In this document: positions 1-28,771 of the stretch, piece after piece | Numbering within the stretch: position 1 is the first letter of the stretch | How the letters are laid out: each line of letters opens with the position of its first letter | Origin: a virus | IMG/VR virus record: IMGVR_UViG_3300044729_001137 | Span: 1-28,771 of that record | Length of the DNA: 28,771 nucleotides | Strand: one strand, 5' to 3' | Translations under genes and position numbers: made by a program | The notes under the pieces: model-generated | Told to the model about the DNA's origin: nothing | Database searches by the model: none | Seen by the model: the letters and a program-made list of their open reading frames with translations, nothing else

Positions 1-1
1 A

Positions 2-547
2 ACAGGGTTGTCGTTTAGGACTGACGGCACAAAAATGTACATCGCTGGCGACACAGGCAACGACATCAACGAGTACACCCTCAGCACTGCGTGGGATATT
101 TCCACTGCGTCGTATGCGCAGGCATACGTAATTAACGCGCAGGAATCCAGCATGTCTGGGATCTACTTCCGCGCGGACGGCCTTAAAATCTACATGACAG
201 GAGTCGCGAGCGACAACGTAAACGAATATACGCTGTCGTCCGCGTGGGACATTTCGACCGCCACGTTTGTGCAAGCGCTTAGCGTGGCTTCGCAGGAGAC
301 GCAGCCGCAGGGTGTGTTTTTCAAGCCCGATGGCAGGCGGATGTACATCGTTGGGAATATTGGCGACGACGTGACGGAGTATGACCTGTCGACAGCGTGG
401 GACATTTCTACTGCGGTCTACAACACTGAGCGGAGCGTCCAGGCTCAAGACAACGATCCACGCTGTGTTTATTTCCGGCCGGATGGGATGGCGATGTACA
501 TTGTCGGCACACAAAACGATCAGGTTCATCAATACACTCTCCAGTAG
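2..547 (+). CDS. Partial beta-propeller repeat protein (virion-associated?)
   Basis: The 5' end is cut by the window edge; the frame is open from base 2 with no usable start. The visible 180 or so residues consist of about four repeats of roughly 45 residues. Each has an F(R/K)xDGxxMYIxG strand pair followed by an EYxLSxAWDISTA turn, as in 7-bladed propeller or YVTN-like repeat proteins. Such repeat proteins occur in phage structural regions, where they can decorate virions or bind cell surfaces; that role is inferred here from its place next to tail and head-joining genes. It ends nine bases before the next gene. A few more repeats upstream would be needed to close a propeller. No signal peptide or enzymatic motif is visible. 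Confidence 0.75.
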   Translation, partial: TGLSFRTDGTKMYIAGDTGNDINEYTLSTAWDISTASYAQAYVINAQESSMSGIYFRADGLKIYMTGVASDNVNEYTLSSAWDISTATFVQALSVASQETQPQGVFFKPDGRRMYIVGNIGDDVTEYDLSTAWDISTAVYNTERSVQAQDNDPRCVYFRPDGMAMYIVGTQNDQVHQYTLQ

Positions 548-556
548 GGACCAGCC

Positions 557-871
557 ATGCCCGTACCCACGCTTCTCGCAGCGTCCCCCACGTCGATCAA
601 CGCCACCTACGACAAAATCTGGGTAGAGGAGATTGTGATCTCAGCCCCGACGCTGGGTGGGGACGCGACGGCCCGCGTGCGGCTGCGGAAGTTTCGCAGC
701 ACTGAGGACGGTGGCGAGTTCGCCCCGGACGCTGGCGAGTGGCTCACCGTCGATTCCCTGCTCGCCGGTGCCGAGAGCGATCCTGACCTTGCGGCGGTGG
801 TCGGCTCGCTGATGGCGTATGTGGCGAAGGTCGGCGTTCAGCAAGGCGTGATCGCGCCGCCTGCCGAGTGA
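557..871 (+). CDS. Hypothetical phage protein, 104 aa
   Basis: Starts at ATG after a weak TAGGGA-type ribosome site, directly behind the propeller gene, so the two are probably co-transcribed. The protein is soluble, with no membrane segment, and is rich in Ala, Asp and Glu. The middle (residues about 22-60) looks beta-rich (EEIVISAPTLGG, then ARVRLRKF), and the end (VVGSLMAYVAKVGVQQGV) looks helical. I do not recognise the family. Its place at the end of the structural block suggests a small virion or assembly protein, but this is only context. The next 100 bases hold a palindrome and a promoter-like site, so this gene probably ends a transcription unit. Confidence 0.7.
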   Translation: MPVPTLLAASPTSINATYDKIWVEEIVISAPTLGGDATARVRLRKFRSTEDGGEFAPDAGEWLTVDSLLAGAESDPDLAAVVGSLMAYVAKVGVQQGVIAPPAE

Positions 872-892
872 CTCTACACCAGCAACCTACGG

Positions 893-922
893 CACTTTCC
901 ACTTTCCGGAATGTGGAATGTC
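893..922. promoter_or_regulatory. Imperfect palindrome, possible operator
   Basis: An interrupted inverted repeat centred on TCCGGA at 905-910. Nine of the twelve flanking base pairs on each side match, with arms reading CACTTTCCAC and GTGGAATGTC. It lies about 25 bases upstream of a TACAAT -10-like hexamer and could be an operator for the cargo genes that follow. It could also act as a weak hairpin after the 557-871 gene, but it has no T tract. Confidence 0.35.
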
Positions 923-924
923 GG

Positions 925-953
925 TGGCTCGCGATGGTGATCGGGCGTACAAT
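925..953 (+). promoter_or_regulatory. Weak promoter-like site (-10 TACAAT)
   Basis: TACAAT at 948-953 matches TATAAT at five of six positions. The -35 side (TGGCTC at 925-930) is poor, so an activator or a relaxed -35 would be needed. The predicted start near 960 leaves about 25 bases of leader before the small membrane ORF at 986. The palindrome at 893-922 lies just upstream. Confidence 0.3.
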
Positions 954-985
954 ACGCTCCGACGCTACAGGCGGAAGGTTGAGAC

Positions 986-1066
986 ATGGATTTCACCACG
1001 CTGATGCTTATTGCCGTCAGCGTGCATCTGGGCTGGGTGTTGCGAGGCTGGCTGCATTTGCGCTAG
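986..1066 (+). CDS. Tiny membrane protein, 26 aa
   Basis: A 26-residue frame starting at ATG after GGAAGG seven bases upstream. The product is one hydrophobic helix (LMLIAVSVHLGWVL) with Arg at the C-terminal side, as in single-pass membrane peptides. It lies in an otherwise empty stretch behind a promoter-like site. Phages carry many such mini-proteins with holin, superinfection or unknown roles. No family is recognisable at this length, and the call rests on the ribosome site plus the hydrophobic pattern. Confidence 0.45.
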   Translation: MDFTTLMLIAVSVHLGWVLRGWLHLR

Positions 1067-1107
1067 TGAAGGCGAGTAACGCCCGCCCCCGATCGTATGA
1101 GAAAAGC

Positions 1108-1136
1108 ATCACAAATGATCGTTTTCCCCATATGAT
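1108..1136 (+). promoter_or_regulatory. Promoter-like site, ATCACA-17-TATGAT
   Basis: The -10 hexamer TATGAT (1131-1136) matches consensus at five positions, and ATCACA at 1108-1113 matches TTGACA at four, 17 bases apart. Initiation near 1143 would give a short leader before the gene at 1172. ATGATCG occurs twice here (around 1114 and 1132), the second copy overlapping the -10. Confidence 0.4.
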
Positions 1137-1149
1137 CGGACTGCACACT

Positions 1150-1166
1150 AAGTGACGAAAAGTGAC
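1150..1166 (+). repeat. Direct repeat AAGTGAC x2
   Basis: AAGTGAC occurs at 1150-1156 and 1160-1166, ten bases apart (one helical turn), just before the ATG at 1172. The position fits a small regulator site over the start region, but two 7-mers could also be chance. Confidence 0.3.
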
Positions 1167-1171
1167 AACTT

Positions 1172-1390
1172 ATGGCAACCGCAATCCTCCGCTTCGACCT
1201 CTCCGACGCCGACGATGAGCGCGAGCACCGCTACGCCCTCGCTGGCCGTGAGGCTCTCATCGCTCTGGAGGGAATCCGCGAGGCGATACGACAGAGGCTC
1301 AAATACGGCGAACTCTCGGACGAGACGCGGCGGGAGTTGGAGGCGATCCGCGATCAGTTGCCGCATGAGTTGATTGAGTTGCTCGTCTGA
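1172..1390 (+). CDS. Hypothetical charged helical protein, 72 aa
   Basis: Starts at ATG; the alternative in the other frame at 1152 encodes a low-complexity Ser/Thr/Arg product and is discarded. No clear Shine-Dalgarno site precedes it. The protein is strongly charged and predicted helical (DDEREHRYALAGREALIALE, then REAIRQRLKYGELSDETRRE), which could dimerise or form a coiled coil. Similar short Arg/Glu-rich proteins are common in phages without known function. It sits between two promoter-like sites in the cargo island ahead of the methyltransferase. Confidence 0.65.
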   Translation: MATAILRFDLSDADDEREHRYALAGREALIALEGIREAIRQRLKYGELSDETRRELEAIRDQLPHELIELLV

Positions 1391-1414
1391 CGGGTATACC
1401 AGTTTGGGTATATT
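1387..1414 (+). promoter_or_regulatory. Promoter-like site, CTGACG-16-TATATT
   Basis: CTGACG and TATATT are 16 bases apart, the same spacer as the early promoters near 17.4 and 17.9 kb. The heptamer GGGTATA occurs at 1392-1398 and again at 1406-1412, where it overlaps the -10; this could be a regulator site. Transcription from about 1421 would cover the leader ORF at 1463 and the methyltransferase. Confidence 0.4.
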
Positions 1415-1462
1415 GCGTGTCGGGCAATAATCCAGAAATACCGTATCGACGGAGAGTAGGGA

Positions 1463-1522
1463 ATGACCCTACACACCTTAGAGAGCGTCGCGCCTGCCGC
1501 CATACCCCGTTGGGAAAATTGA
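1463..1522 (+). CDS. Possible 19-aa leader peptide before methyltransferase
   Basis: ATG follows a GGAGAG-type ribosome site, and the 19 codons end at TGA 21 bases before the methyltransferase ATG. The stop lies in TTGAC, as in two other places in this window (stops at 13672-13674 and 23869-23871). The peptide MTLHTLESVAPAAIPRWEN has no recognisable domain. It may serve to bring ribosomes to the next start, which has no Shine-Dalgarno site. It is only 20 codons, so it may not be a gene. Confidence 0.35.
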   Translation: MTLHTLESVAPAAIPRWEN

Positions 1523-2818
<1,296 letters not shown>

Positions 2819-2863
2819 AGTGCGCTATCGCACCAGAGTACCGCCGAATGACGCCCCGGCTGA

Positions 2864-2896
2864 TTGATGTTTGTTGATGCTGGTTGAAGTTTGTTG
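2864..2896 (+). repeat. Two 13-bp direct repeats 20 bp apart
   Basis: TTGATGTTTGTTG (2864-2876) and TTGAAGTTTGTTG (2884-2896) differ at one base and are separated by exactly 20 bases, about two helical turns. They lie just upstream of a promoter-like site, in a gap between genes, so a dimeric regulator could bind both on one DNA face. Confidence 0.4.
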
Positions 2897-2902
2897 GCAC
2901 GC

Positions 2903-2930
2903 TTGCAACGCCCATTCGGGCCGCTATGGT
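2903..2930 (+). promoter_or_regulatory. Promoter-like site, TTGCAA-16-TATGGT
   Basis: Both hexamers match consensus at four of six positions with a 16-base spacer. The predicted start near 2937 gives a leader of about 17 bases, containing the AAAGGAGG ribosome site of the next gene. The gap 2819-2953 also holds a small GTGCG-CTAT-CGCAC hairpin right after the methyltransferase stop, possibly a weak terminator. Confidence 0.35.
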
Positions 2931-2953
2931 TGGGCCAGCCAAAGGAGGACGAC

Positions 2954-3127
2954 ATGGCAAAGGATGAGCGATTTTCATTGACCGAATTGGACCGTATCAG
3001 GCTTTGCGTCATGCACACGCGGGCCTACGTCAAGGATGACAAGAAGCTGGACATGATGCTGGACAGGCTTCAGGCAAAGGTGGAGCGGTGCATCATTGGG
3101 CGGGGCCGCAAGTTGCAGGAAGTGTGA
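2954..3127 (+). CDS. Hypothetical small charged protein, 57 aa
   Basis: The start is fixed by AAAGGAGG at 2941-2948, five bases before ATG; a longer frame from 2891 lacks such a site and would overlap the promoter. The product (MAKDERFSLTELDRIRLC..., ending RGRKLQEV) is basic and helical, with many Lys, Arg and Asp, and no membrane segment. I do not recognise the family. It has its own promoter-like site and the best ribosome site of the island, suggesting strong expression. Two inverted repeats (3134-3168 and 3174-3193) separate it from the head-tail genes, so it probably belongs to the cargo rather than the virion operon. Confidence 0.7.
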   Translation: MAKDERFSLTELDRIRLCVMHTRAYVKDDKKLDMMLDRLQAKVERCIIGRGRKLQEV

Positions 3128-3173
3128 ACGACCCTACTGCCGTCAGGTAACGCCGAAACTGCCAGTAGCCCGC

Positions 3174-3193
3174 CCCTACCGTTTACCGTAGGG
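3174..3193 (+). promoter_or_regulatory. Hairpin just before the head-tail adaptor start
   Basis: CCCTAC (3174-3179) pairs with GTAGGG (3188-3193), and the ATG follows two bases later. The 3' arm contains the only GGG that could serve as a ribosome site. A second inverted repeat, CTACTG/CAGTAG (3134-3139 and 3163-3168), lies upstream. The pair may end transcription of the cargo genes or dampen translation of the adaptor. Confidence 0.35.
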
Positions 3194-3195
3194 AA

Positions 3196-3516
3196 ATGAT
3201 CCGACCGGGCGAACTCCGCGAGCGTGTGACGGTGCAGGTCGCCAGCGGCACGACCAATGCCCTCGGCGAGACCGTGCTGGCGTGGAGCGATTCGTCAGCC
3301 GTGTGGGCCAGCGTCGAAGGCGTATCGGCTCGCGAGGCGTTGCTCGCGGGGCAGCAAGAAACGACGATCTCGCATCGGGTGCGGCTGCGTTACCTGCCGG
3401 GGCTGAACCAGCAGATGCGGCTCTCCTGGCGAGGCCGGACGCTCGACATCGTCAGCCTGCTAGAGCACAACAACCGCTCCGAGCACGAAGCCGTCTGCCA
3501 AGAACAGGTGACGTGA
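3196..3516 (+). CDS. Head-tail adaptor (SPP1 gp16 / phage_H_T_join-like)
   Basis: At 106 residues this has the length and pattern of the head completion or stopper family: MIRPGELRERVTVQ at the start, then a WASVEGVSAREALLAGQQ segment and RVRLRYLPGLNQQMRLSWRGRTLDIVSL. These proteins fold as a small beta barrel forming a ring between the portal-adaptor complex and the tail. The stop overlaps the next start by one base (TGATG), as expected in a head-tail joining operon. It follows a hairpin rather than a clear ribosome site. The upstream connector gene is missing, probably displaced by the cargo island. Confidence 0.85.
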   Translation: MIRPGELRERVTVQVASGTTNALGETVLAWSDSSAVWASVEGVSAREALLAGQQETTISHRVRLRYLPGLNQQMRLSWRGRTLDIVSLLEHNNRSEHEAVCQEQVT

Positions 3517-4301
3517 TGTCGTTCGTGGAAGGCGACACGATCATCAAGCTGGCACTCGGTCGAGGAAAGACCGCCAAGGGGCGATTCTCGCTGGTGCCGC
3601 TCCAAGACGTTGTCGAGCAGCTGCGTGACATCGACAAGGACATCAGCCTCAAGTATCAGTCGAAAGCTCTTAAGAAAGCGGCGAAGCCTGGGCTCGATGC
3701 CCTGCGGCAGCAGGTGGCAAAGCTCGGAAGCGTCACCGGAAATTTGGCCGCTAGCATCGCAAGGCGTGACCGTAAATACACGAACAACCGCCGGGCGATT
3801 CCTGTTGCTGTCGAGGTGATCGGCTTTCGCAGGCCGACCGGCGTAGGCAGCCAACGGACGGCGAAGCCCGCGTTTGCTGGTGGATCTGTGCTCAAGGGGC
3901 CGAATCGCGCCTATCACTCGCACCTGGTCGAGTTTGGCACCACTGGCAGGCGGACGCCGGGCAAGAGCCGAGCGGTGAAGCGTCGGCGTGTCATCCTCGA
4001 TGGCCGGATCGTGACGCGGCGGGATCGGATCAAAGAACGACCGGAAGGCAACCCGCGTGGCATCCTATCAAGCCTCAAGACTCGTGGCCCGTTCTTTGCT
4101 GGTGGTCGCGGATTGTACCCGTTTGACTTCATTGCGACCGGCAGCGTGGCCCCGATGCCAGCGCTGCGTCCGCTGCAAAAGGCTTTCACGCAGTCCCGGT
4201 CCACGATGCAGTCCATCCTTGACCGCGAGATGCGGAAAGCCTTGACGCTGGCGATCCGCGAGGTGCAGAAGCGCCGCAGCGACGAGTTCCCCTATTCCTG
4301 A
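3516..4301 (+). CDS. HK97 gp10-like tail completion / neck protein
   Basis: Starts at the ATG that overlaps the adaptor stop; longer frames reaching upstream are shadows of that gene. The C-terminal half carries the family pattern HSHLVEFGTTG near residue 140, then a region ending MPALRPLQKAF, which fits HK97 gp10-type proteins that join tail to head. The N-terminal part is helical (LQDVVEQLRDIDKDISLKYQ). At 261 residues it is much longer than the usual 130-150, owing to a basic insertion (TPGKSRAVKRRR and onwards to about residue 190). Position between adaptor and tail terminator supports the call. Confidence 0.8.
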   Translation: MSFVEGDTIIKLALGRGKTAKGRFSLVPLQDVVEQLRDIDKDISLKYQSKALKKAAKPGLDALRQQVAKLGSVTGNLAASIARRDRKYTNNRRAIPVAVEVIGFRRPTGVGSQRTAKPAFAGGSVLKGPNRAYHSHLVEFGTTGRRTPGKSRAVKRRRVILDGRIVTRRDRIKERPEGNPRGILSSLKTRGPFFAGGRGLYPFDFIATGSVAPMPALRPLQKAFTQSRSTMQSILDREMRKALTLAIREVQKRRSDEFPYS

Positions 4302-4308
4302 GGTTTGC

Positions 4309-4719
4309 ATGAAATCTCCAGAAGCCGTCCTGCGAAATGCCCTGGTAACGACCACGGCGGTTTCGTCGATCATTTCATCTCGCGTCTACCCTGTGCTCGC
4401 CCCGGCGTCGGCTGCGATGCCGTTTGTGACCTATCGCCGGGCGGGCATCCGGCGGCAGCAAACCCTGACCGGCCCGATGGGCGTGCCGCAGGTGACAGTG
4501 GAACTCGATGTGTACGCTACGACCTACGAGGGTGCCAGAGACCTGGCGGACAGGTGCCGCGTGGTTCTGGATGGGTACGGCGGCACCTTCGACAATACAG
4601 AGGTGAAGCAGGTCTCGCTCGAAAATGAGCAAGATGACTTCGTGACGCTGGCGGGAGCCGACATGCCACCCGTGTACAGCGTGAAACAGACCTACGACGT
4701 ATGGTGGCAGGAGACATAA
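4309..4719 (+). CDS. Tail terminator (DUF3168 / gpU-like)
   Basis: This 136-residue protein shows the DUF3168 pattern: PEAVLRNALVTTTAVSSIIS at the N-terminus, then RVYPVLAPASAAMPFVTYRR, a central VTVELDVYATTYEGARDLAD, and a C-terminal VYSVKQTYDVWW strand. Family members form the ring that caps the tail tube and docks to the neck. It lies exactly where expected, between the gp10-like protein and the tube proteins. The start ATG comes after TGAGG seven bases upstream. There are only seven bases between this gene and the previous one, and three to the next. Confidence 0.85.
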   Translation: MKSPEAVLRNALVTTTAVSSIISSRVYPVLAPASAAMPFVTYRRAGIRRQQTLTGPMGVPQVTVELDVYATTYEGARDLADRCRVVLDGYGGTFDNTEVKQVSLENEQDDFVTLAGADMPPVYSVKQTYDVWWQET

Positions 4720-4722
4720 CGC

Positions 4723-5097
4723 ATGGCTGCAACGCCGCATGATTCGACCGGGACAACGATCACGTTTGCAAGCGTGAACTACACGGTTACGAATCTCGTC
4801 TACAACCTGACCGATGTGAATGCCGCTGACACAATCGACGTGTCGCACCTCGGACAGTCGGCTGGCTCGGCTGTGCTGACGCAAGATCGCCCGCTGGCTG
4901 GCTCCGCGACCGACACGGGCCGCGAAGTGCAGATCGACTACATCGGCAGTTCTGTCATCGCGGACGGTGCGACCGGCACGCTGGTCATTGCTGGCGGTCT
5001 CACGCTCTCCAAGGCGGCGACGGTCTCTAGCTCTAGCGTGACGCTGGCGGTGAACGATGTGATCCGGGGCTCGGCGACGTTCCGCGTGGCCCGATAA
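4723..5097 (+). CDS. Tail tube-like (major tail) protein 1
   Basis: Between the tail terminator and the assembly chaperone, the position of the major tail protein. The 124 residues are beta-rich and full of Ser, Thr, Ala and Gly, with almost no Cys. The C-terminal stretch GTLVIAGGLTLSKAATVSSS followed by VNDVIRGSATFRV is related to the end of the next gene, so the two are probably duplicates. Tube proteins stack as hexamers around the genome channel, and 124 aa is short but acceptable. The stop TAA is followed at once by a strong hairpin that covers the start of gene 5113. The alternative role is a small sheath or decoration protein. Confidence 0.7.
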   Translation: MAATPHDSTGTTITFASVNYTVTNLVYNLTDVNAADTIDVSHLGQSAGSAVLTQDRPLAGSATDTGREVQIDYIGSSVIADGATGTLVIAGGLTLSKAATVSSSSVTLAVNDVIRGSATFRVAR

Positions 5098-5116
5098 CCA
5101 CGGGAGGCTCCCGTGG
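5098..5116 (+). promoter_or_regulatory. Hairpin hiding the ribosome site and GTG start of gene 5113
   Basis: CCACGGGA (5098-5105) and TCCCGTGG (5109-5116) pair perfectly over eight bases around the loop GGC. The first arm and loop contain GGGAGG, the ribosome site, and the second arm contains the GTG start (5113-5115). The hairpin begins on the base after the TAA of the previous gene. A ribosome terminating there would melt it, so the second tube-like gene should depend on translation of the first. It lacks a T tract, so it is not a standard terminator. Confidence 0.7.
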
Positions 5117-5427
5117 CCGTCTATAGCCAAGGCTGCACCGTCAGTTTTACCGGGGCGACATTCGCGGAAGTCACGAATGTCTCGCTCCAGCGTGGGACGG
5201 GCTTGGCTCAGGGCCGCGACTCCAACGCCTTTGCGTATGCCCAGAGCTACGGCAGCGTCACCGTGGAAGCCCTCGGTGGCTCGTATGTCTACGGAGCATA
5301 CGGCACGCTGTCGATCTCGGGCGGCGGCATTTCCTTGACCGAAAAGGCAGTATGCACGGGAGTATCTGCCGTGGCGCAGGTCAACGACGTGACGCGGTAC
5401 AGCGTCACCTTTGAACTTATTGTCTGA
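5113..5427 (+). CDS. Tail tube-like protein 2 (paralogue of gene 4723)
   Basis: GTG start with GGGAGG five bases upstream, both inside a hairpin. The 104 residues are beta-rich. The C-terminal third (GTLSISGGGISLTEKAVC, then VNDVTRYSVTFELIV) aligns with the end of the preceding protein: GTLxIxGG, a hydrophobic repeat, then VNDVxRxSxTF. This suggests a duplication, with one copy as the tube protein and the other as a minor subunit, a decoration, or a partner at the tail ends. It has fewer residues in the N-terminal half than its partner. Tight coupling to both neighbours supports a role in the tail. Confidence 0.65.
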   Translation: MAVYSQGCTVSFTGATFAEVTNVSLQRGTGLAQGRDSNAFAYAQSYGSVTVEALGGSYVYGAYGTLSISGGGISLTEKAVCTGVSAVAQVNDVTRYSVTFELIV

Positions 5428-5434
5428 GGGATCA

Positions 5435-5776
5435 ATGGCACTGACTCGGGAACAGATCGAGAACTCGCAATCCGCCAAGATCATCAAGGTGGATGCCTTC
5501 GGCGGAGAGTGCTGCCTTCGGCTAATGACAGTGGGCGACCGGGATTCCTACGAGGTTTTGCTGATCGAAAACGGCGGGCAGGTCATCCCAGATTTTCGCA
5601 GCGAACTCGTGGCTCGCACGCTCTGCGACGAGAGGGGCGAACTGCTCTATCCGGGTAAGGAAGGCGTCGAGGCTCTGCGGAAGCTGCCTGCCGACGAGAT
5701 TCACCGGCTGTGGATGGCGGCGATGAAACACAATGCAATGACAGAGGAGGAGATTCGGAATCTAGCGGGGGAATAA
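5435..5776 (+). CDS. Tail assembly chaperone, short form (gpG-like)
   Basis: The start is the ATG after GAGGG (5426-5430); an earlier in-frame start at 5411 would overlap the tube gene and lacks a site. The 113-residue product has the usual features: an N-terminal beta section (KIIKVDAFGGECCLRLMTVGD), a middle part on SELVARTLCDERGEL, and an acidic C-terminal tail (MTEEEIRNLAGE). Such proteins bind the tape measure during tail assembly and are absent from the virion. The gene lies before the tape measure and overlaps an open -1 frame, the classic G/GT layout. Confidence 0.8.
   Translation: MALTREQIENSQSAKIIKVDAFGGECCLRLMTVGDRDSYEVLLIENGGQVIPDFRSELVARTLCDERGELLYPGKEGVEALRKLPADEIHRLWMAAMKHNAMTEEEIRNLAGE
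5767..5773 (+). other. Probable -1 programmed frameshift site, GGGGGAA
   Basis: The codons at the end of the G frame read GCG GGG GAA TAA. A slip of one base backwards lets the P-site tRNA re-pair GGG on GGG and the A-site tRNA on GGA, then continue into the open -1 frame with ATA. The site is not the textbook XXXYYYZ heptamer, since one A-site pair would mismatch, but the stop codon right after would favour a pause. This is inferred from the layout. Confidence 0.55.
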
Positions 5777-6075
5777 ACGCCCGTCCGACGCTGCAATTCA
5801 AAATGCGTCTGGCGGGCCACCTCGGGAAAACGCTGTCGGAAATCGACCAGATGGACTCGCGCGAGTTCAGCCAGTGGATAGCGTTCTCCAGGTGGTTCTC
5901 TCCGCTCGATGACAGCTGGTCGCAGACGGGTTTGCTCGCCAGCTGCGTGCTGGCTCCGCACTCCAAGCGACCACCGGAAACAGCGGCATTCATTCCAGTG
6001 GACGGCAACGCGCCGCAGCATTGGACGCAGATACGAGAGACGCTACGCAAGATGAAGGCAGACCTCGATGGCTAA
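5773..6075 (+). CDS. Tail assembly chaperone, frameshift extension (gpGT, T part)
   Basis: This -1 frame follows the G gene and has no ribosome site; the only ATG inside (5803) would cut the domain. The part fused to G would be about 100 residues, giving GT of about 213. MRLAGHLGKTLSEIDQMDSR followed by EFSQWIAFSRWF fits the T domain, where LxxxLGxTxxEIxxxMxSxE(F)xxW recurs. The T part binds tail subunits while the G part holds the tape measure. The frame ends eight bases inside the tape measure start. If the frameshift is wrong, this would be a separate, weakly translated gene. Confidence 0.7.
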   Translation: MNARPTLQFKMRLAGHLGKTLSEIDQMDSREFSQWIAFSRWFSPLDDSWSQTGLLASCVLAPHSKRPPETAAFIPVDGNAPQHWTQIRETLRKMKADLDG

Positions 6076-8377
6076 GATCGGTCTTGGTTTTCAACTCACC
6101 GCCAGTGCAACGCAGATGTCTCGCGGCATCAATGCGGGCGTGGTCGAGTTGCAAAAACTGGGCTACGCCGCCAAGCGGACAGCCGCCGATGTTTCGACGC
6201 TGAAGAACATCGAACTGACCCGGCTGTTTATCGGCTCGATCCGTGCCGTGACAAGTGCGATCGGGCAGGCGAACTCGCTGCTGACCGGGTTTGTGAATGA
6301 GTCGGTGTCGATCGGCGAAGAGGCGAGCAAGGCGAACGTGCTGTTTGGTGATGCTGCACTGGCGATCCAAGAGTTCGCAACATCATCTTCGGACATCGGG
6401 CTTTCAAGCCGGGCGGCTTTGCAGGCGTCGGCTTCGTTCGGCAACCTGTTCACTGCGATCGGTCTGGGCCAGGAGCAAGCCGCCGACTATTCGGTCACGC
6501 TGACTAGGCTCGCCGCAGACCTGGCGTCGTTCAACAACACAACGACCGAAGAGGCCGTGGTAGCCCTTGGGGCTGCCCTGCGTGGCGAGTCTGAGCCGAT
6601 TAGGCGATACGGCGTTTTGCTGTCTGATGCAACCCTTAGGCAGACTGCCCTTGCAAACGGCTTCCGAGTCACCGCCGGCGCTCTTGATCCTGCCGTTCGA
6701 GCACAGGCGGCATTCCTGGCGATCTTGCAACAAACGTCGAGCGCTCAAGGCGACTTCACGAGAACCTCGGAATCGCTTGCCAACCAACAGCGAATCCTTG
6801 CGGCTGAGTGGGACAACGTCAGGGCCGCCATCGGTGAAGGCTTGCAGCCAGCATATCGCTCAATCGTGCAAGCCCTGCGCGACTCTCTTCCAGCAATCGA
6901 GCAGGCAGGCAGGCAGATTGCCGTGTTCATCAAGCAGATTGATTTTGGTGCTGTAGTTGGCGGCGCTGTCGATGCTGTGCGATCTCTGGCAAACGTTTTC
7001 GGCGTGGTGATCCAAGTTGCCACGCCGTTGGCTGGAAATCTCTTGCCAGCGATCGGCGGTTACCTCGCATTTATCAACCGGCAGGCGATCGCATCTGGCA
7101 TCGTGGGTCTGGCAAATACGTTTTCCAAGGCTGCAACGGCGTTGACGTTTTACGGCTCTGCGGCCCGCGCTGCTGCGGCTGGCAGTGCGATCCTGGCTGC
7201 GTCTATTCGTTCGCTTCTGATTTCAACAGGCATCGGCGCGGTGGCTGTTGTCATCGGACTTGCTGCCGGTGCCTTGCTTGATTGGGCACTCGCCGGGCGT
7301 GCGGCTGGTTCCGACGTTGTCGCTGCCGTTGACGATGGCACCGAGGCAGCGCGGCAGTTTCAACGCCAGATGCAGCAGGCGACGGCAGCCGCCACCGACT
7401 TCGGCGACAAGGTCACTGCCGTTCTCAAGGTGCCGGGCGAGATCACGATCAACGAGTTCGCCCAGGGCTCGCTTAACGAAGCCCGCTCGTCAATCGTCGC
7501 TCTCGCCAAGGAACTTGGCGGGCTCGATCAGGTGCCGCAGCAGGTGCTTGACTCGTTCCGCGAAATCTCGCAGTTCGCTGGCCAGATCACAAATAAATCA
7601 AACGCTCAGTCGCAGGCTCTCGGGATTGTCAAGGCTGAGTCGGATGCACTGCTGGAAAGCGTGCGGGCGATCACTGAGGCCCGCAAAGCAGAAGCCGAAG
7701 CCACCAAGGCGGCAGCCGATGCCGCCCGTCGTGCTGCCGAGCAGGCAAGCCAGGACGCCCAGCGGCGCGTGCAGTCGCTCGCTGAGTCCGGGTTGACCAC
7801 GTCGGAGCAGTCTCGGATCACGCTTGCTCAAGACTTGCTCGCGGTGCAACGGACGATTGCCGATGCCGAGTCGGCTCTTGCTGCTGCCCGTCAGGCAGGT
7901 GACGCATCAGCGATCCGGCAGGCTCAGGAGCGGCTGCGGCTCACACAGCAGACCGCAGGCGCGGCTCGCCAGCAGGCGATCGACCAAGACCGGCAGCGGC
8001 GGCTGGCGGCTCTCGGAATTGACGAGGCGCTGCTGCGGCCGGCACAGACGCTTGAGGATCAACTGCGGAACGTCGCTCGTGCGTTCCGGCAGGACTTGCT
8101 CGGTCCTGAGCAGGCTCGTGCGGCGGTGCAAAACCTTGCCGCAGACGGCGTCCGCATTCGTCAGGAGTTGGCTGCGGAGTTAGCTCGCCCGTCGCAGCAG
8201 GCTCTCCAGGCGGCGGACATTCGCACGCAGGAAGGCGCATCGCAGCTGCTCGCGTTGGCGACCGGGCGCGAAGATCCGGCGATCGAGCAGCGGCGACAGC
8301 AGCTCAACAAGCTGGACGAAATCCGCCGGGCGCTGGTGGCAGTTGGCATCCAACCCGTAGACATTCTTGGTGGCTAA
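6068..8377 (+). CDS. Tail tape measure protein
   Basis: The longest gene of the window, 769 residues, right after the G/GT genes. The protein is helical and Ala-rich. The first 250 residues carry the conserved part of phage tape measure proteins (VNESVSIGEEASKANVLFG, later SSDIGLSSRAALQASASFGN). Hydrophobic segments occur at about residues 305-420, including SLLISTGIGAVAVVIGLAAG, which may insert into the host membrane. A long coiled coil rich in Ala, Glu, Gln and Arg runs from about 530 to 700. By the rule of about 0.15 nm per residue, the tail would be about 115 nm, as in a siphovirus. The stop overlaps the next start (TAATG). Confidence 0.93.
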   Translation: MAKIGLGFQLTASATQMSRGINAGVVELQKLGYAAKRTAADVSTLKNIELTRLFIGSIRAVTSAIGQANSLLTGFVNESVSIGEEASKANVLFGDAALAIQEFATSSSDIGLSSRAALQASASFGNLFTAIGLGQEQAADYSVTLTRLAADLASFNNTTTEEAVVALGAALRGESEPIRRYGVLLSDATLRQTALANGFRVTAGALDPAVRAQAAFLAILQQTSSAQGDFTRTSESLANQQRILAAEWDNVRAAIGEGLQPAYRSIVQALRDSLPAIEQAGRQIAVFIKQIDFGAVVGGAVDAVRSLANVFGVVIQVATPLAGNLLPAIGGYLAFINRQAIASGIVGLANTFSKAATALTFYGSAARAAAAGSAILAASIRSLLISTGIGAVAVVIGLAAGALLDWALAGRAAGSDVVAAVDDGTEAARQFQRQMQQATAAATDFGDKVTAVLKVPGEITINEFAQGSLNEARSSIVALAKELGGLDQVPQQVLDSFREISQFAGQITNKSNAQSQALGIVKAESDALLESVRAITEARKAEAEATKAAADAARRAAEQASQDAQRRVQSLAESGLTTSEQSRITLAQDLLAVQRTIADAESALAAARQAGDASAIRQAQERLRLTQQTAGAARQQAIDQDRQRRLAALGIDEALLRPAQTLEDQLRNVARAFRQDLLGPEQARAAVQNLAADGVRIRQELAAELARPSQQALQAADIRTQEGASQLLALATGREDPAIEQRRQQLNKLDEIRRALVAVGIQPVDILGG

Positions 8378-9252
8378 TGGCTGTCCTGACCTACCGCGAA
8401 GTCCTGCCCAGGACGTTTCAGCACCGATTCGGCGAGTCGCCGACAGCGGAGATCAAGTATCACGCCACTACGGACGGGCCGACGCCGACGCAGACGGTGC
8501 TGAACACGATCGGCATCTTCCACGGAGCGGCACACCCCGAGTATTCGTATCTCCTCTGCACTGAAGGCAGTCTCAACGAACTCGACCGCTTTCATGCCGA
8601 GGTGACGTACAGCTACGAGGTGCCGGCGCAGGGTACGGAGGACAGCGACCCGAATCCGCTGGCCCGTGCCGACGTGTGGAGTTTCTCAACCGGCGGCGCG
8701 GCTATCCCGGCTCTCGCTTACTACGAGGGCAGCGGCAACGGGAACATTCGGCCGTTGGTGAACTCCGCATTTGACTTCATCGAAACAGCGATGACCGAAG
8801 AGGCAGAACTGCGGGCGACGATCAGCGGCAACCGGGCGATCTTTCCGGTTGGCTTGGCGGTCCAGGTCACGAACGCCGTGAACTCCGATGCGTTCCTCGG
8901 GGCTGCCGCGTTCCAGTGGAAGTGTCAGGGGATCAGCGGTCAGCAGCAGGTCGAGATCGTCAACGGTGCCGAGATCAAATACTACAGCGTGAGCGTCGAA
9001 CTCGCGTACCGTCAAAGCGGCTGGCGGCTCATGCTGCCCGACGTGGGCTGGAACTACATTGAGGCAGGCAAGAAAGAGCGGGCGTTTGTTCTCGACCCCG
9101 AGGACAAGACAACGAAAATCCCGTCTGCCAACGTGGTCGCTCTCAATAGTAATGGCAGCATCAAATCGCCGGGCGTGGCCCCCGACATTCTCTATCGCCG
9201 CGTCCACAAAGAGGTGGCGTTCCAGCCCCTCTTCGGCACGCCGCCGTTCTAA
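8377..9252 (+). CDS. Putative distal tail / baseplate protein
   Basis: Starts at the ATG overlapping the tape measure stop. The 291 residues look like a soluble mixed alpha-beta protein with many aromatic residues (SYSYEVPAQGTEDSDPNPLA, WSFSTGGAAIPALAYYEGSG). I do not recognise a specific domain, but the gene after the tape measure generally encodes the distal tail protein or a tail hub component. The region EVEIVNGAEIKYYSVSVELA-like near residue 190 (QVEIVNGAEIKYYSVSVELA) and the following SGWRLMLPDVGWNYIEAGKK suggest beta strands of a tail adaptor. Function is by position only. Confidence 0.6.
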   Translation: MAVLTYREVLPRTFQHRFGESPTAEIKYHATTDGPTPTQTVLNTIGIFHGAAHPEYSYLLCTEGSLNELDRFHAEVTYSYEVPAQGTEDSDPNPLARADVWSFSTGGAAIPALAYYEGSGNGNIRPLVNSAFDFIETAMTEEAELRATISGNRAIFPVGLAVQVTNAVNSDAFLGAAAFQWKCQGISGQQQVEIVNGAEIKYYSVSVELAYRQSGWRLMLPDVGWNYIEAGKKERAFVLDPEDKTTKIPSANVVALNSNGSIKSPGVAPDILYRRVHKEVAFQPLFGTPPF

Positions 9253-9284
9253 AAGCAGCCCCACAAACACGGTAGGTTGAATCC

Positions 9285-9650
9285 ATGGCTGAGTTCATAG
9301 CACTGCCGGGCACGCTCAATATCTCGCTCACGGTCGGCGATGAATTTGGGATGCTCGCTGATCTCGACATCGACGTGACTTCGTTCACCTGGACGGCGAT
9401 TGTCTACGAGGTGAATACCACGATCTCTTTCGCAAACCCAAGCGGTGTGAACACGCAGGGCACGACCAGGGCGACGTTCACTGTGACCGAGGTGAACGCT
9501 GCCGCTGGTCAGCTAAACCTCTCGCTGACTGAGTTGCAAACGGCAGCGTTCGTGCCCACGACGAAATACCGCTGGTACTTGCGTGGCGTCTCCCCTGCCC
9601 TCGTGACGCGGACGTATCTCTCTGGCACCCTGACGGCGTTTGCCCCATGA
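9285..9650 (+). CDS. Small tail/baseplate protein (BppU-N-like?)
   Basis: A 121-residue beta-rich protein located between the distal tail gene and the fibre. Its first half (LPGTLNISLTVGDEFGMLAD then IDVTSFTWTAIVYE) resembles the N-terminal jelly-roll-like part of upper baseplate proteins that plug fibres onto the tail tip, where a GDxF...V(T/D)L motif is common. The end (KYRWYLRGVSPALVTRTYLS) would be an exposed strand pair. No ribosome site is strong (GTAGGTTG about ten bases upstream). The stop overlaps the fibre start by an ATGA, which couples the two and supports a common structure. Confidence 0.55.
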   Translation: MAEFIALPGTLNISLTVGDEFGMLADLDIDVTSFTWTAIVYEVNTTISFANPSGVNTQGTTRATFTVTEVNAAAGQLNLSLTELQTAAFVPTTKYRWYLRGVSPALVTRTYLSGTLTAFAP

Positions 9651-11254
9651 GCATCAACGTAGTTGTCTCTAGCACCGCTGCGGGCGTGAGCGTGTCTGGT
9701 GGCACAGCCGTTGCGATCACGGTCGGTGGCGGCATCGGACCGGCGGGGTTCCTCGTGGCTCCCGGCACGGCGACGAACGCTTTCGGCACGTTCCAGTTGA
9801 CCGCTGGCGACGGGATCACGATCTCAACCAGTGCGGCACAGTTTCAGATTGCGTCCTATGGCACCGCCTCCGTGGCAGGCTTCGCCCCGGTTCAATCGGT
9901 GGCGGGCCGCACGGGCAACGTAGTGCTCCAAGCGGCAGACGTGACCGCTGGCACGTTTGCGATTGCTCGCATCCCGACGATTTCATACACGGCGTTGTCG
10001 AATGTCCCGGCGACGTTCAGCCCCTCGGCTCACACTCACTCCACGGCGGACGTTGTTTCGTTCACCGCGTCTGCGGCGGCGGCTGCCCCGGTGCAGAGCG
10101 TGGCAGGTCGCACAGGAGCCATCTCGCTGGCAGCCGCTGACGTGAGCGGGCTGGCGTCCGTGGCGACCAGTGGCTCATACACGAGCCTGTCGAACGTGCC
10201 TACGTCTTTCGCACCGTCTGCCCACACGCATAGCACTGCCGACATCACTGGCATCACGGCATCGTTCGCGGCGGCGAGCCACACGCACGACGCGGCGGCG
10301 ATCGACAGCGGCGTGCTGGACATCGCTCGGATTCCCACGATCGGCTACACGGCTCTTAGCGGAGTGCCGAGTACGTTCGCCCCCGAGCCTCACACGCACT
10401 CCACGAGCGACGTGGTGGGGCTCACGGCGACGTTCTCGCAGGTTGGGCATACGCACGACTATGCGGCCACCAGCCATACGCACGACGCCGCTAACGTGAC
10501 GAGCGGGACGTTTGATGTGGCCCGTATTCCCGCGATCTCATACACCGCGTTGTCGAATGTGCCGCTGACGTTCCAGCCGGTGACGCATACCCACGATTAC
10601 GCAGCGTCGATCCACACCCACTCCACGAGCGACATTACCGGCTACTCGTCTCTGCCGGCTCAGGCGGGGGCGAATGGCCCGCTTGTGAGTAACGGCACGG
10701 CGGCGACCTGGGCAACGCGGTACAGCGTCGTCGATCCGGTGCTGATTCAAGGCGCGGGCATGACGTTCACCCGCGATACGTCGGCGGGCTCGATCACGGT
10801 AGCGTTTGCCGGCGGCACCTCGGGGATCGTGGTGAGCAGTGCCACGCCGCAAGCTCTTGGCGTTGCAGCGGCTGGCTCCAGCGGTGACGCCTCGCGGGCG
10901 GATCACGTTCACGCGATGCCATCGGCGGCAGATGTTGGGGCGGCTGCATCCTCCCATACCCACGCGGCGGGCGACATCACGAGCGGGACACTCGACATCG
11001 CCCGCATCCCGACGATCGGCTACACCGCCCTGAGCGGCGTTCCGCTCACGTTCGCGCCGGAAGCCCACACCCACACGACCACCGACATCACTGGCTACAC
11101 GCTCACGAGCGTCAACGGGCTATCCGGCTCGGTCACGATTGCCGCAGGTGATAACGTGACGGTCTCGACGGCATCGAGCACGATCACGATCGCTGCTGGC
11201 GGTGGTGGCAGTGGAGACGGCGGCGGTATCGGAATGTCCTACCTGTTCAGTTGA
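9647..11254 (+). CDS. Repetitive tail fibre with HTH-box metal-type repeats
   Basis: The ATGA overlap with the preceding gene sets the start. The 535 residues are built of repeats of the form ARIPTIxYTALSxVPxTFxPxxHTHSTxDI, occurring about seven times in part or whole, with HTHS/HTHD boxes that in phage fibres often bind metal ions along the shaft. Two copies of PVQSVAGRTG, typical of fibre shoulder segments, occur near residues 83 and 145. The end is Gly-rich (AAGGGGSGDGGGIGMSYLFS), a possible flexible tip. Fibres contact the host surface, and the repeat count can change by recombination. Confidence 0.88.
   Translation: MSINVVVSSTAAGVSVSGGTAVAITVGGGIGPAGFLVAPGTATNAFGTFQLTAGDGITISTSAAQFQIASYGTASVAGFAPVQSVAGRTGNVVLQAADVTAGTFAIARIPTISYTALSNVPATFSPSAHTHSTADVVSFTASAAAAAPVQSVAGRTGAISLAAADVSGLASVATSGSYTSLSNVPTSFAPSAHTHSTADITGITASFAAASHTHDAAAIDSGVLDIARIPTIGYTALSGVPSTFAPEPHTHSTSDVVGLTATFSQVGHTHDYAATSHTHDAANVTSGTFDVARIPAISYTALSNVPLTFQPVTHTHDYAASIHTHSTSDITGYSSLPAQAGANGPLVSNGTAATWATRYSVVDPVLIQGAGMTFTRDTSAGSITVAFAGGTSGIVVSSATPQALGVAAAGSSGDASRADHVHAMPSAADVGAAASSHTHAAGDITSGTLDIARIPTIGYTALSGVPLTFAPEAHTHTTTDITGYTLTSVNGLSGSVTIAAGDNVTVSTASSTITIAAGGGGSGDGGGIGMSYLFS
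9955..11095 (+). repeat. Degenerate direct repeats within the tail fibre
   Basis: Four blocks of about 80-105 bases recur near 9955-10060, 10316-10425, 10507-10640 and 10990-11095, each encoding ARIPxIxYTALSxVPxTF plus a HTH box. They are similar enough for unequal recombination to change shaft length. Confidence 0.6.
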
Positions 11255-11261
11255 GGTTTTC

Positions 11262-11615
11262 ATGGCTGCCCCGAATATCAAGGCTCCTACGTCGATCACG
11301 CTTAGGCAGTTCTCCTCGACGGTCGGAACTGCCGCGATCACGCTCGTGACCTGCGCCGCCGATCGTGCGGTGAAAGTCTCGACGCTGTTTGCCGCGAACG
11401 TGCAGGGTTCAAATGCGGGCGACATCACGATTCGCGTCTCCGATGGCACGGCGACTCACGCCGTTTGCTCCACGGTCAGCGTTCCCGCCGACGCCTCGTT
11501 GATCGTGGTCGACCGCAACTCGCCGGTCTATCTTGAAGAAGGCGACCGCATCGAGGCGATCGCGTCCGCGACCGGCACGATTCAGATCGTGGGATCGTTT
11601 GAAGAAATCGCCTAA
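11262..11615 (+). CDS. Small beta-rich virion protein
   Basis: The start is ATG after TGAGG; a longer frame begins inside the fibre gene and is not used. At 117 residues it is beta-rich, with NIKAPTSITLRQFSSTVGTA, then VKVSTLFAANVQGS and a final LEEGDRIEAIASATGTIQIV. This type of protein, a single jelly-roll-like domain, is common near fibre genes and may decorate the fibre or baseplate. No clear family is identified. Confidence 0.6.
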   Translation: MAAPNIKAPTSITLRQFSSTVGTAAITLVTCAADRAVKVSTLFAANVQGSNAGDITIRVSDGTATHAVCSTVSVPADASLIVVDRNSPVYLEEGDRIEAIASATGTIQIVGSFEEIA

Positions 11616-11627
11616 CGCGAGGGAGCG

Positions 11628-12038
11628 ATGGCGAAGAAACCAGACGGCGCATCGGCTGGCACCCAGCGGGTGACGTTCACGAAAGGCGCAGCCGAGCGGA
11701 TCGGCAAGGTCGTGCGCGAGGTCGAGGCGGGCAACCGCGACCTGGGGCCGCTGACGTTTGGTCCGCGAGTAGGCGGTACGAGTGGCACGCCGATTCGGCT
11801 TGCGTACTACACGGCTACGTCACATTGGCTCATTGCATTGCCGGGAGCGGCAACCTCGCAAAGCAACACAAAGCAGATTCAGTTTGCTTTTCCAACTGGG
11901 CAAACAGCCGCAACTGCGTTGTGTGTCAATAACATGGCGTTTTTGCCGCTACTGACAACAAACGCGACTGCGGCCACTCGAACGATTCTAGTATTCAAGG
12001 AAGCTGGCGAGTGGCGTCTGATGGGGGCGAAGTCGTGA
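11628..12038 (+). CDS. Hypothetical virion-region protein, 136 aa
   Basis: Preceded by GAGGGAGC five to seven bases before ATG. The 136 residues start with a basic Lys-rich stretch (MAKKPDGASAGTQRVTFTKG), then a helix (AAERIGKVVREVEAGNRDLG), and finish in a beta-like domain (IRLAYYTATSHWLIALPGAA). The gene overlaps the next start by GTGA. No family is clear; position among fibre and RCC1 genes suggests a tail or receptor part, perhaps a tether. The same operon seems to carry the AT-richer propeller gene. Confidence 0.6.
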   Translation: MAKKPDGASAGTQRVTFTKGAAERIGKVVREVEAGNRDLGPLTFGPRVGGTSGTPIRLAYYTATSHWLIALPGAATSQSNTKQIQFAFPTGQTAATALCVNNMAFLPLLTTNATAATRTILVFKEAGEWRLMGAKS

Positions 12039-13597
12039 ACGATGAACTGGCCGCAATGTTGGACGATCCGGCGTACTGGTCGCAAAACCTTCTTCCTCCA
12101 CTGGGACCTTTTTTTCAGCATCACAGCAGTTCGCTGTTCCCGCGTGTTTTTTCTTCTGCTAACTCTCAAACGTATTTCTATCAAGTTCGGACGCACGTTT
12201 TTTCGACAGACGAATGGGCACCAGAAAACGCAGGGCTGCTGGAAGGCACTGGAGTTCCATCTGGTTGGTACTGGCCGACGACGTGGCAGCTTGAGATTTC
12301 TGACTTCATTGCCAGGCGCACATTCTTGACGGCCTGCGATTCAGAGGGGCGCTTTTACGCTTGGGGAGAAGATCCAGATCGTTCTAGTCAAAACGCCATG
12401 GGCCACGGCCCTGACGTTCCATCATGGGACATTACACTTGGCAGCCGTACAAGGCGGTACGGACCAACTAGAGTGTTTGGTGAAAATGCCGAATTGGATG
12501 AAGTGCGTTTTGTCAAGTGCGGGATAGGCTCAGAAGTTGGAGGCAAGTCAACGACGAGCGCATTGACAGAATCAGGCGTTCTCTACATGTCAGGGTCGAA
12601 CGCAAGCGGCTCGCTTGGCGACCCGTCGTCCGGGCCTCGGTACTATCACAAGCCTCTACTTGGATACACATGGAAGACGTACAGTCACGGCGCAAATGGC
12701 ATTATCGCTATTGACTACTTAGGAAACGCATACACTTGGGGACCGTCAATCTTTGCGGGCGACAAGCCGTTCGGAAGCAGGTTTTTTGATGTCCCGACTC
12801 TTGTGCCAAGGGGATTCATTGAAGAACTGACAATTGAGCATCCTGGGTCTGGGTCGTGGGTATTTCTCGGAGTGGACCCGCCGCAGGATGCCTCGGGACG
12901 ACAAGCCACGGTTCAGTTTTCTACGAACAGTGCTGGTCAGGTCACCGACGCCTGGGTATTAGAACCCGGCAGCGGCTATTTGTCTCCTCCGGCACTCAGG
13001 TTTCGTGTTTTAGGAAATGGAGTAGTGCCTATTGTTTCGGCTAGGTTGTTTTCGTCATCTTGGCGAACATGCTTTAGCGACCTCATTAGCTCTCGCGGTG
13101 CTCTAATATCAGAAGATGGGTACATGTATACATTCGGCGTCCTGACCGTCGAGCCTTACGAAACGCCTGTGACGAGTCCTGCTAGGTCAACAATATCGCC
13201 TCGCAAACATCTGTCAACGAGGATTCGTAAGGTGTGCATGGTTGGTGATGTGGTGTTCGCGCTTGGGGAAGATAACGATGTTTATGCGTCTATGGACCCA
13301 TTTGTTTTTCCCGGTATGCAGCAAGGGAAGTTAAGAAAGCTATTTTCTGGAGACTTTGTTGATATTGTTGCAAATGGTAGCGCGGTTATGGTTCTTAATG
13401 AAGACGGCAGGATTTTTGGTGCAGGACAGAATGTGACTGGTGAGCTTGGGGTAGGCGACCGAAACCCGAGAACTACTCTCACGCAAGCTTCTGGGGGCAT
13501 TCGCGCTAAGCGGTTGTTTAACGGCAGATTTGCTAGCTTCGTCGCGCTCCGCGACCAAGCCTATGACGCTGCTGGCAATCCGGTCTATCTAGAGTGA
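12035..13597 (+). CDS. RCC1-repeat beta-propeller protein (likely receptor-binding)
   Basis: The GTG start overlaps the previous stop (GTGA); an earlier start at 12011 would overlap more. The 520 residues contain RCC1-type blades: GRFYAWGEDP, GVLYMSGSNASGSLGD, GNAYTWGPSIF, and GRIFGAGQNVTGELGVGDRN near the C-terminus, each with the W/G-G-x-N-x-x-G-x-L-G pattern. Eukaryotic RCC1 propellers bind chromatin, but in bacterial and phage proteins they usually bind surfaces. Sitting after the fibre, this is the best candidate for a host-recognition propeller. Base composition is clearly AT-richer than its neighbours, with many TTT and AAT codons, a sign of transfer from another source. Confidence 0.82.
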   Translation: MNDELAAMLDDPAYWSQNLLPPLGPFFQHHSSSLFPRVFSSANSQTYFYQVRTHVFSTDEWAPENAGLLEGTGVPSGWYWPTTWQLEISDFIARRTFLTACDSEGRFYAWGEDPDRSSQNAMGHGPDVPSWDITLGSRTRRYGPTRVFGENAELDEVRFVKCGIGSEVGGKSTTSALTESGVLYMSGSNASGSLGDPSSGPRYYHKPLLGYTWKTYSHGANGIIAIDYLGNAYTWGPSIFAGDKPFGSRFFDVPTLVPRGFIEELTIEHPGSGSWVFLGVDPPQDASGRQATVQFSTNSAGQVTDAWVLEPGSGYLSPPALRFRVLGNGVVPIVSARLFSSSWRTCFSDLISSRGALISEDGYMYTFGVLTVEPYETPVTSPARSTISPRKHLSTRIRKVCMVGDVVFALGEDNDVYASMDPFVFPGMQQGKLRKLFSGDFVDIVANGSAVMVLNEDGRIFGAGQNVTGELGVGDRNPRTTLTQASGGIRAKRLFNGRFASFVALRDQAYDAAGNPVYLE

Positions 13598-13602
13598 CGC
13601 CG

Positions 13603-13674
13603 ATGGACATCGACCCGATTGAAGACGATGACCTGATCGGCATCCTGACCGATGACGGCTGGATTCACGGTTGA
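13603..13674 (+). CDS. Possible 23-aa acidic mini-protein
   Basis: ATG six bases after the RCC1 stop, ending in TGA inside TTGACA, 21 bases before the next ATG. The peptide MDIDPIEDDDLIGILTDDGW plus IHG is strongly acidic, which is unusual for chance sequence. It could help translation of the next gene, which lacks a ribosome site, or be a small functional product. No Shine-Dalgarno site is seen. Confidence 0.4.
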   Translation: MDIDPIEDDDLIGILTDDGWIHG

Positions 13675-13695
13675 CACGCCTGCGATGGTGCAGCC

Positions 13696-13977
13696 ATGGG
13701 CGAGACGCACCACTTCTCGATCGACGGCAAAGTGTGGGTAGTTCGCATCACCCGGCTCCGTGGCTCGGCGAACGGATGGACGATCTACGCCGACGAATCC
13801 AAGATTTTGATCGACGAGGGGGCGTGGCGAAAACGCAATCGGGCGAGCCTTGAGTTGCTCGTCCACGAAATCTACCACGCTCTCAATCCGGCGTATGACG
13901 AGCGTGTGGTCACGCAGCACGCGAAGGATCTCGCCAGGATCTTGTGGAAGTTGGGAGTGCGGTTCAAGGAGGAGTGA
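13696..13977 (+). CDS. HEXXH mini-metallopeptidase-like protein
   Basis: The 93 residues are dominated by a gluzincin-like helix: LLVHEIYHALNPAYDE carries HEIYH at 57-61, with His57 and His61 as zinc ligands and Glu58 as the general base; D68/E69 may supply a further ligand. A beta-hairpin lies before it (VWVVRITRLRG, WTIYADESKILID). Such stand-alone HEXXH proteins occur in many phages; their substrate is not known and they may be inactive binding proteins. There is no Shine-Dalgarno site, and the start comes 21 bases after a small ORF. The next gene starts on its stop codon. Confidence 0.75.
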   Translation: MGETHHFSIDGKVWVVRITRLRGSANGWTIYADESKILIDEGAWRKRNRASLELLVHEIYHALNPAYDERVVTQHAKDLARILWKLGVRFKEE

Positions 13978-14225
13978 TGGTGAAGCCCAGCCTGCTTGAT
14001 GAAGTGATGGCGACCGTCGAGGCTCATCGCGTCGGCAACCTCACATGGTTTGAGAAGCTGCCGCCCGACGCTCAGGCGACACTCGACGCGGTGCGGAAGA
14101 CCTACGACCCGAAGACGCACAAGAAACACATCTTCGCACGGGCATTGATTGCGGCAGCCGAGAAACGTGGCATCCCGATAGCACGCGAAAAGCAGGTGAT
14201 CGCATGGCTCGAAAGCAAACCCTAG
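13977..14225 (+). CDS. Hypothetical protein, 82 aa, possible DNA-binding
   Basis: ATG overlaps the previous stop and is preceded by AAGGAGGA, an ideal ribosome site. The protein is a helical, basic domain with the segment WFEKLPPDAQATLDAVRKTY and an end of IAREKQVIAWLESKP, which could be a small helix-turn-helix. No family is secure. It overlaps the metallophosphoesterase gene by 22 bases in a different frame, which favours strict coupling of the two. The role may be to bring the phosphoesterase to DNA, an inference from order only. Confidence 0.65.
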   Translation: MVKPSLLDEVMATVEAHRVGNLTWFEKLPPDAQATLDAVRKTYDPKTHKKHIFARALIAAAEKRGIPIAREKQVIAWLESKP

Positions 14226-15280
14226 CCGATGACGTAGCGGAACAACTGGCGTCGGTCGAGCAACTGCAAGCCGATGCCGAACTCGCTCGTCTGCGGTCAG
14301 AGGTGGCATCGCTCAAAGGACGCTACAAGGCGGCACTCGCACAGATCGACCGCGAGCGGGAGCGGGCCGATGCCATGAGTTCGCTGCGTGGCATCAAGTC
14401 ATCGCCATTGACCAAGGCTGTCAAAGGGAAGAAACGAGCGAGGCATTCCGCGACGGCGGTGCTAATGCTTTCGGATGTTCACTGCGAAGAGCGGGTTCTC
14501 CCGGAGACCGTCAACGGCGAAAACGATTACTCGCTTGATGTATGTCAACTGCGGCTCGCGGAGTTGGAGGAGCGATTCCTCGACTGTCTCCAGCATGAGC
14601 GGAACCAAGCCGACATCGACCGGGTGCTGATCTGGTTGGGAGGAGACTTCATCACAGGGCACATTCACCCGGACTGTGCCGAGGTGGCTCAGTTGTCACC
14701 GATGAACGCCACGCGATGGATTGCCGAACGGCTGCGGGCACTCGTCAACACTATCGCCGCAAACGTCGGCAGCGTGATCGTCTGCACCAACGCAGGAAAC
14801 CACGGACGCAGCACCGAAAAGAATCGGATCGCTACCGAACTCGATCACTCGTGGGAGCAGATGATGTACTTCACGCTGGCCCGCGAGGAGACAAACGCGA
14901 ACGTCCGCTGGCAGATTGCCGAGGGGCACCTGGGCTACGTCGACCTCGACGGGTTTCTGATTCGCCACTGCCACGGTCACGCCATTCGTTACGCCGGGGG
15001 CGTCTACGGTCTCGCCTTGCCCGCGAGCAAAAAGATTGCGACGTGGGATGCCGGTCGCAAAGCAGACCTAACGATCTTTGGTCATTACCACTCGTGGGGC
15101 TGGCTTCGCGGTGCCCGATACATCGCAAACGGATCGGTAATTGGACACAGCCCATACGCTGACCGCATCGCTTCACCTGAGCGTCCATGCCAAGGGATGG
15201 CAATCATCGATAGCGGCAGGCAAGAGGTGACGCGAGCGTACCCATTGTTCTGCGACCGCGATCTGAAGAAAGGGAAATGA
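14204..15280 (+). CDS. Metallophosphoesterase (calcineurin-like, SbcD-like fold)
   Basis: The 358 residues hold all motifs of the di-metal phosphoesterase fold: D91-x-H93 in LSDVHCEE, GGD at 146-148, GNHG at 198-201, CHGH at 256-259, and GHYH at 293-296. N-terminal residues 10-60 form a coiled coil with many Arg and Glu, then a basic linker (KGKKRARHS) before the domain. The family includes DNA exonucleases and phosphatases; in phages it may process DNA ends or nucleotides, which is not decided here. It starts inside the previous gene and ends in ATGA overlap with the DUF1599-type gene. Confidence 0.85.
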   Translation: MARKQTLADDVAEQLASVEQLQADAELARLRSEVASLKGRYKAALAQIDRERERADAMSSLRGIKSSPLTKAVKGKKRARHSATAVLMLSDVHCEERVLPETVNGENDYSLDVCQLRLAELEERFLDCLQHERNQADIDRVLIWLGGDFITGHIHPDCAEVAQLSPMNATRWIAERLRALVNTIAANVGSVIVCTNAGNHGRSTEKNRIATELDHSWEQMMYFTLAREETNANVRWQIAEGHLGYVDLDGFLIRHCHGHAIRYAGGVYGLALPASKKIATWDAGRKADLTIFGHYHSWGWLRGARYIANGSVIGHSPYADRIASPERPCQGMAIIDSGRQEVTRAYPLFCDRDLKKGK

Positions 15281-15741
15281 TGACCGGATACACGCTTGAA
15301 GAAACCAACTCCGCACTTCGCCACGCCGTCGAGACTCGCCTCGCGGCTGGGATCGTGGACGACGGCGAGGATTGCGTCACGACCGAGGATCTCCGCGAGG
15401 TGAGGCTGCGTGGGGATTCGCTCATTGGAGACCGTCGCCACCCGAGCAGCCGGGCGTTCGTCGACCTGCTCGACGAGATGCGTCGTTTACACGAAAGCAA
15501 AAGTAAAGATTATGGGTCGGAGGATGATCCGCTCGCCAACATCCGCCAGGGCGCAGAGTTCGTAAACATCGAACACTGGCGCGGCTGCATGGTGCGGATC
15601 GCTGACAAGGTGCAACGGCTGCGGACGTTCTGCCGTACCGGCCGGCTCGTGCATGAGGGAGTCCGCGATACGTTGCTCGATCTCTCGGCGTATAGCCTGC
15701 TGGCGATCGTGCTTTTCGATGAGGCCCAGCGTGACTCGTGA
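15277..15741 (+). CDS. DUF1599 / Nmad1-like nucleotide-modification-associated protein
   Basis: The 154-residue protein ends in the conserved segment HESKSKDYGSEDDPLANIRQ, then WRGCMVRIADKVQRLRTFCR, a variable loop, and DTLLDLSAYSLLAIVLFDEA. This K-x-x-DYG...R(I)xDKxxRL...(D)TLxDLxAYxLL pattern belongs to the DUF1599 / nucleotide modification associated domain, a MazG-like helical fold. Members are thought to bind or hydrolyse nucleotides. The first 60 residues are a separate, acidic extension. It starts by ATGA on the previous gene, and its neighbours suggest a DNA or nucleotide-metabolism module. Confidence 0.72.
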   Translation: MMTGYTLEETNSALRHAVETRLAAGIVDDGEDCVTTEDLREVRLRGDSLIGDRRHPSSRAFVDLLDEMRRLHESKSKDYGSEDDPLANIRQGAEFVNIEHWRGCMVRIADKVQRLRTFCRTGRLVHEGVRDTLLDLSAYSLLAIVLFDEAQRDS

Positions 15742-15931
15742 GCCGCTGACACCCGAGTACATCGCCGACTGCCGCAAGCGGGCGTACAAGTACGGCACAG
15801 GAACTTGGACGGGCATGGCCGGCGGGCTTAGTGCAGACGTGATCCGGCTGTGCTACGAAATCGACAGGCTCAAGTGCGAACTCGCACGACGCCAAGAGCG
15901 TGAACCCTACTGGCTTAGACCACACGACTGA
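15731..15931 (+). CDS. Hypothetical protein, 66 aa
   Basis: The best start is GTG, six bases after GAGG and overlapping the DUF1599 gene by eleven bases; the longer frame to 15653 is poor in coding pattern. The product (VTREPLTPEYIADCRKRAYK, then GTGTWTGMAGGLSADVIRLC and EIDRLKCELARRQERE) begins with a short helix and ends in a coiled-coil-like helix. No family is recognised. It is the last gene before the terminator, so it ends a long late or cargo operon. Confidence 0.6.
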   Translation: MTREPLTPEYIADCRKRAYKYGTGTWTGMAGGLSADVIRLCYEIDRLKCELARRQEREPYWLRPHD

Positions 15932-15946
15932 TCCGGCGGCGGGTGC

Positions 15947-15981
15947 GGCGGCGAGGGACTTACCCTTTCACCCTCGCCGCC
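15947..15981. terminator. Bidirectional terminator-type hairpin
   Basis: GGCGGCGAGGG (15947-15957) pairs perfectly with CCCTCGCCGCC (15971-15981) over 11 bases, loop 13 bases. It stands between the convergent ends of the plus-strand operon and the minus-strand integrase. No T tract follows on either side, so it may be a strong stalling or boundary hairpin. Confidence 0.65.
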
Positions 15982-15993
15982 CCCGCTAGCCGG

Positions 15994-16902
15994 TCAGCGT
16001 GGCTTCGTCGGCAGCTTCGGGAGGAACTCTAGCCCGCTCCGCTCCTTCACGATCGAAGGATCGAGATAGTGAGCCCTGGTTGTCCTCGCGTTCTCGTGAG
16101 CAAGGAATTGCTGTGCTGCCGATTCGCCGCCTGCGGCTGCGACGTATGAGCCAGCGGCTTTTCTGATCGCGTGGAAGCCCCTTGGGGTCACGTCAGCCTC
16201 GTGGCAAATCATCCGCAGGGCTTGAAAGATCGAGTTCTTCCGGCGGTAGTCGGTCCACGGCCACACAAGTTCGCCGGGATCGCGGCGGTGCGGCTCCAGT
16301 TGGGCAGATAACTCTTCCGAGATCGGCCTAGTGATTGACTTCACGCCGCCCTTGTACTCCTCGGGGCGGAAGTAGATTTGCTGTCCTGTCAGGTCTTCCC
16401 ATCGGACGCCTAGCAGGGAGCCGATTCGAGCTCCGGTCTCCCACGCAGCGAGGATCAGGCTTGTCCAAAAGACGCTGCCCGGCACAGGCCCGACCGGCTG
16501 GAAGCGGTTTTGCGCCGCCTCCAGCATCGCGGCGATGTCTTCGACCGTGTAGCCCTTGGGTGCCTTGTGCGGGACTTTGACCAGCCCCCGTGGCAATGAC
16601 GGGAACTCCAGCAAATCCCCGCCAGATCGCTTCATACGCTTCCTGGCGGCATGGTTCCAGATCGAGGTCAGGTGGGCGAGGTCTTTCCGCACGGTGGCAG
16701 GGGCGACCATCCGCCCACGATGGGGCGTCGTGGCCCTCCAACGGGCAAATCTTGCCACGACCATGTCATCGAGGTCGTCTAGGGTTGGCTCCCTGCCGAG
16801 GAAATCCTGTAGTCTGTTCAGTGTGTCGCCGATCAACTGAACTGTGCGGGCTTTCAACCCGTGCAAAACTTCGTACCCAGCCAGCAATTCTCGCAAAGTC
16901 AT
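15994..16902 (-). CDS. Tyrosine integrase
   Basis: Catalyses site-specific integration and excision at att sites. The 302 residues have an N-terminal arm/core-binding section (GLKARTVQLIGDTLNRLQDF) and the catalytic domain with R159 (ETGARIGSLLGVRW), a Lys in the EEYKGGVKS loop (184 or 188), H244-x-x-R247 (GFHAIRKAAGSY), H269 (LAHENARTT) and the nucleophile Y279 (RAHYLDPS). The start is fixed by AGGAGG on the minus strand, six bases upstream. It is the only confident minus-strand gene and faces the early region. attP should be near one end of this gene, but I could not identify it. A -10 like TATGCT is at 16933-16938 on the minus strand, without a good -35. Confidence 0.93.
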   Translation of the reverse strand: MTLRELLAGYEVLHGLKARTVQLIGDTLNRLQDFLGREPTLDDLDDMVVARFARWRATTPHRGRMVAPATVRKDLAHLTSIWNHAARKRMKRSGGDLLEFPSLPRGLVKVPHKAPKGYTVEDIAAMLEAAQNRFQPVGPVPGSVFWTSLILAAWETGARIGSLLGVRWEDLTGQQIYFRPEEYKGGVKSITRPISEELSAQLEPHRRDPGELVWPWTDYRRKNSIFQALRMICHEADVTPRGFHAIRKAAGSYVAAAGGESAAQQFLAHENARTTRAHYLDPSIVKERSGLEFLPKLPTKPR

Positions 16903-16979
16903 CGTGATCCTCCTGTTCCTACTGCTCAGGTTAGCATAGTGTACAAGCGATCAAGAGCCCCGTGCCCTCCGCTCTTAGT

Positions 16980-17007
16980 CGCAACCGGTAAAGGTATGCC
17001 GGTTGCG
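16980..17007. promoter_or_regulatory. 9-bp inverted repeat between integrase and HTH gene
   Basis: CGCAACCGG (16980-16988) and CCGGTTGCG (16999-17007) pair perfectly around ten bases. A second, weaker inverted repeat AAGAGC/GCTCTT lies just before it. In the divergent gap it could be an operator, an Xis/Int arm site, or a terminator separating the two transcripts. Confidence 0.45.
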
Positions 17008-17038
17008 GCTGGATAGGCAAGGTTGGGATGGCGGCGGT

Positions 17039-17072
17039 TTGACTGCCGTTCCCCAATCGGTACTATTGGGGC
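17039..17072 (+). promoter_or_regulatory. Promoter with leaderless start, TTGACT-16-TACTAT
   Basis: TTGACT (17039-17044) and TACTAT (17061-17066) are 16 bases apart, and the ATG follows six bases later, so the transcript should start at or next to the A of ATG. The spacer contains GTTCC and ATCGG, as in the promoters at 17366 and 17889. CCCCAAT (17051-17057) and ATTGGGG (17065-17071) form an inverted repeat over the -10 and start point. Confidence 0.65.
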
Positions 17073-17312
17073 ATGATCGCGCTGATGAAAGATGATACCG
17101 GGCGGAAAATGCTGTCCTGCCACGACGCGGCGGCAAAGTACGGCTGTTCGATGCGGTGGATACGCCGGCTGGCGCAGGAGGGGAAGGTCTACAGCGAGGT
17201 CGTGGGCGGCTCCTACATGGTCTCTGAGGCGGATCTGGCGAAGCTCAAGGCCAAGGTCGCCAAGGGCAAAGGCCGCCACAAGCCCAAGGCCCAAGAGTTT
17301 CGCCCAGGCTGA
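17073..17312 (+). CDS. Small excisionase/MerR-like HTH regulator
   Basis: The 79-residue product has a helix-turn-helix at about 16-32 (CHDAAAKYGCSMRWIRRLAQ) followed by a wing (EGKVYSEVVGGSYMVSEADL) and a basic Lys/Arg-rich tail (KAKVAKGKGRHKPK). This is the pattern of excisionase and MerR-type small DNA-binding proteins (HTH_17). It stands opposite the integrase, where excisionase or a Cro-like regulator lies. The first start fits a leaderless mRNA; ATGs at 17088 and 17109 are alternatives. Because the operator motif of its promoter recurs downstream, it may control itself and the early genes; that is inferred. Confidence 0.75.
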   Translation: MIALMKDDTGRKMLSCHDAAAKYGCSMRWIRRLAQEGKVYSEVVGGSYMVSEADLAKLKAKVAKGKGRHKPKAQEFRPG

Positions 17313-17365
17313 GGCATCCAGTTTCCCCCGGAAAAAGGCGGAAAAGATTTTTTTCTGAACTCCCC

Positions 17366-17393
17366 TTGCCAATGGTTCCGATATCGGTATCAT
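17366..17393 (+). promoter_or_regulatory. Early promoter with spacer operator, TTGCCA-16-TATCAT
   Basis: The -35 TTGCCA and -10 TATCAT are 16 bases apart. Inside is GGTTCCGATATCGGTATC (17374-17391) with a perfect 10-bp palindrome, CCGATATCGG. T7 at 17348-17354 is upstream and may act as an A/T-rich upstream element. It should drive the gene at 17446. Confidence 0.65.
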
Positions 17394-17445
17394 TAGGGCA
17401 GACGCGGACGAGTGAGCCGCGAGACGCTAACGAGGAGACGAAACG

Positions 17446-17691
17446 ATGAACGCCGCAATACTCAAGGGAATTCGGATGATGGCTGACGAGATGGTCGCTG
17501 GTGGCTGCAGCATCAAAGCTGGCGATGAGATTTGCACCAAGAACGGCGGCGGACACTACGTCGTTCGGAAGGTTGAATGGGCTCAGGTCATCGGCGAGTA
17601 CGTGCTCACTGTTAGCCCTGACTTTCGCTCGATTGGTCGCGGCATCGACAAAGCGACCATCCGACTGCCAGTGAGCTGCTTCGCCGCTTGA
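17446..17691 (+). CDS. Hypothetical early protein, 81 aa
   Basis: ATG follows GAGGAG eight bases upstream, in the leader of the promoter at 17366. The protein is small and compact, with a helical beginning (MNAAILKGIRMMADEMVAGG) and a beta-rich rest (CSIKAGDEICTKNGGGHYVV, EYVLTVSPDF). No family is recognised. As the first gene after an operator-bearing promoter, it may be an early regulator or host takeover protein, which I cannot prove. It ends just before the GC hairpin at 17703-17728. Confidence 0.65.
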   Translation: MNAAILKGIRMMADEMVAGGCSIKAGDEICTKNGGGHYVVRKVEWAQVIGEYVLTVSPDFRSIGRGIDKATIRLPVSCFAA

Positions 17692-17702
17692 CTACACGAC
17701 CC

Positions 17703-17728
17703 GCCCGGCGGCCACAGGGCCGCCGGGC
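17703..17728. terminator. Strong 11-bp hairpin terminator
   Basis: GCCCGGCGGCC (17703-17713) pairs perfectly with GGCCGCCGGGC (17718-17728) around ACAG. It lies after the 17446 gene, but no T tract follows, so it may also act as an attenuator or mRNA end-stabiliser before the next gene. Confidence 0.6.
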
Positions 17729-17751
17729 ATCACGCCAAGAAGGGCACGACG

Positions 17752-17892
17752 ATGAATCTTCGATGGAACGAACTCATGAGAGCGATGGTGCTGGTCAGGC
17801 TTGGACAGGAACTCGGCACCGACTCGCGGTTGGCACGGTTGGTTCACGATTGGATCACGCTTTTGCTGACGCTCGGAGGCATTCTTGGTTGA
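17752..17892 (+). CDS. Small hydrophobic-tailed protein, 46 aa
   Basis: Begins at ATG after AAGAAGGG eight bases upstream. The product starts polar (MNLRWNELMRAMVLVRLGQE) and ends in a membrane-like helix (LVHDWITLLLTLGGILG). Small membrane proteins are common in phage early regions. Its stop TGA lies inside the -35 TTGACA of the promoter at 17889, so its coding sequence and promoter overlap. No family is known. Confidence 0.5.
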   Translation: MNLRWNELMRAMVLVRLGQELGTDSRLARLVHDWITLLLTLGGILG

Positions 17893-17916
17893 CAATGGTT
17901 CCGATTTCGGTACAAC
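17889..17916 (+). promoter_or_regulatory. Early promoter with spacer operator, TTGACA-16-TACAAC
   Basis: A perfect -35 TTGACA and a TACAAC -10, 16 bases apart, with GGTTCCGATTTCGG in the spacer, nearly the same as at 17374. It overlaps the stop of the small gene upstream. Confidence 0.6.
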
Positions 17917-17930
17917 TTGCACGCACAACT

Positions 17931-17948
17931 GATTCCGAAAACGGAACC
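17931..17948 (-). promoter_or_regulatory. Fourth operator copy, inverted
   Basis: On the minus strand this reads GGTTCCGTTTTCGGAATC, with arms TTCCG and CGGAA. It lies between the tandem promoters at 17889 and 17975, not inside either, so a bound regulator could link the two. Confidence 0.5.
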
Positions 17949-17974
17949 TTTCCGCAAAACTTTTTTCTGGCCCG

Positions 17975-18002
17975 TTGACAGTCCCCTACACGGATGTACA
18001 TT
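17975..18002 (+). promoter_or_regulatory. Early promoter, TTGACA-16-TACATT
   Basis: Perfect -35 and a four-of-six -10, with 16 bases between. A T6 run (17961-17966) lies just upstream, in a context (AAAAC, TTTTTTCTG) very like that before the 17366 promoter. The predicted start near 18009 gives a 45-base leader to the gene at 18053. Confidence 0.6.
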
Positions 18003-18052
18003 GCCCCACCTGCGAGCATTGAACACCCGTTCACTACACGAAAGGAATCGCC

Positions 18053-18343
18053 ATGCAAACGACTCTCTGGCAACCCGGTGACGCCGAGGCTTCCGCCGCG
18101 ATCGCGGCTCTCACGGACACGAACCCCGGTCGCGGCGTGCTGCTCGACGGCAAGCTGCACACCGTCTGGAGCGTCAACGACATCGTTCTGTTCCGCACGC
18201 CGGACGGCGAGACCCGCAAGGGCATCATCGTTGAGGTGCTGATCGACGCTGGCGACGACAGCGAATACCACATCGCCGCGCACGTGGCGGGCCACGGTCG
18301 TCAGCACTACGCGGTGAGGAATCGGGACGTGCAGGTTTTTTGA
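18053..18343 (+). CDS. Hypothetical early protein, 96 aa
   Basis: ATG after ACGAAAGGA (six-base spacing), behind tandem promoters. The product begins with a helix (DAEASAAIAALTDTNPGRGV) and continues with an acidic, beta-like part (DIVLFRTPDGETRKGIIVEV, then DSEYHIAAHVAGHGRQHYAV). The H-rich stretch is notable, but no enzymatic motif is clear. An SH3-like or small beta-barrel fold is possible. No family is recognised; it is the first gene under the second operator cluster. The stretch to 18434 carries C8 and C6 tracts (around 18376 and 18395) and a short GGGG-ATTG-CCCC hairpin. Confidence 0.6.
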   Translation: MQTTLWQPGDAEASAAIAALTDTNPGRGVLLDGKLHTVWSVNDIVLFRTPDGETRKGIIVEVLIDAGDDSEYHIAAHVAGHGRQHYAVRNRDVQVF

Positions 18344-18433
18344 ATTTTTCTCGGGGGAAACGGCATGGGGATTGCCCCCCCCAGATAGCCTCTGCCCCCC
18401 AAAGGAACACTGAACGCAGAAACAGGAGCGGCG

Positions 18434-18523
18434 GTGGAACCGCTGCAAGCCAAGGAAGGGTTGCCCGGTGAGGCAGGACGCGGAGCCGGGTTTTCATCAA
18501 CAACGAAAGGGACGAAAGGATGA
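18434..18523 (+). CDS. Possible 29-aa leader peptide coupled to gene 18520
   Basis: GTG follows AGGAG by five bases; the 29 codons end at TGA overlapping the ATG of the next gene in ATGA form. The peptide (MEPLQAKEGLPGEAGRGAGF then SSTTKGTKG) has no known domain. Coupling suggests it is really translated, but this needs support because the stretch could just be a structured leader. Confidence 0.4.
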   Translation: MEPLQAKEGLPGEAGRGAGFSSTTKGTKG

Positions 18524-19203
18524 GCACGGAACTTACGACGGTTGAGACAACGGCACTCGCATCACATCGAGCCGCTACGAACGCGGCAGGCTTGTGCCGC
18601 GACTTGGTGGTGAAGACCGCCATGAAGATTCAGGGGCGGCGGTATGTGCAGGTAGAGGGCTGGCAGGCGATTGCCAACGCCTTCGGCTGCGTTGCGTCGG
18701 CCCGCGACGTGGAGCGTGTCGAGGGCGGCTATCGCGCCACCGGGCAGGTGATCCGCGTGGCTGACGGCAAGGTGCTTGCCGAGGCGGAAGGATTCGTTGG
18801 CGATGACGAGAGCACATGGGCCAAGCGTCCGGTGTTTGCTCGCCGTGCGATGGCTCAGACGCGAGCCATGAGCCGGGCTTGCCGATCGGCTTTTGCCTTT
18901 GTTGTGACTCTCATGGACGCCGGTCTGGAGACAACGCCAGCAGAGGAGATGACGCACGTCGTCGATGCTCCTCACGAGCCTGTTCGTCAGCCTGCAAGGG
19001 CGCAGGCCGCGACTGACGCCGACGTGCAAAAAGCGAAGAAGGCCATCAACTCGACCCGCGACCTCGGCAAGCTCGGCGACTTTCTTGCCACGGTCAACGA
19101 GCGGTACGACGCCGGCTTCTACAGCACTGAGCAGTGCGAGGAGCTTCGCAACCTGATCGACGTGGCGATCGACGTGCTCAATGAACGCGAGGTGCCCGCA
19201 TGA
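18520..19203 (+). CDS. Phage protein with possible single-strand annealing role
   Basis: A ribosome site ACGAAAGG lies nine bases before ATG; a second copy lies directly next to the start. The 227-residue protein contains KIQGRRYVQVEGWQAIANAF, a strand-rich part with VIRVADGKVLAEAEGFVGDD, and the conserved FARRAMAQTRAMSRACRSAF segment, then TPAEEMTH. A similar M-A-Q-T-R-A-x-S-R-A-x-R block occurs in phage proteins near recombination genes and resembles the Arg-rich helix of RecT/Erf-type annealing proteins. The C-terminal 70 residues look like a helical partner-binding region. The recombination role is tentative; it fits the early position before replication genes. Confidence 0.55.
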   Translation: MSTELTTVETTALASHRAATNAAGLCRDLVVKTAMKIQGRRYVQVEGWQAIANAFGCVASARDVERVEGGYRATGQVIRVADGKVLAEAEGFVGDDESTWAKRPVFARRAMAQTRAMSRACRSAFAFVVTLMDAGLETTPAEEMTHVVDAPHEPVRQPARAQAATDADVQKAKKAINSTRDLGKLGDFLATVNERYDAGFYSTEQCEELRNLIDVAIDVLNEREVPA

Positions 19204-19493
19204 GCGACGAAGCGGAGACCCGGCACGAATTCAAATTCACTCGACGGCGAGTCACGCCGACGCCGTGGGACATCGAGCACGCCGCGTATCAGCGTGAGGT
19301 GCAAAAGAACATCGACCTGTGGGAAGCCGCCCAGGCGAAACGCGAGATGGAGGAGTACCTGCGAGACCAAGAGCAATTCGGCAACCAGCCGCGAGTTCCA
19401 ACGGTTGCCGGATACGACGCAGCGGCGAGACGGCTCGGCTGCGAGGACGCATATGAAGACAACCTGAGATCTCGCTACGGGGAGGACTTTTAG
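19200..19493 (+). CDS. Hypothetical protein, 97 aa
   Basis: Starts by ATGA overlap with the previous gene. The sequence is very polar, rich in Glu, Arg and aromatic residues (FKFTRRRVTPTPWDIEHAAY, then QREVQKNIDLWEAAQAKREM), and probably forms a long helix. The end (LGCEDAYEDNLRSRYGEDF) is acidic. No domain is recognised. As it is coupled to the possible annealing protein, it may be its partner. The gap after it (168 bases) is structured. Confidence 0.6.
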   Translation: MSDEAETRHEFKFTRRRVTPTPWDIEHAAYQREVQKNIDLWEAAQAKREMEEYLRDQEQFGNQPRVPTVAGYDAAARRLGCEDAYEDNLRSRYGEDF

Positions 19494-19661
19494 CCCGGCG
19501 TGCGATCGCCGCAGTGGCCGCTCATGCCAGCCACATTCGCCCCTATCGCCGGCCCAGTGGGGAACAACGCCGGCAGCTCAGCAAGGCCAATCTCCTGTAG
19601 CCGAGGCTGAGCCGGACGCGGCACGACACGCCGCCAATACAAGGACGAAAGGAGGCTCACG
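19494..19661 (+). other. Structured intergenic stretch, possible small RNA
   Basis: This gap has several inverted repeats: GCCGGC at 19548-19553 and 19569-19574, CTCAGC (19577-19582) with GCTGAG (19606-19611), and AGCC-GA-GGCT inside. No convincing promoter is seen. A 28-codon frame from 19524 exists but lacks a ribosome site. It may be a non-coding RNA or long leader of the 19662 gene, whose ribosome site AAAGGAGG is at 19648-19655. Confidence 0.35.
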
Positions 19662-19988
19662 ATGAGCAACGATTTTTACGCCCCGCCCTGCGACATCGGC
19701 CCGCTGTTCACTCAGCGAGCCCCCAGCGTCAACGGCTCCATCACATCGGCGGCGGCTGCCGACTCGCTGTCGCCGCAGACGCTTAACGCCATGCAGCGGC
19801 GCGTGCTTGAGCTTTTGTTAGAGACGCCCGAAGGGCTCACCGACGAGGAGATGCAGCGCCGGCTGGAGATGAACCCCTCGACGCAGCGGCCCAGGCGGAT
19901 CGAGCTTGCCAGGCTGGGCATGGTGGTTGAGGCCGGGACGCGAAAGACGGCGTCAGGGCGGAACGCGAGCGTGTGGAGGGTGGCGTGA
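19662..19988 (+). CDS. Winged-helix-like regulator, 108 aa
   Basis: Clear ribosome site AAAGGAGG six bases before ATG. The C-terminal 70 residues have MQRRVLELLLETPEGLTDEE, then MQRRLEMNPSTQRPRRIELA and RLGMVVEAGTRKTASGRNAS-WRV, a winged-helix pattern often seen in phage regulators. The first 35 residues are a flexible head (FYAPPCDIGPLFTQRAPS). It is likely to bind DNA in the early region; the target is not known. The stop overlaps the next start (TGATG). Confidence 0.72.
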   Translation: MSNDFYAPPCDIGPLFTQRAPSVNGSITSAAAADSLSPQTLNAMQRRVLELLLETPEGLTDEEMQRRLEMNPSTQRPRRIELARLGMVVEAGTRKTASGRNASVWRVA

Positions 19989-20614
19989 TGACTACTTGGC
20001 TTCGCTGCAGAACGGCTTCCGATATTGAACTTCCTCAGCCAGAAGAACTTAATGCTGCAGAATCAAACTATCGACGCGGCTATTGGGATGGCGTTCTTTC
20101 TGCGTGCAACCACATATCTGACGGGGCCACACAGCACGACGTTCGGCTCTGGTTGTTTCGGGAACTAAAGGATTGGACGCAGCGAGGCTTTGTTGCTGTT
20201 GTTTGCAAAGGAGAGTATCCGCCTGATTGCCCGAAAAAGCGATCGTTTGACGAGGCGACTCTATGCACTGTCAGTAAACCAGCAAGTTATTACGCAAACT
20301 ACTCGTTTGTGTACGCGATCGCAGACGGTCATGGACATGTAAAAATTGGCGTTGCTGATAACGTCACAAAAAGACTCAAGCAGCTACAAACAGGCAACCC
20401 GCACCGTCTTTACTTGGTTGCGTACTTGCCACTGCCATCACGGCATGACGCAGATCGCGTTGAGCAGACTGCACACGCAGATACAGAGATAGAACGGCTG
20501 TGTGGCGAGTGGTTCCGAATGAGCGACTGGTGCGCTTGCCAGGTGCTAGTGGACGCCGCCGATGCTTGCGGATTTGAGTGCGAACCAATTGAAGTCGAAA
20601 TGAGAGTTTACTGA
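19988..20614 (+). CDS. T5orf172 / GIY-YIG-type domain protein
   Basis: The ATG overlaps the previous stop; an earlier one at 19973 lacks support. Of 208 residues, the C-terminal half holds SFVYAIADGHGHVKIGVADN then VTKRLKQLQTGNPHRLYLVA, the pattern (Y...KIG...R...QTGNP) of the T5orf172/Mug113 group of GIY-YIG nucleases, with candidate Arg129 and a Glu near 159. The N-terminal half is separate (YRRGYWDGVLSACNHIS, WLFRELKDWTQRGFVAVV). It may nick or cut DNA as a homing or defence-type nuclease. The gene is AT-richer than its neighbours, a sign of recent acquisition. Confidence 0.72.
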   Translation: MTTWLRCRTASDIELPQPEELNAAESNYRRGYWDGVLSACNHISDGATQHDVRLWLFRELKDWTQRGFVAVVCKGEYPPDCPKKRSFDEATLCTVSKPASYYANYSFVYAIADGHGHVKIGVADNVTKRLKQLQTGNPHRLYLVAYLPLPSRHDADRVEQTAHADTEIERLCGEWFRMSDWCACQVLVDAADACGFECEPIEVEMRVY

Positions 20615-20621
20615 GGTAAAG

Positions 20622-21512
20622 ATGGCCCGCAAAGCAGACAGCCTCCACGTTCTTCCGCTTTTTTGTGATGACCTTATTGCGTCGTGTGTTGACATGACGC
20701 CAGCCTGCTTTGGCGCCTACATGAGGCTTCTGTGCTACGCATGGACAAGGGGCGGTATACCTGATGACGAAGGCGCTTGCTCACGCATTACAGGCGGCAT
20801 GAATGCCGGAGACTGGCACGCTATCCGCTCGCGACTGACTGAGCTTAAAGATGGCAGGCTGACGCACCAAAGGCTTGAGCTTGAGCGTGTCGCTGTAGCT
20901 GAGATTAGGGAAAAGCGATCAGAAGCAGGCCGGATGGGCGGTCGCCCAAAAGCAAACGGAAAGCAAAACGAAAGCAAAACGAAAGCAAGCGACAAGCAAA
21001 GCGAAAGCAAAACGAAAGCCCCTAATCCTTCCCCTAGCCTTCCCTCTTCCGGAAATACACACACACCGCCAGATGGCGGCAATGAGTTCCGGAAACCCGG
21101 ATGGGCGGCTGATGCTTGGGCCGAGTTTGTCGCCAAGTGGAACGCAACGGATAGGGCCGCAAAGTGGGAGCCGCTGACGGCCCCCGCCGGCTGGGTCGAT
21201 CACGCGGCGAATCCTGGCTGGCTTGAGCGGGCACAGCAGGCGCTGGCTCGGTTGCCGGCCTGCAAGTTCTTTGAGAACCCGCTGGCGGTCACGAAGTTCT
21301 TTGAGTTCGTGGATCGCATCCTAGCCGGCGAGTTTGACAACCAGCCTCGCAGGCATGGCAGGACAAGCACCTCGCCGGACGACGCGGAGCGAAAGGCCGC
21401 CCTTGAGCGAAAGGCTGCCGAGTTCGCCGGATACCGCCCTGCCCCGTATCGACGCCCCAAGGAACTCGCGGGGCTTGCACATGACAAGAAACTCACGGAG
21501 GAAGATCTATGA
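20622..21512 (+). CDS. DUF1376 replication initiator-like protein (YdaU-type)
   Basis: The first 110 residues match the DUF1376 pattern: a short beta start (LHVLPLFCDDLIASCVDMTP), FGAYMRLLCYAWTRGGIPDD, RLTELKDGRLTHQRLELERV and AEIREKRSEAGRMGGRPKAN. In phages this domain is found in replication initiators next to helicase loaders. A linker of two 11-residue units, KQNESKTKASD and KQSESKTKAPN, follows. The C-terminal part (AWAEFVAKWNATDRAAKW, then FFENPLAVTKFFEFVDRILA) resembles the helical partner-binding end. The linker DNA forms an 11-bp array that looks like an origin. GAGG lies about six bases before ATG. Confidence 0.78.
   Translation: MARKADSLHVLPLFCDDLIASCVDMTPACFGAYMRLLCYAWTRGGIPDDEGACSRITGGMNAGDWHAIRSRLTELKDGRLTHQRLELERVAVAEIREKRSEAGRMGGRPKANGKQNESKTKASDKQSESKTKAPNPSPSLPSSGNTHTPPDGGNEFRKPGWAADAWAEFVAKWNATDRAAKWEPLTAPAGWVDHAANPGWLERAQQALARLPACKFFENPLAVTKFFEFVDRILAGEFDNQPRRHGRTSTSPDDAERKAALERKAAEFAGYRPAPYRRPKELAGLAHDKKLTEEDL
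20949..21019 (+). repeat. Seven-copy 11-bp iteron array, candidate phage origin
   Basis: AAAGC-type units start at 20949, 20960, 20971, 20982, 20993, 21004 and 21015, always 11 bases apart, with consensus AAAGCAAAACG; the 20993 unit begins CAAGC and the last is cut to AAAGCCCC. The array lies inside the DUF1376 gene, but 11 is not a multiple of three, so codon repetition alone does not cause it. A pyrimidine-rich stretch (CCTTCCC, CCTTCCCTCTTCC) follows. In phage lambda the origin iterons also lie within the initiator gene O. Confidence 0.65.
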
Positions 21513-21754
21513 CCGAGACCATCGAGCAGCCACCGTCTGAAGTCACCGACCGGCAGCGAGCCGTGTACGAATGGGTGGTCGACTACTGCGAATCGCACGG
21601 GTACAGCCCCAGTATCCGCGAACTCATGGCGGCGTTCGGCTTCAAGTCGCCCAACGGTGCGATGGCGCACCTGCACCCGCTGCGGAAGAAGGGCTACGTG
21701 ACGTGGAACGATCGCCACTCGCGCACCATCCGCCCGATCGGAGGCGTGAAATGA
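21509..21754 (+). CDS. LexA-like DNA-binding domain without peptidase
   Basis: The 81 residues correspond to only the N-terminal winged helix of LexA: DRQRAVYEWVVDYCESHGYS, PSIRELMAAFGFKSPNGAMA, then LHPLRKKGYVTWNDRHSRTI. The Ser/Lys autoprotease domain is missing, so RecA-induced self-cleavage is not possible in this protein alone. It may compete with the host LexA or repress phage genes. ATG follows GGAGG about six bases before, and its start is ATGA-coupled to the DUF1376 gene. The stop overlaps the next start. Confidence 0.82.
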   Translation: MTETIEQPPSEVTDRQRAVYEWVVDYCESHGYSPSIRELMAAFGFKSPNGAMAHLHPLRKKGYVTWNDRHSRTIRPIGGVK

Positions 21755-21999
21755 ACGAGGACAAGCCATACAACCTCCCCCCTGCTCTCACGGTCGCCGA
21801 CCTGTGCGCCCAACAAGCGTGGGAGCATGACATCGACGACGAGAGCCGGCTACGCCTGGAGATGGCAGCCGACACGATTCGGGCGTTGCATCGCCGCCTG
21901 ATGCAGATCTCGAAGACGCTAGAGACGACTGAGGCTCACGCGACCGAGATGGCGAAATACATCAGGTCCATGAGCGGACAGAAAGGCGGGGCGGCATGA
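21751..21999 (+). CDS. Hypothetical helical protein, 82 aa
   Basis: Starts at ATGA overlap with the LexA-like gene. An N-terminal Pro-rich start (NEDKPYNLPPALTVADLCAQ) precedes a long helix (ESRLRLEMAADTIRALHRRL, then ISKTLETTEAHATEMAKYIR), probably a coiled coil. No family is recognised. It is one of a run of small coupled genes between the regulator and the clamp. The longer frame from 21571 overlaps the LexA gene fully and is rejected. Confidence 0.6.
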   Translation: MNEDKPYNLPPALTVADLCAQQAWEHDIDDESRLRLEMAADTIRALHRRLMQISKTLETTEAHATEMAKYIRSMSGQKGGAA

Positions 22000-22184
22000 C
22001 TATCGAACAACTCACGCTTGTCGGCGTGGGAGTGCTGGTGAACGGACTTACCTTTGCCCTCGGGATTGCCGTGGGCATTTCTTTGACACGAAAGGATTCG
22101 ACAAATGGGAACGAAGACAAAGCGGAGCGGTGGCATCGCGTTGAACGCAGCAGACCTCAAGGCGGCTCTCGCGATCGTGCGTGA
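21996..22184 (+). CDS. Small membrane protein, 62 aa
   Basis: ATGA overlap with the previous gene. One hydrophobic helix (LTLVGVGVLVNGLTFALGIA) is followed by VGISLTRKDS and a polar, Arg-rich tail. The gene overlaps the start of the clamp by 80 bases in another frame, which is unusual, and the last 25 residues would then be encoded by the same bases as the clamp start. Its true end may be earlier in function, but no stop is seen before. Role unknown. Confidence 0.5.
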   Translation: MTIEQLTLVGVGVLVNGLTFALGIAVGISLTRKDSTNGNEDKAERWHRVERSRPQGGSRDRA

Positions 22185-23211
22185 CGCGGTACAGGAGCGA
22201 AGACCGAAGCCTATCCTGCGAAACGTGTTGCTCTCGGGCGGGCAGATGACAGCGACCGACTTGGAGTTGCAGGTCACGACGGCGATCGGGTTCGACGGCC
22301 CGGCGTTGCTTCTGCCTCACGGCCGGACGGCGTCGATCCTCCACGAGTGCCAAGACGATGAGGTGACGATCGCTCCAGGCGATACGTCGTGCGTGATCTC
22401 CTGCGGGCGTGGCTCGTGGACGCTGCCAACGGAGGACGCTGCCGAGTTTCCGCAGATGTCGGCGGACGGTGCGACGAATCGGATCAAGCTGCCGGCGGAC
22501 CAGTTTGCACGGGCGATCCGCTCGGTGGTCTATGCCTGCGATCAGAAGAGCAGCCGCTACGCTCTCGGTGGCGTGATGATCGAGGTGCGAGGCGAGACGG
22601 TATCCTTCGTGGCGACTGATTCGCGGCGGCTGACGCTGGCTCGGATCGATCACGACCTGGCGGTGGATGATTCGGAGACGCTGATCCCGCAACGAGTGGC
22701 GAAGCTTCTGGCCCGCATCGCGGAGCAGGCTGGCGGCGAGGAACTTGTCGAGATCGAGGCCAGTGGCAACACGGTAGTCTGCACCATCGGCACCACGGTC
22801 GTGACGGCGCGGCTCGTGGAGGGGCGATTTCCCCGGTGGCGTGACGTGTTCCCGAAGCGTGACGTGAAGGCAACTGTTGTTGATCGCGAGTTGCTCGCGG
22901 CGGCTACACGGGCTGCGGCGATCACGACCAGCGAGCAGAGCAAGGGCGTGGATTACTCGATCGTCGAGAACGGCATTCACCTACATTCGCAGAGCAGCGA
23001 GGCGGGCGAGAGCAGCGTGACGTGCGAGATCGTGGAGCCGGGCGAGACGGTGACGGTGAAACTTGATCCTCGGTTCGTGATCGACTTCCTTGCTGGACTG
23101 CCAAGCGATAGTGAGCCGAACGTCGAAGTCGAGGCTGTTACGCCTGGTGACGCCGTGCAACTCCGCAACGGCGACGTGTTCGGAATCATCATGCCGCTGG
23201 CGAACGACTGA
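22105..23211 (+). CDS. dnaN: Phage-encoded DNA polymerase III beta subunit (sliding clamp)
   Basis: The 368 residues match the length and layout of a bacterial clamp, with three similar domains. Recognisable parts are LKAALAIVRDAVQERRPKPI-LRNVLLSG at the start, a middle with YACDQKSSRYALGGVMIEVR and ATDSRRLTLARID, and an end of RNGDVFGIIMPLAND, comparable to the usual VVMPM ending. The ring encircles DNA and tethers the polymerase. ATG follows ACGAAAGGA eight bases upstream. Few phages carry this bacterial-type clamp; here it stands with an initiator-like gene but no polymerase, so it probably acts with the host polymerase. Confidence 0.93.
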   Translation: MGTKTKRSGGIALNAADLKAALAIVRDAVQERRPKPILRNVLLSGGQMTATDLELQVTTAIGFDGPALLLPHGRTASILHECQDDEVTIAPGDTSCVISCGRGSWTLPTEDAAEFPQMSADGATNRIKLPADQFARAIRSVVYACDQKSSRYALGGVMIEVRGETVSFVATDSRRLTLARIDHDLAVDDSETLIPQRVAKLLARIAEQAGGEELVEIEASGNTVVCTIGTTVVTARLVEGRFPRWRDVFPKRDVKATVVDRELLAAATRAAAITTSEQSKGVDYSIVENGIHLHSQSSEAGESSVTCEIVEPGETVTVKLDPRFVIDFLAGLPSDSEPNVEVEAVTPGDAVQLRNGDVFGIIMPLAND

Positions 23212-23281
23212 GAATCGAGGCACGAGGGGGCTGGCGGCGATGGATGCCGCCGCCCCCGGCTGCTGCAACATGAGGGACATC

Positions 23282-23758
23282 ATGGATCTGGAGCGACTGA
23301 AAGCGATGTGGGCGGAAGGGCTGCCGCCTGCGGTGATTGCCGACCGGCTGGGCGTGACGCCTGGAGCGTTGTGGAACGCCCGCAGAAAGCTGGGGCTGCC
23401 GCCGCGACCGCGTGTTGCGTGGAACGCCGGACAGGAAAGGAAGATCGACGTTCCGCTTCTGTTTCGCCTTTGGCATATGGGCTCACGATCAATGCCGGTT
23501 GACGAAATCGCGAATCAGCTTGGCGTCAAGAAAACCACTGTCTACAAGGCGGCCCAGCGTCACAAGTTGCCACTGCGAGAGCGGATCGTGGAGTCAAAAG
23601 AGTATCTGCCAACACCTGAAGAGATCGCGGAGAAGACTCGCGAGATTCGCGAGCGGCATCTTCGGGCGTTGCGTGAAGAGAGCGAAGAAACAACACGAAA
23701 ACGAGTCTGGAACGGGGAGTTGAGATGTCACCCATCCTCATCGCAATCACGGGCGTGA
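23282..23758 (+). CDS. Double helix-turn-helix protein, 158 aa
   Basis: GAGGG five bases before the ATG sets the start; an earlier ATG at 23270 is in frame. Two tandem GcrA- or terminase-like HTH units are visible: LERLKAMWAEGLPPAVIADR-LGVTPGALWNARRK and DVPLLFRLWHMGSRSMPVDE-IANQLGVKKTTVYKAA. The C-terminal part, LPTPEEIAEKTREIRERHLR, is helical and charged. This latter motif also appears at the end of the 25163 protein. It is likely a DNA-binding regulator, or a small terminase-like subunit, but its targets are not known. The end overlaps the next small gene. Confidence 0.7.
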   Translation: MDLERLKAMWAEGLPPAVIADRLGVTPGALWNARRKLGLPPRPRVAWNAGQERKIDVPLLFRLWHMGSRSMPVDEIANQLGVKKTTVYKAAQRHKLPLRERIVESKEYLPTPEEIAEKTREIRERHLRALREESEETTRKRVWNGELRCHPSSSQSRA

Positions 23759-23871
23759 TCTACCTCTACGTCGCGTGCGACTTGGCGTACCACGGGAAGT
23801 ACGCACTGGCGACGGCATACCTCGGTTACTCGTTTAGCAATATCGGGTTGTGGTACGCCGCGAAAACTTGA
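23725..23871 (+). CDS. Two-helix membrane protein, 48 aa
   Basis: ATG follows GGGGAG six bases upstream and lies within the end of the HTH gene in another frame. The 48 residues contain two hydrophobic stretches (SPILIAITGVIYLYVACDL and LATAYLGYSFSNIGLWYAA), with a short polar loop (YHGKYA), typical of small phage membrane proteins. The stop TGA lies in the TTGACAC motif before RusA, 22 bases before that ATG. Function is not known. Confidence 0.65.
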   Translation: MSPILIAITGVIYLYVACDLAYHGKYALATAYLGYSFSNIGLWYAAKT

Positions 23872-23893
23872 CACTGCCGCCATCCTTGCCGGA
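23868..23893 (+). promoter_or_regulatory. TTGACAC-GCCGCC start-proximal motif of RusA gene
   Basis: TTGACACTGCCGCC lies just before the RusA ATG and resembles the sequence before the methyltransferase (TTGACGC-GCCGCC, from 1519) and, in its first part, before the HEXXH gene (TTGACACGCC, from 13671). No -10 hexamer is at the right distance, so it is not a plain sigma-70 promoter. Its function is unknown. Confidence 0.35.
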
Positions 23894-24301
23894 ATGAAAG
23901 CGATCACGTTCAGCGTTCCCGGCGATCCCGTGCCGCAGCCGCGCCCACGCATCACCGTTCGTGGCAACCACGGACACGCATACGTCGAAGAAGACCACCC
24001 CATCCACGCCTACCGCAAAGCTGTTCAGCTGGCGGCTGTGGACGCAGGGCTGCGACCTTACAGCGGCCCGGTTTCGGTTGTCATCGACGCCGTGTTTCCA
24101 AGGCCCAAAAGCCACCTGACAAGCACTGGAAAATTGCGCAGTGGCGCTCCTGAGATGCCATTTCCTGACGTAGACAACATTGCAAAGGCAGTGCTCGATG
24201 CGATCGGGCCTGTGATCGGAAACGACAAACAGGTAAAGCGGCTTCTCATTGACAAGTCATACGGCACGGAGCCACGGACCACGGTGCGAATCACAACATG
24301 A
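23894..24301 (+). CDS. rusA: RusA-type Holliday junction resolvase
   Basis: Cleaves four-way DNA junctions so that replication products can be packaged. The 135 residues contain the RusA core PDVDNIAKAVLDAIGPVIGN-DKQVKRLLIDKSYG, with D92, D94 and K98 and a later Asp (about 111) matching the catalytic set, and an N-terminal FSVPGDPVPQPRPRI strand that binds DNA. The start has no ribosome site but the shared TTGACAC motif. The gene overlaps the next by four bases (ATGA). Confidence 0.92.
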   Translation: MKAITFSVPGDPVPQPRPRITVRGNHGHAYVEEDHPIHAYRKAVQLAAVDAGLRPYSGPVSVVIDAVFPRPKSHLTSTGKLRSGAPEMPFPDVDNIAKAVLDAIGPVIGNDKQVKRLLIDKSYGTEPRTTVRITT

Positions 24302-25188
24302 ACGTGCCAGACCAGTTGATTTACCCGCTGGGTCCGTTTGTGGAAGACTTCGCTTTTCGCGTGCGTGAAGGGCAGGGAAACCTCGGGTTTTCCAAAGTGG
24401 CATTCGTCGGTCTGGCTCGCAACTGTGCCGACGGTCTCTGCGCCAACTTGCAGCGGCTCCTCGTCTTGGCCGAAACGTGTGCTGAGTGGTGCATGCACAT
24501 TGAGACGAACGACAACGCTGATCAGACAGATCAGGTGCTTGCCGACTTTTGCCGCAGCAATCGGCGGGCAACGTTCACAAGCCAGCGGCTTGATCGCAAG
24601 CAGTACAGCACCGAGTTCGCTGGTCGCCGCACGCAGGCGATGGCCGAATACCGAGACGCCTGCCAACGGTGGGTGAGAGACAATGCCGCCGACTCTGACT
24701 ACGTCGTGGTGATCGACTTTGACCAGTGGGGCGGATGGTCGCACGTCGGCGTGCTAAGCGGCATTGGCTGGCTGATCGAACTTCCGGGCGCTTACGGCAT
24801 GGCGAGTGTGTCGTTAATGCAGCACCCTGCCTACGAGACCAACGCCGAAGGCAATACCCGAAAGACATACGCATGGTTGCATTACGACGCCTGGGCCTTG
24901 CGGCTCAATTCGTACTGGGACGACTACACCGCTGGCATGGGCGGCTGGAAGCATCACTGGTTGCCGCCGGTTGGCTCGCCGCCCGTTCTAGTTAAGTCCG
25001 CGATGGGGGGGCTGGCGATCTACAGAACGGAATCGTTTCTGGCTGGCACGTATGACGGTTCAGATTGCGAGCACGTACCGTTTCACGAAAGCATCGCAAA
25101 GGCGACTGGGCAGCACTTGTACTTGAACCCGTCGCAGCGGTGCGTCATGTCGTGGGTGAACAATGGCGGGGAACACCAGCAGGATTGA
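24298..25188 (+). CDS. Putative GT-A-type glycosyltransferase
   Basis: The ATGA overlap with rusA fixes the start. The 296 residues show a GT-A-like pattern: VAFVGLARNCADGLCANLQR, then LAETCAEWCMHIETNDNADQTDQ, and the probable metal-binding D-x-D within YVVVIDFDQWGG (D140-F-D142). The first part resembles the CAP59/alpha-mannosyltransferase type. The acceptor could be phage DNA, a virion protein, or a host surface sugar; its place behind rusA among early genes favours DNA, but nothing proves this. No membrane segment is visible. Confidence 0.65.
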   Translation: MNVPDQLIYPLGPFVEDFAFRVREGQGNLGFSKVAFVGLARNCADGLCANLQRLLVLAETCAEWCMHIETNDNADQTDQVLADFCRSNRRATFTSQRLDRKQYSTEFAGRRTQAMAEYRDACQRWVRDNAADSDYVVVIDFDQWGGWSHVGVLSGIGWLIELPGAYGMASVSLMQHPAYETNAEGNTRKTYAWLHYDAWALRLNSYWDDYTAGMGGWKHHWLPPVGSPPVLVKSAMGGLAIYRTESFLAGTYDGSDCEHVPFHESIAKATGQHLYLNPSQRCVMSWVNNGGEHQQD

Positions 25189-25522
25189 CTTTGCCACGCT
25201 TAAGCTGCAATGGGACTCCCATTCGGCGATGGCGGCAATCTGCACGCATTGGTCAATCACAAAAGACCAGCTGATTAGGCTGAAGGATGTGGTGCCACTC
25301 TCGCCACGACACGACCGGCGGCTGCGTTTCAAGCCAAAACGCAGCGAGTACCGAGACCCGACCCCGCAAGAAATCATTCAGCGATCAGCAGAAGTTCGCC
25401 TGCGTTGGGACAGTCGCACTGAGCATGAGCGGCGCGTCGTAAAGTCACAGCCTTTCCAGTTGCGCGTCTACGACTCTCCGGCCGAACTGCAAGAGGGTGA
25501 GGATTTTGCGGCAGAGTGGTAG
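25163..25522 (+). CDS. HTH protein related to gene 23282, 119 aa
   Basis: The ATG overlaps the glycosyltransferase end by 26 bases. The N-terminal HTH (KLQWDSHSAMAAICTHWSIT then KDQLIRLKDVVPLSPRHDRR) corresponds to one of the two units in the 23282 protein. The following DPTPQEIIQRSAEVRLRWDS block corresponds to LPTPEEIAEKTREIRERHLR there. The C-terminal part has FQLRVYDSPAELQEGEDFAA. It is likely a DNA-binding regulator, perhaps acting together with its relative. The stop is followed by the ribosome site of the lysis-like cassette. Confidence 0.65.
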   Translation: MAGNTSRIDFATLKLQWDSHSAMAAICTHWSITKDQLIRLKDVVPLSPRHDRRLRFKPKRSEYRDPTPQEIIQRSAEVRLRWDSRTEHERRVVKSQPFQLRVYDSPAELQEGEDFAAEW

Positions 25523-25535
25523 TTGGAGGTGCCGC

Positions 25536-25838
25536 ATGAGTTTTGAAATGACCGCCAGCGAGGCGCAGCAGTACGGCGATTCGCTTTCCATCTGGCAGAA
25601 AATCGCCCTGCTGAACTCCTATGCTCCGCTGATTGGCTATGGCCAGCGGTTTGCTCAGGAGCAAGACCCGTTCAAGCGTGGGCTGATCGTTGCCGACGCC
25701 TGTGAATGGCTTGCCAGCAAGACGAACTCAAGTGCGGATGACCAATTCGTCAAGCATCTGGCGGCCGTACTTCGGACGCAGGAAGGTGAGTCACTGGTTC
25801 GCTGGTGCCTGTTGCAAGTGGAGGCGCTCAAGCGATGA
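25536..25838 (+). CDS. Hypothetical phage protein, 100 aa
   Basis: GGAGGTG six bases before ATG sets the start. The 100 residues are a helical domain (WQKIALLNSYAPLIGYGQRF, then LIVADACEWLASKTNSSADD), with no membrane segment. No family is clear. It is the first gene in the row of coupled genes that includes the papain-like peptidase, and overlaps the next by four bases, so it probably belongs to that cassette. An intracellular partner of the membrane proteins is possible. Confidence 0.6.
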   Translation: MSFEMTASEAQQYGDSLSIWQKIALLNSYAPLIGYGQRFAQEQDPFKRGLIVADACEWLASKTNSSADDQFVKHLAAVLRTQEGESLVRWCLLQVEALKR

Positions 25839-26107
25839 CCGATGCTCTTCGACTTGTTGCCGGGCTGGCGGCTGTGGCTCTCATTGCTGCGCCAGCAATC
25901 ATGGCTGGATACCGCAAAGGCTACGCCTGGCTCAGATCGAGCCGACCAGAGGCCGCCCCCGCAGCCACCGGAGTCGGCATCGCAGAAATGCGTACCGTGC
26001 TCGAACTCGCCAACAAGCTCAAGGCTGCTGGCTTCGTTGAAGGCGTGGCGCTGTGCCAGCAGTTGCTCGACGTGATGTTGGGAAACCAACCCAAGGCCAA
26101 GAAATGA
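25835..26107 (+). CDS. Membrane protein, 90 aa (holin-like candidate)
   Basis: ATGA overlap fixes the start. The first 28 residues hold a strong hydrophobic helix (LRLVAGLAAVALIAAPAIMA), then a basic YRKGYAWLRSSRPE and a helical cytosolic tail (EMRTVLELANKLKAAGFVEG). This is a class of single-pass membrane proteins often seen with phage lysis genes. Holin function is possible but not shown. The end overlaps the next start. Confidence 0.55.
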   Translation: MTDALRLVAGLAAVALIAAPAIMAGYRKGYAWLRSSRPEAAPAATGVGIAEMRTVLELANKLKAAGFVEGVALCQQLLDVMLGNQPKAKK

Positions 26108-26574
26108 CCTACGCACGGATCATTGCAGCTGTCGTGCTTGCGCTCGTCGCATTCGGTGGCGTGCCAAAGCTTCCGACGCTGCCAACGCTGGACCGTGTTA
26201 CGCCGAGTGACGAAATGCAACGCCTTATTACGCCGATCGCCGACGCTCTCAAGAATGCCCCGATGGGCGATCGCATGTTGTGGCAGCAGTTGTGGGAAAA
26301 GGCTGCCGTGGTGGTGGCCGGTGACGCTGTCGCCACCGAAGTGGTCTTTACAGACACCCGGAGCCTGCGGGCGTTCACGATTCTTGCTCTCGACATCGGC
26401 TGGCGGCGAATTGGAGAGAACAAACCGGGCGGCTATCAAGGGCTTCGCGACGGCGTCGAGAAAGCCATGGAAAGCGTGCTGAGCCTGGAGGTGAAGCCGG
26501 TCGACGAGGACATGCGTAAAGCCTACGTCGAGGTGTGCCGTGCGATTGCATGGGCTGGCATCGGAAAGGGGTAG
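26104..26574 (+). CDS. Secreted/membrane-anchored protein, 156 aa
   Basis: ATGA overlap with the previous gene. The N-terminal hydrophobic stretch (IIAAVVLALVAFGGVPKLPT) fits a signal peptide or anchor; there is no lipobox Cys. The remaining 130 residues are helical and acidic (EMQRLITPIADALKNAPMGD, then DRMLWQQLWEKAAVVVAGDA), with no known domain. If exported, it lies in the periplasm and could take part in lysis or in binding the peptidoglycan. Three bases separate it from the papain-like gene. Confidence 0.55.
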   Translation: MTYARIIAAVVLALVAFGGVPKLPTLPTLDRVTPSDEMQRLITPIADALKNAPMGDRMLWQQLWEKAAVVVAGDAVATEVVFTDTRSLRAFTILALDIGWRRIGENKPGGYQGLRDGVEKAMESVLSLEVKPVDEDMRKAYVEVCRAIAWAGIGKG

Positions 26575-26577
26575 CCG

Positions 26578-27498
26578 ATGGAGCCGCACGCCTTTGGCTA
26601 CGATCCAGACCCGGCAGGTGCAGAGGCTTTCGTCTCGTCTCTGCCGCACCCAACGATCGCCAGCGCCGGGCCTGATCTCAAGACCGACGAGAAAACCGAT
26701 GTGTTTCTCTACGAGTCACTGCTGCGGTGCATGCCGTCATGGAATCGCGGCAGCCAAGGCTCCGTAGGCTCATGTGTCGGCTGGGGCTCGGCTCTTGGGA
26801 TCGACCTGCTGGCGGCCTGTGACATCCACTGGCGGAAAGAGCCTGAGCAGTGGGGCGGACGCACGATCGAGGCCAGTATCTACGGATTCAGCCGGGTCGA
26901 GGCTCGCGGGCAGCGTGTGAACACGGGCGGCGATGGCTCGACAGGATTTCACGCTGCAAAGAGCGTGCGTGACTTTGGCTGCCTGCACTACGGCCAGGAC
27001 TACGGCGGGCAGCGTTTCGACTCGCACTCATCTAGTCGTGAGCGCGAGTGGGGCCGCAGCGGTGTGCCAGACTCGCTTGAGCAGTTTGCCAAGCAGCGGC
27101 TATGCACTGAGACCACATTGGTCACGTCGTTTATGGAATGTGCCCGCGCGTTGTCGAACGGTTTCCCCATTGTGCTGTGCTCGGGGCAAGGATTTTCAAT
27201 GTCTAGGGACTCAGAGGGCTTCGCAAAGCCTGGTGGGGTGTGGTGGCATTGCATGACCGGGGCGGCTCTTCGATGGGGCAAGCGTCCTGGCATCCTAATC
27301 TGCAACAGCTGGGGCCGCAGCAACACGGTTGGCAAGCACTACCCAGAGGACATTCCTGAGGAAGTTAGCGTGTGCAGCTTTTGGGCTGATGCCGACGTGA
27401 TCGACAAGATGTGTAGCGGGCGTGACTCATACGCTTACGCAGGCTTCGCGGGATTCAAGGCATCCAAGATGCCAGATTGGACAGGAGGCACGCTGTGA
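26578..27498 (+). CDS. Papain-like (C1-type) cysteine peptidase, possible endolysin
   Basis: The 306 residues carry a papain-type active site: Q60 and C66 in RGSQGSVGSCVGWGSA, six apart as in papain Q19-C25; His224 in GVWWHCMTGAAL; and Asn243 in ICNSWGRSN, with the NSWG box. The N-terminal 55 residues are a short linker. There is no signal peptide, so the product stays in the cytosol unless released. In the middle of small membrane genes it may be the endolysin that cuts peptide cross-links; a protein-processing role is the alternative. Papain-type lysins are not the usual phage type. Confidence 0.82.
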   Translation: MEPHAFGYDPDPAGAEAFVSSLPHPTIASAGPDLKTDEKTDVFLYESLLRCMPSWNRGSQGSVGSCVGWGSALGIDLLAACDIHWRKEPEQWGGRTIEASIYGFSRVEARGQRVNTGGDGSTGFHAAKSVRDFGCLHYGQDYGGQRFDSHSSSREREWGRSGVPDSLEQFAKQRLCTETTLVTSFMECARALSNGFPIVLCSGQGFSMSRDSEGFAKPGGVWWHCMTGAALRWGKRPGILICNSWGRSNTVGKHYPEDIPEEVSVCSFWADADVIDKMCSGRDSYAYAGFAGFKASKMPDWTGGTL

Positions 27499-27797
27499 GA
27501 ATCGCATGCCTGCTGATCGTGCTTTTTGCTGGCTGCCAGCAATCGGATGGCTACAGCGGCATCTATGCCGATCTGGCCTGCGAGGCTGGCTATAACGTGC
27601 TCAAGATCCGCAGCCAGATCGCACCGACGCCAACGCCACCAGCGTCAGACAAATGCGAAACGTGCAGCGGATCAGGAAAGCTGCCGACTGATGGCCGCAT
27701 CGTCATCACCTGCCCTGAGTGCAAGGGAACAGGAAAGAAACTAAAGAGCGTTTTGGTGCGGCCTGACTGCCCAGATGGGAGGTGCCTTCCTCGATGA
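27495..27797 (+). CDS. Lipoprotein with DnaJ-like CxxCxGxG zinc motifs
   Basis: GTG start with AGGAGG seven bases before it, overlapping the peptidase stop. The 100 residues start with a lipoprotein signal (RIACLLIVLFAGC), with Cys14 as the lipidated residue. After a Pro-rich spacer (PTPTPPA) come CETCSGSG (Cys54, Cys57) and CPECKGTG (Cys73, Cys76), the zinc-binding pattern of the DnaJ central domain, then Cys92 and Cys97. A lipid-anchored zinc ribbon in a lysis-like cassette could be a spanin-type outer-membrane part or bind the peptidase. No close relative is recalled. Confidence 0.72.
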   Translation: MRIACLLIVLFAGCQQSDGYSGIYADLACEAGYNVLKIRSQIAPTPTPPASDKCETCSGSGKLPTDGRIVITCPECKGTGKKLKSVLVRPDCPDGRCLPR

Positions 27798-28153
27798 CGC
27801 TGCACGAGTTGCAATCCCTGATCTGGAAAGACCTGCCGGTGCGGAAACGCATAGCGGGCCGCGACACGATCAACGACCTCGTGCAACTCGCCGTCGAATC
27901 CTGGCCCGTTGAATACATGAACGCAGCCACCAGCGACAACGAGCGGCAGATTGTCTCCAAGGAAGTAGAGCGATCAGTAAAGCGTCTGCATCACGCCTGC
28001 ACCAACGTGGATGGTGTGTCCTATGGCATTGTGTGGAACCTGCTCCTACAAGCACTCGTCACGGGGATTGTGCAATGGCTTCTGAAATGGTGGCTGGAAC
28101 GTCGGGCGAATCGCGTGGTCCTCATGGCAATGCAGTACGAGTTGACAAAATGA
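27794..28153 (+). CDS. Membrane-associated protein, 119 aa
   Basis: ATGA overlap with the lipoprotein gene; GGGAGG lies ten bases upstream. The first 75 residues are a soluble, helical, charged domain (SLIWKDLPVRKRIAGRDTIN), and a hydrophobic segment lies near the C-terminus (WNLLLQALVTGIVQWLLKWW) before a basic end. A tail-anchored arrangement is likely. Together with the next gene it could form the membrane part of the lysis system. No family is recognised. Confidence 0.6.
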   Translation: MTLHELQSLIWKDLPVRKRIAGRDTINDLVQLAVESWPVEYMNAATSDNERQIVSKEVERSVKRLHHACTNVDGVSYGIVWNLLLQALVTGIVQWLLKWWLERRANRVVLMAMQYELTK

Positions 28154-28428
28154 CAGACCAAGTAAAAGACACTGCACTAAGCATCCTGCGTGATTACGGG
28201 TTCGTTACCCTGCTCGCCATTGCCCTGCTGTATGTAGGCAGGCAAGACATCATCCTGCCAATGGTCGATGCTCACAGAGAGTTCTTGCGTGATGTGGCAG
28301 ACACGCAAAAGGAAATCTCTACAGCCATCAGCGAGCAGACGCGGTTGCTGTACGCACTCCAGCCGCGCACTGGCGAGCGTGTGTATACATCGAGTGTGGT
28401 AATACCAGAGGACAAGCCGAAGAACTGA
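28150..28428 (+). CDS. Single-pass membrane protein (holin or spanin-like), 92 aa
   Basis: ATGA overlap fixes the start. A short cytosolic head (TDQVKDTALSILRDYG) precedes one hydrophobic helix (FVTLLAIALLYVG), then a helical, charged tail (HREFLRDVADTQKEISTAIS) that looks like a coiled coil. The layout fits the inner-membrane spanin type or a class III-like holin. It is the last membrane gene before the HNH gene, with a one-base overlap (TGATG). Confidence 0.55.
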   Translation: MTDQVKDTALSILRDYGFVTLLAIALLYVGRQDIILPMVDAHREFLRDVADTQKEISTAISEQTRLLYALQPRTGERVYTSSVVIPEDKPKN

Positions 28429-28769
28429 TGCCGCAACGCATCCCCACTCACAGACCGATCAGGCTCAGGTCATACACGAAGCGTGATGACACCAACCGGC
28501 CAAACGCTGCACAGCGTGGCTACTGCGACCGGCGACACAGGAAGTGGCGGCAGGCTGTTCTGACTCGGGACGCATGGGCCTGCGTGCAGTGCGGACGGAT
28601 CGACCAGGCGAACCACGCTGACCACATCGTGCCCGTTGCAGCTGGTGGCGAGCGGTACGACGTAGCGAATGGGCAGACGCTGTGCCTAAGGTGCCACAGC
28701 AGGAAGACCAGCCGGGAGAACGCGGGCGACCGGGGGCGGGCTGAATCACAGGGGGCCGCGCCGAAGTAA
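28428..28769 (+). CDS. HNH endonuclease
   Basis: The 113 residues hold a CxxC-type HNH module: CVQCGRIDQANHADHIVP with the HxDH core, VANGQTLC, and CLRCHSRKTS with the second Cys pair. The N-terminal part is basic (RPIRLRSYTKRDDTNRPN). Phage HNH proteins next to terminase genes help the terminase make specific cuts during packaging. That is the likely role here, since the terminase would be the next gene beyond the window. The gene is complete, ending two bases before the window edge. Confidence 0.88.
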   Translation: MPQRIPTHRPIRLRSYTKRDDTNRPNAAQRGYCDRRHRKWRQAVLTRDAWACVQCGRIDQANHADHIVPVAAGGERYDVANGQTLCLRCHSRKTSRENAGDRGRAESQGAAPK

Positions 28770-28771
28770 AC

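Follow-up and report, generated by a model that had tools for sequence, protein, structure and literature searches.

The replication origin of phage lambda lies within the gene of its initiator O, where the binding sites occupy the middle of the coding sequence, an unwinding region adjoins them and the gene of the loader P comes next. The lambda iterons are 18-19 bp long, have inverted symmetry and bind dimers (PMC5043065), and the O genes of Stx phages tolerate extra in-frame iterons (PMC7466680). The gene 38 initiator of SPP1 binds direct repeats in its own gene beside an AT-rich region, oriL (PMC6316719). Repeats in the middle of an initiator gene are also found in TP901-1 rep, which is DnaD-like, and three tandem 11-bp repeats are bound by pMV158 RepB (PMC4753449), an unrelated plasmid initiator of the nicking, rolling-circle type. 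We analysed a virus record of 28,771 bp, hereafter called the window (the whole stretch of DNA that was studied), together with relatives drawn from IMG/VR. It carries an array of 11-bp units which, like the sites of lambda and TP901-1, is placed in the middle of a probable initiator gene. By analogy with these systems, and with a probability that we put at about 0.8, the array would be an intragenic iteron origin, its sites recognised by the N-terminal domain of the initiator itself.

The gene that carries the array (20622..21512, + strand) was delineated as an open reading frame and encodes a protein of 296 aa. This protein matches PHROG families 9327 (E=1.6e-13) and 3992 (E=3.3e-7), both annotated 'primosomal protein'. 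The preliminary description called it a DUF1376 gene: a match to PF07120 (DUF1376) does exist, with E=3.5e-5, but its 24.5 bits stay under the gathering cut-off of 30.1 bits, so that 'DUF1376-like' is the accurate name for this probable replication initiator. Several array-bearing genes elsewhere score above the same cut-off. AlphaFold predicts two folded domains. The N-terminal one (residues about 8-106, 20643..20939, +) is helical with a small beta hairpin and is proposed to bind the iterons; its pLDDT is about 90 for most of it in the full model and 85 when it is modelled alone. The C-terminal helical domain (residues about 160-247, 21099..21362, +), with pLDDT of about 90 for most of its length, is proposed to bind a partner. 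The codons of residues 111-158 (20952..21095, +), with pLDDT below 50, correspond to a disordered linker between the two domains, and it is these codons that bear the array and the tract that follows it. A sequence-profile search of the PDB gave chance matches only, and PDB fold searches with the full model or the N-terminal domain returned nothing significant (best E for the N-terminal domain, 0.22). Several of the non-significant matches of the latter (E of 0.22 or more) are winged-helix proteins, MarR regulators and the ORC2 C-terminal domain among them, and the modelled domain may be a winged helix. Predicted viral structures gave DUF1376 proteins as the top matches, with Lin1244-type and replication proteins ranking next.

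The array (20949..21019, +) is made of six units with a GCAAAC/GCAAAA core and a terminal AAAGC, starting exactly every 11 bp: iteron 1, AAAGCAAACGG (20949..20959); iteron 2, AAAGCAAAACG (20960..20970); iteron 3, again AAAGCAAAACG (20971..20981); iteron 4, AAAGCAAGCGA (20982..20992); iteron 5, CAAGCAAAGCG (20993..21003); iteron 6, once more AAAGCAAAACG (21004..21014); and a partial unit, AAAGCCCCTAA, starting at 21015, all on the + strand. The coordinates given in the preliminary description, seven AAAGC-type units every 11 bases from 20949 to 21015, are thus exact, with two details to refine, unit 5 starting with CAAGC and the seventh being just AAAGC. Tandem Repeats Finder reports the same interval with a period of 11 (6.5 copies, score 98) and also with a period of 33 (score 114), and the two 11-residue protein units that had been pointed out, KQNESKTKASD and KQSESKTKAPN, are indeed encoded there. 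The pyrimidine-rich stretch said to follow is also present: the tract CCCCTAATCCTTCCCCTAGCCTTCCCTCTTCC (21019..21050, +) begins at the terminal partial unit and, from its sequence and composition, is a candidate unwinding or strand-capture element.

The lag-11 score of the array, 34 of 44 comparisons, lies above every one of 10,000 shuffles of synonymous codons (mean 22.5, highest 33), which bears out the earlier statement that codon choice does not explain the period, and the next-best lag-11 stretch of the window reaches 24. A codon-level cause of the period is thereby ruled out, for the window array as for the DUF1376 genes described below. The GC-skew analysis that had been suggested as a check was run across the window and was uninformative, revealing no switch at the array.

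Several properties separate this locus from the systems described above. The lag analysis, applied to lambda O, yields 20-24 bp, whereas the window spacing is 11 bp, or one helical turn, with a core of 6-7 bp. The iteron length of about 18 bp, the inverted symmetry and the spacing of about 20-24 bp that characterize lambda are not found in the window array, which we therefore did not file as a lambda-type origin. The lambda origin is AT-rich next to its sites, in contrast to the stretch after the window array, which is 54% GC. In TP901-1 rep the strongest lag is 15 bp, with nothing at 11. While SPP1 has a second origin, oriR, the window holds no second array: a search of it gave 13 matches at ≤3 mismatches, and all those with 0-2 mismatches lie inside 20951-21012. 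The closest reading, an analogy, is that the window array may work like the lambda origin at about half its spacing. The C-terminal part of YdaU, a DUF1376 protein, matches proteins annotated as replication protein O.

To separate the DNA period from the protein sequence, as the preliminary description had proposed, we compared a set of 19 close-relative viral loci. Their linkers diverge strongly (KQNESKTKA, SQTDRKTIA, ANGKQTSSKSLA, ANAEQTQGKR), whereas the 11-bp lattice is retained in nearly all of them, with units such as AAAGCAAAACG, GATCGCAAACG, CTAGCAAACGT, CCAAGCAAACG and GCAAACGCAGA and the common core GCAAAC. The step is kept while the linker protein changes, which favours a DNA function. 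Chains of at least three units occur in 14 of the 15 genes of the window's clade, with 54 steps of 11 bp and 12 of 12 bp. Distances between GCAAAC-like matches in this clade are 11 bp in 55 cases, 12 bp in 10, 13 bp in one and 10 bp in none, followed mainly by 22-23 and 33-34 bp. The lattice of L013 is weaker, 11- and 12-bp steps being mixed. An occasional 12-bp step is seen in many arrays of the clade (12 of 69 steps), for example in L005, L007 and L015. A pyrimidine-rich tract like that of the window comes after the array in most close relatives. Two further features were observed in this set. In three loci (L008, L009, L010) the GATCGCA word of the linker array is used again, in a second array that occupies an insertion in the N-terminal domain's hairpin loop, where the coding context is different. 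In four others (L013, L014, L017, L018) the N-terminal domain has been swapped, and the C-terminal domain is still close to that of the window protein.

The survey was extended by two scans whose queries were N-terminal domains only, the linker having served to find hardly any of the genes. Scan matches, close relatives and phage records yielded 126 non-redundant genes, two of which (L019, L021) are not clear DUF1376 members; these genes are related to each other, and the counts are not independent events. Autocorrelation at lag 11 exceeded all 100 codon shuffles in 62 of the 126 genes, and at lag 22 in 29; the mean z at lag 11, 2.54, is the highest among lags 5-40. About half of the DUF1376 genes fail this strict test. 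The other lags exceeded the shuffles in 0-17 genes, except lags 6 and 7 (26 and 33 genes), whose excess is due to a second repeat, in most cases located 3' of the array. Among 408 neighbouring open reading frames from the same loci, none scored above its shuffles at lag 11, which rules out that phage genes have an 11-bp periodicity in general. Outside the window's clade, the core becomes TTSAAC within the word GTTSAACG, and distances obtained with a TTCAAC query are 11 bp in 127 cases, 10 bp in 10, 12 bp in 17, 22 bp in 87 and 33 bp in 71. The second repeat, with a period of 6-7 (AACCAATAACC, CCTAATCC and TAATG types), is found in DUF1376 and DUF6291 genes, mostly about 12-30 codons past the array start; it is possibly an unwinding or strand-capture element.

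Other protein families were reached through the DNA pattern. A scan of the genome collection with the full protein gave a single linker-only match, to a DUF6291 protein. At least 120 viral stretches contain four AGCAAAM sites spaced 11 bp apart; 80 were retrieved, and 66 of these lie within a same-strand open reading frame of at least 150 aa. Sorted by N-terminus, the 66 comprise a DUF6291 group of 44 and smaller groups that include DUF1376-like and Lin1244_N proteins and a Phg_2220_C protein, so the AGCAAA word is shared by genes with several distinct N-terminal domains. A scan for DUF6291 N-terminal domains only, with some bias since its seeds were array-bearing, gave 42 non-redundant genes; at lag 11, and likewise at lag 22, 29 of them lie beyond the shuffles. 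Their arrays use at least three words (AAGCAAA, AAACCTAAA, AAACCCCC) and are then followed by AT-rich TAATG-type repeats. For the GTTSAAC word, four sites at 11-bp steps were found in 114 stretches, against 49 at 12 bp and two at 10 bp. Among the 11-bp representatives, 18 of 20 match DUF1376 or Lin1244_N, some of the DUF1376 matches being below the cut-off, whereas the 12-bp cases nearly all encode four-residue repeats of unrelated proteins. The four-site 11-bp arrays of both words are mostly located in linkers of initiator-type proteins. One contig (IMGVR_UViG_2891296228_000001) contains, at L252 and L257, a huge AGCAAA array with an 11-residue unit and expansion in 33-bp steps, with 55 pattern matches in L257. 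Perfect 11-bp tandem arrays of the AGCAAA type were also seen outside any open reading frame, at L208 and L217/L270, and could be stand-alone sites or simple repeats.

We then asked whether the period follows DNA or protein constraint. The agreement between array copies is equal at codon positions 1, 2 and 3 (0.628, 0.630 and 0.640), and the core bases reveal no relaxation at third positions; the core columns served to select the units, and only this equality across positions counts as evidence. At TTSAAC sites whose S falls on codon position 2, a G would produce TGA in frame, and C is present in 55 of 55 cases, while at codon positions 1 and 3 G is preferred over C, 97 to 29, unlinked TTSAAC sites giving partly similar G/C counts. 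Translation dictates the lack of G at position 2; what is telling in these sequence counts is that such positions still hold a lattice site, with C in place of the forbidden G. Relatives keep 11 bp across different linkers, words and families, which upholds the earlier preference for DNA function over codon choice. On these sequence comparisons, the 11-bp period belongs to the DNA, not to protein or codon usage, and an array in the same place, the linker codons after the N-terminal domain, recurs across diverged phage genes of predicted initiator type.

The neighbourhood of these genes was also inspected. The next gene of DUF1376 relatives matches lambda P (L050, L074, L156) or IstB/DnaC (L066, L116) in 5 of 10 cases, and that of DUF6291 relatives matches DnaB in 3 of 10 (L355, L369, L380). 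All of the listed genes adjoining a loader or DnaB, except L050, passed the stronger lag-11 score. A Leptolyngbya phage gene likewise has DnaB next downstream. Judged by these assignments in the relatives, genes of predicted initiator type often stand directly upstream of lambda P, a DnaC/IstB loader or DnaB. In the window itself, Pfam, PHROG and neighbour-gene searches recognised no helicase or loader. Its neighbours are a LexA DNA-binding-domain protein, the DNA polymerase III beta clamp and RusA. The small LexA-domain protein (21509-21754, E=5e-22) directly follows the initiator gene, and the phage-encoded sliding clamp (22105-23211), with all three Pfam domains, lies a few genes past it.

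A degenerate version of the arrangement is found in Escherichia coli K-12. The DUF1376 gene ydaU of the Rac prophage, with a DnaC-like gene next downstream, contains a decayed GTTSAAC lattice with 11-13 bp steps (L022:6513-6597, from about 1421512), in which, unlike in the window, lag 33 is stronger than lag 11. This lattice may be linked to oriJ, the origin of Rac. The decayed array makes part of our reading testable in E. coli K-12, a standard strain of the laboratory.

Other explanations of the array have to be weighed. The preliminary description named replication slippage as the alternative: the array would be a neutral minisatellite, tolerated by a disordered linker of which only the hydrophilic protein sequence matters. 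The linker is indeed predicted to be disordered, and slippage does occur, as the L252/L257 array grows by an 11-residue (33-bp) unit. A single 11-base slip, however, would break the reading frame; the same period is found in several families with different words, array copies agree equally at all codon positions, and the control reading frames show nothing at lag 11. Moreover, the frame-friendly 12-bp spacing of GTTSAAC is found in unrelated repeat proteins, as opposed to the 11-bp spacing, which is almost confined to initiator-type genes. This alternative is consequently weak, and we regard it as very improbable.

Plasmid Rep initiators often autoregulate, and the sites lie within the initiator's own gene, so the array might be an operator that the initiator binds mainly to control its own transcription, replication starting elsewhere. 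Operators are normally found at promoters, though, whereas these sites lie over 300 bp past the start of the gene, between two domains, and in many relatives a second repeat element follows the array, as in known origins; an operator thus seems quite improbable. The sites might also be read by another protein, one of the host or one that serves partition or packaging. The centromere sites of ParR are 11-bp direct repeats bound by another protein. The 11-bp repeats of pMV158 RepB (PMC4753449) provide a further example, and the association of the AGCAAA word with several N-terminal domains could mean a shared reader. Against this, one initiator family uses different words in different clades, and the arrays are almost confined to initiator-type genes, both of which fit recognition by the linked protein. 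We consider a separate reader improbable.

If the array is an origin bound by its own initiator, decoration of the sites could proceed as follows. The N-terminal domain encoded by the gene would bind the sites, each protomer taking one iteron. With a spacing of one helical turn, the sites would lie on nearly the same face of the DNA, so that the protomers could pack next to each other in a compact filament. This filament would stress the adjacent strand-asymmetric tract and open it, the candidate tract being pyrimidine-rich in the window and composed of AACC- or TAATG-type repeats in other families. The C-terminal domain would then recruit the helicase loader and the helicase. Because the linker is predicted to be unstructured, its codons would be free to carry the sites, and initiator and origin may travel between phages as one cassette.

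On balance, we find it fairly probable that these loci represent a widespread, unrecognised class of phage origins, defined by one-turn, 11-bp in-frame iteron arrays in the linker codons of DUF1376, DUF6291 and Lin1244_N genes and of a Phg_2220_C protein. Such arrays would support a continuous initiator filament rather than spaced dimers; their word would be free to change, the reading frame intruding mainly to avoid stops. In the literature searched, subscription papers being largely outside it, we found 11-bp iterons described for none of these genes. If this reading is true, many phage and prophage origins could be predicted from their sequence, and the same DNA stretch would double as protein code and binding array. 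Three families of phage proteins of 'unknown function' would at once be given a function and a DNA target.
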